Of a stretch of 64,000 nucleotides of DNA, positions 1 to 64,000 are shown in pieces (position 1 is the stretch's first letter; each line of letters begins with the position of its first letter). The position numbers and the translations under genes are program-made. Where the stretch lies: the NCBI GenBank assembly GCA_021787595.1, contig JAJYLQ010000005.1, positions 62,001-126,000 on the forward strand, in the 5' to 3' direction. The notes under the pieces are model-generated. The model was not told the DNA's origin, made no database searches, and saw only the letters and a list, made by a program, of their open reading frames with translations. The DNA is from Chloroflexota bacterium. GTDB lineage: Bacteria; Chloroflexota; Anaerolineae; Anaerolineales; Villigracilaceae.

Positions 1-1
1 A

Positions 2-520
2 GTCGTCAAAGTTGGCGGTGTAAGCGAAGCCATGATGAAGTTCAGTGGTCCCGCGCGGATTTATGAATCACAGGATGAAGCACTGGCTGGAATTCTAGCA
101 AATGAAGTGAAGCCCGGTGATGTGGTCGTTGTTCGTTACGAAGGTCCAAAAGGCGGACCCGGTATGCAGGAAATGTTATCGCCGACATCTGCAATTATGG
201 GACAAGGACTCGGCGATAAAGTTGCTTTGATAACAGATGGAAGATTCAGCGGCGGGACGCGCGGCGCGTGCATTGGTCACGTGTCGCCGGAAGCCGCGGC
301 GGGCGGGCCGATTGCCGCGCTCAAGGCCGGGGATGTGATTGACATTGATTTAACGGCGCGCCGCCTCGAGGTCCGGTTGAGCGAAGCGGAAATCAATCAA
401 CGTCTCGCCGCGCTGCCTCCATTCAAATCCAAAGCTACATCGAAATGGCTGAAGCGTTATTCGCATTTTGTCACCAGCGCAGACACCGGCGCAGTGTTAT
501 CAACGGACGGTGGACGGTAG
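2..520 (+). CDS. ilvD: Dihydroxy-acid dehydratase, C-terminal part
   Basis: The 5' end lies outside the window; the last 172 codons are present. IlvD dehydrates dihydroxy acids to 2-keto acids in valine, leucine and isoleucine synthesis, using an Fe-S cluster. The visible part has the family's C-terminal signatures: an [15 protein letters not shown] stretch, then [12 protein letters not shown] and IGHVSPEA. It is the first visible gene of the ilv-leu operon. Its last codons (STDGGR) and stop lie inside a GGACGGTGGACG-type palindromic repeat, so the element supplies the protein's tail. Identity is clear; start and promoter cannot be seen. Confidence 0.95.
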
Positions 521-560
521 ACGATGGACGGTACCGTCAACGGTCTACGGCCTATCGTCC
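505..560. repeat. Palindromic repeat, GGACGATAGACCGT type
   Basis: An imperfect inverted repeat built from GGACGGTGGACG and its complement (CGGTCTACGG, CTATCGTCC). It contains the ilvD stop and ends just before the ilvB ribosome site. Related copies are at 9790-9843 and inside the mannosidase gene at 62245-62304. Confidence 0.7.
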
Positions 561-574
561 AGAAGGAGAAGAGA

Positions 575-2266
575 ATGAAAAAATCAGGCGCAGAAATTTT
601 ATGGGAATGTTTGGTGCGGGAGGGTGTGGAGGTCGTGTTTGGTTATCCGGGCGGCGCGAACATGCCGATCTACGACGCGATGTTGAATTATCCGGTGCAT
701 CATGTGTTGGTGCGTCACGAACAAGGCGCGGCGCACATGGCAGACGGCTACGCGCGCGCGTCTGGAAAAGTTGGCGTGGCGATGGCCACCTCGGGACCCG
801 GCGCGACGAATTTGGTCACGGGCATTGCCACAGCGATGATGGATTCGTCGCCGGTGGTTTTCATCACCGGACAGGTCGCGGCGCATTTGATCGGCGGCGA
901 CGCGTTCCAGGAAACAGACGTGACTGGAATTACCATACCCATCACGAAACACAACTACCTCGTGACACGCGCGGATGAGATCGCTGAAATTGTGGCCGAA
1001 GCTTTTTACATCGCGCGCAGTGGACGACCCGGCCCGGTGCTGATTGACATTTGCAAGAATGCGCAGATCGAACAGACCGAGTTTGTGTATCCCGAAGAAG
1101 TGAAATTGCCCGGTTATCAACCGGTATCACATGCGCCAAAAGAGTCGCTTGAATGTGCGGTGAAATTGATCGAGAAAGCACAACGCCCGATTGTTCTGTG
1201 CGGACACGGCGTGCTCATCGCCGGCGCAGAAGAAGCGTTGATGCAATTTGCGGTCAAGACTCAAACACCAGTTGCGAGCACGCTGCTGGGACTCGGCGCG
1301 TTCCCCGCATCGCATCCATTGAGCCTTGGCATGATGGGCATGCACGGTGAAGTGCATACCAATTTGGCGATTCAGAATTCGGATTTGATTCTGGCTTTCG
1401 GGATGCGTTTCGATGACCGCGTGACAGGCAACTTGAAAACCTACGCGCCCAAAGCGAAAAAGATTCACGTCGAGATAGATCCTTCCGAAGTCCACAAAAA
1501 TGTCGCCGCGGATGTCCCACTGGTCGGCGACTTGATGATGGTTCTCACTGACCTCATCCCGATGGTGGATGAATGCGACCACGATGAATGGCTGGAGCAA
1601 ATCAATGAATGGAAAACCGAAGCCGAGGCGCGCAGCATCATGAATTGGCCCAGCGATGACAAGTTGTATGTGCCGCATCTGATCAGCGACATTTGGAAAG
1701 CGACGGGCGGCGGTGCGATCATCACAACCGATGTGGGCCAGCACCAGATGTGGACGGCGCAATATTATGCGCTCGACAAGCCGAATCGCTGGATCACTTC
1801 GGGCGGCGCCGGGACGATGGGCTTTGGCCTGCCGTCCGCGATCGGCGCGTGGTTCGCGAACAAGGACCAGGAAATTTGGGCGATCGCGGGCGACGGCGGA
1901 TTCCAAATGACTCAGGCTGAACTCACAACTGCAGTGCAGGAAGGTGCGAACGTCAAAGTCGCCATCATGAACAATAATTTCCTGGGCATGGTGCGCCAGT
2001 GGCAGGAGTTCTTCTTCGAGAAACGTTATTCCGCCGTAAATATGCTGACACCGGATTTTGTAAAAGTTGCCGAAGCGCATCGAGTCCCAGCCCGGCTTGT
2101 AACACGACGCGAGGAAGTGGATGAAGCCATCGAATGGGCGCGCAAGACTCAGGGCCCGGTCGTGATCGAATTCCGCGTCGAACGCGAAGACGGCGTTTAT
2201 CCGATGGTCCCGACCGGCGCATCGCTGGATCAAATGATCCAAAGACCTTTACGCGTGGAGCAATAA
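575..2266 (+). CDS. ilvB: Acetolactate synthase, catalytic subunit
   Basis: ThDP-dependent enzyme joining two pyruvates to acetolactate, or pyruvate plus 2-ketobutyrate to acetohydroxybutyrate; first common step of branched-chain synthesis. The 563-residue protein has normal family length. An N-terminal ThDP domain includes RHEQGAAHMADGYAR with the catalytic Glu at about residue 49, and the C-terminal ThDP domain shows GDGGFQMTQAE followed by NNNFLGMVRQWQ. The ATG at 575 follows AGAAGGAGAAGAGA; the in-frame ATG at 524 lies inside the repeat and is less likely. ilvN follows after 2 nt, so the two subunits are probably coupled. Confidence 0.97.
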   Translation: MKKSGAEILWECLVREGVEVVFGYPGGANMPIYDAMLNYPVHHVLVRHEQGAAHMADGYARASGKVGVAMATSGPGATNLVTGIATAMMDSSPVVFITGQVAAHLIGGDAFQETDVTGITIPITKHNYLVTRADEIAEIVAEAFYIARSGRPGPVLIDICKNAQIEQTEFVYPEEVKLPGYQPVSHAPKESLECAVKLIEKAQRPIVLCGHGVLIAGAEEALMQFAVKTQTPVASTLLGLGAFPASHPLSLGMMGMHGEVHTNLAIQNSDLILAFGMRFDDRVTGNLKTYAPKAKKIHVEIDPSEVHKNVAADVPLVGDLMMVLTDLIPMVDECDHDEWLEQINEWKTEAEARSIMNWPSDDKLYVPHLISDIWKATGGGAIITTDVGQHQMWTAQYYALDKPNRWITSGGAGTMGFGLPSAIGAWFANKDQEIWAIAGDGGFQMTQAELTTAVQEGANVKVAIMNNNFLGMVRQWQEFFFEKRYSAVNMLTPDFVKVAEAHRVPARLVTRREEVDEAIEWARKTQGPVVIEFRVEREDGVYPMVPTGASLDQMIQRPLRVEQ

Positions 2267-2268
2267 TC

Positions 2269-2829
2269 ATGCAATACACCTTTATCGCATTAGTGGAAAA
2301 TAAACCCGGCGTGTTGAACCGCGTGGCATCGTTGTTCCGCCGCCGCAATTTCAACATCGAGTCGCTGGCGGTCGGGCGCACGGAGAATCCCGAAGTTTCG
2401 CGCATGACCGTTGTGGCGGGATGTCCGAACGGCGAAGTGGACGCGCACAAACTGGAAGCGAATCTTTACAAGCTGGTCAACGTGATTGACGTGCAGGATG
2501 TGACACACCAACCTTCGGTGACCCGCGACTTGGCTTTGATCAAAGTCAAGGCCGGACCCGAGCGCCGCGGCGAAGTGAACGGGCTGGCCGATATCTTCCG
2601 CGCCCGCATCGTGGATGTTGCAGTGGATTCCGTCATCATCGAGATCACCGGCACCGAGGACAAAATCGAAGGCATGATCGAGCTTCTGCGTCCGATTGGA
2701 ATCGTCGAGATGGTCCGCACCGGACAGGTCGCCATGACGCGCGGAGTCAACGATGGCGTGCGCCGCGTCCCGGGCGTGAATGCAAATCGTTATCAGGAAG
2801 ATTTTGAATCGGTCGAGATGACGCCGTAA
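2269..2829 (+). CDS. ilvN: Acetolactate synthase, regulatory subunit
   Basis: Small ACT-domain subunit that activates the catalytic subunit and gives feedback inhibition by branched-chain amino acids. The 186 residues start with an ACT domain (about 2-78: ENKPGVLNRVASLFRRRNFN, then SLAVGRTE) and continue into the usual C-terminal half (FRARIVDVA, EITG). The ATG at 2269 sits two bases after the ilvB stop, with GGAG at 2257-2260 inside the end of ilvB. The reading frame stays open upstream into ilvB, but that extension has no family similarity. Confidence 0.96.
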   Translation: MQYTFIALVENKPGVLNRVASLFRRRNFNIESLAVGRTENPEVSRMTVVAGCPNGEVDAHKLEANLYKLVNVIDVQDVTHQPSVTRDLALIKVKAGPERRGEVNGLADIFRARIVDVAVDSVIIEITGTEDKIEGMIELLRPIGIVEMVRTGQVAMTRGVNDGVRRVPGVNANRYQEDFESVEMTP

Positions 2830-2832
2830 CAA

Positions 2833-2964
2833 TCTCGATGGTCGAGTAGGCAGTGCTCTTCCGCCGTATCGAGACCATCGAGACGAACGAATCAAACAAT
2901 AGTTTGGAAATATGGTGGTCTCGATACGACACTCGCAAAAGGCGCTCATGTCTACTCGACCACC
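2833..2964. repeat. Inverted repeat, TGGTCGAGTAGG type
   Basis: The ilvN-ilvC gap. TGGTCGAGTAGG near 2839 pairs with CTACTCGACCA near 2952, and an internal TATCGAGACCATCGAGAC partly pairs with GGTGGTCTCGATA. A related short copy lies at 57891-57926. It is probably a nonautonomous repeat; an effect on operon RNA stability is possible. Confidence 0.7.
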
Positions 2965-2992
2965 GGCGACAAAACTATAAGGAGAATTTATT

Positions 2993-4045
2993 ATGGCAAA
3001 AATCAATTTCGGCGGCGTGGAAGAAGAAGTCGTCACACGCGGCGAATTCCCGCTTGATAAAGCGTGTGAAGTTCTGAAGAATGAAGTTGTCGCGGTGCTC
3101 GGTTATGGCGTGCAAGGACCGGCGCAGGCATTGAACATGCGCGATAACGGCGTCAAGGTCATCGTTGGACAGCGCGAAGGCACGCCCAACTGGGACAAAG
3201 CCCTCGCGGATGGCTGGGTTCCCGGCAAAGATTTATTTTCCGTTGAAGAAGCTGCAGAAAAGGGAACCGTCATTCAATATCTTTTGTCCGATGCAGGCCA
3301 GCGTTCACAGTGGCCGAAGATCGTGGAATGTTTGAATGAAGGCGACATGCTTTATTTCTCACATGGGTTTTCGATCACGTACAAAGATCAAACCGGCGTC
3401 ATTCCTCCGCCGCATGTGGATGTCGCGCTTGTGGCTCCAAAAGGTTCGGGCCGCAGTGTGCGCGCCAATTTTTTGGATGGCTCTGGAATCAATGCCAGCT
3501 TCGCAGTTCAGCAGGATGCAACGGGTCACGCCCTCGAACGAACGCTTGCGCTCGGTATCGCCATCGGCGCGGGTTATCTATTTCCAACAACTTTCGAGAA
3601 TGAAGTCTATTCTGACTTGACCGGCGAGCGCGGAGTTCTGATGGGCGCGCTGGCCGGCGTGATGGAAGCGCAATATAACGAACTCCGCAAACACGGACAT
3701 TCACCATCCGAGGCGTTCAACGAAACCGTGGAGGAACTCACGCAATCGCTGATTCGTCTCGTCGGACAAAACGGCATGGATTGGATGTATGCCAATTGTT
3801 CCACCACCGCCCAGCGCGGCGCGTTGGACTGGAAGAATAAATTCCGCGACGCGGTGGTGCCAGTCTTCGATGATTTGTATCGGAGCGTCGTTTCCGGCAG
3901 GGAGACTCGAATCGTTTTGGATAAGAACAGCGATCCGAATTATCGCGAAAAACTGGATGCGGAGCTCAAGGTGATGCGCGAATCGGAAATGTGGCAGGCC
4001 GGCGCGGCGGTCCGTTCATTGAGACCGGAGAATTGGAAGAAGTAG
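2993..4045 (+). CDS. ilvC: Ketol-acid reductoisomerase
   Basis: NADPH- and Mg-dependent isomeroreductase, second common step of branched-chain synthesis. The 350 aa protein begins after AAGGAGAATTTATT. The Rossmann fold shows LGYGVQG (residues 36-42), and the C-terminal knotted domain has SHGF, VAPKGSG, SDLTGERG and NETVEE. As I recall the family, the sequence (NMRDNG, GHSPSEAFNETVEELTQS, ending LRPENWKK) is nearer to the Bacteroidetes/fungal type than to the short class I enzymes of most bacteria. The function is not in doubt; that phylogenetic remark is from memory. Confidence 0.96.
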   Translation: MAKINFGGVEEEVVTRGEFPLDKACEVLKNEVVAVLGYGVQGPAQALNMRDNGVKVIVGQREGTPNWDKALADGWVPGKDLFSVEEAAEKGTVIQYLLSDAGQRSQWPKIVECLNEGDMLYFSHGFSITYKDQTGVIPPPHVDVALVAPKGSGRSVRANFLDGSGINASFAVQQDATGHALERTLALGIAIGAGYLFPTTFENEVYSDLTGERGVLMGALAGVMEAQYNELRKHGHSPSEAFNETVEELTQSLIRLVGQNGMDWMYANCSTTAQRGALDWKNKFRDAVVPVFDDLYRSVVSGRETRIVLDKNSDPNYREKLDAELKVMRESEMWQAGAAVRSLRPENWKK

Positions 4046-4118
4046 TTCGATGGTTTGATGGTTGAGTAGTTTAGTCGTTGGCAGATAAGGCAGCCACGAA
4101 ACTATCGAACTACGAAAC
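4046..4118. repeat. Inverted repeat in the ilvC-leuA gap
   Basis: TTCGATGGTTTGATGGTTGA and its imperfect complement (CGAAACTATCGAACTACGAA) flank a short spacer. It fills the gap up to the leuA ribosome site (ACGAGGTAACT). Confidence 0.55.
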
Positions 4119-4127
4119 GAGGTAACT

Positions 4128-5762
4128 ATGAACAATTACGTCAGAATTTTCGACACCACTTTACGCGATGGCGAGCAATCCCCCGGCGCGACAATGACCT
4201 CCGCCGAAAAATTGGAAGTCGCGCACAACCTCGCTCGCCTGGGCGTGGACATTATCGAAGCAGGATTTCCCGCAGCCTCGCCCGACGACCTCGAAGCCGT
4301 CAGACGAATCGCGGTCGAAGTGGGCAATCCGCCCGCGGGCGAGTCGGATGCGAGAGTCCCCGTCATCGCCGGCTTGGCGCGCGCAAACAAGTCCGATATT
4401 GACAAAGCCTGGGAAGCCGTCAAGGACGCGCAGAAGCCGCGCATCCATACATTCCTGGCAACGTCAGCGATTCACATGAAGCACAAATTGAAGATGGATC
4501 CCGAGGAAGTGATTCAGCGCGTTTCGGAAATGGTCGCCTATGCGCGTTCGCTGTGTGCGGACGTTGAATTTTCTCCTGAAGACGCGGGCCGCTCGGACCC
4601 GGAATTTCTTTATGTTGTCCTAGGCGAAGCCATCAAGTCCGGCGCGACCACGCTCAACATTCCCGATACGGTCGGCTACACCACGCCGGACGAATTCTTC
4701 AGTCTCATTGACGGCATCCTCAAGCACACGCCCGGAATGCGCGAGGGCATCACCGTTTCGGTGCATTGCCATGATGACCTCGGCATGGCAACGGCGAATA
4801 CGCTGGCTGGAATCCGCGCCGGCGCGCGCCAGGCGGAAGTTACGATCAATGGCATCGGCGAACGCGCCGGCAATACATCGCTCGAAGAAGTGGTGATGAC
4901 GTTGAAGACCCGTCGCCCCGTCTATGGATTGGAAACCGGGGTTGACACGACTCAAATCGCGCGCGTCAGCAAGCTGGTCAGCAATTACACCGGCATCGTT
5001 GTCCAACCCAATAAAGCCATCGTCGGCGCGAATGCGTTTGCGCACGAAGCCGGCATTCATCAGGACGGAATGCTCAAACATCAAACCACGTACGAGATCA
5101 TGCGCCCCGAAGATGTCGGCGTAAATCAATCGAAGTTGGTGCTCGGAAAACATTCGGGTCGCCACGCGCTGCGTTCGCGTCTCGCAGAAATGGGACATTC
5201 GCTGGATGACGTTGAACTCGATAAAGCCTTTACGCGTTTCAAGGAATTGGCGGATCGCAAAAAGACGGTCACGGATGCCGATCTCGAAGCACTGGTCGCC
5301 GATGAGTTCTATCAACCGCGCGATGTTTATCTGCTCAACGGCTTGCAGGTTTCCTGTGGGACGATGGGCATGCCGACTGCCTCGGTTCGTCTGCGCGGAC
5401 CCGACGGCAAAATCTACACTCAAGCCGCGATTGGCACAGGTCCCGTTGACGCCACGTACAAAGCCATTGATGGAATCGTCAATGTGCCCAGCACGCTGCT
5501 AGAGTTCAACATTCATGCCATCACCGAAGGCATCGACGCGCTCGGCGAGGTCACCGTCCGCATTCAAAGCAAAGATGGTCACCAAACGATGGACGCGCAG
5601 ACCGAGGTCGAATTTTCCCGTGTCTATGGCGGTCACGGCGCGGATACGGACATCATCGTCGCCAGCGCCAAAGCCTATATCAACGCCCTCAACAAACTCA
5701 TCATCGCACAGACTGAGGGACTGCAAATCGTTCAAAATGATTACGGCGTGATGCTTGGGTAG
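4128..5762 (+). CDS. leuA: 2-isopropylmalate synthase
   Basis: Condenses acetyl-CoA with 2-ketoisovalerate, the committed leucine step. The N-terminal TIM barrel starts [15 protein letters not shown] (metal-binding Asp14) and has [12 protein letters not shown] and [10 protein letters not shown]; the C-terminal third is the LeuA dimer/leucine-feedback domain ([18 protein letters not shown] through [10 protein letters not shown]). At 544 aa it matches the long bacterial LeuA. ATG follows AACGAGGTAACT. The related cimA downstream differs in its motifs, so the two synthases are distinguishable. Confidence 0.96.
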
Positions 5763-5764
5763 CA

Positions 5765-5834
5765 TGTCATTGCGAGTCTTCGAGAAGCAATCTCATCGCA
5801 ACAGGAGATTGCTTCTCGAAGACTCGCAACGACA
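5765..5834. repeat. Near-perfect 30-bp inverted repeat, GTCATTGCGAG family
   Basis: Left arm 5765-5794 starts TGTCATTGCGAG and ends GAAGCAATCTC; right arm 5805-5834 is its complement with one mismatch. The spacer is 10 bp. This MITE-like family recurs at 8126-8216, 15404-15536, 31888-32012 and 57931-57998. It would form a strong hairpin in the operon mRNA. Confidence 0.85.
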
Positions 5835-5853
5835 TCAAACAAAAGGAGAAAAC

Positions 5854-6045
5854 ATGACCACACAAAATGAAGATCGAGACTTTGTTCGAAGCGAATGGTT
5901 TGAGCCGTTCCCCGAGCCGCATACCATTCCCTCCGGCTGGGACCTCAGCGGACTCTTTCCCTCCCCGCCAACGGATTCCGTCACCGAAAGAGACTCAAGC
6001 GCTGAGAGCGAATCTCGCCAACATTCGCCTGCAGCTAATCTCTAA
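5854..6045 (+). CDS. Small hypothetical protein in the leu operon
   Basis: A 63-residue ORF with a strong ribosome site (AAAAGGAGAAAAC then ATG), placed between leuA and leuC. The N-terminal half is acidic/aromatic with a distinctive FEPFPEPHTIPSGWDLSGLF segment; the C-terminal half is Ser/Glu-rich and probably disordered. No membrane segment or known domain is visible. The good ribosome site and the shared operon position argue that it is translated. I do not recognise a function; a structural or regulatory accessory of the isomerase is only a guess. Confidence 0.55.
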   Translation: MTTQNEDRDFVRSEWFEPFPEPHTIPSGWDLSGLFPSPPTDSVTERDSSAESESRQHSPAANL

Positions 6046-6070
6046 TATCTGATTATCTATTCTCTGCGTC

Positions 6071-7477
6071 ATGCCAAAAACCTTACTCCAAAAAATCTGG
6101 GATTCGCATGTTGTCACCGAACAACCCGAGTCGCCAGCCATCCTTTATATTGACCTGCACCTCGTGCACGAAGTCACTTCGCCGCAAGCCTTCGACGGCC
6201 TGCGCCAGCGTGGACTGAAAGTCCGCCGCCCCGATAAGACGCTCGCCACGATTGACCATTCGATTCCGACCACGCCGCTCGACGTCCCGATAGCGGATGC
6301 GATGGCCGCCGCGCAGATCAAACAAATGGAAACCAACGCCGCCGAGTTTGGAATCGCGCTGCATGGAATGAACAGTCCGCATCGCGGCATCGTCCACGTC
6401 ATCGGTCCCGAACTCGGACGCACACAGCCTGGCATGACCATCGTCTGCGGCGATAGTCACACGGCTACGCATGGTGCCTTCGGCGCGCTGGCCTTCGGCA
6501 TCGGTACGAGTGAAGTGGAACACGTGCTGGCCACACAATGCCTGCTTCAAAGGAAACCGAAGACTTATGAGGTCCGCGTGGATGGGGCGTTGCCCATAGG
6601 TGTTTCTGCCAAAGATATCATCCTGGCTTTGATCGCGAAAATTGGCATTGGCGGTGGGACGGGACATGTCTTTGAATATACCGGTTCTGCGATCCGCGGC
6701 CTGACGATGGAACAGCGCATGACCATTTGCAACATGTCCATTGAGGGCGGTGCGCGCGCCGGCATGGTCGCGCCCGACGACAATACGTTCGAATATTTGG
6801 CGGGCCGCGAATTTTCTCCGAAGGGCAAAGAATGGAATCAAGCTGTTGCACGCTGGAAACAATTGCCAAGCGATGAAGGTGCGGTTTACGACAAGTCTGT
6901 TTCGCTGGATGCTTCGACATTAGAACCGATGATCACGTATGGGACGAATCCCGGCATGGGAATGAAGATCACAGACCGCGTCCCGACGCCTGAATCATTC
7001 AGTGACTCTTCGCAGAGAGCCGCATTGGAAAAAGCGCTGGCTTACATGGGACTCAAACCTGGTCAGCCACTCCTCGGCCAAAAAGTGGATGTGGTTTTTA
7101 TTGGCTCCTGCACCAACTCACGTATTTCAGATTTGAGACTGGCCGCGGCTTTGCTCAAAGGCAAGAAAGTAGCAGATGGATTGCGCCTGATGGTTGTCCC
7201 CGGTTCGCAAGATGTCAAGAAACAAGCCGAAAGCGAAGGCTTGGATAAAGTTTTTAAAGAAGCTGGAGCCGAATGGCGCGAAGCCGGATGCAGTCTGTGT
7301 ATTTCCATGAATGGTGACTCATTACTCCCTGGTCAATATGCAGTGTCAACAAGTAACCGAAACTTTGAGGGTCGCCAAGGCAAAGGCGGGCGGACTTTCC
7401 TGGCGAGTCCATTGACTGCGGCGGCGAGCGCTTTAGCCGGGGTAGTTGCAGACCCGCGCGCGATACTCGATATTTGA
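6071..7477 (+). CDS. leuC: 3-isopropylmalate dehydratase, large subunit
   Basis: Aconitase-family subunit carrying the [4Fe-4S] cluster; with LeuD it isomerises 2- to 3-isopropylmalate. The 468 aa protein has family length. Visible motifs are [20 protein letters not shown], the first cluster Cys in IGSCTNSR, and the Cys pair in [10 protein letters not shown]. There is no clear Shine-Dalgarno at the ATG; coupling to the small ORF that ends 25 nt upstream is possible. leuD follows after a short AT-rich gap made of repeated ATCGAATATCGA units. Confidence 0.96.
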
Positions 7478-7541
7478 TAATCGAATATCGAATCATCGAA
7501 TATCGCTTTCAACCTTAAACATTAAACCTGAAACGGATACT

Positions 7542-8123
7542 ATGGCTCAATTCACAAAACTTACTTCCCGCATAGTTGCCATGCCAATCAACGATATTGA
7601 CACGGATCAAATCATCCCGGCGCGTTTTCTCAAAGCCACCGATAAAAAGGGCATGGGCGATCATCTCTTCGCGGACTGGCGTTACAACCCCGATGATTCT
7701 CCCAAACCAGATTTTGTTTTGAATAAAAAGGAATCGCAGGGCGCGCAAATTTTATTGGCCGGAGACAACTTCGGCTGCGGGTCGAGCCGCGAACATGCGC
7801 CGTGGGCGCTGACCGGTTTCGGATTCCGCGCGGTGATCTCAACCTCCTTTGCCGACATCTTTCGCAACAATGCACTGAAGAACGGCCTCGTCCCGATCGT
7901 CGTGGATGGAGCAACTCATAAAATGCTATTCGATTTGGTTGAAGAAGTTCCGAGCACTGAGCTCGCTGTTGACCTTGCTTCGCAAACACTTTCATTTCCA
8001 AATGGCTCCGTAAAATTTCCGATTGACCTGTTCAACAAAACTTGTTTGTTGAATGGCGTGGACGAACTTGGTTACATCATGGGATTTGAAGAGGAGATTG
8101 CGGCCTTCGAGGCGAATCACTAA
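7542..8123 (+). CDS. leuD: 3-isopropylmalate dehydratase, small subunit
   Basis: Swivel-domain partner of LeuC, 193 aa. It begins with the family-typical sequence around [17 protein letters not shown] and contains [17 protein letters not shown], the substrate-loop region. The ATG at 7542 fits the conserved N-terminus; the frame is open upstream to 7446 but that part overlaps leuC. No obvious Shine-Dalgarno is present. A palindromic repeat directly follows the stop. Confidence 0.95.
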
Positions 8124-8125
8124 CA

Positions 8126-8216
8126 TGTCGTTGCGAGTGGCGCCTCGCGCCGCGAAGCAATCTCCTGTGCGGTTGGGAATTGCTTCGTCGGGAAGATCAC
8201 CCTCTTCGCAACGACA
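8126..8216. repeat. GTCATTGCGAG-family inverted repeat
   Basis: TGTCGTTGCGAG at the left end pairs with CTTCGCAACGACA at the right end; the inner part has GCGAAGCAATCTCC and GGAATTGCTTCG. It fills the leuD-cimA gap. Confidence 0.75.
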
Positions 8217-8229
8217 TACAGGAATATTC

Positions 8230-9786
8230 ATGCGACGAATCCAAATCTACGACACCACTCTCCGTGACGGAACTCAATCCGAAGGCTTTACGCTTTCGGC
8301 GAATGACAAGGTCCGCATCGCACAGCGGCTCGATGATCTCGGCGCGGCGTTCATCGAGGGCGGCTGGCCGGGATCGAATCCGAAGGATGTCGAATTCTTC
8401 GAGCGCGCGAAAGATATGCAATGGAAAAATTCGCTGATTGCGGCATTCGGCGCGACGTGCCGCGTCAAAGGCGGTCCCGAAGATGATGCCAACATCGAGG
8501 CGCTGCTCGATTCGCACACGCCGGTCTGCACCCTCTTTGGAAAAACCTGGACGCTGCACGTCAAGGAGGTTTTGCAAACCACCAACGAAGATAACCTGCG
8601 TATCATCGAGCAATCCGTCGCGTACCTCAAAGCCAACGGCAAGCGCGTGATCTATGACGCCGAACATTTCTTCGACGGCTACAAAGCGGATTCGTCCTAC
8701 GCGCTCGAAACCTTAAACGCCGCGATTCGCGGCGGGGCGGAGACGGTCGTTTTATGCGACACCAACGGCGGCACTCTGCCGTGGGAACTTGAACGCATCA
8801 TTCGAGAATTGAAGCCTGCTCTCGCTCACCCATTCGGAATCCATACCCACAACGACTCCGAATGTGCCGTGATCAATTCGCTGACCGCGGTCCGCGAGGG
8901 CGCAATGCAGGTGCAGGGCACCATCAACGGCGTCGGGGAACGCTGCGGCAATGCCAATTTGATTTCTATCATGGCTGACCTCGAACTCAAGATGGGTTAT
9001 GAATGTTTGCCCAAGGGAAAGGTCTCGCAGCTTTATGAACTTTCGCACTTCGTCGCGGAAGTTGCCAACATCACGCCCGATGAACATTTGCCGTTCGTTG
9101 GAAAATCGGCGTTTGCACATAAAGGCGGCGTGCATGTCGCCGCGATGAGACGCAATGCAAAGTCTTATCAGCACGTTGATCCCGAATTGGTTGGCAACCA
9201 GATGCGCGTCGTTGTTTCGGATTTATCGGGCCGCGGGAATTTACTGAGCAAGGCCGAAGAGAATGGCGTGGAAGTGGAGCGCGAAGAAGTGATCCCGGTT
9301 CTCAACGAGATCAAGGAATTGGAATCGCGCGGCTTTTCATTTGAGGCGGCAGAGGCATCTGTGACGATGATGTTGAAGCGGCAGGAATATGGCTACAAGC
9401 CGCCGTTCGATCTCGTGGATTTTTTCGTGAACGTCGAGCATCGTCAGGGGCGCGGGATTTTTGCGGAGGCGACAGTCAAAGTGCGCGTGAACGGCGAAGT
9501 GCTGCACACCGCCGCCGAAGGCAATGGTCCCGTCAACGCACTTGATCTTGCATTACGGAAAGCATTGGTCAGCTATTATCCGCAGCTTGCAAAGTTTCAT
9601 TTGTCAGATTACAAGGTCCGCATTTTGGATTCAGATCATGGCACGGAGGCGATTACGCGCGTGTTGATTGACACACGCAACAGCACCGCCCGCTGGAGCA
9701 CCGTGGGCGCGAGTACGAATATCATCGAGGCCTCGTGGCGCGCGCTGGCGGATTCGGTCGAATATGGATTGATGGTGGCACATTGA
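8230..9786 (+). CDS. cimA: (R)-citramalate synthase
   Basis: Condenses pyruvate with acetyl-CoA to citramalate, a threonine-independent entry to 2-ketobutyrate and isoleucine; LeuBCD can process the product. The 518 aa enzyme has the DRE-TIM barrel start YDTTLRDGTQSEG (Asp13), EGGWPGSNPKD, HTHNDSECA, INGVGERCGNANL and a LeuA-type C-terminal regulatory domain. ATG 8230 matches the conserved start; upstream in-frame sequence belongs to the repeat. EGGWPGSNPKD marks the CimA group, as opposed to LeuA's EAGFPAASP. It may also act on homologous keto acids. Confidence 0.94.
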   Translation: MRRIQIYDTTLRDGTQSEGFTLSANDKVRIAQRLDDLGAAFIEGGWPGSNPKDVEFFERAKDMQWKNSLIAAFGATCRVKGGPEDDANIEALLDSHTPVCTLFGKTWTLHVKEVLQTTNEDNLRIIEQSVAYLKANGKRVIYDAEHFFDGYKADSSYALETLNAAIRGGAETVVLCDTNGGTLPWELERIIRELKPALAHPFGIHTHNDSECAVINSLTAVREGAMQVQGTINGVGERCGNANLISIMADLELKMGYECLPKGKVSQLYELSHFVAEVANITPDEHLPFVGKSAFAHKGGVHVAAMRRNAKSYQHVDPELVGNQMRVVVSDLSGRGNLLSKAEENGVEVEREEVIPVLNEIKELESRGFSFEAAEASVTMMLKRQEYGYKPPFDLVDFFVNVEHRQGRGIFAEATVKVRVNGEVLHTAAEGNGPVNALDLALRKALVSYYPQLAKFHLSDYKVRILDSDHGTEAITRVLIDTRNSTARWSTVGASTNIIEASWRALADSVEYGLMVAH

Positions 9787-9789
9787 TTT

Positions 9790-9843
9790 GACCGTGGATG
9801 ATGGACGGTGGACGATAAAAACGGTCTACGGTCTATCGTCCAT
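9790..9843. repeat. Palindromic repeat, GGACGATAGACCGT type
   Basis: Contains ACCGTGGATGATGGACGGTGG and the complementary ACGGTCTACGGTCTATCGTC. Same family as 505-560 and the in-gene copy at 62245-62304. Confidence 0.75.
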
Positions 9844-9862
9844 TGTCTGATTGGAGACGCAC

Positions 9863-10924
9863 TTGGATTACAAAATCACTCTCCTCCCTGGCGACGGCAT
9901 CGGACCCGAAGTGGTCGGCGAAGCCGTGCGCGTGCTGGAAGTTATTGCAAGCAAATATCATCACACATTCCACTTCGCCGAACGATTGATGGGCGGCTGT
10001 TCCATTGATACATTCGGTTCATCGCTCGCGGATGAAACATTGGCCGATTGCAAATCTGCGGACGCGGTGTTGCTGGGCGCGGTTGGCGGACCGAAATGGG
10101 ATGATCCATCTGCGAAGGATCGCCCCGAACGCGGGCTGCTCGCGCTGCGAAAAGGACTTGGTGTGTTCGCGAATCTGCGTCCGGTGAAAGCGCATCCGGC
10201 GCTGATCGATTCGTCGCCGCTGAGGCCGGAGAAACTCAAAGACGTGGACATCATCGTGGTGCGCGAACTGACCGGCGGTTTGTACTTCGGCTGGCCGAAA
10301 GGACGCGACGTCAAAGACGGGCGCGAGCGCGCCGTAGATACGCTCGAATATTACGATTACGAAATCCGCCGCGTGATGGAGTTGGCTTTCAAGTTGGCGA
10401 AAGGAAGAAAGAAAAAAGTTACGTCCGTTGACAAAGCCAACGTTCTGGAATCATCGAGATTATGGCGGCAGATTGCGACTCAAATTGGCAAAGAAAATTC
10501 GGATATCCAGCTCGAACATGTTTTGGTGGATACCGCGTCGATGAAGTTGGTCACGGCTCCTGCGTCATTCGATGTGATCGTCACCGAGAACATGTTTGGC
10601 GATATTCTCACGGACGAGGCGTCCGTGTTGGCGGGATCCATGGGGATGCTGCCGTCGGCCAGTTTATCGGAGTCCGGTCCCGGTCTGTATGAGCCGACCC
10701 ACGGATCCGCGCCGGATATTGCAGGTAAAGGAATCGCTAATCCAATCGGGACGATTCTTTCGTCCGCAATGATGCTGCGCCATTCGTTCGAACTGGACAA
10801 CGAGGCGGCTTCCGTCGAAAACGCCGTGGACGAAGTCATCACCGATGGCTGCCGCACCGCGGACATCGGCGGCAAGTTAACAACCCGCCAAATGGCGGAT
10901 GAAGTTATCGAACGTTTACAGTAG
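9863..10924 (+). CDS. leuB: 3-isopropylmalate dehydrogenase
   Basis: NAD-dependent oxidative decarboxylase of the leucine pathway, 353 aa. Family marks are LLPGDGIGPEVV at the N-terminus, ELTGGLYFG, DKANVLE and ENMFGDILTDEAS..AGSMGMLPSASL. The start is probably TTG at 9863: GGAG lies 6 nt upstream and the protein then begins MDYKITLLPGDG; the in-frame TTG at 9851 overlaps that ribosome site. It may also oxidise methylmalate in the citramalate route (known for some family members; not shown here). Confidence 0.95.
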   Translation: MDYKITLLPGDGIGPEVVGEAVRVLEVIASKYHHTFHFAERLMGGCSIDTFGSSLADETLADCKSADAVLLGAVGGPKWDDPSAKDRPERGLLALRKGLGVFANLRPVKAHPALIDSSPLRPEKLKDVDIIVVRELTGGLYFGWPKGRDVKDGRERAVDTLEYYDYEIRRVMELAFKLAKGRKKKVTSVDKANVLESSRLWRQIATQIGKENSDIQLEHVLVDTASMKLVTAPASFDVIVTENMFGDILTDEASVLAGSMGMLPSASLSESGPGLYEPTHGSAPDIAGKGIANPIGTILSSAMMLRHSFELDNEAASVENAVDEVITDGCRTADIGGKLTTRQMADEVIERLQ

Positions 10925-10976
10925 GGGCACAGCGAGTCTTTTTGTGACTCAGTTAATAATCGTTCTGCTGTGCCCC
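10924..10976. promoter_or_regulatory. Hairpin between leuB and ilvE
   Basis: Arms GGGGCACAGC (10924-10933) and GCTGTGCCCC (10967-10976) are perfect complements, and an inner GAGTC/GACTC stem lies within. There is no T-run, so it is more likely a repeat or RNA-processing/stability structure than a terminator. Confidence 0.5.
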
Positions 10977-11002
10977 AACCAAAATAAAGAAGGAGAAAAA
11001 TT

Positions 11003-11971
11003 ATGGCAATGGAATCGAAGTACATCTGGATGAACGGCGAAATGCTGCCGTTCGAAAAAGCGACGCTGCATTTTCTGACGCCCGCGTTGCATTATGGCGC
11101 GGCGGTGTTCGAAGGTATTCGCTCCTATAACACGCCGAAAGGACCGGCCGTCTTTCGTTTGCGCGAACACGTCGAGCGGCTGTTTGATTCGGCGCGCGTG
11201 TTTGGCTTCCGTGAATTCCCGTGGACGGTGGATCAAGTTTGCGAAGCGATCAAACAGGTTGTGAAAGCCAATGACTTCAAGGATTGCTATGTTCGTCCGC
11301 TTCTTTATTTGGACGCGGGCGGCTGGAACCTGAACGTGGATTATGGCAGGCCGTCGCTGGCGATTGCTGCGTGGGAATGGGCAAATTATCTCGGCGAAGA
11401 AGCCTTGGCGAAGGGCATCCGCGCCAACATCTCATCGTTCACACGCCATCATCCGAACGTGATGATGACCAAAGCCAAGATCTCCGGCAACTACGCCAAC
11501 AGCTTTCTTGCCAAGACGGAATCGCAGCGGCTTGGATTCGAAGAAGCCATCATGCTGGACCCGCAGGGGTACGTCGCTGAATGCACGGGCGAGAATCTTT
11601 TCCTCGTGCGGAATGGAAAGTTGATCACGCCGTCCACCGCGCCGGTGCTGGAAGGCATCACGCGCGACGCGATCTTTACGATTGCAAAGGACTTGGGTTA
11701 CGAATTTGCCGAACAGCCGGTTTCGCGCGACCAGCTTTATGTGGCGGACGAAGTCTTCGTATGCGGGACCGCCGCCGAGTGCATCGGCTTGAGCGAGATT
11801 GACTTCCGCAGGATCGGCGATGGCAAGACCGGGCCCGTGACGCGCGCCATTCAAAAGGTTTATCACGAGGCGATCCGCGGCAGGGTGGCGAAGTATGAAA
11901 GCTGGTGCGATTACGTGGATGTGAGCCAGTCCATCAAGTTGTCGTTGGATACGCCTGCATCGGTCGAATAA
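11003..11971 (+). CDS. ilvE: Branched-chain amino-acid aminotransferase
   Basis: PLP fold-type IV transaminase for the last step to valine, leucine and isoleucine. The 322 aa protein has ALHYGAAVFEGIR near the N-terminus, the PLP lysine at K159 (MMTKAKISGNYANS), and ECTGENLFLVRNG with TPSTAPVLEGITR. ATG follows AAGGAGAAAAATT. It is the last gene of the operon; a strong terminator follows within 6 bp of the stop. Confidence 0.95.
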   Translation: MAMESKYIWMNGEMLPFEKATLHFLTPALHYGAAVFEGIRSYNTPKGPAVFRLREHVERLFDSARVFGFREFPWTVDQVCEAIKQVVKANDFKDCYVRPLLYLDAGGWNLNVDYGRPSLAIAAWEWANYLGEEALAKGIRANISSFTRHHPNVMMTKAKISGNYANSFLAKTESQRLGFEEAIMLDPQGYVAECTGENLFLVRNGKLITPSTAPVLEGITRDAIFTIAKDLGYEFAEQPVSRDQLYVADEVFVCGTAAECIGLSEIDFRRIGDGKTGPVTRAIQKVYHEAIRGRVAKYESWCDYVDVSQSIKLSLDTPASVE

Positions 11972-11976
11972 AAAGT

Positions 11977-12021
11977 AAAACGAGACTTCGGAAGTTTCCA
12001 AAACTTCCGAAGTCTCGTTTT
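11977..12021 (+). terminator. Rho-independent terminator of the ilv-leu operon
   Basis: A 21-bp perfect stem (arms 11977-11997 and 12001-12021, starting AAAACGAGACTTCGG) with a 3-nt loop; the right arm ends in TTTT. The flanking A/T runs make it potentially bidirectional. The following 260 bp up to the heme O synthase gene show no gene or clear site. Confidence 0.85.
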
Positions 12022-12280
12022 CAATCGGGCGCGCCGTTTTGTTTCGCTGGCTGAAATCCTGCCTCGTCTCTTGGAAGCCCGCTCATACTCAAAGATCGGC
12101 GCATCAGCCCGCAGGACTTCCAAACATCGAGCAGGCGGCTTGAGCATTTGTTTTTATTAACCAATTTTGATGAACGTCAATAAGTCAATTGTCATGGCAT
12201 AAGCGAATGGTCGGGAACGCCTGCCGCGCATGAAATAATTCTTTTGTGTGGAGTGTGTTGGAGCGCGCACGTTCGAAAGA

Positions 12281-13171
12281 TCATAACCGGTAGGGGATGA
12301 TCAATAACATCGTGCAAAGCATATAAAGCGACGCGTACTTGTACAATCGCAAATTGGTTTTGTCGGAGGGGCGAAAGACGACCGTCGCCGCGAGGAAGAG
12401 CAGGACCGCGCTCAGGACGATGATCAGGGCCAGGACGCCCTCCGCCACTCCGATCCAGATCGAAGCGACGCTCATTGCCAGCGCGGCGATGATGCTGGAA
12501 ACGGCAATCGTCAGGCGCGTGAATTCGGTCCCGTATGTCGAAGGAAAGGTCGGCACGCCCGCGGCCCTGTAATCATCGAAGAATTTCAGGCTGAACGTCA
12601 GCGTGTGAGTCGGAATCCAAAAGAGAATCGCGGAGGCGAGCAAAATGCCGATCGGATCGATCCGCCCGACCGCGAGAACGCGCCCCGATAGGATCGGCAT
12701 GGCGCCCGAAATTCCTCCCCAAACGATGGACCAGCAGGTGCGCCGCTTCAACCACATGCTGTAAACAACCACGTCGAAAAACAATCCCGCAAAAACGACA
12801 ACGCCATAGAAAGGATTTGCGAACAATGCCCAACCCACACCGATGACCGAAACCACGATGCCAAGCCACAAAACTTCTGTTGACTTGACCTGTCCTGCGG
12901 AAGTCGGGCGCCTGTGAGTCCGCTTCATCTTCGCATCAATGTCACGATCCCACCACATATTCAAGATGGTCGAGCCGCTGATCGCCAGGAACAGACTCGG
13001 GATCATCTGGAGGAAATCGTTCCAGCGGATTGCGGCATGTGCACTCAAATAACCTGCCAGGCCGGTCATCAACAATAAACCGGTTTGCAGGGATTTGGTC
13101 AGTGCCCAATATGAGCTGATTTTTGCTTTCAGGGAAGAAACAGGCCAACGCGGCCGGGCAGTGGCAGACAT
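12281..13171 (-). CDS. ctaB: Protoheme IX farnesyltransferase (heme O synthase)
   Basis: UbiA-family membrane prenyltransferase that turns heme B into heme O for heme-copper oxidases. The diagnostic motif NMWWDRDIDAKMKRTHRRP lies near residues 70-90, and a second Asp-rich loop has FFDDYRAAGVP. Several hydrophobic segments follow the UbiA pattern. The ATG at 13171 has AGGAG six bases upstream; a longer frame to 13213 lacks a ribosome site. No oxidase genes are adjacent. It implies a respiratory terminal oxidase elsewhere. Confidence 0.9.
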   Translation of the reverse strand: MSATARPRWPVSSLKAKISSYWALTKSLQTGLLLMTGLAGYLSAHAAIRWNDFLQMIPSLFLAISGSTILNMWWDRDIDAKMKRTHRRPTSAGQVKSTEVLWLGIVVSVIGVGWALFANPFYGVVVFAGLFFDVVVYSMWLKRRTCWSIVWGGISGAMPILSGRVLAVGRIDPIGILLASAILFWIPTHTLTFSLKFFDDYRAAGVPTFPSTYGTEFTRLTIAVSSIIAALAMSVASIWIGVAEGVLALIIVLSAVLLFLAATVVFRPSDKTNLRLYKYASLYMLCTMLLIIPYRL

Positions 13172-13240
13172 GGATACTCCTAATGTGATTGGCGTGGAAC
13201 AAAGATGGTTCAATTGTACCGCGCCCGGGAATCCAAACGA

Positions 13241-14554
13241 CTAGGAAATGGATAAGTCCCTTCGAAGCAAATCGTCCGCCGCCTCTCTCTGGACGATGAG
13301 GCGGGCGCGGCTTTCATCGAGCCAGATCACCGCCGGACGCCGCGCGCCGTTGTAGTTGCCTGCCATGCTCAATTGGTACGCGCCGCTGGCGGGAACCGCG
13401 ATCAATTCACCCTCCTCGATTTTCGGCATGAGCAAACCCTCGATGAGAACATCGCCCGATTCGCAATACGGCCCCGCAATGGAGACGCGTTCGGTCATTT
13501 CCCGGCCCAAACCGGATGCCGGTAAACAGGAATATCTTGCACCGTACAATGCGGGCCGCGGATTATCAGCCATGCCGCCGTCAATCAGCAGCCACGTTTT
13601 GTCGCCGCGCCGCTTTACCGCGCCGACGCGGTAAATTGCCACGCCGGCGCGCGCGATCAAGCTTCGTCCCGGTTCGAGGTGCAGATGAGGAAGAGCCAGG
13701 CCGCGTTGTTTACATCCGCGAATCACGCTCTCTGAAACGGCGCGGACATAATCCTCGATTTTCGGCTGAGGCAATTCATCTTCGTGATATGCCGCGCCCC
13801 ATCCGCCCCCCGGACAAAAATGCCAGTTGCCTGCGAGGCCGATTTGCCGGACCAAATCGAGCGCGAGGGAAATGGCTGGCAAAAGAGGAGATGGGTCGCG
13901 AAAGTTCGAACCTTGATGAAAATGAATTCCATTCAGTGGCAAATGATTATCCTTGCAAAACGCGGCGGCCCGCATGATTTCATCGGCGGTCATTCCAAAC
14001 TTGCTGTCGTGCTGGCCGGTTTGGGTGTAGGCATGATGAGTCTCGACGGCCAGTCCCGGCTGCAGGCGAAGCCAGAGATCAGGCCGCGGAGATTGGCGGG
14101 CAGGGAATAGTTTTGCGATGTGACGAAGCTCGGTGGGATTGTCAACGACGATTGTGCCTGCGTGTTGAATGGCGGATTCGAGGTCGTTCGCCGATTTGTT
14201 GACACCGTGAACCAATCTTCGTTCGCGCGGGATGTTTCCCGCCGCTGCGATGACAATTTCGCCTTCACCCGTGCAGTCCGCCCACAGTTGATTTTGCCGG
14301 GCCCATTCGGCGATGGCTTTGCAGAAGAATGCCTTGCCCGCATAAGTGATGTCTGACGATCCGGGATAATTTGCATTCGACGCCGTCCGATACGCGGTGA
14401 CGGAAGCGTCCATCGTGGCGCGGTCATAAATATATAGCGGAGTCCCGTAATCGTCCGCGAGCGAAGCGGCGTTGTGTCCCGCAATGGAAAGCGAATCGTT
14501 TGCGATCTTTGCCGTATCAGGAAATAAATCAAGTCGTTTCATGTTTTGACGCAT
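13241..14554 (-). CDS. lysA: Diaminopimelate decarboxylase
   Basis: PLP-dependent alanine-racemase-fold enzyme making lysine from meso-diaminopimelate. The 437 aa sequence shows the PLP-lysine region ITYAGKAFFCKAIAEW, HFHQGSN, CPGGGWGAAY, EPGRSL and the second-subunit motif GPYCESGDVL. Two near ATGs (14554, 14542) are possible; the first has a GAAGAGA stretch just upstream. It may be followed in a unit by ctaB, since the genes are 69 bp apart on the same strand. Confidence 0.93.
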   Translation of the reverse strand: MRQNMKRLDLFPDTAKIANDSLSIAGHNAASLADDYGTPLYIYDRATMDASVTAYRTASNANYPGSSDITYAGKAFFCKAIAEWARQNQLWADCTGEGEIVIAAAGNIPRERRLVHGVNKSANDLESAIQHAGTIVVDNPTELRHIAKLFPARQSPRPDLWLRLQPGLAVETHHAYTQTGQHDSKFGMTADEIMRAAAFCKDNHLPLNGIHFHQGSNFRDPSPLLPAISLALDLVRQIGLAGNWHFCPGGGWGAAYHEDELPQPKIEDYVRAVSESVIRGCKQRGLALPHLHLEPGRSLIARAGVAIYRVGAVKRRGDKTWLLIDGGMADNPRPALYGARYSCLPASGLGREMTERVSIAGPYCESGDVLIEGLLMPKIEEGELIAVPASGAYQLSMAGNYNGARRPAVIWLDESRARLIVQREAADDLLRRDLSIS

Positions 14555-14584
14555 GTTCTCTTCATCCCCTGGCGTTGAATCAAT

Positions 14585-14962
14585 CTATTGTCCAAAAAAC
14601 AGATTCCACCAGACCTGCCAGTTGGACATCTGCGTTGGCGTCGGCGTTGGATCCAGATTTTGGATTGGCGCGGCTCCCGGCTTCCCAATCGGGACAACGG
14701 GCTGGTCGCCGGGCTGGACTTCATGTCCTTCTCCACGCGCCCACTCCTCGACGGCGCCGTCCGAACCCGTGTACGCGACCTGGGTCTGCAGCGCGGCTTG
14801 CGTCTGCGTGACTTGAGTCGCCTGTACGCTGAGAATGCCTTCCTGTCTCTTCAACCGGTCGAGTTCCTCGACGCGGGAATTAAAATCTATGACCATTAAT
14901 ATCAGCACCAGGATGCCGAAGAAAATTGCCACGCGGCGCGCGTTGATTGGGAAGCGGTCCAT
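14585..14962 (-). CDS. Septum formation initiator (FtsB/DivIC-like)
   Basis: A 125-residue bitopic membrane protein: short N-terminal cytoplasmic part, one membrane segment (about 11-27, VAIFFGILVLILMVIDF), then a heptad-like region (SRVEELDRLKRQEGILSVQATQV) typical of FtsB/DivIC proteins that link FtsL and FtsQ at the division site. A Pro/Thr-rich linker and an aromatic C-terminus (WQVWWNLFF) follow. Family assignment rests on layout and length, with weak sequence signal. It lies upstream of lysA on the same strand. Confidence 0.7.
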   Translation of the reverse strand: MDRFPINARRVAIFFGILVLILMVIDFNSRVEELDRLKRQEGILSVQATQVTQTQAALQTQVAYTGSDGAVEEWARGEGHEVQPGDQPVVPIGKPGAAPIQNLDPTPTPTQMSNWQVWWNLFFGQ

Positions 14963-15129
14963 TTTTTTATCTTATCACAACCTGTTTCGTTTGTGCGGCT
15001 GCATGGAAGGCGGACCATGCCGCCGGATCTGTGCCTGTCGGTGCGGTAACTTTTCTTCATGAATCGTGTCTTGTAAGTGAAATGGATCAGGCTGCATTAC
15101 TATTGATGTTTACAAAAGTCAGTTAAGGG

Positions 15130-15262
15130 ATGTCACGCTGAGGGAGCGCACTTCCCTGCACTTGCGCGCAGGGCAAGTGTGCGACCGAAGAGTCTCGTAT
15201 TTCGGACGAGAGACCCTTCGCTCGCCCCTTCACTCCGTTCAGGGCTTCGGCTCAGGGTGACA
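15130..15262. repeat. MITE-like element, TGTCACGCTGAG termini
   Basis: Terminal inverted repeats ATGTCACGCTGAG and CTCAGGGTGACAT bound a 133-bp element with inner complementary parts (GAGTCTCG, CGAGAGAC). Its GCTCAGGG/CTTCG words recur at 26691-26774, 45000-45099, and inside the RodZ-like and rimO genes. Confidence 0.75.
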
Positions 15263-15403
15263 TCAACCAATTTATATGAATGTCAATACAATACCTTCAC
15301 CAATGCGGTATCGGGAGCAGCGAATGTAGGGACAATTTGGCAAATTGTCCCACAAATGGCGAAGGTATTGAATAAGAGTTCGTAAAAATATAAATCCCCT
15401 CGA

Positions 15404-15536
15404 CGGTCAACGAAGCGAGGTCGTTGCGAAGCAATCTCCAGCCAGGTATAAACAGGATTTTTCAAGTTCCGGGAGATTGCCTGCCAGAGGCATCGCCTGC
15501 GGCGTACTGCGTGAGCATCGCGATCACAACGGCATG
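15404..15536. repeat. GTCATTGCGAG-family element, degenerate
   Basis: Contains GAGGTCGTTGCGAAGCAATC and a complementary GGGAGATTGCC with a GC-rich tail. A decayed copy of the family seen intact at 5765-5834. Confidence 0.55.
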
Positions 15537-15663
15537 AGGGAAATTATTTATTTATGGACCCTCATGGGTTCTTCCAGATATTGATTTTCAATATCTGCTG
15601 CCTTATACTAACCAGGGTTTTATAATTGTCGGCTTTACAGGTGATTTTTGGAGGCAGGAAAAA

Positions 15664-17502
15664 ATGATGTCGAAACGGACTGTTGTTGCGCTGGCGGCGG
15701 CATACCTTGTTCTTGTGTCAGTCGTATTCCTTTCTGACCAGGTGTTGCAGCGCCTGTTCCCCGCAGTAGTACCGTTATCTCGTTTGGTCGTTTACCGAGG
15801 AATTATCTTCGCCGTATTTTTGGGGGCGTTCATGTATGGGATCGTCGTGATCTTCATGCGAGTGATCAAAAAGGAAAAAGCTGCCCGGGAGGATGTCGAA
15901 AAGGATCTGAGCCGCCAGATTTCCTACACGGCTGCGTTGTCCCAGGCGATCACGGAAACGAATTCAAGGCTCGATCCCATTGTCGTTCAGGATTTCATTT
16001 GCAAGGAAATGGTGTCGGCACTGGGCGTCAATGCCGCCGTACTGACCATTTATGAACCGCACCGCGGCGTGGCTGAACTGGCGAGCGCCTACGGTTTGCC
16101 GAAAGAATTCAGTCACGATTTCCGACCGGCGCCTTTTGCCGCGAACGCGGCTCATCTGGTCGCATGCAATGATCCCATCGTTGTATTTTCGGACGACAAG
16201 GATCTATCCGATCTGCCCAATAGTGACCTGTATCGCAAACAGAATTTCAGCGCGCTTGCCTATCTCCCCCTTCATCATGAAGATGACCTGCTTGGCGAGC
16301 TTGTGATCATCCTGTTCCGCGCCGGAAATGAATTTACGTCCGACCAGCTTGCCCTGTTCAAGACCTTCGGGGATCAGATCTCGGTCACGATGCGCAACTC
16401 GCGGCTTCGGGCGGATATTCAGGATAACAGGCGAAAGCTGGATGCCCTTCGCACAGGCGACCTCGCCATTCTTTCGAGTCTCGATCTCAATTTGACGCTG
16501 AGGATATTCCTCCAGCAGGTGGTTTCGGAATTACAGGTCCATGCCGTGGATGTCCTGTTCCTGAACAACGCCACCCAGATGCTTGAGTATGCCGCGGGCC
16601 TTGGTTTTCAAAGCGGAAAAATCAAGGAGACGCGCATCCGGCTGGGGGAAGGCCGCGCAGGCAAGGTGGCTTTGGAGAGACGCAGTATTTATCTTCCCGA
16701 TTTCCAGCATGGACCGTCTTTCACGCGCAGACACATGATCGAATCGGAGGGATTTGTAACTTATTTCGGAGTTCCACTGGTTGCGAAAGGCCAGCTCAAA
16801 GGCGTGTTGGAAGTCTTCCACCGTTCCCCGTTTTATCCAAGCGATCAGTGGTTGTCTTTCCTTGAGACATTGGCCGGGCAGGCCTCGATTGCCATTGATA
16901 ACGCTTCGCTTTATTCCAATTTGCAGCACTCCAATATGGACCTCATGACTGCCTACGACCGGACGCTGGAAGGCTGGTCGCGGGCCCTGGATTTGCGCGA
17001 TCAGGGCACGGAAGGTCATACGCTGCGGGTTACGGAATTGTGTCTGCAATTGGCCCAAACCATGAACATCGGTGAAAATGAACTTGTCAATATTCGGCGC
17101 GGGGCATTGCTGCACGACATCGGCAAGATGGGAGTGCCGGACGATATTCTTCACAAGGCCGGCAGGTTGACCGATGAAGAATCCAGGATCATGCGGAATC
17201 ATCCCGCTGCCGCGTTCGAAATGTTGTCGCCCATCAATTATCTGAATTCCGCGCTGGACATTCCCTATTGCCATCACGAAAAATGGGATGGCAGCGGTTA
17301 CCCGCGCGGGCTGAAGGGCGAGACCATTCCATTGGCTGCGCGCATCTTCGCAGTGGCGGATGTTTGGGATGCCATGACCTCGGAGCGCCCCTACCGGCCG
17401 GCCCTGCCGAAAGCGGAGGCCGCGCAATATATCCGCGAGCAGGCGGGCAGGCATTTCGATCCCCGGATCGTGGATGTTTTCCTGAGCATGATGGCACAGT
17501 AA
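15664..17502 (+). CDS. Membrane GAF-GAF-HD-GYP protein
   Basis: Probable cyclic di-GMP phosphodiesterase or signalling protein, 612 aa. Two N-terminal membrane segments (about 7-25 and 43-66) are followed by a short helical linker, two GAF-like domains (about 105-255 and 275-420) and a C-terminal HD-GYP domain (about 435-610). The catalytic HD is in LLHDIGKMGVPDDIL; HHEKWDGSGYPRGLKG carries the GYP signature. All metal-binding His/Asp motifs look intact. The start has GGAGG upstream. No GGDEF protein is adjacent; the GAF ligand cannot be inferred. Confidence 0.88.
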   Translation: MMSKRTVVALAAAYLVLVSVVFLSDQVLQRLFPAVVPLSRLVVYRGIIFAVFLGAFMYGIVVIFMRVIKKEKAAREDVEKDLSRQISYTAALSQAITETNSRLDPIVVQDFICKEMVSALGVNAAVLTIYEPHRGVAELASAYGLPKEFSHDFRPAPFAANAAHLVACNDPIVVFSDDKDLSDLPNSDLYRKQNFSALAYLPLHHEDDLLGELVIILFRAGNEFTSDQLALFKTFGDQISVTMRNSRLRADIQDNRRKLDALRTGDLAILSSLDLNLTLRIFLQQVVSELQVHAVDVLFLNNATQMLEYAAGLGFQSGKIKETRIRLGEGRAGKVALERRSIYLPDFQHGPSFTRRHMIESEGFVTYFGVPLVAKGQLKGVLEVFHRSPFYPSDQWLSFLETLAGQASIAIDNASLYSNLQHSNMDLMTAYDRTLEGWSRALDLRDQGTEGHTLRVTELCLQLAQTMNIGENELVNIRRGALLHDIGKMGVPDDILHKAGRLTDEESRIMRNHPAAAFEMLSPINYLNSALDIPYCHHEKWDGSGYPRGLKGETIPLAARIFAVADVWDAMTSERPYRPALPKAEAAQYIREQAGRHFDPRIVDVFLSMMAQ

Positions 17503-17508
17503 AAAAGG

Positions 17509-17537
17509 TTGGCAATCATGACACTCTCTGGTACAAT
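17509..17537 (+). promoter_or_regulatory. Sigma-70-like promoter for rplI
   Basis: TTGGCA (17509-17514) and TACAAT (17532-17537) are separated by 17 bp, just after the HD-GYP stop. It leaves a leader of about 130 nt before the L9 start. Confidence 0.65.
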
Positions 17538-17675
17538 CCTGCCCCGCTGGATGTAGTACCCTTCATTCAGCAAATTCCATCCACAGATTTAGCAGACATC
17601 GTATCGAAAGTATTACGTGGAAAAATGAAATCTGCCAAATCCGCGGACAATCCTGCCAGAAAGGGCTTGAAGAAA

Positions 17676-18248
17676 ATGAAAGTATTGCTCATCAAGGACG
17701 TTTACAAATTGGGCCGCGCCGGCGACGTAAAGAAAGTCGCAGACGGATATGGACGCAACTTCCTGCTCCCGCAGGGACTGGCCGTGTTAGCCACGCCGGG
17801 CGCGATGAAGCAGGCCGAGAAGATCAAGGGCCAGGCCGAAGGCAAGCGTGCCGCGCTGAATAGCGAACTGAAAGATCTGGCCGATCACATCAACGGCGTC
17901 ATGCTGACATTTGCCGCCAAAGCCGGCGAAACCGGCAAGTTATACGGCTCGATCACCACGCAGGATGTCGCCAGCGCGATCATGGAGCAGACCAAATACG
18001 AGGTCAAGCGCCAGCAGATTGACATGCAGCCCATCCGCGAGATCGGCGAATTCAAAGCGCACGTCCGCCTGACGATTGACCTGATCCCCGAAATCAAGAT
18101 CATTGTCCATCGCGAGGGCGAGGCCGCTGAAGCTGAAGCGCCCGCCGAAGAAACCAAAACCGGAGTGAAACCCAAACGAGCGCCGCACCCGCGCGGGAAA
18201 GTCGAAGAGGCCGAAGCCGCGCCCGCGGAAGAGGCGAACGCCGAATAA
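17676..18248 (+). CDS. rplI: 50S ribosomal protein L9
   Basis: L9 binds 23S rRNA at the base of the L1 stalk. The family N-terminus is clear (MKVLLIKDVYKLGRAGDVKK, then VADGYGRNFLLPQGLA). At 190 aa it is about 40 residues longer than typical L9: after the C-terminal domain comes a Glu/Ala/Pro-rich tail with a basic patch (KPKRAPHPRGK), probably disordered. The ATG at 17676 fits the family start; an in-frame ATG 17 codons upstream is possible. rpsF/ssb/rpsR, common L9 neighbours, are absent here. Confidence 0.93.
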   Translation: MKVLLIKDVYKLGRAGDVKKVADGYGRNFLLPQGLAVLATPGAMKQAEKIKGQAEGKRAALNSELKDLADHINGVMLTFAAKAGETGKLYGSITTQDVASAIMEQTKYEVKRQQIDMQPIREIGEFKAHVRLTIDLIPEIKIIVHREGEAAEAEAPAEETKTGVKPKRAPHPRGKVEEAEAAPAEEANAE

Positions 18249-18255
18249 TCAAGTC

Positions 18256-18281
18256 ATCACCGGCTCGAGTGGGCCGGTGAT
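18256..18281 (+). terminator. Hairpin after rplI
   Basis: A 9-bp perfect stem ATCACCGGC/GCCGGTGAT with an 8-nt loop, 7 bp after the rplI stop. Only a weak T stretch follows (GTGTTAAAA), so termination is uncertain. A TAAAAT box at 18286-18291 just beyond may serve the next gene. Confidence 0.4.
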
Positions 18282-18299
18282 GTGTTAAAATAACGCAGT

Positions 18300-20371
18300 A
18301 TGTCCGAAACGATTGGTGAAAAACTCAAACGAGCGCGCGAAGAAAAACGGCTGACGATTGCGCAGGTTGTCGAGCAAACCCGCATCCGCTCGCATTATCT
18401 CGAAGCACTCGAACGCGACGATCTTTCCGCGATCCCATCCGCGGCGCAGGCGCGCGGCTTTCTTCGAATCTATTCTGATTTTCTTGGATTGAAATCAGAC
18501 GCGGCGCCCGTGGAGGCGCAGCCATCGGAGCAGACGCTTGCATACCAGCCGTCCGCTTCATCTTTGGATGCTTCGACCCTTCGACAAGCTCAGGAGGCTC
18601 AGGGCGACGCTTCGCTCGGCACGGGCCCGCAGGCGGCTCCCGTTCAAGAAGCTGCGTCCGCGCCCGAACCGGCGCGCCCCAACCTGCTGAACAATTTGCG
18701 CGAGCGCTTTACGCGCCGCGACGATTCGGCGTCAGCGGAAGCCGCGCCCGCTCCGAGTCCCGAACCGGAGCCGTTCGTTCCCATCCGCTACACGGAAGAA
18801 TTGCCCGCCGCGCCGGAGCCGCAGGTCGAAGAACCGCCCGCGGAAAAAATATCCGCGCCAGTGACCAAGCCGTCCAGAAAAAAGACCGCCGCGACGAACT
18901 CAAAGACATTGCCAATTCCAAGACGCAAATCGGCAAAGCCATGGATTAGATCTTCCAAAACCGGGGACAAGCAAACGGTTGTAAAAAAAAAGATAACGCG
19001 GACGCCTCCGAAAAAAAAGAAATCTCTCCCGAAGCGCGGCTCCTCGCCGCGCAAGCTGAGTTCCTCTCGTCCTCGCCGCCCATCCCCGAAGGCGAAGAAA
19101 CCAGGCTGGTCGAAGACCAGCAAAACGAAGATGATTCGCAAGGCTTCCAAGCCGTTGACCAGGCGCAAGTCGGAACGCGCCTCGGCGGCATCGTCCCCGA
19201 AGGGGAGGAAATCCCGCAGGAAGTAAATCCTGAAGTCGAATCCAATCCTGCCAAAGCGGCGGATGCGAAGAACCTCCGCGCTCCTGGTTGGCGCGCGTGG
19301 CTGGCGCAGCGATTCAAAAAAGCCGCGCGTCAGCCGAAGGCGGCTGAACCGCTGCCTGCGAAGGCTGAGCCCGGCAAATTCGACGCGCAGGGCTTCAACC
19401 CGATTCCAAATGAGCCATCCGTCCCGGCCCGGTCATCCGCTGAAATTTTCAGCGAGATCGGCGACCAGCTTCGCAAACGCCGTGAGATGTTGAGCCTGAC
19501 CTGCGATGAGATCGAACGGCACACACGCGTGCGCGCAGCCTTCCAGAAAGCTTTGGAGGAAGGCGCGCTGGATGATTTGCCGTCGCCTGTGCAGACGCGC
19601 GGCATCCTTGCCAATTACGCGAGCTTCCTCGATTTGGATGCGGACGCGATCCTGCTGCGTTTTGCAGACGGATTGCAGGCGCGCCATCGCGAGCGTCTTC
19701 TCGAAAAACCAAAACGCCGCCGCGGAACGATGACGGTCAACACTTCACTGCCGCCATTGCGGGCGTTCATCGCCAGCGATTTGCTTTTCGGCGGCGGCAT
19801 CGCGATCCTGTTGATTCTGTTCGCGATCTGGGGCATCACGCGCGTCGTTGCGGTGGGCGAGGCGAATCCACCGCGCGCGACTTCATTGCCTGTTTCCCAA
19901 ATACTTGCTGAAACGCCGGTTGGCTCGCAGGGGGTCACTGTGATCCCCGCAGACACCGCACTGGCATCCACGGCTTTGGCGGTGCCGGCCACCATTACCC
20001 TCCAGGCGCCGACGCTTGGTTCCGATGTCAATGTGCAGGTCAATTTGGTTGCGATTGAAAGCACATATTTGCGCGTGAGCGTGGATGGTAAGGTGCAATT
20101 CGAGGGACGCACCGAAGCGGGGTCGGCATACCCGTATACTGCCAGGAATCAAATTGAGGTGCTGGCTGGAAGCGCATCGGGAATCAAAGTCACTTATAAT
20201 GGCCGCGATTTGGGCGTGATGGGCGGCTTCGGCGAAGTGGTGGATCGCATCTACACCGCCTCCGGCGTGACAACGCCCACGCCCACCCTGGCACCGACCT
20301 CAACCGCCGCGCCGGATTTGACGCCAACCACCGCGCCGTCAGCGACCGGCACACCCACTCCCGGAGGATAA
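18300..20371 (+). CDS. RodZ-like tandem HTH membrane protein, apparent frameshift
   Basis: Two overlapping reading frames together give one RodZ-like protein. The first frame (18300-19226) starts with an HTH_25 domain (GEKLKRAREEKRLTIAQVV, residues 6-24) and an Ala/Pro/Glu-rich linker. From about 18992 the sensible sequence is in the -1 frame: an acidic linker, a second HTH_25 domain (EIFSEIGDQLRKRREMLSLT), one membrane helix (LLFGGGIAILLILFAIWGI) and a periplasmic RodZ-type domain with a Thr/Pro tail. The first frame turns abnormally Lys/Arg-rich past 18990, a sign of wrong-frame translation. The only single-event switch consistent with the TAG at 18947-18949 is -1 slippage at the A9 run 18983-18991. 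RodZ ties MreB to the cell wall. Mutation, slippage or sequencing error all remain possible. Confidence 0.75.
18577..18614. repeat. CTTCGACAAGCTCAGG element inside the RodZ-like gene
   Basis: CCCTTCGACAAGCTCAGG followed by GGCTCAGGGCGA resembles intergenic elements at 15130, 26691 and 45000. It encodes residues about 93-105 in the linker after the first HTH. Confidence 0.5.
18983..18991 (+). other. A9 slip tract in the RodZ-like gene
   Basis: Nine consecutive adenines, read GTA AAA AAA AAG in the upstream frame. A one-base backward shift here gives AAA AAA AAA GAT and joins the two halves of the protein. Long A runs are known sites for polymerase slippage and homopolymer errors. Confidence 0.6.
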
Positions 20372-20373
20372 GT

Positions 20374-21822
20374 TTGCCGTCCAATGCGTTTCATCTCATT
20401 TCACTGGGCTGCGCCAAGAACACCGTCGACTCTGACTCGATGGCGCAGTTGCTGGCGCGTGATGGTTATCGCGCTGTCGGGGACGCAGCCAAAGCGAATG
20501 TTTTGATCGTCAATACCTGCGGGTTTATCGGTCCTGCAAAACAAGAGTCCATTGACATCCTGCGTGAATTGGCGGAAAGCAAACGCGAGGGTCAGATCCT
20601 CATCGCGGCCGGATGCCTGACGCAGCGTTATGGGGCGGAGGTCGCCAAACAAGTGCCGGGCGTTGACGGCATTCTCGGCACGCGCCGCTGGATGGATATC
20701 GTCCAGGTCGTGCGTGAGCTTCGCAAAAGGGCTCATTCTTCGACGGGCTCAGGACTCCGCCCCGAACCGCTTTATCACCTGCCGGTTGAAGCCGCAACCG
20801 TCGGGACCAACGAGGCGGATACCGTTCGAGCGAGCGTCGCCGGCGCTTCGGCCTATCTCAAAATTGCAGATGGCTGCCGCCGTCCATGCGCGTTCTGCGC
20901 TATCCCATTAATCAAAGGTACGGCGGTCAGCCGGCCGATGGAAACGATCCTGAACGAAGCGCGCCGCCTGCGCGACTCGGGCGTGCGCGAATTGATCCTG
21001 ATCGCACAGGACACAACCGATTACGGTCATGATCTTGGCATGAAGGATGGGCTGGCGATTCTATTGGAACGGCTTTGTGATGAAGTGGCCCCTCACCCCA
21101 ATCCCTCTCCCGACGGGAGAGGGGCAAGGGGTGAGGGGGGGCTGGATTGGATTCGAGTCATGTACGCATATCCAGGCTATGTGACGGATCATTTGATCGA
21201 GGTCATGGCGACGCGCAAACAGGTATTGCCCTATCTCGATATGCCGCTCCAGCACGCGCATCCGAAGACGCTTTACCGGATGCGCCGCCCGTCGAACGTT
21301 GACTGGGTGCATGAAACGCTTGGCAAGATGCGAAGCGCGATTCCGAATCTGGCAATCCGTACAACGTTCATCGTCGGCTACCCCGGTGAAACAGACGATG
21401 AATTTCAGGCGCTCATTGATTTTGTGAACGAGATTCGATTTGACCGCGTTGGGACGTTCCAATTCTCCTTCGAGCCAGGGACAACATCCGAGCCGCTTGG
21501 CGATCCGATTCCAGCGGAAGTCAAACAACAGCGCTACGAGCAATTGATGGAACTCCAGCAGAATATTTCGCTTCAGATCAACCAATCGTATGTTGGCAAG
21601 ACGCTGGATGTTTTGGTCGAGGGTTACGATAACGGAATTTCGATTGGCCGTTCCTACCGCGATGCGCCGGAGATTGACGGCTTGGTTCTTATCGAAGACA
21701 AAGTGGAAATCGGCGGCATCGTGCCGGTAAAGATCAGCGGGGCGTTGGCTTACGATCTGACAGGCGTTCCGGTCAAATTCAATATCCCGATCCAAATTCC
21801 AAATCTCACTGCTAAAGAATAG
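20374..21822 (+). CDS. rimO: Ribosomal protein S12 methylthiotransferase RimO
   Basis: Radical-SAM enzyme that methylthiolates an Asp of ribosomal protein S12. Three cysteines of the N-terminal cluster are in LGCAKNTVDSD, VNTCGF and AAGCLTQ; the radical SAM CxxxCxxC is GCRRPCAFC; LIAQDTTDYG is RimO-type; a TRAM-like domain ends the protein. The start is TTG at 20374, with GGAGG six bases upstream overlapping the end of the RodZ-like gene. At 482 aa it is longer than usual (about 440): a 50-bp palindrome adds residues about 239-255, and a smaller extra stretch is at about 121-127. Confidence 0.93.
   Translation: MPSNAFHLISLGCAKNTVDSDSMAQLLARDGYRAVGDAAKANVLIVNTCGFIGPAKQESIDILRELAESKREGQILIAAGCLTQRYGAEVAKQVPGVDGILGTRRWMDIVQVVRELRKRAHSSTGSGLRPEPLYHLPVEAATVGTNEADTVRASVAGASAYLKIADGCRRPCAFCAIPLIKGTAVSRPMETILNEARRLRDSGVRELILIAQDTTDYGHDLGMKDGLAILLERLCDEVAPHPNPSPDGRGARGEGGLDWIRVMYAYPGYVTDHLIEVMATRKQVLPYLDMPLQHAHPKTLYRMRRPSNVDWVHETLGKMRSAIPNLAIRTTFIVGYPGETDDEFQALIDFVNEIRFDRVGTFQFSFEPGTTSEPLGDPIPAEVKQQRYEQLMELQQNISLQINQSYVGKTLDVLVEGYDNGISIGRSYRDAPEIDGLVLIEDKVEIGGIVPVKISGALAYDLTGVPVKFNIPIQIPNLTAKE
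20736..20753. repeat. Short TTCTTCGACGGGCTCAGG stretch inside rimO
   Basis: Resembles the CTTCGACAAGCTCAGG words of the intergenic elements and encodes HSSTGSG, a stretch between a basic helix (REL RKR) and the conserved PEPLYHLP. Probably a remnant of the same repeat type. Confidence 0.35.
21089..21138. repeat. 50-bp palindrome inside rimO
   Basis: Arms CCCCTCACCCC (21089-21099) and GGGGTGAGGGG (21128-21138), plus an inner CCTCTCCCG/CGGGAGAGG stem, form a near-complete hairpin. It encodes Pro/Gly/Arg-rich PHPNPSPDGRGARGEGG between LCDEVA and LDWIRVMYAYP, a place where RimO proteins normally run straight on. Confidence 0.8.
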
Positions 21823-21858
21823 AACGCAAAGAAAAAAACTTTGCGATCTTTGTGGCAA

Positions 21859-23415
21859 ATGAAAATTCCCCGCGCAAACTTCATCGCTCTTGTCTTCAGC
21901 ATTGCCGCGGTCCTTGCCGCGTATCTCGTTGCAGACCACGTTTTCAACTTCATGCCGCACATCGAGGATGAGATGGCGTACGTGTGGCAGGCGCAAGTCC
22001 TGACGACCGGCAAAGTCATGCTGCCGTCGCCGCCGGACCCAAAGAGCATTCTCGTTCCGTTCGTTGTGGATTATCACGGCAATCGCTTTGGGAAATATCC
22101 GCTGGGCTGGCCCATCATCCTGGCGCTTGGATTGCTGCTTCACGCCCGCGATTGGGTGAATCCGATCCTCGGCGGGCTGGGCGTATGGCTCACGTATCTG
22201 CTCGGGAAAAAACTTTTCGATGAACGCGTTGGTTTGCTGGCCGCGTTGTTGACGGTCACTTCGCCGTTCTTCCTGATGAATTCAGGCTCGCTGCTTTCGC
22301 ATCCGTGGGCAATGGTTTTGAGTCTGGCTTTCGTGCTGGCGTGGCTGGATATTTTTTTCTACCACGGAGAACACGAAGTGCACGGAGAAAGAAATAAAGA
22401 CTCTGTGAACCCTGCGCGCTCTGTGGTCGAGCCTCCGGTTTGGATGAAAGTCTGTGTGGCGGGACTCAGCCTCGGCGTCCTGGCGATGACGCGGCCGTTG
22501 ACCGCGCTTGCCGTCGGACTGCCGTTCTTCGTGCATGGAATCTATTTGCTTTGGCGCGGCGATAAATCCACCCGCATCCATGTCCTGACGATTGGCCTGC
22601 TCGCCGGTTTCGTCGCGGCTTTGGTTCCGCTCTGGCAGTTTGCCGTGACCGGCAGCCCGTTGTTGAATCCGTACGTGTTGTGGTGGCCGTACGACAAGAT
22701 TGGCTTTGGCCCCGGTTTTGGACGCGAATCCGGCGGGCATAGTTTGTTCTGGTCGTGGGTGAATCTCAAAGTCAGTTTCGACGCGGGCTGGAGTGACTTC
22801 TTCGGCTGGAAAAATTTGTCATGGCTGTTCCTGCCGTTCGGCGCCGCCGCCCTCGGACGAAACCTGCGCGCCTGGTTGGTCGCGTTGGTTTTTCCCTCGA
22901 TCGTTTTGCTGTACATGGCGTATTGGATCGGATCGGATTTATACGGCCCGCGTTATTATTACGAAGGATTTTACAGCCTGACCATCGTGACCTCGGCGGG
23001 AATATTTTGGTTCGCGGAGAAAGTTGTTCGCGAAAAACATTTGCGGCGCTGGATGCAGATCGCGGCGGCGCTCTTGTGCGCTTTTCTGATTGGATACAAC
23101 CTGACAGTGTATTTGCCCAACCGTTTGAAGGGGATGACGAATTTATATGGCATTAGCCGTGCCATGCTGGCCCCGTTCGAAACTCCGCAGGCAAGGATGC
23201 TAACGCCCGCGCTGGTCATTGTGCATTTCCAAAAAGAGTGGACGGAATACGGCGGCCTGCTCGAATTGCAGAACGCCGAATTGACTTCGCCTTTCATCTT
23301 TGCCCTCTCGCGCGGCGAAGAAGCGGACTCATTATTGCCGCGGGATTATCCGGACCGCAAGATCATCTATTATTACACCGGCGAGCCGAATGTGTTGTAT
23401 GAATATCCAAAATAA
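21859..23415 (+). CDS. GT39/ArnT-like membrane glycosyltransferase
   Basis: A 518 aa polytopic protein with about ten hydrophobic segments. The first periplasmic loop has HIEDEMAYVWQAQV, matching the acidic loop of PMT/ArnT-type (GT-C) transferases that use polyprenyl-phosphate sugars; a KYPLGWP motif follows. It most likely adds sugar to an envelope component; donor and acceptor cannot be told. ATG 21859 is chosen over the in-frame TTG at 21841, which lies in a repeat-like stretch. A repeat insertion (22361-22427) adds about 22 polar residues between two membrane segments. Confidence 0.7.
   Translation: MKIPRANFIALVFSIAAVLAAYLVADHVFNFMPHIEDEMAYVWQAQVLTTGKVMLPSPPDPKSILVPFVVDYHGNRFGKYPLGWPIILALGLLLHARDWVNPILGGLGVWLTYLLGKKLFDERVGLLAALLTVTSPFFLMNSGSLLSHPWAMVLSLAFVLAWLDIFFYHGEHEVHGERNKDSVNPARSVVEPPVWMKVCVAGLSLGVLAMTRPLTALAVGLPFFVHGIYLLWRGDKSTRIHVLTIGLLAGFVAALVPLWQFAVTGSPLLNPYVLWWPYDKIGFGPGFGRESGGHSLFWSWVNLKVSFDAGWSDFFGWKNLSWLFLPFGAAALGRNLRAWLVALVFPSIVLLYMAYWIGSDLYGPRYYYEGFYSLTIVTSAGIFWFAEKVVREKHLRRWMQIAAALLCAFLIGYNLTVYLPNRLKGMTNLYGISRAMLAPFETPQARMLTPALVIVHFQKEWTEYGGLLELQNAELTSPFIFALSRGEEADSLLPRDYPDRKIIYYYTGEPNVLYEYPK
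22361..22427. repeat. Inverted repeat inside the glycosyltransferase gene
   Basis: Imperfect 27-bp arms (ACCACGGAGAACACGAAG at left; CTGCGCGCTCTGTGGT at right) of the same ACCACNGAG type as the intergenic elements at 30781-30850 and 53137-53203. It encodes a charged stretch around HGEHEVHGERNKDSVNPARS. Confidence 0.65.
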
Positions 23416-23446
23416 AACAAAGCGGCCGCCTTTCTAGGTGGCCGCT
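23408..23446 (-). terminator. Terminator at the end of the CopD-like gene
   Basis: Read on the minus strand, a 10-bp stem AGCGGCCACC/GGCGGCCGCT with a 6-nt loop (containing the stop codon end) is followed by TTGTTTTATTTT. It sits between convergent genes and may stop both. Confidence 0.7.
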
Positions 23447-23943
23447 CTTGCGATGGCGGTGGCTAATAAAATCAGCGCTGAGAGCGCCAGACTCACGCGC
23501 ATCAGGGCTGTCTCGCGGCGGCGCAAGGAATTAAGTTGCGCCGGGTCGATTCTATCTTTCCGCATCAGCGCCCGGCGGATGGCGGGTAAAACGTCCCAGG
23601 TGTGCATCGCGCTGACGGCGATCAGGGCTGCGACCAAAATATGTTTTGCAAGAATCGCCAGCGACCATTGCCCGCTGACGGAGAGAAAACCGTTGTAATG
23701 AATGTTGACGCTCATCTGGAACAGGCCGGTCACGACCAGCAGGCTGACACTGAACCATCCAATCGGTTCCAGTCGCTTTTGGACCACGTCAATGAAAGCC
23801 AGCTGGTCAACAGGTTGAAGCGTCCGCGCCGCAGCGGGTAACACAAGGATCGAAATGGAGACCAGGCTTCCAATCCATGTTACGGTGGCGAGCAGGTGAA
23901 GCCAATAAGTCAGCGCAACAGCCCAGTTGGGAACCGCCGGCAT
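23434..23943 (-). CDS. CopD-like four-helix membrane protein
   Basis: A 169 aa integral membrane protein with four hydrophobic segments, similar in pattern to the CopD domain (YWLHLLATVTWIGSL near the start; QKRLEPIGWFSVSLLVVTG; LAKHILVAALIAVSAMHTWD). Conserved-looking His/Trp residues sit near membrane edges as in CopD-type proteins, some of which are linked to copper handling. The ATG at 23943 begins 3 bp after the TPR gene stop; a longer frame overlaps that gene. The substrate is unknown; the family call is moderate. Confidence 0.6.
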   Translation of the reverse strand: MPAVPNWAVALTYWLHLLATVTWIGSLVSISILVLPAAARTLQPVDQLAFIDVVQKRLEPIGWFSVSLLVVTGLFQMSVNIHYNGFLSVSGQWSLAILAKHILVAALIAVSAMHTWDVLPAIRRALMRKDRIDPAQLNSLRRRETALMRVSLALSALILLATAIARAAT

Positions 23944-23945
23944 TT

Positions 23946-24959
23946 CTATGGAGTGGAAGTGGCAGTCGGTGGAACTGAAGTCGGGGCCGCCGTGGCTGTC
24001 GGCGGATAGCATTGCTGATAGGCCTGATTCGAATTCCTGGCCGCGATCTGGTCGAGCGATGCAATGCTTGCCGCTGCCTGGTATTCCTGGTACGCGTCGC
24101 AATAGCTCTTGTTACCAAACAGCAGATCGCCGTAACGCATCAGCGAGATCTGATAACGCTGCGAAGCGGTCATGGTGCCGTCCCACATGGATGGCCAGCC
24201 CGCGGCGACCTGTTGGAACAGGTTGGCCGCGGTTTTCCAGTCCGTGCCGAAGAACGCGGCGGCCTCCAGATACGTGCGCGCGCCTTCGCGCATGCCGTTG
24301 GCGTCGCGGTCGAGCGGGGCAAAGCGCTCGGCCAGCGTAAGCTGATAGATGCCGCCTTCCAGATTTCCCGCCTGGATTAAAGCCACGCCGTAATTGCGGA
24401 GCGCAAAGTAATACATCCCGTCCACTTGCGATGTATTGAATTTTGGATCTTGTTTTCGGAGTTGATCCAATTCGGTAATTGCGTTTGCCCAATCGCCGGC
24501 TGTGATCAACTGCTGGGCGGTGGAAAAAAGCGTTTGTTCGCCGCGCAGGTCGGGGGTCGGCGTGAGAGTCGGTGTTGGAGTATTCGTTGGGATGCTGCTC
24601 TTTACCAGGACCTTGGCCAATTCGGTTTGCGCGCCCGGAAAATTCGGGTTGTTCTGGATGATGAATTCGAGTCGCTGTTTGGCCGCGTCATAACGACCGA
24701 ATTGTTCGTCCACCAGTGCGTACTGGAATTGTTCCAACAGCTGCTTGTCAATCACCTGCGATTGTGCGGCCTGCCTGTCGCCGAGGCCGCTCCAGTATCC
24801 GCCCAGGCTGCCGAGTCCGAGCAAAACGATGACGCCCAGGACGCTCAAAAGAATCGAAAGCCAGCGGCGGCGCGGCTTCCTCTGCTTTGATGGGGAAGGC
24901 TGCGCGTTGTCTTCCTGAATTGGTTTGATGGGTTGAGTATTTCCCGTGAGTTCAGACAT
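23946..24959 (-). CDS. Membrane-anchored TPR-like protein
   Basis: A 337 aa protein: basic cytoplasmic N-terminus (KQRKPRRRW), one membrane helix (about 34-55), then an outside region of TPR-like helical pairs (LLEQFQYALVDEQFGRYDAAKQ; GVALIQAGNLEGGIYQLTLAE), interrupted by a TPTPTLTPTP linker and ending in a Thr/Pro/Ala tail. Probably a scaffold in envelope processes. It lies between murJ and the CopD-like gene. The ATG has no Shine-Dalgarno but a TATAAT ends 7 bp upstream, suggesting a leaderless start from its own promoter. Confidence 0.65.
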   Translation of the reverse strand: MSELTGNTQPIKPIQEDNAQPSPSKQRKPRRRWLSILLSVLGVIVLLGLGSLGGYWSGLGDRQAAQSQVIDKQLLEQFQYALVDEQFGRYDAAKQRLEFIIQNNPNFPGAQTELAKVLVKSSIPTNTPTPTLTPTPDLRGEQTLFSTAQQLITAGDWANAITELDQLRKQDPKFNTSQVDGMYYFALRNYGVALIQAGNLEGGIYQLTLAERFAPLDRDANGMREGARTYLEAAAFFGTDWKTAANLFQQVAAGWPSMWDGTMTASQRYQISLMRYGDLLFGNKSYCDAYQEYQAAASIASLDQIAARNSNQAYQQCYPPTATAAPTSVPPTATSTP

Positions 24960-24966
24960 GGCGGTT

Positions 24967-24972
24967 ATTATA
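24967..24972 (-). promoter_or_regulatory. -10 box giving a leaderless TPR-gene transcript
   Basis: Minus-strand TATAAT, seven bases before the ATG at 24959. No good -35 is visible and no ribosome site fits between. Confidence 0.45.
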
Positions 24973-24974
24973 CT

Positions 24975-26549
24975 CTAGGCGGCGGCCAGACTTTCCCGGC
25001 TTTCATCCTTGCCTAACTTGAACAACATTCGGAATTCACGCTGGACGATCAGCAACGCGACGACCGTTCCGGCTGCCATCCCGATGATCGCGGTGATCAC
25101 CGCGCCGCCCGGGAGCATCACGGCCAGGACGTAAGCCGTGACTCCGCCAAATAGAGCGGCGGCCAGCCCTTTGAACAATGCCCCGTTAACTCCAACCGGC
25201 TCTTTCATGCGCCGATTCAAAATCGCGAACATGATGATCGCTTCGAGGGTCAGGGACAGTTCGGCGAGGGCGATTGCGGGCGCGCCAAGCGGCCGGAAGA
25301 AGACCACCGCCGAGATCCCGATTCCAAGGTAGACAATTAATCGAATGATAATCGTTGCCAATGGGATGAGCGCTTCCTTGCGCGCGTACAGGGCGCGCGC
25401 CGCAACTTCCTGGATCGCGTAGCCGCAAAGAGTTAACATATAAACGCGGGCGGTGGTGGTCATCAGGTTCGTGCCGGCTTCGTCGAAATGGAACGCGGCG
25501 CGGATCAACGGGTGCATGCCCGCGGCCATGATTGCCCCGGCGGGCAGAGTTAACGCGATCAAAACCTGGAGCGCCTTGTCAATCGTTTGATGGAACCCGC
25601 TCCAGTCGGCGCGCGCCGCGAGTTCGGAAAGAGTCGGGAGCATCGCGGTGGCAATCGCGGTCCCCAATAAAGTTTCGGGGACCTGCATAATCATCCAGCC
25701 ATACGTCAGGGACGAAATCGCGCCGGTTTGTCCAAGACGCGAAGCGAGATTGTCGCGCACCACGAACATGAGCTGCACGCCGAAGACGGTCAGCAAGCGC
25801 GGGCCGACAACTTTGAACACTTCGATGATGGCCGGCTCGTTGATTTTGATGGACGGCGTCCAGCGAAAGCCGTAACGGATGAGGCCGGGAATTTGAATCG
25901 CGAGGTGCATGGCCGCGCCGAGGATGACGCCGTAGACCAAACCGTACACGCCGAGGCCGAAGGATGGAAAGGTGATCGGGCCAAGCGTGTAGGGCGTTTT
26001 GGGCGCGAGGAACAACGCGCCGAAGATCTGACCGATGTTATAAAGAATCGGCGCAAGCGCAGGCAGAAGAAAATGTTGGTTGGCTTGCAAACCGGCGATC
26101 ACCAAACCGCTGATCGAAAAAATAAACGTTGCGATGAGATCGAGACGCATCAAATTTGCGATGACGTGCCGCTGCCCCACGTTGAAGCCGGGTGTGATCC
26201 AAAGCTGGACGATTTGATTGGCAAAGATGGCGATCACGATTGCCAGCGCGCCGGTGGCAAGAAAAGCCAGGTTGGCGACGCGCGAAAACAGGTCCCAGGC
26301 CTTATCGCGGTTCCCCAATGTCAGCGTTTGAGTCAGGACCGGGATAAATGCCATCGCCAGCGCGCCGCCGGAGATCAGGGCGGCTAATAAATCCGGCAGA
26401 TTATTCGCAACATTGAACGCATCCAACTCAAAGGATAAGTTGAATGTGCGCGCGATGATGATGGCGCGGACGAAGGCCAAAACTTTATCGAGCGTAAAGA
26501 AGAATCCGAGCAGGAGCGAGATGCGTGTGAGGAACGATAATTTCTTCAT
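24975..26549 (-). CDS. murJ: Lipid II flippase MurJ
   Basis: A 524 aa MOP-superfamily protein (MviN/MurJ), which flips the peptidoglycan precursor lipid II. About 14 hydrophobic segments are visible. Family marks are KVLAFVRAIIIARTFNLSFELDAFNVA near the N-terminus and PETLLGTAIATAMLPTLSELAA in the middle. Length is normal. It heads a minus-strand unit with the TPR and CopD-like genes. Confidence 0.9.
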   Translation of the reverse strand: MKKLSFLTRISLLLGFFFTLDKVLAFVRAIIIARTFNLSFELDAFNVANNLPDLLAALISGGALAMAFIPVLTQTLTLGNRDKAWDLFSRVANLAFLATGALAIVIAIFANQIVQLWITPGFNVGQRHVIANLMRLDLIATFIFSISGLVIAGLQANQHFLLPALAPILYNIGQIFGALFLAPKTPYTLGPITFPSFGLGVYGLVYGVILGAAMHLAIQIPGLIRYGFRWTPSIKINEPAIIEVFKVVGPRLLTVFGVQLMFVVRDNLASRLGQTGAISSLTYGWMIMQVPETLLGTAIATAMLPTLSELAARADWSGFHQTIDKALQVLIALTLPAGAIMAAGMHPLIRAAFHFDEAGTNLMTTTARVYMLTLCGYAIQEVAARALYARKEALIPLATIIIRLIVYLGIGISAVVFFRPLGAPAIALAELSLTLEAIIMFAILNRRMKEPVGVNGALFKGLAAALFGGVTAYVLAVMLPGGAVITAIIGMAAGTVVALLIVQREFRMLFKLGKDESRESLAAA

Positions 26550-26625
26550 GGCTACAATTTAACCATAGATTTTGTGTCGCAAAAAAATTCATCACGAATG
26601 TGACGAATGAACGAAGGACACGAAT

Positions 26626-26664
26626 TTAAAAATAAACAAACCCAGATGAAAAATCTGGGTTTGT
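26626..26664 (-). terminator. Terminator downstream of the SDR gene
   Basis: Minus-strand stem ACAAACCCAGAT/ATCTGGGTTTGT (12 bp, 5-nt loop) followed by TTATTTTTAAA. It ends the unit that includes the SDR and possibly the ArsA cluster. Confidence 0.75.
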
Positions 26665-26690
26665 CTCTCAATTGTTTCTGATTGATATTT

Positions 26691-26774
26691 TCGTCCTGAG
26701 CGGAGCGATGCGTAGTCGAAGGACATTTGGAAAGTGCGCTTCGACTGCGGATTCCATCCTCCGCTCAGCGCGAT
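26691..26774. repeat. CTGAGCGGAG / CCGCTCAGCG element
   Basis: Terminal inverted repeats TCGTCCTGAGCGGAG and CTCCGCTCAGCGCGA with inner GTCGAAGGAC/GCGCTTCGAC. Similar to 45000-45099. Confidence 0.7.
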
Positions 26775-26789
26775 AGAAACATTTGGAAT

Positions 26790-27581
26790 CTAAAACGTTG
26801 ATTTATATTGTCCGCCGTCAACGGTCAGCATTACGCCGGTGAGATACGACGCGGCGGGCGAAAGCAAAAAGACCGCCGCGTTCGCAAATTCTTCCGGTTT
26901 GCCGACGCGTCCAAAGACGCTCTTCTGTCCATCGAGTGCAAGTTCCTGTTCGAGCGTGGTGCCGTTCTTTTGCGCGCGGAAACCTGCAAGCTCGCGGATG
27001 CGGTCTGTGTCAATTGTGGCGGGCAAAATGGAATTGAAGCGGATGCCCGCGCTGCCAAGTTCGAGCGCAAGAGTTTTTGTCAAACCCACTGTCGCGGATC
27101 GTATGCTGTTCGATAAAACCAAATTTGGCAACGGCTGTTTGACCGTGTAGGATGTCATGGTCAGCACGCTGGCCGCGGACGATTTTCGCAAATGGGGCAG
27201 GGCGGCGCGGATGAGCCGCACGTGGCTCATGAAAGAAAGATTGATTGCTTTTTCCCAGGTGGCTTCATCGAACGAATCGAATGGGCCTGCCGGAGGTCCG
27301 CCGGCGTTGGTGACGAGCAGATCGAGTCCGCCCAAAGCTTTGACCGTCTGCTCGACCAATTTCTCCGGCACGGATGGATCGCTCACGTCTCCCGCGAGAC
27401 CCGTCACGGACGCGCCGGTCTCTTTGGCAATTTTCTCCGCCGCGGTTTTGACCTTCGCTTCATCGCGGCCATTGATCGCAACTTTGCATCCCTCTTTCGC
27501 GAGCAGGTGCGCGGTGGCGTACGCCAGTCCGCGCGAGGCACCGAGGACGAGGGCACGTTTGTCTTTGAGTCCTAAATCCAT
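26790..27581 (-). CDS. SDR-family oxidoreductase with altered active site
   Basis: A 263 aa short-chain dehydrogenase fold: cofactor loop GASRGLAYATA near residue 15, NAG motif in LLVTNAGGPP, and a C-terminal LTGVMLTVDGGQY. The usual YxxxK dyad is missing: the place reads LSNSIRSATVGL, giving Ser for Tyr and Arg for Lys. I recall a group of SDRs with this SNxxR pattern, so it may be a recognised subfamily; enzyme activity is uncertain. ATG 27581 has AAGGAG upstream (a GTG at 27587 is in frame). It is 66 bp downstream of the ArsA cluster's last gene and could be its last member. Confidence 0.8.
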   Translation of the reverse strand: MDLGLKDKRALVLGASRGLAYATAHLLAKEGCKVAINGRDEAKVKTAAEKIAKETGASVTGLAGDVSDPSVPEKLVEQTVKALGGLDLLVTNAGGPPAGPFDSFDEATWEKAINLSFMSHVRLIRAALPHLRKSSAASVLTMTSYTVKQPLPNLVLSNSIRSATVGLTKTLALELGSAGIRFNSILPATIDTDRIRELAGFRAQKNGTTLEQELALDGQKSVFGRVGKPEEFANAAVFLLSPAASYLTGVMLTVDGGQYKSTF

Positions 27582-27605
27582 TGTCACTCCTTGTCAACGC
27601 TGTTA

Positions 27606-27640
27606 GCTTCTCGTATATCGCGTATCGTGATACGCGATCC
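27606..27640. repeat. ATCGCGTATCG-type repeat
   Basis: TATATCGCGTATCGTGATACGCGAT is nearly self-complementary. The same words fill gaps at 27890-27965, 29951-30015 and 30378-30455 within the ArsA cluster. Confidence 0.6.
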
Positions 27641-27647
27641 GCCAATC

Positions 27648-27890
27648 CTAGAAAATCGCGTCCATCAAATCCCGTTCGCGCAACATGCGCCGCCGCCAGT
27701 TATTGATTTGTGGAATGATGAAGGGCAGCAAACGCAAACTGTAATACGGCGGAAGGATCGGCACACCCAGCAGGTCGCCGAAGCTGATCAACACGAAGAG
27801 ATGTTCCAATCCGCCGCGTTGTTTTGCCAACGTCCGCGCCTGGTCGTGGATGGCCATGCCATAAAGAATTTCGCGTGTGGCTTTTAGCAT
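27648..27890 (-). CDS. Small paralog C of the ArsA cluster
   Basis: 80 residues, clearly related to two other small proteins in this cluster. Shared marks are REILYGM, LEHLF, GDLLGVPILPPYYSLRLLP and a basic end (WRRRMLRERDLMD). The central part is hydrophobic enough to sit in or on a membrane, with Pro breaks. I do not recognise a named family. It lies directly after the two ATPase genes and is the shortest copy, lacking the basic N-terminal stretch. It could be a client or partner of the ATPases (inference). Confidence 0.7.
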   Translation of the reverse strand: MLKATREILYGMAIHDQARTLAKQRGGLEHLFVLISFGDLLGVPILPPYYSLRLLPFIIPQINNWRRRMLRERDLMDAIF

Positions 27891-27965
27891 ATCGCGTATG
27901 GCGTATCGCTATGGCGTATCGCGTACCGTGATGGGCGACAAGCGATACGCGATAAGCGATAAGCG
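27890..27965. repeat. ATCGCGTATGGC-type repeat
   Basis: Several tandem-like TATCGCGTATGGCGTATCGC words and a complementary GCGATACGCGATAAGCGATA half, between ArsA-1 and paralog C. Confidence 0.6.
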
Positions 27966-27970
27966 AATCA

Positions 27971-28954
27971 TCACACAAATAAACTGTCGGCAGTGCGCTT
28001 GAGCGACTCCGTACCGCGCACTTCGTTCTCGTACAGCGGGACGATGGAACGCACCATGCCTTCGAACTTTTGCCAGACATCGTCCATGTAGCGCGTCTGC
28101 ATGTCTACGCGGTTGCGGACGAAATCCGGCGATTTGTCGTTGACCTGGCTCTTGTCAATCAACATGTTGACGATCACGCCGCCCACCGGGATGCCGAAAT
28201 CGTGGAACCAGCCGATGAAGCGCGTGATTACCGCAATGGGCAGCGCTTCGGCCAGGGTCACGAAAAAGAACGCCGTCAGCGATGGATCAGTCAACAGAGT
28301 CTGCGCCTTGCCCATCCGGTCGCGGAACGAGACGAGGTAATCCATCAGCGGGTCGGCTTCTTTTTTCTTCGTGAACGAAAGCAGTTCGCGCAGCGAGCGC
28401 GCTTCTTCGCGGCTCTTCAACATCTTGTTGACCCACAACGAATAGACTTTCGACATGCCCAGCAAACGGCGGGCGTTGGCCGTCGGCGCGGTGTCGAACA
28501 CGTAGACATCGTATTCGTTGCCGAGCATCAGTTCCACCATGTTTTCGAACATGGCCGACTCTTCGAACGCCGGATTCATCGTGGCCGATTCGACGAACTC
28601 ATCCGCTTTGGTGGAAATATCTGCGAACTTCAGGAACCATTGGATCTTGTCGCGGATTTCCTGCTTGGATCGCTCGATGGTATCTTTCGTGTCAATTTCA
28701 TACGCCCACAAATTCGGAACGCCCTCGACCGCGGTCGGCTTGCCGAAGACATTTTGACCCAGCAGCCCGCTCAAGCTGTGGACCGGATTCGTGGAGGCCA
28801 GCATCACGCGCCGTCCCTGCTTCGCCAGCCAGATGGCCGTCGCGCCGGCCATCACGGTTTTTCCGACTCCGCCTTTACCGCCGAAGAAAATGTAGCGCAG
28901 CCGCTGGCGGTCCATTACATAAGCTTTCATGGAGGTTTCAATATTCTTTGTCAT
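27971..28954 (-). CDS. ArsA/Get3-like ATPase, copy 1
   Basis: A 327 aa SIMIBI-class ATPase. The P-loop is GGKGGVGKT (residues 25-33) with the signature Lys of deviant Walker A proteins. Switch I reads STNPVHSLSG, so the Asp expected in the DPxHS motif is Asn56. Switch II is DTAPTANARRLL, near the DTAPTGH consensus. The rest matches ArsA/Get3 length and helix pattern. Such ATPases act in arsenite export or in delivering tail-anchored membrane proteins; there are no arsenic genes nearby, which favours a protein-targeting or assembly role. AGGAGG precedes the ATG; it follows copy 2 by 10 bp. Confidence 0.88.
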   Translation of the reverse strand: MTKNIETSMKAYVMDRQRLRYIFFGGKGGVGKTVMAGATAIWLAKQGRRVMLASTNPVHSLSGLLGQNVFGKPTAVEGVPNLWAYEIDTKDTIERSKQEIRDKIQWFLKFADISTKADEFVESATMNPAFEESAMFENMVELMLGNEYDVYVFDTAPTANARRLLGMSKVYSLWVNKMLKSREEARSLRELLSFTKKKEADPLMDYLVSFRDRMGKAQTLLTDPSLTAFFFVTLAEALPIAVITRFIGWFHDFGIPVGGVIVNMLIDKSQVNDKSPDFVRNRVDMQTRYMDDVWQKFEGMVRSIVPLYENEVRGTESLKRTADSLFV

Positions 28955-28964
28955 CGTCAGCCTC

Positions 28965-29939
28965 CTATTTGCCGAACATGATTTCGGAAAGTCTCTGGAT
29001 CATTTCCAGCCCCGTCACGTCGCGTTCCAGTTCCGGCACGTGCGCTGCCACTTGATTTCCAAACATGGTTTTGATCTGTTCCAGATATTTATCCTGCATT
29101 TCGATTCGATTTTTTAAGTACGGTGGAATGTTTTGCTGGAGCAGTTCGTGCGGAATGACGCGGTTCACCACGTAGCCCATGATCGGCACATCGAATTTGG
29201 CGAACAAGTCCGCCGCTTTTTCGGTGTCGATCAGGATCATTTCCTCGGGAATCACCACGAAGAAGAATCCTGTTTTCTCCTTATCGGTGAGAATTTGGGA
29301 GGAGGAGTTGATTCGCTTGCGGATGTATTGCAATTCCTTGAGAATCTCATCCTCTTCGCTTTCCTTCTCGCGTTTGAGCCGCGAGACCATTTCTTCGTAT
29401 TCGCGCATTTCCTCGCGCAACTTCGTGATCTTGTTGATCCACTCGTCATAGACTTTTGCCATGCTCAAATAATAAAGCGCATGACCCAATGGCACGAGAT
29501 CATAGATGTAATAATCGTAATTCCCCTCCACGACGATGTCCACCACCGCGTCGAAAATGGCGCTTTCCTCCATCGCCGGTTCTGCGGACGCGGCCTGGAT
29601 GTATTGCTCCACCTCCTCCGGCACCTGATCGAACCCATACATGTCGAGAATCTTCTTGCGGATTTCGCCCTGATAGGCTTTGATGTGCTGGTCGGCATCA
29701 ATTTCCTGCGCCCACAAATTGTCCATGATCTTGACCGGACCTTTTCCGAAGATGTCCTCCTGGAAAATGTCCGAAAGACTGGCTTGCGGGTCAACGGAAA
29801 AGACCAGCACTTTCTTGCCTTGTTTTGCCAGCCAGTAAGCCGTCGCGGCGGAGAATGTGGTTTTGCCCAGCCCGCCCTTCCCTCCGAACATGATGTAGCG
29901 GCGTTCGGGATGTTCCTCGAAAATCTGCTTTAGTGTCAT
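28965..29939 (-). CDS. ArsA/Get3-like ATPase, copy 2
   Basis: A 324 aa ATPase of the same family, about as long as copy 1. The P-loop is GGKGGLGKT (19-27), and switch I keeps the Asp (SVDPQASLSD, Asp50). Switch II is changed: DLVPLGHALYYL in place of DTAPTGH. A long helical, charged middle part (KLREEMREYEEMVSRLKREK) fits the client-binding helical domain of Get3 but is highly charged. AGGAG precedes the ATG. The complementary defects of copies 1 and 2 suggest an obligate heterodimer. Confidence 0.88.
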   Translation of the reverse strand: MTLKQIFEEHPERRYIMFGGKGGLGKTTFSAATAYWLAKQGKKVLVFSVDPQASLSDIFQEDIFGKGPVKIMDNLWAQEIDADQHIKAYQGEIRKKILDMYGFDQVPEEVEQYIQAASAEPAMEESAIFDAVVDIVVEGNYDYYIYDLVPLGHALYYLSMAKVYDEWINKITKLREEMREYEEMVSRLKREKESEEDEILKELQYIRKRINSSSQILTDKEKTGFFFVVIPEEMILIDTEKAADLFAKFDVPIMGYVVNRVIPHELLQQNIPPYLKNRIEMQDKYLEQIKTMFGNQVAAHVPELERDVTGLEMIQRLSEIMFGK

Positions 29940-29950
29940 GAATTGCTCCT

Positions 29951-30015
29951 CGTTATAGCTTATCGCTTATGGCATATCGCATATTGGTCATCGTGATTTA
30001 TGATGCGCAATACAT
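29951..30015. repeat. ATCGCTTATGGC-type repeat
   Basis: TAGCTTATCGCTTATGGCATATCGC and related words between ArsA-2 and the four-helix-bundle gene. Confidence 0.55.
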
Positions 30016-30018
30016 AAA

Positions 30019-30372
30019 TCATTTCAGAGTCCTGCGGAACGCATTGATCTTTCGCGCCAGCGCATCGCCCCATTCGTACATTTCTTTCTGCTGCTCTGCA
30101 GAAATATATTTGCGGTCAAGCGCCAGAAACGAGCCGGAAACCGTTTCGAATGTTTCGCCGACAGCCAATCCAAGCCGATGATTGAAAAGCGCGTCTGTTT
30201 GCAAACCGGAGCCTTCGGCTATCAGTAACGAAACTGCGTCCGATGCCCGATTGATCTGGTCTGAAAGCGCATACATTTCGTGTCTCGGAAACGTCGCTGT
30301 CACCTTGTGGATCTTTTCCGAAAACTCACGCGCCCTTTGCCAAATTTCCAATCCCTCGAAACGGAATGGCAT
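30019..30372 (-). CDS. Four-helix-bundle protein (23S rRNA IVP family)
   Basis: 117 residues, all helical, with family marks FEGLEIWQRAREFSEKI at the start, SDQINRASDAVSLLIAEGSG in the middle and an ALARKINAFRR end. The family includes proteins encoded in 23S rRNA intervening sequences and the Avd accessory of diversity-generating retroelements; the role of free-standing copies is unclear. AAAGGAGTCCAC precedes the ATG. It interrupts the ArsA cluster and is flanked on both sides by the ATCGCGTATGGC-type repeats, which suggests insertion. A second copy starts beyond the window's right edge. Confidence 0.85.
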   Translation of the reverse strand: MPFRFEGLEIWQRAREFSEKIHKVTATFPRHEMYALSDQINRASDAVSLLIAEGSGLQTDALFNHRLGLAVGETFETVSGSFLALDRKYISAEQQKEMYEWGDALARKINAFRRTLK

Positions 30373-30377
30373 GTGGA

Positions 30378-30455
30378 CTCCTTTCGCTTATCGCGTATGG
30401 CTTATCGCGTATCGCCTATGGCTTATCGCGATATGCGATTTGCGATATGCGAATC
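30378..30455. repeat. ATCGCGTATGGC-type repeat
   Basis: Repeated CTTATCGCGTATGGCTTATC words followed by GCGATATGCGATTTGCGATA. With 29951-30015 it brackets the four-helix-bundle gene. Confidence 0.6.
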
Positions 30456-30737
30456 CTAAAACATGGCGTCCGAGACGTCCTTTTCGCGCAGCAGCCGCCG
30501 CTTCCAGGTTGCGATTTGCGGCACAACGTACGGGAGCAGACGCAGGCTGTAATACGGCGGCAGGATCGGGATGCCGATCATATCGCCCATCGTAATCAAG
30601 ATGAAAAGATGTTCCATGCTGGCGCGCGTCCGCAGGGCATAGCGGCTCATATCGTGCGAAGCCATGCCATACAGGATTTCCTGCATGTTTTTGAAGAAAC
30701 CTTTCTTTTCAGGTTGTTTGGGTTTTTCCTCGCTCAT
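30456..30737 (-). CDS. Small paralog B of the ArsA cluster
   Basis: 93 residues. A charged N-terminus (SEEKPKQPEKKGFFKN) precedes the shared core: QEILYGM, RASMEHLFILITMGD, MIGIPILPPYYSLRLLP, QIATWKRRLLREKDVSD. The 13-residue PILPPYYSLRLLP is identical in all three paralogs. ATG at 30737 is favoured (AAAGGA 7 nt upstream); 30740 is also ATG. No named family recognised. Its position just ahead of the ATPases and the strong conservation point to a shared function with them. Confidence 0.75.
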   Translation of the reverse strand: MSEEKPKQPEKKGFFKNMQEILYGMASHDMSRYALRTRASMEHLFILITMGDMIGIPILPPYYSLRLLPYVVPQIATWKRRLLREKDVSDAMF

Positions 30738-30780
30738 CATTGATTCCTTTCTGATTTAGAATTCCTGCGCATCGCAGTTT

Positions 30781-30850
30781 CACCACCGGGAACACAGAGT
30801 TTCTTCTTTTATTTTCTCTGTGAACTCTGTGTTCCCGGCGTACTATGTGG
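30781..30850. repeat. CACCACCGGGAACACAGAG inverted repeat
   Basis: Left CACCGGGAACACAGAGTTTC pairs with right TCTGTGTTCCCGGCG. Between paralogs B and A; same type as the insertion in the glycosyltransferase gene. Confidence 0.75.
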
Positions 30851-30881
30851 TAAAAGTTTGCTACTTTTTCACTTTAAAGTC

Positions 30882-31181
30882 CTACAAACCATCCAGATGA
30901 TAATCGTGCTCGTCACTGAACTCGCGCTGTCTCAACACGCGGCGTTTCCAGGTTGAAATGTGCGGGACCAAATAAGGCAATAAGCGCAAACTATAATAAG
31001 GCGGCAGGATCGGAACACCGATCATATCTCCCACCGTTGCCAGCATGAATAAACTTTCAAGGCTGGCGCGCATCCCCATGGCATGTTCGGCGATTTCCAT
31101 CCCAAACATACCGTACAGGAATTCCCGGATGGACTGCAAAAAGCCGCTGCGCCTGTGTGTTTGAACCATATCGCTTTTCAT
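30882..31181 (-). CDS. Small paralog A of the ArsA cluster
   Basis: 99 residues at most. Core: REFLYGMFGMEIAEHAMGMR, SLESLFMLATVGDMIGV, PILPPYYSLRLLP, HISTWKRRVLRQREFSD, and an extra acidic C-terminus. A TATAAT ends right at the first ATG, so the second in-frame ATG (31169, five codons on) may be the real start of a leaderless transcript. It is the first gene of the minus-strand cluster A-B-(IVP)-ArsA2-ArsA1-C. Confidence 0.75.
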   Translation of the reverse strand: MKSDMVQTHRRSGFLQSIREFLYGMFGMEIAEHAMGMRASLESLFMLATVGDMIGVPILPPYYSLRLLPYLVPHISTWKRRVLRQREFSDEHDYHLDGL

Positions 31182-31187
31182 ATTATA
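31182..31187 (-). promoter_or_regulatory. -10 box for the ArsA cluster
   Basis: Minus-strand TATAAT directly before paralog A. The intergenic space to the divergent gene at 31228 is only 46 bp, so both promoters overlap here. No clear -35 was found. Confidence 0.45.
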
Positions 31188-31227
31188 CTGGCTCTTGTGC
31201 TACGGATAAAACCACTCGAGGTGTGTG

Positions 31228-31881
31228 ATGAACCCACAATATTTCCTGGCGCTGGCGGTCATGATCGTCATGGGCTGGTTCGCCTTTGGCATTATTTATA
31301 ATTTGCGCCGCGGCGATGCCGTACTCAAATGGATGCAATCCGGTTTGCCGCGCATCGGCGAGAAGACAACCTTTCGCTGGCTGGGCACGTCCGTGGCGGA
31401 ACTCGTCATTGCGCACGCCAAGCCGCCTTTTCGCCGTCTCGAGACGTTGCTGGTCATGAAGCCGCGCGATGTTTTTTGGATGACGATCATGGCGGCAATC
31501 CAGCGGCGCGACGATGTGCTGATCTTCCGCGCCCAACTCAACACGCCTCCGCTTCTGGACCTCGAACTGGCGGATCCAAAAACGTGGAGCGGACGCTCGT
31601 CCCTGGAGCGCGCCCGCCAACGCGGTTGGGAGGGCAAACCTTATCATGATTTGCAGTTGATGGCACCCAAAGGTCTGCTCGACCTTGCGGCTTCGACTGT
31701 GGATAAGTTGAACGAGCCGATGCAAAAATTTTCGCCGCGCTATGCGCGGCTCAGTCTGCGGAAGGATATGCCGAATCTCGAAATCCACATTCCCTTCCCG
31801 GATTACAAAAAGACTGATTCAACAAATCATTTCGATGCACTGCGCAATTTGGCGCGTGCCGTCATCGAACGCAATGACTGA
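31228..31881 (+). CDS. Membrane-anchored hypothetical protein
   Basis: 217 residues with one N-terminal membrane segment (YFLALAVMIVMGWFAFGIIY, about 4-23) and a soluble, probably cytoplasmic domain (RRG follows the helix). The domain has no motif I recognise; recurring features are EKTTFRWLGTSVAELVIAHA, LLVMKPRDVFW and a Pro/Phe-rich HIPFPDY end. ATG 31228 follows GAGGTG; a GTG one codon upstream is possible. It is divergent from the ArsA cluster and shares its promoter region, so a functional link is plausible but unproven. Confidence 0.6.
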   Translation: MNPQYFLALAVMIVMGWFAFGIIYNLRRGDAVLKWMQSGLPRIGEKTTFRWLGTSVAELVIAHAKPPFRRLETLLVMKPRDVFWMTIMAAIQRRDDVLIFRAQLNTPPLLDLELADPKTWSGRSSLERARQRGWEGKPYHDLQLMAPKGLLDLAASTVDKLNEPMQKFSPRYARLSLRKDMPNLEIHIPFPDYKKTDSTNHFDALRNLARAVIERND

Positions 31882-31887
31882 GTCTCA

Positions 31888-32012
31888 TGTCGTTGCGAGG
31901 AGTGGTGCTATCAGCGCACGACGAAGCACTGCGTTTTGTCAGTGTGGCAATCTCCAGTTTGGTGGTTAGTTGAGATTGCCACGCGGCGCTTTGGCGCCAC
32001 TCGCAATGACAA
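31888..32012. repeat. GTCATTGCGAG-family inverted repeat
   Basis: Left end TGTCGTTGCGAGGAGTGG, right end CCACTCGCAATGACA; inner GTGGCAATCTCC/GAGATTGCCAC. Full-length copy of the family. Confidence 0.8.
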
Positions 32013-32022
32013 CATGATCTTC

Positions 32023-32052
32023 AAGAGGAGACGCATGATTGCGTCTCCTCTT
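32023..32052. terminator. Hairpin between convergent genes
   Basis: A 12-bp perfect stem AAGAGGAGACGC/GCGTCTCCTCTT with a 6-nt loop, lying between the stops of the 31228 gene and cstA. The sequence after it on the plus strand is AT-rich (CTAATAATTAA) but has no T-run. Confidence 0.55.
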
Positions 32053-32068
32053 CTAATAATTAACGAGG

Positions 32069-33994
32069 TCAATCAGCTGCAGCCGGCGCAGCTTTCTTGG
32101 CCTGACCAGCGCCTTTGGCGAAGCGTTGATACGCCTGATAGCCATCCCAGCCGATGAACAACGCCGCCACGAAGAGCAGAACGGCAATGAGGATCATTGC
32201 CCACGCGCCAGCCGCCGCGAAGCCGCCCTGCGGCACGATGGTCACCAGCAGGTTGCGCGCTGTCACGAGCGTGGCCGCCAGCGTGGTGATATACATGAAG
32301 ATTGTAGGCCACAACGCGAAAGCCGGATTCTTCTTCTGCTGCTTCAACCAAACCGTGACGATCAACAGGCTCAACGCCGCCATCAACTGGTTGGCCGCGC
32401 CGAACAACTGCCACAGGTAAACCCAGGTGCCGGTCAACACCAACAGCATGGTCAGCAGCATCGAGATGACGGTCGAAACGTGCATGTTCTTGAGCGCAGG
32501 CGCAGCTTCGCCGCCCCATTCCGAAAGCGTGACGCGCATGACGCGGAAGACGAGTTGGGTTACCGTCAGCACGATGATCATGAACGTGCCGAAACCGAGC
32601 GCGGTACCAAATATCTTAAAGCCGGCGCCAAATATGACCGTCAACAGGGTACCCACGCCAGCCGCAAATCTTCCAGCACCGCCTCCAGCACCGACGATGG
32701 ACACGGCGACCAGCGAAAGCAGCGCCAGCGTATTCTCGGTGAACATCGCGCCGCCGCCCACGGGCAGGGCATCCGTCTCGTATTCCAACTGGCGGGCAGT
32801 TCCAATCGAGCCGATCAACGCGTGCCAGCCGGAAATCGCGCCGCAGGCGATCGTCACAAATAGCATCGGCCACAAAGGCTGCCAGGCTTTGGTTGGATCA
32901 TAGGCAAAGCCCAGCGTCGAAACAGCAGGAAGCCGAAAATCAGCGATGCGAACCGCAACGCCCGCCGCATTTGGGGCTGTCGCTCCTGTAATCGGGGCCA
33001 GGATCGCGCCAATGGTGCTGAAACCAATCGCCAGAAGCGTGATCCAGAATCCGATATAGTTGACCGGCTGAGCAAACCTCCAGATGGGCAGCGTTGCCGC
33101 AAGATAGGAAAACACCAGCAGGAATAGCGCCCACAGGAGATAAGACGGCATGGTCTTGATTGCACCGGTCGCGGCGTCGTAGAGCGCAGTGGAAGCTCGC
33201 TTCCCATCCGGACCCGGAATGGGAACGCGCGGGTCCGCAGAGGTCGGGTCGGTGACAGTGAAGAGGGCATTGCCTCCGCTTATCTTATTAACAGCGCCGT
33301 TGATTCCCAGAAAAACAGAACTGATCGGTCCCTTGGAAAAGTCAGGCACACCTTGCGTATTGACGTTCACGCCAAGCGGGCCGAAGATCACGGCCGCCAG
33401 GGTCACGATGACCACGATGGCGGTGACCAGGATCAAATCCATCTTCCATCTATAGAGCATCTGTCCGGCAAGGAAGCCCATCACGCCGAGGGCGATGATA
33501 CCGAGCGGAACATCCGGACGGGCGGCCATCAAAGCGGCCATGATGCCCATGAAGGCGCCGGCCACCAGCAGCAGATAGAAGAAGATGAAGGTGAAGAGAA
33601 TCGAGCGTGTGCGCGGGGCGATCAATTTATGGCTGATGGCGCTCAAGCTGTTGCCGTCATTGCGGACTGCGACCACGATGGCGCTGTAGTCGCTGACCCA
33701 GCCGATGAACGACACGCCGATCATCAGCCATAACAGGGAAGGCAGCCAGCCCCAGATCGCCGCGGCCGTGATCACGCCGACGATTGGTCCGGCGGCGGCG
33801 ATGGACTTGAAGTGATAGCCGTACAGCACGTTGCGGCTGGTTGGCATGAAGTCCACGCCGTCCATATACATCTTGGCGGGCGTGGCTTTCTTCGCATCCG
33901 CCTGGATGACGGTGCGGTCAATATACTTGGCGTAAAAGTTGTAAGCCAAGTAAATGACGACTGCCGCAATGAGAACGATCCATAGCGTATTCAT
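32069..33994 (-). CDS. cstA: Carbon starvation protein CstA-family transporter
   Basis: A 641 aa polytopic protein of the CstA family, whose studied members take up pyruvate or peptides. Family marks are the N-terminal RDGVDFMPT-like part (MYMDGVDFMPTSRNVLYGYHF), AAAGPIVG, and GWVSDYSAI with many membrane helices; the C-terminal tail is Lys/Ala-rich. Length is normal for the shorter CstA group. It lies 132 bp downstream of a small CxxC protein gene and the structured leader, with which it likely forms an operon. Confidence 0.9.
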   Translation of the reverse strand: MNTLWIVLIAAVVIYLAYNFYAKYIDRTVIQADAKKATPAKMYMDGVDFMPTSRNVLYGYHFKSIAAAGPIVGVITAAAIWGWLPSLLWLMIGVSFIGWVSDYSAIVVAVRNDGNSLSAISHKLIAPRTRSILFTFIFFYLLLVAGAFMGIMAALMAARPDVPLGIIALGVMGFLAGQMLYRWKMDLILVTAIVVIVTLAAVIFGPLGVNVNTQGVPDFSKGPISSVFLGINGAVNKISGGNALFTVTDPTSADPRVPIPGPDGKRASTALYDAATGAIKTMPSYLLWALFLLVFSYLAATLPIWRFAQPVNYIGFWITLLAIGFSTIGAILAPITGATAPNAAGVAVRIADFRLPAVSTLGFAYDPTKAWQPLWPMLFVTIACGAISGWHALIGSIGTARQLEYETDALPVGGGAMFTENTLALLSLVAVSIVGAGGGAGRFAAGVGTLLTVIFGAGFKIFGTALGFGTFMIIVLTVTQLVFRVMRVTLSEWGGEAAPALKNMHVSTVISMLLTMLLVLTGTWVYLWQLFGAANQLMAALSLLIVTVWLKQQKKNPAFALWPTIFMYITTLAATLVTARNLLVTIVPQGGFAAAGAWAMILIAVLLFVAALFIGWDGYQAYQRFAKGAGQAKKAAPAAAD

Positions 33995-34126
33995 ACGTAC
34001 TCCTTTCTTTGGCGAGAATAAAGGAACAGTTGATTACTACCCGGTTCTGATTGAACAGTGCCTATTACCGCCTTGCGAATGGATGTGTATCTCTGCAAAG
34101 CACCTCCTCTCGAGTTTTTGGGCCGA

Positions 34127-34516
34127 TCAATTTGCAACCTGAGCCGTCAGCAGGTCTGCGATCTTGTTGCTGGCTGACGTCAGGGAGTTGCTCCCCGTGA
34201 AGCGGGCCTCGCCGTTCACGATCACAGCCGGGAAGCGGTGCATCCCATATTTCAGGGATTTGTAGAATCCCTCGATGGACGCGGCGTCGATCACCTTGAC
34301 CACGACGCGGTCGCAATGCACCCGGAAGATCTCCCGTACCCAGTCGGAGATGGCCTGGTATTCCTGGAGCAGATCCGCGGGCAGACTGCTCTCGAGCTGT
34401 TCCTCGTGAACGCGCTGCATGCGGCCCGTCTCACTCCATGCGACTTCGCAATGTGTACAGTGATAGAAGGCCGTCGGCGCGTAGGCCAGGATTTCAACTT
34501 CTAAAGGTTTTTCCAT
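34127..34516 (-). CDS. Small CHCTHC protein, thioredoxin-like fold suspected
   Basis: 129 residues. An N-terminal strand (LEVEILAYAPTAF) is followed by YHCTHCEVAW, a possible redox or metal site, and the C-terminal half has FPAVIVNGEARFTGSNSL, resembling the cis-Pro side of thioredoxin-like folds. GGAG precedes the ATG at 34516; a longer frame enters the leader hairpin. It sits between the attenuator-like leader and cstA. I do not recognise a named family; a role in sensing or maturing the transporter system is only a guess. Confidence 0.6.
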   Translation of the reverse strand: MEKPLEVEILAYAPTAFYHCTHCEVAWSETGRMQRVHEEQLESSLPADLLQEYQAISDWVREIFRVHCDRVVVKVIDAASIEGFYKSLKYGMHRFPAVIVNGEARFTGSNSLTSASNKIADLLTAQVAN

Positions 34517-34530
34517 GTCTGTCTCCTGCC

Positions 34531-34668
34531 AAATAAAAAACGCCAACAAGCAATAGACCGCTCATTGGCGCGTGACGAACTTGTACTGGCCAGCAGAAGC
34601 ATCTGCCAGTGATGGGCTTGGAAGAGGTTAGTCGTGTTCCGTGCGGATTTCGACATTGAACTGCCCAT
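34531..34668 (-). ncRNA. Structured leader with terminator (candidate riboswitch)
   Basis: Read 5' to 3' on the minus strand: a closing helix ATGGGC (34663-34668) with GCCCAT (34612-34617) encloses a GTCG/CGAC stem and a CCG/CGG hairpin; a second hairpin ACTGGC...GCCAGT spans 34585-34610; last comes CGCCAA...TTGGCG (34541-34570) with an inner AGC/GCT stem and TTTTTTATTT. The terminator ends 15 nt before the small-ORF start. The layout (aptamer-like part plus terminator) resembles a riboswitch or attenuator. I could not match it to a known class. Confidence 0.55.
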
Positions 34669-34748
34669 TTTATGAAAGTTTAACACCGAATTTGCATTCA
34701 GGTTTTCTTTTGTGGGAATTTCGTTCGACTAATTTTTCACTGGAAAAA

Positions 34749-34776
34749 ATTATATGACGTTTTCCCTGAAAAGCAA
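34749..34776 (-). promoter_or_regulatory. Promoter for the cstA leader
   Basis: Minus-strand TTGCTT (34771-34776) and TATAAT (34749-34754) with a 16-bp spacer. Transcription would begin near 34742 and give a leader of about 225 nt. Confidence 0.6.
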
Positions 34777-34805
34777 GTCTTTCATTGTGAAATTTGACAC
34801 GCGAA

Positions 34806-35087
34806 CTACATCAACTCCATCGTTCGATCCATGATTTGGCCATCGGGCCAATTGGCTTCGACCCATTTCGCCACGCTCTGCAATGATCGCTGAAGTTGTG
34901 CCGCGTCGTTCCCAACCATGGCGCAGGCGATGACGGCTTCCTGCCACTTGTCCTGCAGATCCATTTCCGCGACCGAAACGTTGAACTCGCGGTGCAGCCG
35001 CGCGATCAACGGCTTGATGCGTCCGCGCTTTTCTTTGAGCGAGGAACAGGCGGGAAGGTGAAGATGGATGGTAAGAGTACCGATCAT
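34806..35087 (-). CDS. DUF503 (YlxP-like) protein
   Basis: 93 residues matching the DUF503 family: an N-terminal strand (IGTLTIHLHLPACSSLKEKR, then IKPLIARLHREFNVSVAE), and WQEAVIACAMVGNDAAQ. The family is small, basic or neutral, and in Firmicutes lies near ribosome-assembly genes; its function is not settled. The ATG overlaps the HIT stop (TAATG), implying translational coupling. Confidence 0.85.
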   Translation of the reverse strand: MIGTLTIHLHLPACSSLKEKRGRIKPLIARLHREFNVSVAEMDLQDKWQEAVIACAMVGNDAAQLQRSLQSVAKWVEANWPDGQIMDRTMELM

Positions 35088-35506
35088 TATTTCATCGCTT
35101 CACGCAATTTGCCAACAAGTGTGGTGACGTCTATTTCATTACATCTGTCATCTCTTGCAAGGAATTTCAATCCTCGTTCGGACACATCTTTTCCGCGCGG
35201 CACTATCCAGCAATGGAAGTGCGGCTGGCCTTCCATCGTGGAGAGTTGATAAATTCGTTCCGCATCGGTGTGGAGTTTGACCGCGTGGTATGCCTTCTTG
35301 AGCACCAAGCCAAGCGAGGCCGATTCTTCAGGTGTCATTTCTGAATAATCGAGAAAATGCCGCTTTGACTCGATGAACAAAGTCCCCAGTGGGCCTTTAT
35401 CCACTGGAGCATGACAGACCCTCCAATGCCCATCTTCGTAAATATAGCCACCAGGCGGGACGGCTTCCTGTCCAAGATGTTTGCGGCAGATGAAACAAGT
35501 ATCCAT
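35087..35506 (-). CDS. HIT-like protein
   Basis: 139 aa HIT/GalT-superfamily protein. It starts MDTCFICRKH, has a GHWRVCHAPVDKGPLGTLFI middle, and the histidine motif as GQPHFHCWIVPR, where the third His of HxHxH is Trp. GalT-type relatives also carry a CxxC near the start. Likely a nucleotide hydrolase/transferase. ATG 35506 has GGAG six bases upstream; the much longer upstream frame overlaps the LCP gene and is rejected. Confidence 0.75.
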   Translation of the reverse strand: MDTCFICRKHLGQEAVPPGGYIYEDGHWRVCHAPVDKGPLGTLFIESKRHFLDYSEMTPEESASLGLVLKKAYHAVKLHTDAERIYQLSTMEGQPHFHCWIVPRGKDVSERGLKFLARDDRCNEIDVTTLVGKLREAMK

Positions 35507-35523
35507 GACCATCTCCGATTGCC

Positions 35524-37023
35524 TCAATGCGACAAATCCTGCGGCTGGAAGCAGGGCTGATAATCGTAGCCAATAATCAGGCGATATTGTGTCGCGCTGT
35601 TCGGCTTCGGCGCGGACAAAACCGCGGCCGAGTCGGTCAATCCGAGCGATGTGAGAATCGTGTTGCGCGCATTGGCATCTTGTGAAGAAGTGTAATCTAT
35701 CAAAACCGAGTGAGTGTAATTTTGGCGGTCGGTGTTGGAAATGGTTGTAGCGTAGCCGGCGTAATTGAGTCGACTCGAAGCGAGTGTTGCCCAACCATTG
35801 TACGGCGTTCCATTTTGAACTTCGACAGCGACCTTTTGCCGTTGTGTCGCCGAAGTTGAAAGCGTTGTCGCTTCCACTAAATATTGCTGGAGCGATGGCT
35901 GGTTCGGCAGGAGAACGTCCGCGCCGCCGGGCGTGACCCACGCGGTAACATAAGGCGGGCGAATGTAATAACTGCGGATGTTCGCGTTGGTCAACTTGGG
36001 GGCGTAGAGAGCCAGTTTCAAGATGTCTGCCAGATTGAGGTCCGTGGTGACTGTGCTGGAAAGGTCGCTATAAAGCTGCGGGATGCGCGTCAAAATATTT
36101 GTCTGCAACGCCTGAGAAAAAATCGCGCGCAGAACCTCCTGCTGGCGGCGGCTTCGATCAAAATCATTCGATGCCTGGCGTGAACGCGCATACCACAGCG
36201 CGAGATCGCCGTCCATGTGGATGGTGCCGGATTGGACCGTGTATTTCTGCCAGTTGTTCGGGTTCGTTGGATCGTAACTCGGATCAATCAAACGCCAGTC
36301 CGTGTACGGGCACGCGACCGGAACATCCACACCGCCCAGCGTATTGATGATGCGGCTGAAGCCGCTGAAATCCACCAGCGCGGTGTGATCAATGCGGATG
36401 CCGAGGTTGTAGGCGATGGCATCCTTCAACAAACCCGCGCCGCCTCCTGCGTAATCGTCCATGTTGCCGTATTCGTAGGCTGTGTTGACGCGCTGCATTC
36501 CAATGGTGGGAATATAAATCCACAGATCGCGCGGGATCGAGATCAGCGAAGCCTGTCCCTCCTGCGGCCACAAAATTGCCAGCACCAATGTGTCGGTGCG
36601 GAACGAATTGCCATTACGCAGGTCCGAACCGATCAACAAAAAGTTGACCGAATCATTGTTCGACAAAAGCGGCTCGGGCGTCGGACCCTGGCCGGATGTA
36701 TCTGGCGGAGGCGGCGCGGCCAACGTTGGGAAGAGCGAGCTCAAGTCAACAGTCGGCGTGGGCTGGATGGGCGGGATGGGGGTTGGCGATGGAGTGGTGG
36801 TGGGAAAGAATGGTTCGAGCGTCGGGACCCGGATGTTGTACAGCGACGTTGGCGTGACCTGCTCGACGAGCGGCGGCTGGAACGGCGTCGGCGTGGGCGA
36901 GGCGTTCGGCGCGGATGTGATCAACACGAACGGCAATGGCGCGGGCGTGGGCGCGGGGACTGTGCCACACGAGGCGAGCAGCAATGTAAGCAATAAGATA
37001 AACCTGCGCGTGGATGATTTCAT
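35524..37023 (-). CDS. LytR-CpsA-Psr (LCP) family lipoprotein
   Basis: LCP enzymes transfer undecaprenyl-linked glycopolymers to peptidoglycan. The 499 aa protein starts with a lipoprotein signal (RRFILLLTLLLASC, lipidated Cys19), then a Thr/Pro linker of about 100 residues, the LCP domain (FLLIGSDLRNGNSFRTDTLV; SLISIPRDLWIYIP; DVPVACPY; ALWYARSRQASNDFDRSRRQQ) and a C-terminal LytR_C-like domain (VAVEVQNGTPYNGWA). Most LCP proteins have a membrane helix in place of a lipobox. ATG 37023 gives the signal peptide; upstream frame is rejected. Confidence 0.88.
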   Translation of the reverse strand: MKSSTRRFILLLTLLLASCGTVPAPTPAPLPFVLITSAPNASPTPTPFQPPLVEQVTPTSLYNIRVPTLEPFFPTTTPSPTPIPPIQPTPTVDLSSLFPTLAAPPPPDTSGQGPTPEPLLSNNDSVNFLLIGSDLRNGNSFRTDTLVLAILWPQEGQASLISIPRDLWIYIPTIGMQRVNTAYEYGNMDDYAGGGAGLLKDAIAYNLGIRIDHTALVDFSGFSRIINTLGGVDVPVACPYTDWRLIDPSYDPTNPNNWQKYTVQSGTIHMDGDLALWYARSRQASNDFDRSRRQQEVLRAIFSQALQTNILTRIPQLYSDLSSTVTTDLNLADILKLALYAPKLTNANIRSYYIRPPYVTAWVTPGGADVLLPNQPSLQQYLVEATTLSTSATQRQKVAVEVQNGTPYNGWATLASSRLNYAGYATTISNTDRQNYTHSVLIDYTSSQDANARNTILTSLGLTDSAAVLSAPKPNSATQYRLIIGYDYQPCFQPQDLSH

Positions 37024-37112
37024 GAAGTCGGCGATTGAATGATCGTTCGAAAAAATTTTACAAAATATGCTCCGGGCAGCGGCTTGAGCCGTGCAAACGC
37101 CGCGCAAAGATT

Positions 37113-37928
37113 CTATGGAGTGGAAGTGAAAGTGGTCGGAAAGGCAGTAATCGTCGCGGTGGGCGGGGCCGGCGTATCAGACGGAACCCGGGTTGGCGTC
37201 GCGGTGGGCGGCAGGCTCGTGGAGGTTGGTTCGGCGGTGGTGGTAGCTGTCGGCGGGATCTGAGTCTGCGTCGAGGTCGAAGTTTCTGTCGAAGTTCCGG
37301 TCGGCGTTGCAAATGTGGGAATGAATGTCACGCCCGGCGTAATCGTCGGCACATTCGGCACCCATAATTGTTGACCGGCAAAGATTTCATTGTCGAATCT
37401 GCAATTCGCAAATTTCAAACGGTCCACGGTGGTTCCGTATTGTGCCGCGATGTGGAAAAGCGTGTCGCCAGGTTGGACGATATAACCCAATATCCAGCCG
37501 GGGAATGGGCCGCAGGGAATCGCGGTGCGCGTTGGCAGCGGCGGAACGTAAACATAATATCCGGGAGCGAGGCCGGAGGATGATAAACAATTGGCCTGCG
37601 AAAGCTGCGCGGGAGTGATGTGATACTGATATGCAAGGCTCGCGATCGTATCGCCAGGCTGGACGATGATCGGAATCCATCCGGGCGGCGGCGGACAATT
37701 CGTCGGCGGAAGCGGGGTTTGAGTGGGCAGCGCGGTCGCCGTTGGCGTGGTGGTGGGACCCGGCAGGGTCGGAGTCAGAGTTCCCGGTAACGGCGGCATG
37801 GTCGGCGTCGAGGTTGGCTGCGATACGGTGAAACTCTCAGCCAGTGAAAGCGAGAGTCCGCCAATCACCAGCAAGATCGAGACCAACGCGTAGATCAATC
37901 CGGCCCCCAACTGCCGCACGGATTGCAT
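37113..37928 (-). CDS. Secreted protein with two LysM domains
   Basis: 271 aa: an N-terminal membrane/signal helix (LGAGLIYALVSILLVIGGLS), a Thr/Pro linker, two LysM modules (IVQPGDTIASLAYQYHITPA and YIVQPGDTLFHIAAQYGTTV, each ending YVPP/WVPN) and a Ser/Thr/Pro tail. LysM binds peptidoglycan-type glycans. No catalytic domain follows, so it is probably a cell-wall anchor or structural protein. It starts 2 bp after the histidine-kinase-like gene; the LCP gene follows on the same strand. Confidence 0.82.
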   Translation of the reverse strand: MQSVRQLGAGLIYALVSILLVIGGLSLSLAESFTVSQPTSTPTMPPLPGTLTPTLPGPTTTPTATALPTQTPLPPTNCPPPPGWIPIIVQPGDTIASLAYQYHITPAQLSQANCLSSSGLAPGYYVYVPPLPTRTAIPCGPFPGWILGYIVQPGDTLFHIAAQYGTTVDRLKFANCRFDNEIFAGQQLWVPNVPTITPGVTFIPTFATPTGTSTETSTSTQTQIPPTATTTAEPTSTSLPPTATPTRVPSDTPAPPTATITAFPTTFTSTP

Positions 37929-37930
37929 TA

Positions 37931-40270
37931 TTATTTCCGTTCCTTCTTGACCGTATCGAAAGTTCCCTTTGCAATCGGCAAGAGCACGCTGAACGTTGCG
38001 CCCACGCCCGGTTCGCTTTCGACCCAAATGCGTCCATGCTGGGCTTCGGTCAAAGTCTTGGCGATGGAGAGGCCAACGCCCGTGTCGCCAACGCCCTGGA
38101 TGAGGACATTATCAGCGCGATACAAACGCGTGAAGACGCGTGACACGTCTTCGGCGGGGATGCCTCCGCCGCTGTCGGTAACCTGGAGCATCACATAATC
38201 CTGATCCTGTTCGCTCGTGGTCTGGACTTTGAGGCGGATCGTGCCTTCGATGGGTGTCGCGGCCCCCGCGTTTTGCAGCAGGTGAATCAGGATTTGCTGC
38301 AGCGCTTCGCGATCCGCATTTACGGATGCAACTTTTTTGGGAAGATCGAGATGCAGCGAAATATTTTTCTCGCGAATCTGGCTGCTCGTGTACGCCATTG
38401 CATTGTCAATGATCAAATTGAGATCAACCGCTTCGGGCCTCAGGTCGGCGAGGCCGGACTCCAATGTTGTGACCTGGATCAAATCGTCAATCAAGCTGCC
38501 AATGCGCTCCGTCGAGGCTTTGATGCGCTCGACGAATTTCCGTTGCAGCGCGCCGAGAATGCCGACCGATTCGCCGAGCAATAAATCCGTGTAACCGACG
38601 ATGGAGGACATCGGCTGGCGTAGTTCCTGCGAAATGGATGCGACCACTTCAGCCTGTTCGCTGGGCTTGTGGCGGGAGCCGCCGCTTTTTTCGAGTTCCA
38701 GGATTTTGATATTGGCATCGGCCAGTTGGTTTTGCAGGCGGGCAATATCCTGCAGGCTGGCTTTGAGTTCCTTTTCGATTTGGGACTCGGAACGCCTGCT
38801 TTTTCCGCGCAGGGATTCGAGCTCCTGCTGCAATTGCTCGATGGTGCGCAGCGATTCTTCCTGTGCAGCCATCAGCGCCGCGACATTTTCGCCTTTGGAT
38901 GATTCCCTTGCCTGCAGCGCCAGTGTTTCGATCTGTTTGGAAAGTTCATCGTTGCGGGCCTGCAGTTCTGCCATCTGGCCGCGGGCGACATCCAGCGCCT
39001 GTTGATTCTGCTGGCTTTGCTGTTCGAGCTTCGTCATCTTCTGGCTGCGCTGGACGATGGGAACCAATGAAACGGCGATGTTGGCGAGGAAGGCCTGGTC
39101 TTCCGCGCTCCACAGGCGATTCGAATATGGCGAAAGAAGGATCACCCCGCCCAGCACATCCTTTTCAGGTGTCACGATTGGCACGCTGAGCAAATGTCCG
39201 GGGTTGCTCAAGCCGAGCAATTCGCTCAAGCCTTTGATATCCGCGGACGTGCTCGAGGCAGGAAGTCGCAGCGCGCGCCCGCGCTGTAACGAATTGGTCA
39301 GCATCGGAATCGCGCCCTTGCCCAGGCTGCCGCCTTCCAGGTTTTCTTCGCGGATCAAATCATAACCGCTGGCGATCATCAATTGATTTTTGTTGTCGGT
39401 GAGATAAATCAAGAAAGAAAGATCGGCCAGCATGGTCTGCGCGATGGCGCGCGTGATCGCCTGGCTGACTTTGGGCGCGCTGGATTCAGCTGCCAGGGAA
39501 AGCAGCGCATGGAATGTCTTGGGATCGGCACTGTATCGTCTGCGTTCGGGGATGGGCGTATCCTGCCTGATCGTCGTCGGTTTGTTGACAACCGCCGGTG
39601 CGGGAAAACGCTGGGGCAAAGTCAACAGAATCGGATACGCGGCCATGTACGCAAGCCGGATAATTCCCGAATAATTTCCGCTTTCATGGAGGGCCAAATG
39701 GCCGATATGACCGAGAAAAGCGATGGCCAGCACAGCCAGTCCATTGCCGTATCCGTTCGGACGGCGGATCAGCAGTATCAACGCCCCGACAAAAATAAAC
39801 CCGACCGAAGCGATTTGCCAGAGCCGATCATCGAATGTTGCATTGTAGGTTGTGGTCGAGGATTGAGGCGGCCATGTCAACAGGCTGAGTGCCATCGCGG
39901 ATGCAACCAGCACACTGAGCAGGATCGTGCTCGCGTCCGCAGGGCGGCTGGGCTCGGGGAATGCCCACAGCCACGCGATCCACAAAAGGCTGAAGAGGGT
40001 GAAAGCCCGGTCGAGCGGAGGCAGGCTGGCAGTCGGATTAACAATACCCTGCCAGCCGAGTCCGCTGAAGATGAAGAGAAATAATTGGGCTGACAGGAGA
40101 AGACCCAGTCCAAGCATGGTGCGGCGGGCCTGGGGAAAACCGCTCGAACGCCAGTGGTTGAACGCTGACTGCAATGCGCTGGCGATGGAAAAGACCAGCA
40201 CAAGGTGGTAGATCAGATTTCCTGGCGGAGCGGTCAGCAGGGAAAAAATCTGGCTGATTAGATCGCTCAT
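37931..40270 (-). CDS. Histidine-kinase-like protein lacking the phospho-His
   Basis: 779 aa. Seven hydrophobic N-terminal segments (to about 230) are followed by a GAF-like region (about 255-420), a long coiled coil (about 425-530), a HisKA-like helix pair and an HATPase domain. The X-box reads SISQELRQPMSSIVGYTDLL: Gln548 stands where kinases have His. The ATPase side is complete (HLLQNAG, VTDSGGGIP, GVGLSIAK). It may signal as a scaffold or regulate another kinase. The ATG has no Shine-Dalgarno but lies 9 bp after a TATAAT, suggesting a leaderless mRNA. No response regulator is adjacent. Confidence 0.8.
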   Translation of the reverse strand: MSDLISQIFSLLTAPPGNLIYHLVLVFSIASALQSAFNHWRSSGFPQARRTMLGLGLLLSAQLFLFIFSGLGWQGIVNPTASLPPLDRAFTLFSLLWIAWLWAFPEPSRPADASTILLSVLVASAMALSLLTWPPQSSTTTYNATFDDRLWQIASVGFIFVGALILLIRRPNGYGNGLAVLAIAFLGHIGHLALHESGNYSGIIRLAYMAAYPILLTLPQRFPAPAVVNKPTTIRQDTPIPERRRYSADPKTFHALLSLAAESSAPKVSQAITRAIAQTMLADLSFLIYLTDNKNQLMIASGYDLIREENLEGGSLGKGAIPMLTNSLQRGRALRLPASSTSADIKGLSELLGLSNPGHLLSVPIVTPEKDVLGGVILLSPYSNRLWSAEDQAFLANIAVSLVPIVQRSQKMTKLEQQSQQNQQALDVARGQMAELQARNDELSKQIETLALQARESSKGENVAALMAAQEESLRTIEQLQQELESLRGKSRRSESQIEKELKASLQDIARLQNQLADANIKILELEKSGGSRHKPSEQAEVVASISQELRQPMSSIVGYTDLLLGESVGILGALQRKFVERIKASTERIGSLIDDLIQVTTLESGLADLRPEAVDLNLIIDNAMAYTSSQIREKNISLHLDLPKKVASVNADREALQQILIHLLQNAGAATPIEGTIRLKVQTTSEQDQDYVMLQVTDSGGGIPAEDVSRVFTRLYRADNVLIQGVGDTGVGLSIAKTLTEAQHGRIWVESEPGVGATFSVLLPIAKGTFDTVKKERK

Positions 40271-40279
40271 GCGGGGGTG

Positions 40280-40308
40280 ATTATACTTCGAGTTCCTACA
40301 CAGGTCAC
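40280..40308 (-). promoter_or_regulatory. Promoter of the histidine-kinase-like gene
   Basis: Minus-strand GTGACC (40303-40308), 17 bp, TATAAT (40280-40285), nine bases before the ATG. Confidence 0.55.
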
Positions 40309-40341
40309 GCTTCACACTGCATGGTTCCATTAATAAGGCAA

Positions 40342-40370
40342 TTGACTTCCACCTTTATCACTGCTACACT
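40342..40370 (+). promoter_or_regulatory. Promoter of yvcK, leaderless start
   Basis: TTGACT (40342-40347), 17 bp, TACACT (40365-40370). The ATG at 40377 is where transcription should start, so the mRNA would have no leader; indeed no ribosome site is present. Confidence 0.65.
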
Positions 40371-40376
40371 TTTCCC

Positions 40377-41720
40377 ATGCAGAAGCCCGGGTCTTCTTTT
40401 ATCGCCAGAGCGCGCCGCCAGTCGCATCAGATCATTCTGTGGTTCAAGCCGGGACTCGGCATCAAACGCTGGCTGGTCCTGGTTTTATTGGGCATCACTT
40501 TGATGGGCGTTGGATTGGCTATTTTTCTGCTCGAAATTTACCGCACGGATACGAGCAATGCCGCCATTCTCACATTTCTATCGTATGCAAGTTTGCGATT
40601 TCTTCCGCGTATCCTGCGCGTGGTGATCTTCGGCGCGCTGGGCGTGGGATTGATCGGTTATGGAATGTGGGGTTTGAACCGCGCATTGCTTCGCCCATTC
40701 ATGAGGCCCGGCCGGGCTGTCGTTGACCAGCTCGCGGATTATCGCCGCCGCCAACGCGGTCCGCGTGTGGTCACCGTCGGCGGCGGGCATGGATTGTCAG
40801 CTTTGTTGCGCGGGCTCAAAGAGCACACGCGCAACATCACCGCGGTGGTCACCGTCGCGGATGACGGCGGTTCCTCGGGACGTTTGCGCGAGAGTCTGGG
40901 CATCCTGCCTCCCGGTGACATCCGCAATTGTCTCGCGGCTTTATCGAATGACGAAGATCTGCTGACGCAGCTTTTTCAATATCGTTTCAGCGGCGCGCCC
41001 GAACTCGAGGGACATTCCTTTGGAAATTTGTTCATCACCGCGCTGACCGATCTCACCGGCAGTTTCGAGCAGGCCGTGGCTGAGTCGGGCAGGGCGTTGT
41101 CGGTGAGTGGGCGTGTGCTTCCTTCAACTCTTCACAACGTGCGATTGGTCGCGGACATCCGCTTGCCGCACGTGGTTAACGAGGTCAGGGTTCAGGGTGA
41201 AAGCAAGATCCCCGAAATGGCGGGACGCGTCCGCCGAGTCTGGCTGGAGCCGAATAATCCGCCCGCGTTTCCGCCGGTCTTGCAGGCCATCCTGAATGCG
41301 GAGTTGATCGTTGTGGGTCCCGGCAGTTTGTACACGAGCATCCTGCCCAATTTGCTCGTGCCCGATCTGCTGGCAGCCATCCACGCCAGCCGCGCGGTCA
41401 AAGTTTATGTTTGCAACATCGCGACGCAGACTGGCGAGACGGATTTATTTTCCTGTTATGACCATGTGCGCGCACTGGAAGAACACATCGGTGAAGACAT
41501 GTTCGACGTGGTGCTTTGCAATGATAATTATGAGGCGGCTCTGGGCCGGACCTCGAGCTGGGTGCGCGCCGATGAACGCAGCCTCAGCGACGAGCGTCTC
41601 TATTGCGCTGACTTGATCAATGAAGAACATCCGTGGCGTCATGACCCGGTCAAACTTGCGCAGGTGTTGATGGATTTGTTCTACGAACGCACGGGGCCGC
41701 TGAGCGACCGGATTGGATAA
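40377..41720 (+). CDS. yvcK: Gluconeogenesis factor YvcK/GlmR-like with membrane anchor
   Basis: 447 aa. Two N-terminal membrane segments (about 30-52 and 78-100) precede a CofD-like domain: VTVGGGHGLSALLRGLK (about 124-140), VTVADDGGSSGRLRE, LPPGDIRNCLAAL and GHSFGNLFITAL. YvcK binds UDP-GlcNAc in Bacillus and adjusts carbon flow to the cell wall. The usual neighbours rapZ and whiA are absent here, and the membrane anchor is an addition to the typical 320-residue form. Confidence 0.88.
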   Translation: MQKPGSSFIARARRQSHQIILWFKPGLGIKRWLVLVLLGITLMGVGLAIFLLEIYRTDTSNAAILTFLSYASLRFLPRILRVVIFGALGVGLIGYGMWGLNRALLRPFMRPGRAVVDQLADYRRRQRGPRVVTVGGGHGLSALLRGLKEHTRNITAVVTVADDGGSSGRLRESLGILPPGDIRNCLAALSNDEDLLTQLFQYRFSGAPELEGHSFGNLFITALTDLTGSFEQAVAESGRALSVSGRVLPSTLHNVRLVADIRLPHVVNEVRVQGESKIPEMAGRVRRVWLEPNNPPAFPPVLQAILNAELIVVGPGSLYTSILPNLLVPDLLAAIHASRAVKVYVCNIATQTGETDLFSCYDHVRALEEHIGEDMFDVVLCNDNYEAALGRTSSWVRADERSLSDERLYCADLINEEHPWRHDPVKLAQVLMDLFYERTGPLSDRIG

Positions 41721-41781
41721 GATTCCGGTGTGAATTTATCGCTCTTTGTTTTGCTGTGATAAAATGGTTTAAACTTATTTT

Positions 41782-41865
41782 GGGCGATGAGGCTCGCCGC
41801 AACCGTCGAACAGACTAATGGCCTCTACGGAAGATTCTTTCTTCGGTAGAGGCCATTTTATTTTG
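41782..41865 (+). ncRNA. Fluoride riboswitch (crcB motif) with terminator
   Basis: GGGCGATGAGGCTCGCC, AACCG and CTAATGGCCTCTAC match the fluoride aptamer: GAGGC pairs with GCCTC, and GGGC/GCC forms the pseudoknot-side helix. The 3' strand GGCCTCTAC also pairs with GTAGAGGCC to form a terminator (41820-41854) followed by ATTTTATTTT, so fluoride binding should let transcription continue. Fluoride riboswitches are known upstream of crcB and, notably, of MutS-related genes, as here. Confidence 0.9.
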
Positions 41866-41915
41866 GATATTTCGTTCATGCGCTTCCGAACCGATTTGTC
41901 TTCATCGAGGTTACC

Positions 41916-43442
41916 ATGACTTTCCTCAGCATTCTTTTCTGTAAAGATTTTGTTCAAAAAGAAGCGGCGGAACGGCCCGCTTTTTTCACTGATTTGAATC
42001 TCGATCAGATCATTGACGCGATTGTGGCGCGTAAAGAAGAATACGATCTCAAGCCGTTCTTCTATGCACCGTTGCGCGATACTGAAACCATCCTCTATCG
42101 CCAGGAGGTCGCGCGCGATCTGGAAGATGGGATGCTGATGGCGCACGTCCAGGCCTTCGCCGGGAAAATGATCATCGTGCGGCGTTATCTCGGTTTGACG
42201 GAAAAACTGGAATACACGTATCACCGAGAAGGCTGGTTCCTCGAAGCGGCGTTAGTTTATTGCGAGGCGTTGACCGAACTGGCGCACAACTTGGAGGCGG
42301 CGAACTTGAAGTCGCGCGGCTTTTTGGCATTCCGTGAGTACGTGGCGCGCTACGTTAATTCTGACGAGTTTCAATCGCTGCTGACGGATGCAAAAAATGT
42401 TAAAGGTAGATTATCGAGCATCAAGTATTCTGTCATTATTCAAATCGGCGCGTTCAAAGTGCGGATGTACGAGGGGGAGCCTGACTACAGCGCGGAGGTG
42501 GAGAAGACCTTCGAGAAGTTCAAACAGGGCGCGGTGAAAGATTATCGGTCCAAATTGTATCAAGGGACCGGCATGAATCATATCGAGTCCCAGATTCTGG
42601 ATTTCGTTGCCCGCCTGAACCCTGATCCATTTGCCGACCTGGACCAATTTTGCGCACAGCATAGCCAGTTCATGGATGAGAGCATCCGCACTTTCGACCG
42701 TGAAATACAGTTTTATGTTTCCTATCTTGAGTTCATGGCCGATATCAAGCTCAAAGGACTTGACTTTTGTTATCCGCAGGTGGGAACGAGCCGTGAAGTA
42801 TATGACTATAATGCCTTTGATCTCGCGTTGGCCTATAACCTGCTTCGTACCGACAAACCGGTGATATGCAATGACTTCTTTCTTAAAGGGCCGGAGCGTA
42901 TCATTGTTGTCTCAGGTCCGAATCAAGGCGGCAAAACCACTTTCGCGCGTACCTTCGGGCAGCTTTACTATCTCGCCAGTCTCGGGCTTCCCGTTCCAGG
43001 CCGCGAGGCGCGGCTCTTCCTGTTTGATCAAATCTTTACGCATTTCGAACGCGAAGAAGATATCAGCAACCTGCGCGGCAAGCTGGAGGATGACCTGTTC
43101 CGCGTCCACGAAATTCTCGCCCGCGTTACGCCGGACAGCATCCTGATCCTGAACGAGATCTTTGCGTCCACCACTCTGGAAGACGCTGTTTTTCTGAGCA
43201 GGGAAATCATGAACAAAGTGACGCCATTGGATTTGCTATGCGTGTGGGTGACGTTCATGGATGAATTATCGTCCATGAGCGAAAAGACAGTCAGCATGGT
43301 CAGCACGGTTGTCCCTGAAAATCCCGCCGAACGGACATTCAAGATTATTAGAAAACCCGCGGATGGCTTGGCGTATGCGCTTTCGATTGCTGAAAAGCAT
43401 CGCCTGACCTACAAGCAGATCAAGGGGCGCATCCAGTCATGA
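41916..43442 (+). CDS. MutS-like ATPase 1 (fluoride operon)
   Basis: 508 aa protein with a MutS core/lever-like helical N-terminal part and the MutS ATPase domain (P-loop SGPNQGGKTT, residues 333-342). The Walker B site reads LILNEIF, Asn for the usual Asp. The N-terminal mismatch-binding domain of MutS1 and the Smr nuclease of MutS2 are both missing. Family members of this kind are recurrent in bacteria; the role is unknown. It is the first gene after the fluoride riboswitch and overlaps the next by 4 nt (ATGA), implying coupled translation and probably a heterodimer. Confidence 0.85.
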   Translation: MTFLSILFCKDFVQKEAAERPAFFTDLNLDQIIDAIVARKEEYDLKPFFYAPLRDTETILYRQEVARDLEDGMLMAHVQAFAGKMIIVRRYLGLTEKLEYTYHREGWFLEAALVYCEALTELAHNLEAANLKSRGFLAFREYVARYVNSDEFQSLLTDAKNVKGRLSSIKYSVIIQIGAFKVRMYEGEPDYSAEVEKTFEKFKQGAVKDYRSKLYQGTGMNHIESQILDFVARLNPDPFADLDQFCAQHSQFMDESIRTFDREIQFYVSYLEFMADIKLKGLDFCYPQVGTSREVYDYNAFDLALAYNLLRTDKPVICNDFFLKGPERIIVVSGPNQGGKTTFARTFGQLYYLASLGLPVPGREARLFLFDQIFTHFEREEDISNLRGKLEDDLFRVHEILARVTPDSILILNEIFASTTLEDAVFLSREIMNKVTPLDLLCVWVTFMDELSSMSEKTVSMVSTVVPENPAERTFKIIRKPADGLAYALSIAEKHRLTYKQIKGRIQS

Positions 43443-44968
43443 GAGTTTTCCTGATGCATCCAGACCGGGATTTCGAATTTGAATTGGAGAAGGTCAACCA
43501 GAGATTCCCACACAAGCAGGTCCTTCTGCTCCCGGCTGCGAAAGCGGCGCTTGTGCAGGATCTGGAATTGAACACACTCTGGAACGCGATGGCGCAGGGG
43601 GATGAATTTCTATTCGAGGTGGCGCAACAAGCTGTTTTGTCCAGCCTGGATGATCCGGACGCGATCCGCTACCGCCAGGAAATCCTCAGGGACTGTTTGA
43701 GGCATCCCGATATCGTCCGGCAGATCTACCGCATTCCAATCCAGGCCATCGAAAACAAGCACAGGCATTGGATGGGTATCTTCAGCAGTTATCCAAGCAG
43801 CGTTCTAAGCGGCGCGCGTGAAATGCTGGAAATGTTCGTGGGCCTGCTCAAGGCCTTGAAGAAACTTGCAGACGATCACGCCGAAGAATTCGAGTCGGAG
43901 GGTTTCCGAAGATTCTTCGCGATGATTCAGCAGGAACTTAACGACGAGTATTTTGCGGTCGTGAAAGAACATCTCAGGGAATTGAGATTCACCGGCGGCG
44001 TTTTGCTCAGCGCGGAATTGGGGCAGGGAAACGAAGGAGCGAACTACGTTCTTCGCAGACCCAATCATGACAAACGGCATTGGACGAAGCGGGTCCTTGC
44101 CCGGAGATCACGCGTCTATTCCTTTGCGCTGGATCCTCGCGATGAAGGCGGCGCGCGTGCGCTTGGAGATTTGCGGGATCGAGGTCTCAATCTGGTTGCC
44201 AATGCCGTGGCGCAGTCCGCTGACCACATTGATGGCTTTCTCAATGTATTGCGGTTGGAACTGGCGTTTTACATCGGCTGTTTGAATTTATCGGAGCAGC
44301 TTGCCCAACTGGGAGAGCCGACTGCGTTTCCCGAACCTGCGCCAGCCAGTCAGCGCAGGCACTCATTCACAGACTTGTATGATGTCTCCCTGGCACTGAC
44401 GATGAAGCAGAAGATCGTGGGCAACGATGTGAATGCGGATGGCAAAGATCTCGTCATCATCACAGGCGCCAACCAGGGAGGCAAATCCACCTTTCTTCGC
44501 AGCATTGGTTTGGCGCAACTGATGATGCAGTGCGGCATGTTTGTCCCCGCCGAATCTTTCTGCGCGAATGTGTGCGCCAGTCTTTTTACACATTACAGGC
44601 GGGAGGAAGATACCACCATGACCAGCGGCAAATTCGATGAAGAACTCAGCCGCATGAGCAGCATTGTGGACAAGTTATCGCCGAACTCCTCGATACTGTT
44701 CAATGAATCGTTCGCGGCGACGAATGAGAGAGAGGGCTCCGAGATTGCAAAACAGATCGTCAGCGCTCTGCTGGAAAAACGTGTCAAGGTTTTCTTCGTC
44801 ACGCATCTATATGAATTTTCACATGGGTTTTATGACAGAAAAATGGCGGACGCCATCTATTTGCGCGCTGAGAGACGGGAAGATGGAACCCGGACCTTCA
44901 AGTTGATCGAGGGCGAGCCGCTGCAGACGAGTTATGGAAAAGATCTGTACGATCGAATCTTCGGGTGA
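43439..44968 (+). CDS. MutS-like ATPase 2 (fluoride operon)
   Basis: 509 aa, same layout as the previous gene but divergent. The P-loop is GANQGGKST (343-351), the signature region has TMTSGKFDEELSRM, Walker B reads SILFNESFAATNE, again Asn for Asp. Also without mismatch domain I or Smr. A short gap with a repeat (45000-45099) separates it from crcB. Likely partner of MutS-like 1; induction by fluoride is inferred from the riboswitch. Confidence 0.85.
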   Translation: MRVFLMHPDRDFEFELEKVNQRFPHKQVLLLPAAKAALVQDLELNTLWNAMAQGDEFLFEVAQQAVLSSLDDPDAIRYRQEILRDCLRHPDIVRQIYRIPIQAIENKHRHWMGIFSSYPSSVLSGAREMLEMFVGLLKALKKLADDHAEEFESEGFRRFFAMIQQELNDEYFAVVKEHLRELRFTGGVLLSAELGQGNEGANYVLRRPNHDKRHWTKRVLARRSRVYSFALDPRDEGGARALGDLRDRGLNLVANAVAQSADHIDGFLNVLRLELAFYIGCLNLSEQLAQLGEPTAFPEPAPASQRRHSFTDLYDVSLALTMKQKIVGNDVNADGKDLVIITGANQGGKSTFLRSIGLAQLMMQCGMFVPAESFCANVCASLFTHYRREEDTTMTSGKFDEELSRMSSIVDKLSPNSSILFNESFAATNEREGSEIAKQIVSALLEKRVKVFFVTHLYEFSHGFYDRKMADAIYLRAERREDGTRTFKLIEGEPLQTSYGKDLYDRIFG

Positions 44969-44999
44969 ATGTCAATTCAGAATAAGAAATGCTCATCAC

Positions 45000-45099
45000 C
45001 GCGCTGAGCGGAGTGGCGTTTTGATGCCGCGTAGTCGAAGCGTGGATATGCTTTCAAACTTGCCCTTCGACTTCCGCTTCGTCTCGCTCAGGGCGATAT
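45000..45099. repeat. GCGCTGAGCGGAG element
   Basis: CGCGCTGAGCGGAGTGG at left and CGTCTCGCTCAGGGCG at right, with GTAGTCGAAGCG/CCTTCGACTTCC inside. It fills the gap before crcB. Confidence 0.7.
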
Positions 45100-45196
45100 A
45101 GAATTATTATCCCAAATTCACGTTGGACGAACGAACATGAACTCGACATTGGATCATTTTCGGTATTCCATTTTGCAGCAGTTAAGAAAGGTTACT

Positions 45197-45583
45197 TTGT
45201 CAAAAGGCATGGAGACGTTTTTATTGATTTCATTGGGCGCGATCTTTGGCGCCAATTTGCGTTATTGGGTCGGCGGCTGGGCGGCGGATCGCTTTGGAAC
45301 AGCATTTCCTTATGGGACGTTGATCATCAATTTGACCGGCAGCTTCGTTCTTGGTTTATTCATGACACTGGCGACCGAACGTTTTCTTATTGACCCGCGC
45401 TGGCGTTTGCTGGTGGCAATTGGCTTTCTCGGCGGCTACACCACCTTTTCGTCTTATACTTATGAAAGCATGAGTCTGCTGCTCAAGGGCGAAACGTGGC
45501 TTGGATTACTGGATTTGCTTGGCAGCAGCGTCTTTGGCGGGCTGGCCGTGGCGGCAGGGATTTTTCTGGGACGGATGATTTGA
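45197..45583 (+). CDS. crcB: Fluoride channel CrcB/FluC
   Basis: Dimeric fluoride-specific channel. Four membrane segments and the family marks GAIFGANLRYWVGG, YGTLIINLTGSFVLG, FLGGYTTFSSYTYE are present. The start is uncertain: TTG 45197 (AAAGG 6 nt upstream; 128 aa) fits best, ATG 45209 gives 124 aa, and ATG 45137 would add 20 unconserved residues. It lies in the fluoride-riboswitch operon and is followed at once by the DUF190 gene, a frequent companion. Confidence 0.93.
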   Translation: MSKGMETFLLISLGAIFGANLRYWVGGWAADRFGTAFPYGTLIINLTGSFVLGLFMTLATERFLIDPRWRLLVAIGFLGGYTTFSSYTYESMSLLLKGETWLGLLDLLGSSVFGGLAVAAGIFLGRMI

Positions 45584-45597
45584 TGCGAGGAGACAAA

Positions 45598-46866
45598 ATG
45601 TCACCGGATGAATTGATGGAGAAGAAGGCGAAACGTCTCATGATCTATGCGGGGGAGAGTGATCAATGGCGCGGCAAGGCGTTGTACATGGCTCTTTTGG
45701 AAACGTTAAGGGCGAACGGCATGGCGGGCGCGACGGTCACGCGCGGACTGGCTGGTTTCGGCGCGCACTCCCGCGTCCACACCGCGACCATTTTGCGGCT
45801 CTCGCTCGACCTGCCTTTGATCATTCAGGCAACGGATTCTCCCGAAAAGATCAGAAGCGTTTTGAAGATCATCGCTCCGATGGTTGGCGAAGGCTTGATT
45901 ACGCTCGAAGATGTGGAAGTCGTGAAATACACACACCGCTATTTGAATCCGCTGCCAACCGATAAACGCGTCTCGGAAGTGATGACGCGCAAAGTCATCA
46001 CGCTGACCGATAAAATGCCGGTGGCCGAGGCGTGGGATCGAATGCTCAAGCACTTGGTCAAAGCCATGCCAGTTTTGAATTCACGCGGCGAAGTGATGGG
46101 GATGCTGACCGACGAGGATTTGCTCGAACGCGCCGGACTGGAACAGCATTTATCGGTGGCCGAGAGGCTCGATGAACAGATGCTTCAAGCCGAATTTACT
46201 GCATTGAAACGGAGTCCGCTCAAAGTCGCGGATGTGATGACGTCGCCGGCTATCGTCGTCCGCGCGAATGAGTCTTTGGGCGTTGCTGCGGCTCGCATGG
46301 CGGAGCAAAGCGTCAAGCGTCTGCCGGTGCTGGACGAAAACGGGAAATTGGTCGGCGTGCTTTCCCGCGTGGATATTTTGCGCCAGGTGCTTAGCGAAGA
46401 ATCAAAGAAGCGCGCTGCGAAAGCGCCGAGTGGTGCGGCCCGCACGCTGGGCGATATTATGTTGTCTGAGATTCCTTCTATTGATGAAGATGCTCCGCTT
46501 CCCGATGTGATCGCGCGTTTTCTGGAGGCCGAGACGCGGCGTTTGATCGTAACAGACAAAAAGGGAAAGCCGTTGGGATTGATCAGCGATTCGGATGCGG
46601 TCCTGCGCGTCCAGCCCGAAGCGCGGCGCGGCGTGATGCAGGCTCTGCGCGGCAAGCGTACTGCACCGGATGAAAAGATGACCGCGGCCAATTTGATGTC
46701 GCCAGACGTTTTGAGCGCGTCGCCTGACACAACCTTGACGGAAGCCGCGCACATGATGTTATCGCCGCAGCGTAAGTGGATGGTGGTCGTAGATGAAGAA
46801 GGCAGGGCCGTCGGTCTTGTGGATCGTCAGGTTTTGTTCAAGGCGCTGATGCACGATCACCCGTAA
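45598..46866 (+). CDS. DUF190 plus multiple CBS-domain protein
   Basis: 422 aa. The N-terminal part (about 10-110: AKRLMIYAGESDQWRGKALY, GLAGFGAHSRVHT) is DUF190, a small PII-like domain often paired with crcB. Four CBS-type repeats follow (VSEVMTRKVITLTDKMPVAE; VADVMTSPAIVVRANESLGV; LGDIMLSEIPSIDEDAPLPD; AANLMSPDVLSASPDTTLTE). CBS pairs bind adenine nucleotides, so this may sense energy state and adjust the channel. ATG 45598 follows CGAGGAGACAAA; an overlapping ATG at 45583 is less likely. Last gene of the fluoride operon. Confidence 0.88.
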   Translation: MSPDELMEKKAKRLMIYAGESDQWRGKALYMALLETLRANGMAGATVTRGLAGFGAHSRVHTATILRLSLDLPLIIQATDSPEKIRSVLKIIAPMVGEGLITLEDVEVVKYTHRYLNPLPTDKRVSEVMTRKVITLTDKMPVAEAWDRMLKHLVKAMPVLNSRGEVMGMLTDEDLLERAGLEQHLSVAERLDEQMLQAEFTALKRSPLKVADVMTSPAIVVRANESLGVAAARMAEQSVKRLPVLDENGKLVGVLSRVDILRQVLSEESKKRAAKAPSGAARTLGDIMLSEIPSIDEDAPLPDVIARFLEAETRRLIVTDKKGKPLGLISDSDAVLRVQPEARRGVMQALRGKRTAPDEKMTAANLMSPDVLSASPDTTLTEAAHMMLSPQRKWMVVVDEEGRAVGLVDRQVLFKALMHDHP

Positions 46867-46871
46867 CTGCG

Positions 46872-47309
46872 CTATTTTTTCTCCTGTTCCAATTCATCGA
46901 AGATGGCAGAAAGGTTTAAAGCCATCTCAGCCAATTGCAAAATGATCGGATCCAACTCACTCGAAAGTTCCGGGTGGACCCGCCCATATCTCTTCAATTT
47001 GACGGAGCGGTTATCGAGCAAATTGGTCCAACTGATGACCATCTGGCTTCGTATTTCAGAAGCCACATTTTCGTTTTCTAACGGCAGCTCCAATGATTGA
47101 CCCAGCTCAGTGACGATTTGCAGTGCCTCGGCAATATTGTGGCTTGCCTGTTGTCTGCGCTTTGCGGAAAGATGAAGCTTACGCTGGTAGAACGTTCCAT
47201 TTTCCTCCATGCCATCCAGCCAAGCTTGCGCCGCTCGAAGATTCTTCTCGAACATGGAAACGGTGAGTCGAAGAGAATTCCATTGGGATGGATTGAGTTT
47301 GTCTTTCAT
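46872..47309 (-). CDS. Helical protein of unknown function, riboswitch-controlled
   Basis: 145 residues, predicted almost wholly helical, with heptad-like stretches (SLRLTVSMFEKNLRAAQAWL; QQASHNIAEALQIVTELGQS; PIILQLAEMALNLSAIFDEL). No domain, signal or membrane segment recognised. ATG 47309 follows AAAGGTCTT; a longer frame enters the leader terminator. It is preceded by a fluoride-riboswitch-like leader and ends 3 bp from the CBS gene stop (convergent). The leader ties it to fluoride or a related ion, as an inference. Confidence 0.7.
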   Translation of the reverse strand: MKDKLNPSQWNSLRLTVSMFEKNLRAAQAWLDGMEENGTFYQRKLHLSAKRRQQASHNIAEALQIVTELGQSLELPLENENVASEIRSQMVISWTNLLDNRSVKLKRYGRVHPELSSELDPIILQLAEMALNLSAIFDELEQEKK

Positions 47310-47331
47310 AAGACCTTTGCAATGCGGTGAC

Positions 47332-47432
47332 AAAAAAGCTTCTACCACCAATCATCGCGGTAGAAGCCATCATTCGGAAGATCCGACAAAATTCTTTTTC
47401 AGCGCCAGCGAGCCTCATCGTTTAGCGCACCC
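47332..47432 (-). ncRNA. Fluoride-riboswitch-like leader, variant copy 1
   Basis: Minus-strand sequence has CGATGAGGCTCGC, then GAAAAAGAATTTTGTCGGA, a TCGGA/TCCGA hairpin, and ATGATGGCTTCTACC. GAGGC pairs with GCTTC; GCTTCTACC also pairs with GGTAGAAGC to make a terminator ending TTTTTT. Architecture and ends match the fluoride aptamer, but the linker between the first helix and the hairpin is some 10 nt longer. It precedes the helical-protein gene. Confidence 0.65.
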
Positions 47433-47457
47433 GTTGCTATTCGTATTTCCAAGAATA

Positions 47458-48663
47458 TTATAACACCCGCTTCGTTGAGCGCGTTTGTCTGGCAACAATG
47501 AAAAACAACGGTATGGCTGCCAATTGCAACACAACTGAAAAAGCAATCAGGGCAGGCATTGAGATGCCATAGAGAAAACCAATGATTGCACTGCCGAGAA
47601 ACCAGAAGATTCCATAACCGGCTGTGAACAACCCATAGGCGGATGCGCGGCGTTCGGGCGAGACCATGGGAGCAACTGCCGCGGGGATGATGGATTCGTG
47701 TACGCCCATACCCAATCCCCAAATCGCCATGCCAATCAACGCGGCCCAGAAACCGCCGAGAAAAACCAGCGGCGCAAAGAGCGCAGCAAGGAACGTCAAA
47801 ACAATTAGCACGCCAAAACCAAAGCGGTCATAGAGGCGTCCAAACACGAGTGAGCCGGTTCCACTAACGCCCATTGCCACCGCATAGAAAACGGGAACAA
47901 TATCTGGTGCGACGACGGATGCTTGTGCAAAATGATAGGCGATCAAAGGAAAGTCCGCGAACCCGGCTGCGACCAGCGCTGCACCTGCCAGATACAGCCA
48001 AAAGACGCGCGGTAACCCGCGCGTTTGAACATTCGGCGGATTTGATTCCATGTCTTCAGGATGCGGATACGCTCTGCGCGCCAGCATCAGCAGGCTGAGG
48101 TTGATGACGGCTGGAATGGCGAGCGCAGTAAAGGCAAGATGATAATCGCCGCGCAAAGCCAATATCCATGCGACCGCCAAGGGCCCGAAGAGAGCGCCGA
48201 ATTGATCCAATGCCTCGTGCAGACCAAAGACCCATCCAACCCCGATTTGTTTTCCAGCATGAGACAGCATCACATCACGCGGCGGGTTACGCGTGGCTTT
48301 GCCGACGCGTTCGAGGATAATCAACACGGCAGCCATCGGCCAGTTCCCGGCCAAGGCCAGCAATGGCACGGATGACATTTGAATGATATATCCAGCAATT
48401 GCGATTGGCCAGAATTTCTGGAAACGGTCGGCGAGGCGACCCGAAACGAGGCGCAGGCCGTAACCAAGAAGTTCGCCGAAACCTGTGACCGCGCCGACGA
48501 TAAAGGCACTGGCTTGCAGGTGAGCGAGAAAAGGTCCAAGGATGCTGCGCGAACCTTCGTAGGTAAAATCTGCAAAGAAACTGAGAATGCCGATCAACAA
48601 TACGAATTTGAATGCCATCTCTCGGATGGCAGGTTGTGGAGATGTCGTTGGATCAGTGTTCAC
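47458..48663 (-). CDS. MFS transporter, riboswitch-controlled
   Basis: 401 aa with 12 hydrophobic segments. Starts FADFTYEGSRSILGPFLAHL after a short cytoplasmic end; the first-loop motif is GRLADRFQKFWP and a second copy GRLYDRFGFG marks the C-terminal half. Substrate not identifiable from sequence; a drug/metabolite-exporter type fold is likely. GTG start with AGGAG six bases upstream. The variant leader upstream suggests response to the leader's ligand, perhaps fluoride or another small ion or toxic metabolite. Confidence 0.85.
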   Translation of the reverse strand: MNTDPTTSPQPAIREMAFKFVLLIGILSFFADFTYEGSRSILGPFLAHLQASAFIVGAVTGFGELLGYGLRLVSGRLADRFQKFWPIAIAGYIIQMSSVPLLALAGNWPMAAVLIILERVGKATRNPPRDVMLSHAGKQIGVGWVFGLHEALDQFGALFGPLAVAWILALRGDYHLAFTALAIPAVINLSLLMLARRAYPHPEDMESNPPNVQTRGLPRVFWLYLAGAALVAAGFADFPLIAYHFAQASVVAPDIVPVFYAVAMGVSGTGSLVFGRLYDRFGFGVLIVLTFLAALFAPLVFLGGFWAALIGMAIWGLGMGVHESIIPAAVAPMVSPERRASAYGLFTAGYGIFWFLGSAIIGFLYGISMPALIAFSVVLQLAAIPLFFIVARQTRSTKRVL

Positions 48664-48693
48664 TCAATTCTCCTTTGTGCGATCTATTGGCAA

Positions 48694-48795
48694 TAAAAAA
48701 GCCTCTACCACAAAGATTGCTGGTAGAAGCTATCAGTCGGAAAATCCGACAAAATTCTTTTTCGGTGCCAGTGAGCCTCATCGCTGGCAGATCCA
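48694..48795 (-). ncRNA. Fluoride-riboswitch-like leader, variant copy 2
   Basis: Minus strand: GCCAGCGATGAGGCTCACTGGC (GCCAG/CTGGC helix), CCGAAAAAGAATTTTGTCGGA, a GTCGGA/TCCGAC hairpin, then CTGATAGCTTCTACC. The terminator is GCTTCTACC paired with GGTAGAGGC, followed by TTTTTTATT. It matches copy 1 in order and spacing with helix changes that keep pairing, and precedes the MFS gene. Confidence 0.65.
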
Positions 48796-48903
48796 AATAT
48801 TATCCTGATGATTGCCTGATATTTTACCATGTGACGAATTGCAGTAGTCAAACCATCTCGTTTGAATTAGAATTCACAAAGAACTTAATATTTGGAGGAT
48901 TCC

Positions 48904-49962
48904 ATGACAACAAAAGTTGGCATCAACGGTTTTGGCCGTATTGGACGTCAGGTGTTGAAGGCGATTCGCGATTACTATCCCAACGAATTGGAAGTAGTTG
49001 CATTCAACGATATCGGCGACATGCCGACGATGGCACACCTGCTCAAATACGACTCAAATTACGGGCGCTTCAACGGCACAGTTGAAGTTGCCGAAGATGG
49101 TTTGCATATTGACGGCAAGAAGATCAAGGCATTCAAAGAGACCGATCCTGCCGCGATCCCGTGGGGCGATCTGGGCGTGGACATCGTGATCGAGTCGACC
49201 GGCCTGTTCACCATCAAGGAAGACGGTGTGAACAAGAAAGGCAAGACGGTCAAGGGCGCGGTCAATCACATCACCAAGGGCGGCGCAAAGAAGGTCATCA
49301 TCTCCGCGCCATCCGAAGGCGAAGATTTGACCATCGTGCTGGGCGTCAACGAAGATAAGTATGATCCGAAGAAGCATCACGTTCTGTCCAATGCTTCCTG
49401 CACGACGAACGGCCTGGCTCCAGCCGTGAAAGTCGCTCACGATAATTTCAAGATCGTACGCGGCTTCATGACGACCGTCCACTCGTACACGAATGACCAG
49501 AAGATTCTCGACCTGCCGCACTCGGATTTGCGACGGGCGCGCGCTGCGGCGATGAACATCATCCCGACTTCAACCGGCGCGGCAAAAGCCCTGAAGCTGG
49601 TCATCCCCGATATGGCAGGCAGACTCGATGGCTACGCTTTGCGCGTCCCCACTTCGACGGTTTCGATTATTGATTTGACGGCTGAATTTGAAACCGCAGC
49701 GACCACCGACGAATTGCGCCAGGCTTACCGCGATGCGGCGAAAACACCTCGCCTCAAAGGGATTTTGCAGGCCGTGGATGAACCGCTGGTCAGCATTGAT
49801 TACAAGGGCGACCCGCACTCCTCGTCCATTGACTTGCCGTTCACGCAAGTGCTCGGCAAAGAAAAGAGCACCTTTGCCAAGATCGTGGCCTGGTATGACA
49901 ACGAATGGGGTTACTCTGTCCGCACGGCGGACCTCACCGCGCTGGTTGCGAAGAATCTCTAA
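48904..49962 (+). CDS. gap: Glyceraldehyde-3-phosphate dehydrogenase
   Basis: Glycolytic/gluconeogenic enzyme, 352 aa. NAD site [10 protein letters not shown], catalytic Cys166 in [12 protein letters not shown], then TVHSYTNDQ and [12 protein letters not shown] slightly long loop ([18 protein letters not shown]) precedes the Cys. ATG at 48904 follows TTTGGAGGATTCC. It heads the gap-pgk unit, with STK and tpiA beyond a terminator. Confidence 0.97.
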
Positions 49963-49967
49963 AACGT

Positions 49968-50006
49968 AAAACGAAAAACGCAATTGCGTTTTGCGCTTTT
50001 CGTTTT
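49968..50006. promoter_or_regulatory. Hairpin between gap and pgk
   Basis: AAAACG...CGCAA and TTGCG...CGTTTT form an AT-rich inverted repeat with small mismatches, ending just before the pgk ribosome site (TTGGAG). It could lower readthrough or protect the gap mRNA. Confidence 0.45.
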
Positions 50007-50016
50007 GGAGTTCGCC

Positions 50017-51189
50017 ATGAACAAGAAAACCGTAAAAGATATTGATCTCAAAGGCAAACGCATATTGATGCGCGTGGACTTCAACGTACCCATGCAGGAT
50101 GGCAAAGTCACGGACGATAAACGCATCAAGGCCTCCTTGCCGACGATTCAGTATGTGTTGGATCAAGGCGCGTCGTTGATTCTGATGAGTCATCTTGGGC
50201 GGCCAAAAAACGGTCCAGACCCGGAATTCAGCCTGCGCACCGCCTCGGAAGTTTTGGCTTCGCTGTTGGGAAAACCCGTCAAGATGGCGCCCGATTGCGT
50301 TGGCCCCGAAGTCGAAGCGATGGCGAAAGCCCTCAACCCCGGCGACGTGTTGATGCTTGAGAACACGCGCTTTCATGCAGGCGAAGAAAAGAACGATCTT
50401 GATCTCGCCAAGCAAATGGCTTCGTTGGGTGATGTTTACGTTAATGACGCGTTTGGTTCCGCGCATCGCGCTCATTCTTCGACAGAAGGTGTGGCGCGTT
50501 TCCTTCCAGCGGTTTCCGGCTTCCTGATGGAGCAGGAATTGGAATATCTTGGCCGCGCCACGTCGAATCCTGAACATCCTTACATTGCGATTCTCGGCGG
50601 CGCCAAGATCAGCGACAAGATCGCGGTCGTCGAAAATCTTTTGACCAAATGCGACCGGCTCATCATCGGCGGGGGAATGGCGAATACGTTCCTCGCGGCC
50701 AAAGGTTACAACCTGCAGGACAGCCTCGTCGAAGCTGGTTCAGTGGAGACCGCGAAATCCATCATGGCGAAGGCAGGCAATAGATTGCTCCTGCCCGTGG
50801 ACGCGGTCGTCGCCGATAAATTCGAAGCGGACGCAAACAGCGAGGTCGTGGACGCGGATAAAGTCCCGGCCGGCTGGCGCGTGATGGACATCGGGCCGAA
50901 ATCCGTCAGCGAATTCAAAGCTGCGTTGAATGGCGCCCGCCTCATCGTCTGGAATGGGCCGATGGGCGTCTTCGAAATGCCGAGGTTCGCGGAGGGCACC
51001 TTTGCCATCGCGAAGCTGCTGGCCGAATCCGGCGCAACGACGGTCATCGGCGGCGGCGACTCCGCGAGCGCGGTCAAGAAAGCAGGCGTCGCCAAACAGA
51101 TGACGCATATCTCGACCGGCGGCGGCGCGTCGCTCGAATTTTTGGAAGGAAAAGAATTGCCCGGCGTTGCGGCATTGCTGGATAAATAG
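50017..51189 (+). CDS. pgk: Phosphoglycerate kinase
   Basis: Makes ATP from 1,3-bisphosphoglycerate; 390 aa. Family marks: [13 protein letters not shown] near the start, [26 protein letters not shown], and the nucleotide loop GGGDSASAV near the end. ATG 50017 has TTGGAG upstream; longer frame to 49984 lies in the hairpin. A terminator follows. Confidence 0.96.
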
Positions 51190-51216
51190 CCGGAAGACGA
51201 AAACTAAAATCATTTC

Positions 51217-51263
51217 CGGAGTGCGAAGCATCCTGCGGGCGAGACTTCGCACTCCGTTTATTT
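51217..51263 (+). terminator. Rho-independent terminator after pgk
   Basis: Stem CGGAGTGCGAAG (51217-51228) and CTTCGCACTCCG (51245-51256), 12 bp perfect, 16-nt loop, then TTTATTT. Confidence 0.75.
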
Positions 51264-51345
51264 ACACGCGCATAACATCCCGTTGATTTTCAGGCAACTT
51301 ATCTGCGATATAATCATGCCAATTTCGTGACCGGAGCGCGAGGAA

Positions 51346-53127
51346 ATGTCTTTCAACGTTGGCGAGAACGTCGGGCCCTATCGAATCATCGAACAGCTTG
51401 GCCAGGGCGGCATGGCGACCGTTTACAAAGCCTATCATGCCGCGCTGGACCGTTACGTCGCGCTCAAAGCTTTGCATCCGGCGTTCGGCGAAGACCCGAA
51501 TTTCCTGGCGCGCTTCCAGCGTGAAGCGCGGCTGGTTGCCAGGCTCGAACACCCGAATATCGTTCCCGTTTACGATTATGCGGAGCATGAGGGACGTCCA
51601 TATCTGGTGATGAAATTCATCGAGGGGGATACGCTCAAGGCGCGCCTGACGCAGGGCCCATTGAGTGCAAGTGAAATTGACAAGGTGGTTGGATCGGTCG
51701 GCGCGGCACTGGGATACGCACACAAGCAGGGCGTTCTGCACCGCGATATCAAACCGTCCAATGTTCTACTGGCCAGCGACGGGCAAATCTATCTGGCGGA
51801 TTTTGGGCTGGCGCGCATCGCACAATCGGGTGAATCGACTCTTTCATCCGACATGATCATGGGCACGCCGCAGTATATTTCGCCGGAACAGGCGATGGGC
51901 AAGAGAGACCTCGACGAGGGAACGGACATTTATTCCTTCGGCGTGATGTTGTATGAGATCGTGGTGGGACAGGTCCCGTTCAACGCGGACACGCCGTTCT
52001 CCATCATTCACGATCACATATATTCGCCGCTGCCGATGCCGCGCGATATCAATCCGAAAATTCCCGAAAGCGTGGAACGCGTTTTGCTGAAAGCGCTGGC
52101 AAAGGAACGCGCCGATCGTTACCCGGATGTCGCGTCGCTGGTCGCGGCGTTCAAGGACGCGTGGATCGAAGCCGGTGTCCCGATGCAGGGATCGGCCATC
52201 ACGATGCGGCCGGCATCGCTGAAAACGGCGGCAGCAAAAGCAGTTGAACCCGCTGCTGAAACGGTAGCCGCCAGGGGCGTCCCGGAAAAGAAGCGGTTGG
52301 CCTGGCCTTTTATCGCCGCCGGTGTTTTGTTGATAATATGCCTCGCGGTTATTGCGTTCGCATTTCGCGGCAATCGCTTATTACGCAGATCGAATCCACC
52401 CGCATCCACTGCGCCAGTCGTTGTCGCGTCCACGCCGATTGAATTGACATCCGCGCCGATACAACCTTCCTCGACTGCCGCATTGTCCACGGAACCGGCT
52501 GTTGCGCCCGCAATTGCAACTGCGATCAGCGCCGCGACTCAAAACCCAACAGATCCTTCCGCGGCTCTCGCGCTTGCGCTTGCGTATTGGGATGCCAAAC
52601 AAAATTCACTGGCGCTGCGATCTCTTGCAACAGCCGCGGATTTGGCAGGCACAACGAACACGCAATTTTTCCAGAACGCGGGCGATCAATTCAAACAGCG
52701 CCAGGCGTGGATCGCGGCCGCGGCGATGTATTTGCGCGCGCTCAAGTCATTGGGTCCCAGCGGAAGGGCGCCGCAGGGACTTGTCGAGAATTATCATGAA
52801 GCGCTTTACAACGCCTCGGTGCTGCCGGAGTTTACCTCGTACCTGCCGGTGGCGGACTTGAGCCGCGTCGAACAGCCGATGGCGATGGTCGCGCAAGCGC
52901 GCAATCTTTATTACAACGGCAATACCGTTGAAGCTCATTCGATCTTGAACGAAGTCAAACGTTTGAAGCCGGGCATGCCCGAAGCTACGCTTCTCGAAGC
53001 CGAGATGGATGCCAAGGAAGGCAATTCCTTCCAGGCCAAACAAAATCTTAACATCCTGTTGAGCAATCTCAATACGCCGGATTGGATCAGCCAGGAAGCT
53101 CAACAACTTTTGAATAAGATTCCATAA
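51346..53127 (+). CDS. PknB-type Ser/Thr protein kinase with TPR-like sensor region
   Basis: 593 aa. Kinase domain 12-275 is complete: GQGGMATVY, Lys41, HRDIKPSN with catalytic Asp134, DFG 152-154, and GTPQYISPEQ. An Ala-rich linker leads to one membrane helix (about 310-332) and an outside region with a Thr/Ser/Ala linker and TPR-like helical repeats. Typical layout of bacterial envelope-sensing kinases; PASTA domains are absent. ATG follows GCGAGGAA; TATAAT at 51309-51314 is a probable -10. It lies among glycolytic genes, maybe by chance. Confidence 0.88.
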   Translation: MSFNVGENVGPYRIIEQLGQGGMATVYKAYHAALDRYVALKALHPAFGEDPNFLARFQREARLVARLEHPNIVPVYDYAEHEGRPYLVMKFIEGDTLKARLTQGPLSASEIDKVVGSVGAALGYAHKQGVLHRDIKPSNVLLASDGQIYLADFGLARIAQSGESTLSSDMIMGTPQYISPEQAMGKRDLDEGTDIYSFGVMLYEIVVGQVPFNADTPFSIIHDHIYSPLPMPRDINPKIPESVERVLLKALAKERADRYPDVASLVAAFKDAWIEAGVPMQGSAITMRPASLKTAAAKAVEPAAETVAARGVPEKKRLAWPFIAAGVLLIICLAVIAFAFRGNRLLRRSNPPASTAPVVVASTPIELTSAPIQPSSTAALSTEPAVAPAIATAISAATQNPTDPSAALALALAYWDAKQNSLALRSLATAADLAGTTNTQFFQNAGDQFKQRQAWIAAAAMYLRALKSLGPSGRAPQGLVENYHEALYNASVLPEFTSYLPVADLSRVEQPMAMVAQARNLYYNGNTVEAHSILNEVKRLKPGMPEATLLEAEMDAKEGNSFQAKQNLNILLSNLNTPDWISQEAQQLLNKIP

Positions 53128-53136
53128 ATAGAATTT

Positions 53137-53203
53137 CCACCACAAAGGTCACAGAGTCTCTCCGTGATCACGAAGAGGAAAAATCTTTGTGTTCTCTGTG
53201 GTG
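53137..53203. repeat. CACCACAAAGGTCACAGAG inverted repeat
   Basis: Left CCACCACAAAGGTCACAGAG pairs with right TTTGTGTTCTCTGTGGTG. It fills most of the gap before tpiA. Confidence 0.75.
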
Positions 53204-53239
53204 AAAATCCCAACAAGAATTTTGCGGAAGGGACATACG

Positions 53240-54001
53240 ATGCGTACGCCGTTTGTTGCCGGAAACTGGAAGATGAACAAGACCGTCGAGGAGGCCCGAA
53301 ATCTGGTCTACTCGATGTCTGCGAAACTGCGCGAGATTCAAGGTGTGGAAAAAGTTTTGTGTCCGCCGTTTACATCGCTGCTGGCCGTGTCGGCGCTGCT
53401 CGAAGGGAATGACATCGGCCTCGGCGCGCAAAACATGTATTGGGAGGAAAAGGGCGCGTTCACCGGTGAGGTCTCGCCTGCGATGGTCAGGGAACTTTGC
53501 CAATACGTCATCATCGGACATTCGGAGCGCCGCGCCTATTTTGGCGAGACGGATGAAACGGCGAGCAAAAAAGTCAAGGCCGCGCAGACGTTCGATTTGA
53601 CTCCGATTGTATGCGTCGGCGAGACGCTCGAACAATACGAATCGAACCGGACGAGTGAAGTGGTCGCGCGTCAGATCAAGTTTGGCCTGGCGGATGTCTC
53701 TCCCGCGTTTGCGCCGCGCGTGGTCGTCGCGTATGAACCTGTCTGGGCGATTGGGACGGGCAAAGCCTCCAGCGGAGAAAATGCCAACGGCGTGGTTGGC
53801 AAGGTCATTCGTCCCGCGCTGACCGAATTGTTCGGCGCGCAGACCGCGGGAGCGATCCGCGTTTTGTACGGCGGTTCGGTGACCGCGGCCAACGCATCCG
53901 AATTCTTTGGTCAATCCGAAATTGATGGCGCATTGGTCGGCGGCGCAAGTTTGAAAGTGGATGAGTTCGTCGCGATCACGAAAGCTGCAAGTAAAACATA
54001 A
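53240..54001 (+). CDS. tpiA: Triosephosphate isomerase
   Basis: Interconverts dihydroxyacetone phosphate and glyceraldehyde 3-phosphate; 253 aa TIM barrel. VAGNWKMNKT carries the Asn/Lys pair, IIGHSERR the catalytic His, VVAYEPVWAIGTG the Glu, and YGGSVTAAN the phosphate loop. ATG 53240 follows GAAGGGACATACG; a frame extending to 53189 enters the repeat. Confidence 0.96.
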   Translation: MRTPFVAGNWKMNKTVEEARNLVYSMSAKLREIQGVEKVLCPPFTSLLAVSALLEGNDIGLGAQNMYWEEKGAFTGEVSPAMVRELCQYVIIGHSERRAYFGETDETASKKVKAAQTFDLTPIVCVGETLEQYESNRTSEVVARQIKFGLADVSPAFAPRVVVAYEPVWAIGTGKASSGENANGVVGKVIRPALTELFGAQTAGAIRVLYGGSVTAANASEFFGQSEIDGALVGGASLKVDEFVAITKAASKT

Positions 54002-54002
54002 A

Positions 54003-54080
54003 GGATGGTTCATGGAGGATGGTTCATGGAGAATGGATCATGAAAATTAACCATGAACCATGAACCATGATCCATGATCC
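54003..54080. repeat. ATGGTTCATGG repeat cluster
   Basis: Direct units GGATGGTTCATGGA, GGATGGTTCATGGAGAATGG and the inverted ACCATGAACCATGAACCATG with CCATGATCC. It forms a long hairpin in the tpiA-54087 gap. Confidence 0.75.
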
Positions 54081-54086
54081 AATTCC

Positions 54087-54845
54087 ATGCTCGCACAATT
54101 CGATGGATTGCTCTGGTTTGTATTCACTCTTTTGCCGCTGGTACTTCTCCAGCGGTTTTTGCATCGCGAAATCCAGGCTGTCTTTTTGATCCTGAGCCGC
54201 AGTTCCGAAATTACGATTGCGTTATTCTCGATCATTTTTTTGCCGGGCGTATTCCTGCATGAGTTCAGTCATTATTTGATGGCAGTGATTCTGGGCGTGC
54301 CTGCCGCGCGCTTTTCGCTCATCCCGCAGACGCTGCCGAACGGACGGTTGCAACTTGGCTATGTCGAAACCGCCAAAACGGACATCGTCCGTGATTCGTT
54401 GATCGGCGCCGCGCCGCTGATCGCGGGGACGGCGTTCGTGGCATATCTGGCGGCGACGCGTTTGGAATTGTCCTCGTTGTGGGAGATGATGCGTAACGGG
54501 CAATGGAATTTGATCTGGCTCGGAATTACGCTGTTGCCGCAGGTCAGGGATTTTCCGCTTTGGTTTTACTTGGCGTTCACGGTCAGCAGTACAATGCTGC
54601 CGTCGCAATCCGACCGGCACGCGTGGCTCCCGCTGGGTGTCGTGATCGGCATTCTGCTTGCATTAGCGGCGCTGACTGGCGCGGGGCCGTGGATGTTATC
54701 GAATCTCGAACCGGCGTTGAATACGTTTCTTCGTTCGGTGGCGGTGATCGTCGGGTTGAGCGCGGTGTTACATGCCGTGTTGATCGTTCCAACTTTTGCT
54801 TTGCACAGGATGTTTGCGAGAATTACCGGCGTAGATATTAAGTGA
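54087..54845 (+). CDS. Membrane protein with HEFSH zinc-protease-like motif
   Basis: 252 aa, about six hydrophobic segments. The second bears PGVFLHEFSHYLMAVILGVPAA (about residue 52-73), an HExxH pattern as in membrane-embedded metallopeptidases, followed by a loop with Pro residues. A second metal-ligand motif (NxxPxxxxDG) is not seen, so peptidase activity is uncertain. No named family recognised. It starts just after the repeat, without an obvious ribosome site. Confidence 0.6.
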   Translation: MLAQFDGLLWFVFTLLPLVLLQRFLHREIQAVFLILSRSSEITIALFSIIFLPGVFLHEFSHYLMAVILGVPAARFSLIPQTLPNGRLQLGYVETAKTDIVRDSLIGAAPLIAGTAFVAYLAATRLELSSLWEMMRNGQWNLIWLGITLLPQVRDFPLWFYLAFTVSSTMLPSQSDRHAWLPLGVVIGILLALAALTGAGPWMLSNLEPALNTFLRSVAVIVGLSAVLHAVLIVPTFALHRMFARITGVDIK

Positions 54846-54909
54846 TCCACAGATGACGCAGATTTCACAGAATTAAAAAATCTACGCAATCTGCGACATC
54901 TGCGGATTA
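54846..54909. repeat. CCACAGATGACGCAGATT inverted repeat
   Basis: Left CCACAGATGACGCAGATTTC pairs with right AATCTGCGACATCTGCGG. Between convergent genes; may serve as a stop signal for both. Confidence 0.6.
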
Positions 54910-55635
54910 TATTTTCTTCCAGAGCGCGATCAGCATCTTGACCCGGATTTGGACGCGCGCATCCGCGTTCGCCACCGCCCACATCGAGCGGATGTTTTTC
55001 CACGTCTCTTCGTCAATCGCGATGAAGTCCGCCCATTCTTCGTCAATATATTCCTTCATTTCATTCGGCGTATCCCAGTAATAAAATAATGGAAAGAATT
55101 CCTCCCGTTTGCGAACGAACTGCTTTTGCGCTTCGGTTCGTGCCATCGCCTCGTTTGCTGCCCGATCATCTTCCAGTCCAACCGGCAAGTCAGAAACGCG
55201 TCCCGCTTCCTTGACTTCGCGCGCTGAGGCGACTTCAATTGGCCAGCGATCCGCCAGTGGGCGCAGGTCAATCAGAATGCCGTTCGGCGCAAGGACGCGA
55301 TGGATTTCGTTCAGGGCATGAACCATGCCCGCATGTTCAATTCATCAGAGCGACCAGGCGAGAATCGCGATATCGAATTTTTCTTTGGCAAATGGGATGT
55401 GAGTCGAATCGGCGCGGATGAACGAAGCCGGCAAATCACTCGGACGGTCAATCGTTGCCAGGCGCAGATCATCCGCGTTGAGATCAATGCCTGCCACAAA
55501 CTTCGCTTGCTTTGCGTATTGCCATGTCAAACGTCCATCGCCGCAGCCGATTTCGAGGACGCGCTTGCCACTGAAATCAGCAAAGCGATGAAGCGCTTTT
55601 GTTTCCGTTCGTTCGGGGTCTTTTTGAAGTATCAT
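54907..55635 (-). CDS. SAM methyltransferase interrupted by two in-frame UGA codons
   Basis: One frame of 243 codons encodes a class I methyltransferase: VLEIGCGDGRLTWQYAKQA (motif I), GIDLNADDL, FDIAILAWSL, then UGA UGA (codons 97-98), then IEHAGMVHALNEIHRVLAPNG continuing the fold with no frame change. Both halves look conserved. A hairpin GGGCAU-GGUUC-AUGCCC has its loop 17 nt after the second UGA, within the geometry of bacterial SECIS elements. Selenocysteine insertion (possibly replacing a Cys pair) is one reading; a recent nonsense mutation is the other. The ATG overlaps the upstream nuclease stop (ATGA). Confidence 0.7.
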
Positions 55636-56450
55636 TTATTGTTATTCTGTTTCAATATTGTCTTTAACTCTTCAATGCTATAAGCAGGTTTCCTTTGATG
55701 AAGCATTGAATGGCAATTTGGGCAGACCGGACGCAAATCTCTGATCGGATCAATCTCGTATCCTTTTCTAATTTCCGAAATTGGTCTTAAATGATGAACA
55801 TGAATAAAACCTTCTCCAATATTGCCATACTTCTCTTTGAAATTGAAACCACATATAAAACAATCCAATCCGTAATGGTTAATGCAAATTGATCGAGCTT
55901 CAGGATTTCGTTCATACATATTTACCATTACTTGATGAACAGTTCCCTCAAGAAAAGTTTTTATTTCGACTTCTTCAGCGAGCGGTGGATTCTTGATTAT
56001 GAAACGATGACCGACGAAATTTGCCCAATCCCGTTCAAGTTGTTCCGTGACATCGTCAGAGATTTTTGTCCCTGATGCTTGAGGTTCCCAATGCATTTTT
56101 GAGTATAAAGGTGTATCTAATAGTTGGCGGGAAAAGATTTTTTCTTCTGGATCAAGCAAGGTATCCCAGTCAACATAAACATATAATGCCTGTTCTCCCC
56201 TTTTACTTTTTATATCATCCCAGTGCAGGGATTCAAAGACTTCACTTTTTATCCACCCTGATGCAATTATGCCTCGGGGTTCTTCCCCCAATTTCATAAG
56301 AAAGGCGCGATCACCCGGCTTAATACGTTTGGTAACCCCGCTGCTCCATCTGTCGTTAAAATATCCTTTTGCTTTGACTTGTTTGATGCAGTCTTTGAGA
56401 CCAATCCAGCGCCAACGTTTAGGATTCCAGGTAAAAAGATAAGTTGCCAT
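55632..56450 (-). CDS. EVE-like plus HNH endonuclease
   Basis: 272 aa. The first ~100 residues resemble an EVE/PUA-like domain (YLFTWNPKRWRWIGL, RIKPGDRAFLMKLG, PRGIIASGWIKSE), a fold that binds modified bases. The C-terminal part is an HNH nuclease: CFICG, HVHHLRPIS, LRPVCPNCHSMLH. Such fusions are typical of modification-dependent restriction enzymes. GGAGG precedes the ATG at 56450. The gene is visibly AT-richer than its surroundings (one 60-base line has 17 G/C), a sign of transfer. It is coupled to the methyltransferase gene by an ATGA overlap. Confidence 0.8.
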   Translation of the reverse strand: MATYLFTWNPKRWRWIGLKDCIKQVKAKGYFNDRWSSGVTKRIKPGDRAFLMKLGEEPRGIIASGWIKSEVFESLHWDDIKSKRGEQALYVYVDWDTLLDPEEKIFSRQLLDTPLYSKMHWEPQASGTKISDDVTEQLERDWANFVGHRFIIKNPPLAEEVEIKTFLEGTVHQVMVNMYERNPEARSICINHYGLDCFICGFNFKEKYGNIGEGFIHVHHLRPISEIRKGYEIDPIRDLRPVCPNCHSMLHQRKPAYSIEELKTILKQNNNK

Positions 56451-56470
56451 AATATTCCTCCGCGTAATCT

Positions 56471-57508
56471 TTATTCCACTCTCAACACCTTCGCACCGCG
56501 AATCTTTCCCTGCTTCATTTCCAGCAAAGCCGCGTTGGCATCCTTCAAATCGAATTCCTGGAACTCGGGCTTGAGTTTTGCTTCCGCCGCCAGCGACAAA
56601 AACTCGCGCACGTCCGCCCGCGTCACGTTCGCCACGCTCTTGATCTCCTTCTCCATCCACAACTGCGAAGCGTAATCCAATTTCAACAAGACCTCTTTAT
56701 CCACTTCTTCTTTGCGGATTCCGTTGACGACGAGTCTGCCGCCGGGACTCAGATGTTTCAACGCTTCCGCAATCGGACCCCAAACCGGCGTCGTGTCAAT
56801 GACCGCGTTCAGCAGCTGAGGCGGAGTCTCGTTAATCGCACCGGCCCAGGCCGCGCCTAACGACAAGGCAAACTCTCTTTCTTCTGCGTTCCGGCTGAAA
56901 ACAAAAATATCTGACTTTGGATATTTGTGCTTTGCCGTTTTCAACACGAGATGATTCGATCCGCCGAAGCCCATCAAGCCGAGCGGTTGACCATCTTCGA
57001 TGTTTGCCAATTTCAATGCTCGATATCCGACCGCGCCCGCGCATAACAACGGCGCGGCTTCCGCGTCGCTGAATGATTCCGGGATCGGGTGAACGAAGTC
57101 GGCGGGGACTGCCATGTATTCCGCATATCCGCCGTTCATGTCGCGGCCGGTTGCCTGGAATTTCTGGCAAAGGTTTTCCCGCCCCGATTTGCAAAACTCA
57201 CATTCCCCACACGCGGAATAAATCCACGCCACGCCCACTCTCTGCCCGACCTCTACTGGGGACTTGGCCCTCGATGAGCGGTGCTGGTCCATAACGATCC
57301 CAACCACCTGATGCCCCAGAATGACCGGCAGCCCCGGCGGCGGAGTCCGGCCTTCGATCTCGTCCAGTTCCGTATGACAAACTCCGCAGGCGGTGACCCG
57401 AATCAGAATGTCGCCAAAATCCAACCCCGGCTCCAGGACGTTCACATACGAAAGGGGGTTGGGATTTTTTGAGAGTGGTGCAACTTCCCACATGATCATG
57501 GCTTTCAT
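56471..57508 (-). CDS. Zinc-dependent alcohol dehydrogenase
   Basis: 345 aa MDR-family enzyme. Catalytic zinc ligands are in TACGVCHTELDEIEG and LGHQVVG; the structural zinc site is ACGECEFCKSGRENLC. The cofactor loop reads GLMGFGGSNHL rather than a classical GxGxxG, yet similar AdhA-like enzymes have it. Probably NAD(P)-linked alcohol/aldehyde conversion, substrate unknown. The upstream gap holds the palindrome 57522-57550; the start has TTGGAG nearby. Confidence 0.85.
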   Translation of the reverse strand: MKAMIMWEVAPLSKNPNPLSYVNVLEPGLDFGDILIRVTACGVCHTELDEIEGRTPPPGLPVILGHQVVGIVMDQHRSSRAKSPVEVGQRVGVAWIYSACGECEFCKSGRENLCQKFQATGRDMNGGYAEYMAVPADFVHPIPESFSDAEAAPLLCAGAVGYRALKLANIEDGQPLGLMGFGGSNHLVLKTAKHKYPKSDIFVFSRNAEEREFALSLGAAWAGAINETPPQLLNAVIDTTPVWGPIAEALKHLSPGGRLVVNGIRKEEVDKEVLLKLDYASQLWMEKEIKSVANVTRADVREFLSLAAEAKLKPEFQEFDLKDANAALLEMKQGKIRGAKVLRVE

Positions 57509-57521
57509 AATTTTTCTCCAA

Positions 57522-57550
57522 CCTTGCGAGGGTTATAAACCTTCGCAAGG
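57522..57550. repeat. CCTTGCGAAGGTT palindrome
   Basis: CCTTGCGAGGGTT / AACCTTCGCAAGG with a 3-4 nt centre. The same palindrome is found inside the mannosidase gene at 61006-61044. Confidence 0.8.
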
Positions 57551-57555
57551 ATTGT

Positions 57556-57852
57556 TCACAATTTTGCTTTTACACTTTCCACTTTGTCCGCCATCGTCTG
57601 CGGACGATCCGTGCGCGTGCCGACTTTGATCGTTGTCGAGATACGCGGCGCGCCCATCTCATGGATTGTTTCGTGGCAGCGTTTGATCGCGGCAAAGACT
57701 GCATCCCATTCGCCCTCGACGTTGGTCCCGTTGGCGTGCAGTTCGTGCTTCAATCCTGCTTCTTTCAGGATTTTTTCACACGCCGCGACATATTGAGACA
57801 GCGATACGCCGACTCCAAGCGGGATGACTGTGAATTCAAGAATAACATTCAT
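57556..57852 (-). CDS. Thiamine-binding / MTH1187-family protein
   Basis: 98 residues with the whole MTH1187/YkoF-type pattern: ILEFTVIPLGVGVSLSQYVA, HELHANGTNVEGEWDAVFA and MGAPRISTTIKVGTRTDR. Family members form small ferredoxin-like tetramers; some bind thiamine or its precursor. Standalone gene between repeats. Confidence 0.85.
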   Translation of the reverse strand: MNVILEFTVIPLGVGVSLSQYVAACEKILKEAGLKHELHANGTNVEGEWDAVFAAIKRCHETIHEMGAPRISTTIKVGTRTDRPQTMADKVESVKAKL

Positions 57853-57890
57853 GGAAAGCCTTTCTTGTGTATGTCATGGCGGGGAGCCGC

Positions 57891-57998
57891 TGGTCGAGTA
57901 TCGCCGAAGGCGATGTATCGAGACCGGGGCGTCTTGGCAATCTCACATTTGAAAGAGGAGGTTGCTTCGAGCGGAAGAAAACCGCTCTCGCAACGACA
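57891..57998. repeat. Two abutting palindromic elements
   Basis: 57891-57926 is a TGGTCGAGTATCGCC/GGCGATGTATCGAGACC element (type of 2833-2964); 57931-57998 is a GTCATTGCGAG-family copy (TTGGCAATCTC...CTCGCAACGACA). Confidence 0.65.
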
Positions 57999-58002
57999 TG
58001 AT

Positions 58003-58554
58003 TCAAAAAATATACGGAATGAACATCTTGCTTCGTTTCATATATTCCTGGTAATCTGCTCCGAATGTTTGAAGGCATTCGGCTTCGTCCGCTTTGGCAG
58101 TGGCAAGGAGAAAAAGCGTTGCCAACAAAACCAAGGTAATTCCTGTTTGAGTCAGTGATTTGAAGAAAACGCCCCACGCCAGCAATAATAAAGAACTGTA
58201 TAACGGATGACGAATGAATTTATAAATTCCGCTCGTGATCAGTTTTGTGGTTCTCTCAAAAGCCAATAATTGCGGGTCGGGTCGTTTTTCTTTATTTGGC
58301 TTGCCGCGTGTTTGCAAAGACCGAACGCCAAATATCAATGGAACGAGGCAAGCGATCAAAAGAATCCATGAAATGATTTGATACCACGCCAGCCAATTGT
58401 CGAACCATTTTGGAATATTGATAATGATTAGTCCGAGCATCGCTTCCCAGGCGAAGAAGCGATAGAAGCCGTGTGAATCCGGATGATGAAGCGGCGCCCA
58501 TGAAATGACAATCAGAATAACTGAACCGAGAACGAACGCAAGCCATTGGATCAT
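58003..58554 (-). CDS. ICMT/PEMT-like membrane methyltransferase
   Basis: 183 aa, four to five membrane segments. The C-terminal block matches the isoprenylcysteine/phospholipid methyltransferase pattern: LITSGIYKFIRHPLYSSLLL, then AKADEAECLQTFGADYQEY with the conserved RHP, E and Y. Such enzymes methylate lipids or small molecules with SAM at the membrane. Substrate unknown. Confidence 0.8.
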   Translation of the reverse strand: MIQWLAFVLGSVILIVISWAPLHHPDSHGFYRFFAWEAMLGLIIINIPKWFDNWLAWYQIISWILLIACLVPLIFGVRSLQTRGKPNKEKRPDPQLLAFERTTKLITSGIYKFIRHPLYSSLLLLAWGVFFKSLTQTGITLVLLATLFLLATAKADEAECLQTFGADYQEYMKRSKMFIPYIF

Positions 58555-58569
58555 TTCAAGTTATGTTCT

Positions 58570-58812
58570 CTACTCATCCTTCAAACGCTTGAAATAATAG
58601 TAAATCAACGGCGGATTTTGAGCAATGCCTGTCATCTCCCAACCGTCCGCGCCGAGTTTGTTCAATTCGTCATCACTTGGCAGACTTTCTTTTTTCAGGT
58701 CACGCGCGATCTGCTTGTATTCCCACTTCAACTTTTCCTTGACATAAACCATTGACGGGTGCGCCTGCTCCGGCTGCATAGGTTCCTCAGGTGGAAGGAT
58801 ACTTTGATACAT
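58570..58812 (-). CDS. DUF4177-like small protein
   Basis: 80 residues; YKQIARDLKKESLPSDDELNKLGADGWEMTG resembles the short 'LN.LG..GWE' motif of DUF4177 and related small proteins, ending PLIYYYFKRLK. ATG 58812 follows AAAGGAATAGAAAC. Function unknown. It lies 15 bp ahead of the ICMT-like gene, so the two may be co-transcribed. Confidence 0.65.
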   Translation of the reverse strand: MYQSILPPEEPMQPEQAHPSMVYVKEKLKWEYKQIARDLKKESLPSDDELNKLGADGWEMTGIAQNPPLIYYYFKRLKDE

Positions 58813-58872
58813 GTTTCTATTCCTTTCATTTACCAATAACTGATCACTGATTACTGGTCACTGACAACTGAA

Positions 58873-59499
58873 TCATCCGGTACCAAACTGGCGGTCGCCC
58901 GCGTCGCCAAGTCCCGGAACGATGTAACCGCGTTCGTTGAGATGGTCGTCAATCGCGGCAAGATAAATTGGCACATCGGGGTGATGCTCCTGCATATTTT
59001 TGATTCCTTCCGGCGCGCCGATCAGTCCGACGAATTTGATCTTCTTCACGCCCCAGCGCTTCAAGACGTCAGTGGTGGCGACGGCCGAACCGCCGGTAGC
59101 CAGCATCGGGTCCAGGATGAGGCAAACGGAAACGGTCGGCTCGATGGGCAATCGGTTGTAATATTCAACCGGCTTGAGCGTCCGCTCGTCGCGATAAAGT
59201 CCAATGTGCCAGACTTCCGCGACCGGCATCAATTCCCAGACGCCTTCGACCATCCCCAATCCCGCGCGCAAGATCGGAACGAGACCGATCTTCTCTTTGA
59301 GTTCCACGCCCTGCATCGCGGCCAGCGGCGTCTCGATCTGGCGCGGCGTGACGAGCAGGTCGGCGGTGGCTTCATAGGTCATGAGCGCGGCGATCTCGCG
59401 CACCAGCTCGCGAAACTTTTTCGGCTCGATGGTTTTCTCGCGTAATCTGCTCAATTTGTGCGCAACGAGCGGGTGAGTGGATGCAAAGACGTTTGACAT
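58873..59499 (-). CDS. upp: Uracil phosphoribosyltransferase
   Basis: Makes UMP from uracil and PRPP; salvage pathway. 208 aa, normal length. [13 protein letters not shown] is the family loop, [16 protein letters not shown] the PRPP site, and the C-terminal [16 protein letters not shown] the uracil-binding end. GGAGG precedes the ATG. Confidence 0.96.
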
Positions 59500-59518
59500 T
59501 CATCCTCCGGGTTACTTT

Positions 59519-59576
59519 ATTATAGCCCGCGAAGTGATTTTTGACCCGTGACTTGTGCGGATGATCTATGTATACT
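59519..59576. promoter_or_regulatory. Divergent promoters, upp and radical SAM gene
   Basis: Minus: TATAAT at 59519-59524 for upp. Plus: GTGACT (59548-59553), 17 bp, TATACT (59571-59576) for the radical SAM gene. Confidence 0.55.
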
Positions 59577-59594
59577 GAAATCGAGTGAGGCCTT

Positions 59595-60494
59595 ATGAAA
59601 CTCTCCGGTCTGCATATTCTCCTGACCTATCAATGCACCTACGAATGCGAACATTGCTTCGTGTGGGGAAGTCCGCGTCAAAGCGGCACCCTGACTCTCG
59701 AACAGGTCGAAGAGATTCTTCGTCAGGCAAAAGAAGCTGGAGTGGATTGGATCTACTTCGAAGGCGGCGAGCCATTCCTGTATTACGCGGTATTGGTCAA
59801 AGGCGTGCAGACGGCGTCGGAGATGGGTTTTCAAGTTGGCATTGTTTCCAACGCGTATTGGGCAACGTCCGTCCCGGATGCGGCGGAATGGCTGCAGCCG
59901 TTCGCCGGGCGCGTCGCCGACCTGGCCGTCAGCAGCGATCTGTATCACTGCGAAAAATATTTTGGCGAGAATCCGCAAAATGCGCTGGCCGCCGCGAAAT
60001 GGATGAACATCCCGACTGGCGTGATCAGCGTCGCGCAACCGGATGAAGATGCGGCGCCGACGCTCGGCCAGATCACGGATCAAGCGGCGGTCATGTACCG
60101 CGGACGCGCGGCGGTCGCGTTGACCCCGCGCGCGGCGCGGCATCCGTGGGATCAATTCGCGGCCTGCCCGCACGAAAATTTGCGCGAGCCGGGACGCGTT
60201 CATCTCGATCCGCTTGGGAATCTTCACGTTTGTCAGGGATTGGTAATTGGTAATCTATTCGAGAAACCGCTGAAAGAAATTTGCAAACGTTTTGATGCGG
60301 ACGCACATCCAATTTGCGGACCGTTGCTGGAAGGCGGCCCGGCTGCGCTGGTCAGCGAATACAACCTGCCCCACGCTTCGGACTACGCCGACGCCTGCCA
60401 CCTGTGCTACGAGGCTCGGACTACGCTGAGAGCGCGTTTTCCCGAAGTGCTCGGACCCGATCAAATGTACGGCATGGAGCAGGTAAAGATCTAA
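59595..60494 (+). CDS. Radical SAM protein with C-terminal cysteines
   Basis: 299 aa. The N-terminal cluster motif is YQCTYECEHCFVWG (CxxxCxxC), followed by YFEGGEPFLY. Further cysteines near the C-terminal end (ACPHENL, HVCQGL, ACHLCYEART) suggest auxiliary clusters in the manner of SPASM or twitch proteins, which modify peptides or other substrates. The target cannot be told: no small peptide gene lies beside it. The stop overlaps the mannosidase stop by 4 bp (convergent). Confidence 0.82.
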   Translation: MKLSGLHILLTYQCTYECEHCFVWGSPRQSGTLTLEQVEEILRQAKEAGVDWIYFEGGEPFLYYAVLVKGVQTASEMGFQVGIVSNAYWATSVPDAAEWLQPFAGRVADLAVSSDLYHCEKYFGENPQNALAAAKWMNIPTGVISVAQPDEDAAPTLGQITDQAAVMYRGRAAVALTPRAARHPWDQFAACPHENLREPGRVHLDPLGNLHVCQGLVIGNLFEKPLKEICKRFDADAHPICGPLLEGGPAALVSEYNLPHASDYADACHLCYEARTTLRARFPEVLGPDQMYGMEQVKI

Positions 60495-63400
60495 CCGCTG
60501 AATATCACTGTGACAATCTCTTTGCCGCGCGCCTCGACGGTCACCGTTCCATCCGGCGCCGGTTTCAACGGCCCGGTTTTTTGCTCGGCCAAATTCACGC
60601 GCCCGGCTTTTTTGAATCTTGTCCACGGCTTGATACTGGCATTGATTTTTTCGTCCGACAAATTGACGCCGCGCACGATCCAGCCGCTTCGATCTTCCAA
60701 CTCTTTGATCGCGCTCACGACGAATGTGGATGGCGTGACTTCAAGGAACGAACCGGATGCGGGCAATGTGCCGTCGTGCAGATCTGCGCTGACGCCCCGC
60801 AAGGGTGTCTCGAAGGCGTACGCACGCTGGAAGGCTTCCAGCCAATTTCCCGAATGCGGAATGATCGAATAATCGAAGGTCCACGTGCCGGGCATTTGCG
60901 CCGCGGGCGTCTCGAGAAGCGGCCCGGCGGGACCTTTGCGCGTTGAGAGGCCATCGCGTGAAAGCCAGCCGACGCAACGTAGAAGCGTCAATGCAATTTC
61001 GGTTTCCCGTCCTTGCGAAGGTTTTAAACCTTCGCAAGGACGGGTTAACACTTCCACTTCGGGCAGGCCGCGGTTGGCGATCATCAATCCATATTGATCG
61101 TCGCTGACATCGGTAAACGCGCGCTGCGGAACTTCGGGGCGCGGCTGTTCGATCCAGGTTTCATCAAAAGGTGCTAATCCAATTTTGCGGTTGATGATCT
61201 CAAAGTGGCTGTCGTAAAAAGCTTGAATGGAGGCGCCGCGCTCCGTAAATGGAAAATGCACGCGCAGGCGGTGATCCTTGGCGCGGTTGTCAACGACGGT
61301 TTGGATGTCAATTCGAGGAACACCGGGCACAAGCGTGATTCGAGTGGTGATTGGCATGGAAACAAAATTCAACGACCTTGATTTTCGATCCGGTGTGAGT
61401 TCAGAAGGAACACTCAGCTCAAGATCAAGTTCGAGGATTTGCAAGACCGCGCCCTTCGCCACGCGGACGCTCTTTAAACGCGCGGCCGTTTGAAGATCTA
61501 AGAGAGGCGGGCAGAAATTGTATTCGTCGCCGCAATCGCCGCCGTCCGCAAAACGATTCAGGCCGCGGTAAATCCGTCCATTCCGTTTGTCGGTAACGTT
61601 CAGGGTCGCGTCGTTCATTGCCTCGACGGCGAAGAATTCGTTTTCGATTCGATGCGGCAGGCGGCTCTCGCTTTGAGCAAAGCGCGCCAAAAGTTTTTGG
61701 GCAAATGGCGAAGCCGCCAGCGGTGCCAGCGCACGCATCAGCGGCGTGATGTGAACGGATGCCGGCGCGCTTTGCCTGCCGCGCACGTAGAATGTTTTCC
61801 ATCCAAGCGCGGGGACGTCGGAGGCGGCGAACAGGATATGAGCCGATTGATGCGAATGGGCGCGGATGTGAAAGAGTTCGACGCTTGGATCTTCGATGCA
61901 GCTTTGCAGTGTCTTTGTGCCGTCTTCCCAGGCCTTGAGATTGGGGCTGCCATTTTCGGACATGATCGCTTCGACGCGAACGATGTTGTCCACCCGGTTG
62001 AAATTGATTTCCTGGATAACAAGATTTCCCGCGCGGCCCTCGTGTATCATGGCAAGGATACCGCCCAATTCCTCACGTTTGATGTTGACGTTGATCCATT
62101 CGCTGCCATTTCCGTTGGCGGATTGGTGCGGAATGACATTTCCGTTTTCATCGAGGATATCAAAGTCCTGAGCGCCATTTGGCAGCGATAGTTCCATCGA
62201 AACAAGATCGGTGCGCGGGATGGAGGAGGGATTGAAGACGATCACGGACGATAGACCGTTGACTGTGGACCGTTGACCGTCCAACGTCCACGGTCCGCCG
62301 TCCGTTTTTATAAGTGTGGTGAGTGTCTCCAAGCTTTGACGCGTGATCTCCTCGCCAATCTGTTCAACCTGATCGAAACGCGGCTTCATTTCTTCGTGAA
62401 CCTGATCAATCGAACAGCCGCAGATCGAATCGTGCGGATGACATTCCATCAATAAGCGCCAGGTATTACGCAGGATTTGTGCGGGGTCTTTTATCAGTTG
62501 GAAGGTTTGAATGTCGGCAGGTTTGAACGTTTTAACTTGCAAACCTTCCAACTTTACAGCTTGCAAACTTGCGAACGTCGAGAACGGCTCCGCCCATTTT
62601 TCGAGCAGAGTCTCGCAAGCCTGATTTCGTTGTTTGATCCACATGCGCGTAGATAAGACTCCGGGCAACAGATGCGAGTGCTTCGATGAACGGAACTCGC
62701 CTTTATAAACCGGCAGATGGATGTTGTCTTTTGCGATTTGCGCCCTGACCGCCTTGACGTAATTGGGCAGCGTCGAATGAATGACGTTGGCGCCTCTCAA
62801 CGCCGCGTTGGCATACGCAATTGCTTTTGACGTGTCGCGCGGCGGCTGCATGTGGTCGTTGCCGAACATGATGAGATAGTCCGAAACTTCCGAATGGGCC
62901 GCGAGCGAATCGGCGGCGCGCTCGAGCTGCGCGGCAAATTCAGATGGAATGGATGGCTGCAGGCTTGCGCCATTGCTGTATGAGTCGCGTAGATATGCCA
63001 TCAGCACGCGCGAGCCGTCAGGCGCCTCCCACCAAAATTCGGCGGGCTGGTCATCGGGTCCGCGCCAGAGCGAGATGACGTCCATGTCGAAGCCGCGGAT
63101 CAGTTGCGGCATCTGTGCGAAGTGCCCGAACGAGTCGGGCATGTATCCAATCCTCATCTTCGGCCCGAACCTGCGCGCAGTGCGGTCGCCTTCGAGCAGG
63201 TTGCGGATGTGCGCTTCAGGGCCGACCAAAAACATATCGGGCAGGATATGCCAGGGTCCGATGATGATGCGGCCTTTGCGAACGTGATCGCGCAGCACTT
63301 TTTCGTTCTCAGGCCGCATGGCGAGGTAATCATCCAGAACAACCGTCTGGCCGTCGAGCATGAAGAATTTGAAATTTTTGTCCCTCTCCAGTAAATCAAG

Positions 63401-63502
63401 CAGATCATCAACCAGATGCACGAGTCTTAATCGGAATTCTTGAAACGGGCGATACCACTCACGATCCCAGTGAGTGTGCGAAACGATGTGCAAAGTTCTC
63501 AT
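60491..63502 (-). CDS. GH38 alpha-mannosidase with palindromic insertions
   Basis: 1003 aa, glycoside hydrolase family 38. The zinc/catalytic residues are visible: SHTHWDREW (His11, Asp13), nucleophile Asp123 in GYMPDSFGHFAQ, and CHPHDSICGCS. The C-terminal half is the beta-sandwich part. ATG 63502 has AGGAG upstream (TTG one codon earlier). Three palindromic repeats add about 18, 20 and 13 residues (318-335, 400-419, 820-832) without a frameshift. Lacks a signal peptide, so it probably trims mannosides inside the cell. Confidence 0.92.
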   Translation of the reverse strand: MRTLHIVSHTHWDREWYRPFQEFRLRLVHLVDDLLDLLERDKNFKFFMLDGQTVVLDDYLAMRPENEKVLRDHVRKGRIIIGPWHILPDMFLVGPEAHIRNLLEGDRTARRFGPKMRIGYMPDSFGHFAQMPQLIRGFDMDVISLWRGPDDQPAEFWWEAPDGSRVLMAYLRDSYSNGASLQPSIPSEFAAQLERAADSLAAHSEVSDYLIMFGNDHMQPPRDTSKAIAYANAALRGANVIHSTLPNYVKAVRAQIAKDNIHLPVYKGEFRSSKHSHLLPGVLSTRMWIKQRNQACETLLEKWAEPFSTFASLQAVKLEGLQVKTFKPADIQTFQLIKDPAQILRNTWRLLMECHPHDSICGCSIDQVHEEMKPRFDQVEQIGEEITRQSLETLTTLIKTDGGPWTLDGQRSTVNGLSSVIVFNPSSIPRTDLVSMELSLPNGAQDFDILDENGNVIPHQSANGNGSEWINVNIKREELGGILAMIHEGRAGNLVIQEINFNRVDNIVRVEAIMSENGSPNLKAWEDGTKTLQSCIEDPSVELFHIRAHSHQSAHILFAASDVPALGWKTFYVRGRQSAPASVHITPLMRALAPLAASPFAQKLLARFAQSESRLPHRIENEFFAVEAMNDATLNVTDKRNGRIYRGLNRFADGGDCGDEYNFCPPLLDLQTAARLKSVRVAKGAVLQILELDLELSVPSELTPDRKSRSLNFVSMPITTRITLVPGVPRIDIQTVVDNRAKDHRLRVHFPFTERGASIQAFYDSHFEIINRKIGLAPFDETWIEQPRPEVPQRAFTDVSDDQYGLMIANRGLPEVEVLTRPCEGLKPSQGRETEIALTLLRCVGWLSRDGLSTRKGPAGPLLETPAAQMPGTWTFDYSIIPHSGNWLEAFQRAYAFETPLRGVSADLHDGTLPASGSFLEVTPSTFVVSAIKELEDRSGWIVRGVNLSDEKINASIKPWTRFKKAGRVNLAEQKTGPLKPAPDGTVTVEARGKEIVTVIFSG
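61006..61044. repeat. 39-bp perfect palindrome in the mannosidase gene
   Basis: 19-bp arms (CCCGTCCTTGCGAAGGTTT and complement) around one base; encodes RPCEGLKPSQGRE. Same core as the intergenic 57522-57550. Confidence 0.85.
62245..62304. repeat. 60-bp GGACGATAGACCGT repeat in the mannosidase gene
   Basis: CGGACGATAGACCGTTGAC and CCACGGTCCGCCGTCCG are the ends; encodes DGGPWTLDGQRSTVNGLSSV. Same family as 505-560 and 9790-9843. Confidence 0.8.
62498..62551. repeat. 54-bp inverted repeat in the mannosidase gene
   Basis: Perfect 12-bp arms TTGGAAGGTTTG (62498-62509) and CAAACCTTCCAA (62540-62551); inner GCAGGTTTGAACG. Encodes LEGLQVKTFKPADIQTFQ. Confidence 0.75.
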
Positions 63503-63505
63503 CAA

Positions 63506-63927
63506 CGCTCCTGTGTAAGTTCTAAAAAATTCTGAAAGTTGATCTTGTCGCAGATGAACGCGGATACACGCCGATGATGGATATCAGAAAACCCGAGTCC
63601 CATGCCCCGCGTTCTCCAGGGTTCAGGGTCTGTGTTTATCTGCGGCTAATAACCAACAATCTCCGGAAAAATTTCCTGCCAGCGTGGGAAGATCAACAGG
63701 TGCGCCTCGCCCTCGCAAACATGGGTTGGGCAGTTTGGGATTCTACCAGCAAGATAAAATGCTGTTGGGATTGGCGTCATTCGGCGTAAGCGAGGACGCG
63801 ATTATCGTTGAGTGTGACTTGCATAATAATAAAGATGAAGGATAAGAGATGAAAGATGAATTTCCATGAATTTCATCTTTCACACCTGCACTTGGTGCAG
63901 GTACAAGTGTCTTTTCGCTTTCATCTT
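63506..63927. other. Gene-free region with repeats and hairpins
   Basis: Upstream of the mannosidase. Contains a degenerate GTCGCAGATGAACGCGGAT / TTATCTGCGGCTAATAACC pair (63545-63655), TGAAAGATGAA/TTCATCTTTCA arms (about 63847-63890) and a hairpin ACCTGCAC-TTG-GTGCAGGT (63893-63911 region). A 71-codon frame at 63574 has no support. Confidence 0.6.
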
Positions 63928-64000
63928 TTATTTGCCCATTCGCTTTTTGATCTTCGTCACGATGGTCACAAAGATCGCGATAAGCTCGTTGGTTTCTTTT
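63928..64000 (-). CDS. Four-helix-bundle protein, C-terminal end
   Basis: The last 23 codons (KETNELIAIFVTIVTKIKKR, MGK, stop) match the C-terminal helix of the 23S rRNA IVP/four-helix-bundle family. The rest lies past the window edge. Second family member in the window; the other is at 30019. Confidence 0.6.
   Translation of the reverse strand, partial: KETNELIAIFVTIVTKIKKRMGK

Follow-up and report, generated by a model that had tools for sequence, protein, structure and literature searches.

A probable CstA-CstX-ArsA operon with two ArsA/Get3-type ATPases in a Chloroflexota bacterium

What do two adjacent ArsA/Get3-type ATPases do when they are encoded among three small paralogous proteins? 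This question is raised by a locus on contig JAJYLQ010000005.1 of a Chloroflexota bacterium, within the stretch of 64,000 nucleotides that was analysed as a whole (the window). A preliminary description of positions 27648-31181 placed six open reading frames on one strand, namely the small paralogs A and B, a four-helix-bundle protein, the ATPases ArsA2 and ArsA1, and the paralog C, and all six were found at these positions on the minus strand. Although the gene order is correct, the list stops one minus-strand gene short of a CstA-family transporter.

Gene content and co-occurrence with CstA

The genes considered in this study are as follows.

34127-34549, minus strand: thioredoxin-like protein, 140 aa, with CxxC; adjoins CstA on its upstream side
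32069-33994, minus strand: CstA-family transporter, 641 aa, PF02554; opens the core set
31225-31881, plus strand: CCDC47-like-fold protein, 218 aa; divergent; candidate CstY counterpart
31181-30882, minus strand: small protein A, 99 aa, CstX-like, distal position
30740-30456, minus strand: small protein B, 94 aa, CstX-like, core copy adjoining ArsA
30372-30019, minus strand: four-helix-bundle / 23S rRNA intervening-sequence protein, 117 aa; PF05635, 90.7 bits
29939-28965, minus strand: ArsA2, first ATPase of the pair, 324 aa; P-loop KGGLGKT; switch I SVDPQASL
28954-27971, minus strand: ArsA1, second ATPase of the pair, 327 aa; P-loop KGGVGKT; switch I STNPVHSL
27890-27648, minus strand: small protein C, 80 aa, CstX-like, downstream position

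The product of 32069-33994, encoded 0.9 kb upstream on the same strand, matches PF02554 with 345 bits (E 1e-102), and aligns with CstA of E. coli K-12; no second CstA was found in the genome. Because this gene was missed in the preliminary description, the CstA-CstX-ArsA operons published by Castillo and Saier in 2010 (PMC2963123) were also missed, and the statement that no described system has this make-up cannot be upheld. We consider it very likely that the locus is an operon of this type. The earlier remark that no arsenic genes are nearby was borne out: among the 13 proteins scanned, only the two ATPases are of the ars type. ArsA has no ArsB neighbour here, and the sole ArsB-family match of the genome (50 bits; cut-off, 22) lies on another contig; an arsenic operon was therefore rejected. 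An Rfam scan of 26500-36000 returned no match.

The four-helix-bundle gene does lie between B and ArsA2, as described, but it represents a sporadic insertion that is rare among the compared loci. Its relatives occupy the same place only in two loci of one genome, in one other locus and perhaps in a fourth, and the protein was rejected as a subunit of the system. The thioredoxin-like protein has weak matches to DUF1525 and Thioredoxin_3, both below the cut-off, and in four stretches its gene stands directly upstream of a CstA gene without CstX.

The preliminary description proposed a dedicated ATPase machine in which the small proteins serve as adaptor, receptor or client, and it named homologs lying mostly without ATPase genes as the contrary finding. 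Such a distribution did not occur. In the best 80 of 336 loci, which were found by the small protein alone, ArsA is present in 77, an adjacency that is more than chance and supports the proposal. Two ArsAs occur in 73 of these best 80 of 336, and CstA lies in the fetched stretch in 70; among the 66 loci with more than 3 kb of upstream sequence, the count is 59. The 10 loci without CstA in the stretch belong to nine genomes, all nine of which encode CstA elsewhere. Among 400 genomes of the phylum, 38 have the small protein, 39 have CstA and 36 have both, a co-occurrence for which the Fisher p-value is overstated because related genomes were counted as independent. In 4 of the 36, the two genes are far apart or on different contigs. 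The exceptions comprise two genomes with CstA and without CstX, and two with CstX in which CstA was not found (one is 73% complete; in the other, the contig starts at the gene). One 3-kb contig carries CstA and CstX with no ArsA behind them, which counts against an ATPase-driven transporter. The YbdD family PF04328 was detected in none of the 400 phylum genomes and in none of 36 further genomes. Among the control genomes, Synechococcus elongatus gave a weak NF041419 match (E up to 0.1, under the cut-off), and CstA was not detected in it.

The order CstA, small protein(s), ArsA, ArsA recurs across several phyla. Three of six plasmid records with a match to cory-CC-star were examined, and all three have the order CstA, cory-CC-star, one ArsA; one carries a 95-aa gene between CstA and cory-CC-star, and the cory-CC-star and ArsA genes overlap in two. 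A Halomarina plasmid encodes an ArsA relative (26% identity) with no CstA beside it, and this record counts against the association.

The small proteins and the ATPase pair

Identity to A is 52% for B and 50% for C. All of the common motifs ascribed to the three proteins were recovered, i.e., LYGM, [LM]E-x-LF, GD[ML][IL]G, W[KR]RR and the identical PILPPYYSLRLLP. The basic W[KR]RR motif, however, does not form the C-terminus, as had been claimed; it is followed by tails of 18 (A), 12 (B) and 12 (C) residues that carry an invariant Asp. Pairwise comparison of the 39 bases that encode PILPPYYSLRLLP shows 6, 7 and 10 differences, so this identity does not come from recent copying. In a tree of 187 sequences, including some duplicates, 82 of the 85 sequences nearest B are copies adjoining ArsA, and the other three have no ArsA in the stretch, a category that counts contig ends. 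The distal upstream copy accounts for 60 of the 70 sequences nearest A. Of the 32 nearest C, 21 lie downstream of the two ATPase genes, and ArsA is missing from the stretch for 8.

The NCBIfam equivalog family NF041419 (cory-CC-star) was defined from sequence, and profile scores indicate that A, B and C are distantly related to it. The three proteins score 30.2, 33.9 and 35.5 bits, all below the cut-off of 80, and a profile built from A, B and C alone scores the annotated cory-CC-star proteins at 35.6, 28.3 and 21.8 bits. We interpret the name as denoting a C-terminal Cys-Cys. All three annotated proteins end in this way, as does only the Cytobacillus sequence among the 187; A, B and C end in GL, MF and IF. 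The AF2 model of B is weak (pLDDT 72, pTM 0.33) and gave no Foldseek match, a solved structure was not matched by its sequence, and a search for its relatives on plasmids found none. B matches TatC at E 0.035.

Both ATPases pass the NCBIfam GET3/ArsA/TRC40 model (TIGR00345, subfamily), ArsA2 with 248.5 bits and ArsA1 with 222.5 bits against a cut-off of 135. With one domain per chain, they reach 111.5 and 112.4 bits in the ArsA pump model TIGR04291, for which the cut-off is 650. ArsA2 and ArsA1 are 36% identical to each other. In a tree of 78 pairs, the first and second ATPases are reciprocally monophyletic (support, 0.993), with identities of 72% and 70% within the clades and 34% between them; the ATPases form two old clades. 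The switch-I aspartate in Get3 positions the attacking water. In all 88 non-redundant pairs, the first ATPase has this catalytic Asp at switch I and the second has Asn, a substitution that need not abolish hydrolysis. The three single ArsAs of the plasmid cory-CC-star operons have the canonical site, STDPAHNL and DTAPTGH. The zinc-binding CxxC is present in neither chain of any of the 88 pairs, and Get3 members without it exist (PMC10248533). The mycobacterial Rv3679/Rv3680 ATPases (6bs3) are distant relatives.

Proposed mechanism and rival explanations

We lean slightly towards a mechanism in which the ATPase pair, docked via CstX, energises or gates CstA; the small proteins are probably the adaptor of this dedicated machine. 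The two single-domain ATPases would pair as a heterodimer, CstX-type small proteins, above all B, would hold it at the membrane, and through this contact it would drive or gate CstA, a carboxylate/peptide transporter, in the way that ArsA acts on ArsB. Because only one chain keeps the switch-I aspartate, the cycle may be asymmetric: one site would hydrolyse ATP, and the other would probably mainly bind it and so keep the dimer closed. CstX would occupy the position of YbdD, the small protein that accompanies CstA in E. coli; A and C would be added CstX copies that perhaps tune or cap the complex, and the CCDC47-like protein may be an accessory membrane subunit. According to Castillo and Saier, ArsA was proposed to energise CstA through CstX (PMC2963123). 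Our literature search found no experiment linking these ATPases to CstA transport.

The divergent gene at 31225-31881 bears on what the ATP is spent on. Its product has no family in Pfam or NCBIfam, and the AF2 model (pLDDT 96, pTM 0.89) consists of an N-terminal TM helix followed by an alpha/beta domain. By this prediction, the protein resembles CCDC47, a component of the human multipass translocon, in a likeness of fold that shows no function: the best structural match is 7tm3 chain 4 (Z 16.2, 212 residues, 3.1 A), and the translocon chains, multipass and SND3, give Z scores of 16.2, 14.1 and 10.3. Identity to the CCDC47 and TtfA matches is 6-10%, no CCDC47 model occurs among the Pfam matches at E 0.1 for 37 members of the family, and the family profile matches no CCDC47 PDB sequence at E 10. 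We disbelieve a TolQ profile match (E 0.002) that covers about 95 residues, and a search for plasmid relatives found none. The protein is a candidate counterpart of CstY, with which it agrees only in size (about 210 aa), single TM helix and operon place.

To our knowledge, no ATPase acts with BtsT or with E. coli CstA. Because of this, and because BtsT of the CstA family has been called an H+/pyruvate symporter (PMC7730263), ATP may serve assembly and not transport. Such a dedicated CstA-assembly machine is possible, though doubtful. The Get3-like heterodimer would shield or hand over hydrophobic segments, CstX would act within the membrane as a small chaperone or subunit, and the site at which the large multipass CstA is inserted and assembled would be held at the membrane by the CCDC47-like protein. 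This would agree with the TRC40/GET3/ArsA scores of the ATPases, with the best solved relative of ArsA1, the single-domain ATPase 3ug6, and with the translocon-chain fold, TM helix first and globular domain second, which points equally to membrane-protein biogenesis. The divergent protein mostly tracks the CstA-CstX-ArsA system: of 396 phylum genomes, 34 encode its family, and CstX or CstA is present in 32 of these, partly unlinked. However, searches of the deltaproteobacterial minimal-operon stretches did not find this gene, and the set of 34 lacks 7 of the 38 genomes that have CstX. Moreover, TtfA, which we take to be a member of the MmpL3 complex, shares the fold more weakly (Z 9.7), so a subunit of a transporter could also have this fold. 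MmpL3 is described as a transporter in complex with two accessory proteins (PMC6593404). The hydropathy of the TRC40-insert segment at 78 loci showed no useful difference from that of an archaeal Get3 segment and does not discriminate either way; the claim that a hydrophobic insert shows a Get3-type tail-anchor machine was dropped. In its fullest form, the set would be a prokaryotic machine for building one multipass transporter, composed of a Get3-type heterodimer in which one catalytic site works and the other is silenced, CstX as an adaptor within the membrane and a bacterial CCDC47 counterpart, which we regard as rather unlikely.

It is improbable that the small proteins are clients, captured by the Get3-type pair and delivered to the membrane, where CstX alone would complete CstA. 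Get3-like ATPases, often with more than one CstX copy per pair, and the single moderately hydrophobic stretch of A, B and C, with 40, 31 and 34 residues behind it, would suit this explanation. The peak hydropathy of that stretch is low (1.55-1.71, borderline for a TM segment), however; its invariant Gly and near-invariant Asp are unexpected in a tail anchor; and maintaining two ATPases to serve one or three small proteins would be an expensive arrangement. We give very little credence to mere co-regulation, in which these genes are starvation-response neighbours of CstA without physical contact: the literature revealed no physical interaction and the thioredoxin-like gene recurs too (35 of the best 80 of 336 loci), but CstA and CstX co-occur without linkage, YbdD was not found, the cory-CC-star and ArsA genes overlap on two plasmids, and the same three-gene core occurs in records from Bacillota, Alphaproteobacteria and Chloroflexota.

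CstA-family carriers import pyruvate or peptides. If an ArsA-type ATPase drives or gates CstA, as we favour, this would be another carrier made ATP-dependent, beside ArsB, and the strict Asp/Asn split makes the role of the ATPases directly testable by single-residue changes. If the ATPases instead assemble CstA, the locus would encode a bacterial assembly line with a CCDC47-folded protein, which would bear on the origins of the eukaryotic multipass translocon; CCDC47 would then have prokaryotic relatives already working beside Get3-type ATPases. Either way, the name arsenical pump-driving ATPase, given to single-domain relatives such as 3ug6, would mislead for these genes.

Comparison with known systems

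The NF041419 proteins of Cytobacillus, Paracoccus and Pseudochrobactrum plasmids share with A, B and C the place between CstA and ArsA, a similar length and an alignable sequence; in contrast, they end in Cys-Cys, and each of their operons encodes a single ArsA whose site is canonical. Our literature search found no paper on cory-CC-star or halo-CC-star. In E. coli, constitutive pyruvate uptake needs both CstA and YbdD (PMC5847655), so that a CstA-family carrier likewise has a needed small partner encoded adjacent to it, but YbdD belongs to another family (PF04328) and no ATPase is known to be involved. The ArsA-ArsB arsenite pump also sets a soluble ArsA-fold ATPase on a membrane carrier, whereas the ATPases described here come from two separate genes, lack CxxC in the 88 pairs and stand beside no ArsB that we could see. 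The pair shares with Get3/TRC40 the fold family, the GKGG-type P-loop and the single domain, and differs in its Asp/Asn split, the lack of the zinc CxxC and the tie to one transporter. CCDC47 and mycobacterial TtfA have a TM helix and the same alpha/beta domain as the model of 31225-31881; unlike CCDC47, this protein ends after the globular domain, with no C-terminal coiled coil that would reach the ribosome.

The closest comparison is with the operons of Castillo and Saier (PMC2963123), which were likewise recognised from sequence; theirs was the only paper found in which CstX appears with CstA. The form with paired ATPases, one of which has an altered catalytic site, and with a CCDC47-like neighbour seems unstudied. 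Their operons consist of CstA, a CstX of about 90 aa and a single-domain ArsA of about 330 aa, and lack ars genes. ArsA is given as about 300-340 aa (324 and 327 aa here), and CstX lies between CstA and ArsA, as A and B do. CstX is described with one TM segment, for which A, B and C offer only the borderline hydrophobic stretch mentioned above. A further trait of that system is that the trees of CstA, CstX and ArsA co-evolve; the present comparison covered presence and absence. Judged by the paper's description, A, B and C fit CstX in size and place only. Cluster 15 of that study has two adjacent ArsA genes, in Pyrobaculum arsenaticum and Symbiobacterium thermophilum; these ArsAs were thought possibly to be homodimers, and the Asp of the SXD motif was reported as replaceable only by Asn (PMC2963123). 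The present locus differs from these operons in the fixed, different active sites of its two ATPases, its three CstX copies and its divergent CCDC47-fold protein.

Gene cluster and small proteins

The cluster is very probably a CstA-CstX-ArsA system, in which the small proteins A, B and C are set beside the CstX of Castillo and Saier (2010) by description. We stop short of certainty because the single transmembrane segment is borderline and because the small proteins were matched to the 2010 CstX by size and gene position. The features of the cluster in the window, in transcription order, are as follows.

34549-34127, minus strand: thioredoxin-like gene, first in transcription order
33994-32069, minus strand: CstA (pyruvate/peptide transporter), after the thioredoxin-like gene
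31225-31881, opposite strand to the cluster: gene for a 218-aa protein, between CstA and A
31181-30882, minus strand: small protein A
30740-30456, minus strand: small protein B
30372-30019, minus strand: four-helix-bundle gene (23S rRNA intervening-sequence type), inserted between B and ArsA2
29939-28965, minus strand: ArsA2, first ATPase gene of the pair
28954-27971, minus strand: ArsA1, second ATPase gene of the pair
27890-27648, minus strand: small protein C, last of the cluster

CstA and A are separated by 887 bases, and the two ATPase genes by 10. A single CstA was found in the host genome, located in the cluster; the two full-length ArsA-type ATPases and the three small proteins found there also lie inside it, and the remaining four ArsA matches (23-30 bits) cover short stretches. 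Heptamer-type short repeats (TATCGCG / GCGATAA and similar) occur in the intergenic gaps 27890-27966, 29953-29984 and 30384-30452, two of which flank the four-helix-bundle gene. Similar inserts are present at the same site, the gap between B and ArsA2, in the compared loci L008/L040 and L054, and perhaps in L035.

The preliminary description regarded A, B and C as paralogs, and this is confirmed: a 13-residue stretch is identical in all three, and the 39 bases that encode it show 6, 7 and 10 differences in the three pairwise comparisons. A Pfam search at E 1 returned no family match for A, B or C. In NCBIfam, all three share one relative, NF041419 ('cory-CC-star'; scores of 30-35 bits, cut-off 80), and all 69 members of a wider small-protein alignment match this family at E 0.001 or better. 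Each of the three proteins has a modest hydrophobic stretch (Kyte-Doolittle 1.55-1.71), and a low-confidence AF2 model of B consists of two helices meeting at a PILPP turn. Our guess is a hairpin that dips into the membrane and leaves its basic end in the cytosol.

In a tree of 187 small-protein sequences, some of them duplicates, each was typed as A, B or C by whichever of these three proteins lay closest. By this assignment, B-type copies adjoin ArsA in 82 of 85 cases (the other three have no ArsA in the stretch), A-type copies are distal in 60 of 70, and 29 of the 32 C-type copies are either downstream (18, plus 3 downstream but inverted) or without ArsA in the stretch (8). Some C-type copies lie apart from ArsA in genomes that carry the operon at another site; the L117 copy lies at a contig end. 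At L118-L123 and L128, CstX-like genes occur amid unrelated genes, distant from ArsA and CstA, in genomes that mostly hold the operon elsewhere, and at L118 and L119 the 218-aa family is found approximately 3 kb away. At L124-L127, from another Chloroflexota group, a divergent second CstX-like copy lies approximately 1.0-1.6 kb behind the ATPase pair and adjoins a thioredoxin-like gene.

Association with ArsA and CstA across genomes

The preliminary description called for a gene-neighbourhood check. Genome contigs were scanned with the A-B-C alignment, with neither ArsA nor CstA as a query, and the best 80 of 336 relatives were kept; by record label, these 80 belong to Chloroflexota, Acidobacteria, Gemmatimonadetes, deltaproteobacterial lineages, Rokubacteria and others. 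The association was borne out, with ArsA present in 77 of these best 80 loci and two ArsAs in 73. Six of the seven loci with fewer than two ArsAs are cut by a contig end. The seventh is L107 (1548-3091), a WOR-3 record in which CstA and CstX are followed by an unrelated transporter-like ORF and no ArsA; it may represent a form without ATPases, or the contig may be mis-binned. CstA lies inside the fetched stretch in 70 of the 80 loci, with a CstA copy on the strand of the small protein in 69, and in 59 of the 66 loci with more than 3 kb of upstream sequence. The ten loci lacking it represent nine genomes, all of which encode CstA elsewhere. In most deltaproteobacterial loci the set is minimal, with CstA followed by a single B-type protein and two ArsAs. 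The 218-aa family occurs in 51 of the 80 loci and the thioredoxin-like family in 35. The thioredoxin-like CxxC protein (34127-34549) is also encoded directly upstream of CstA at L172, L175, L176 and L177; because CstX and ArsA are absent from these four stretches, its gene seems to follow CstA.

Among 400 genomes of Chloroflexota, the phylum of the window, the small protein was found in 38, CstA in 39 and both in 36, with both counts taken as from the same set since the genome handles agree (Fisher p 2.5e-45, overstated because the genomes are related). The two are present but unlinked in four genomes (G171, G184, G200 and G269). The small protein was found without CstA in G002 (73% complete) and G233 (whose contig begins at the gene), and CstA without the small protein in G105 (whose contig stops 99 bases past CstA), G089 and G170. 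In E. coli, the YbdD family (PF04328) is reported to be required together with CstA for constitutive pyruvate uptake (PMC5847655). A PF04328 profile search detected no member in the 400 Chloroflexota genomes, and none in 36 genomes behind loci with non-Chloroflexota labels (L060, L074 and L108 left out); the E. coli and C. glutamicum controls were detected in both searches.

CstX does not accompany every CstA, because the C. glutamicum, E. coli and B. subtilis controls all have CstA with no small-protein family detected. Of the 14 control genomes, two gave weak NF041419 matches (E up to 0.1, below the cut-off), namely Haloferax volcanii, where CstA was detected, and Synechococcus elongatus, where it was not; the latter match is perhaps due to chance or to CstA-free use. 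The CstAs of L170 (G089) and L171 (G170) score low on the window-type profile; neither CstX nor YbdD was found in these genomes, and the fetched stretches hold no ArsA. Some CstAs may need none of these partners. On a Halomarina plasmid, an ArsA relative adjoins an MFS transporter, not CstA.

Asymmetry of the ATPase pair

Two full-length ATPases are encoded at 78 loci, and in all of them the first gene has the P-loop GKGGLGK and the second GKGGVGK. Extending the comparison to 101 loci (both ATPases above 250 bits and 900 bases) gave 88 pairs once near-identical ones were removed, a sample that favours close relatives because loci were picked by small-protein similarity. The first chain has the switch I sequence S[VT]DPQASL and the second S[TL]NPVHS[LI]; all 88 pairs have Asp in the former and Asn in the latter (87 identified by pattern and L162 by eye). 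According to work on Get3 (PMC10248533), this Asp, D57 in yeast, positions water. Switch II is YDLVPLGH or FDMPPFGH in the first chain versus FDTAPTAN or FDTAAVAN in the second, and CxxC is absent from both chains in all 88 pairs. In a tree of the 78 pairs, the first and second ATPases are each monophyletic (support 0.993), with mean identities of 72% and 70% within the clades and 34% between them. Single ArsAs adjoining annotated cory-CC-star proteins on Cytobacillus, Paracoccus and Pseudochrobactrum plasmids have the canonical STDPAHNL and DTAPTGH. An ancestral homodimer has therefore probably turned into a fixed asymmetric pair.

The 218-aa protein and comparison with known systems

The 218-aa family has no believable match in Pfam or NCBIfam. 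Its high-confidence model (pLDDT 96, pTM 0.89) best matches, among solved structures, 7tm3 chain 4 (Z 16.2, 212 residues, 3.1 A), followed by 9i78 chain 4 (Z 14.1), 6w6l chain 7 (Z 10.3) and TtfA (Z 9.7), with the rest at 7.2 or below; Foldseek E values are 1.9e-7 for 7tm3 and 3.1e-4 for 6w6l. We take the three chains to be CCDC47 because the structures depict the multipass, SND3 and TMCO1 translocons and because the residue range and domain descriptions agree: the SND3 translocon paper places CCDC47 residues 76-370, the range matched here (PMC12572126), and the TMCO1 translocon paper describes a globular cytosolic CCDC47 domain and gives no density for the transmembrane part (PMC7505659). Of 396 phylum genomes, 34 contain the family, partly unlinked; 31 of these also have CstX, and 32 have at least one of CstX and CstA. 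G288 and G370 have it, as a weaker match, without either, and it was not found in seven of the 38 genomes with CstX. The protein may correspond to Castillo and Saier's CstY, which is encoded in archaeal operons and resembles it by description in its length of approximately 210 aa and its single transmembrane segment.

According to Castillo and Saier (2010; PMC2963123), 24 of 26 CstA-ArsA associations include CstX, two adjacent ArsA genes are listed for two organisms, and ATP hydrolysis by ArsA is proposed to be coupled to CstA through CstX. Theirs was the only paper found in an open-access search for 'CstX' with 'CstA'. As the mechanism, we lean slightly towards energising or gating; an assembly machine is less likely. 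The additions made here, none of which was found in the passages of the 2010 paper that were consulted, are the fixed catalytic asymmetry, the linkage-independent co-occurrence, the lack of any YbdD match, the division of CstX copies into three types by position and the component with the CCDC47 fold. The kind of system is already known; the asymmetry is sharp and testable, and the fold is unexpected.
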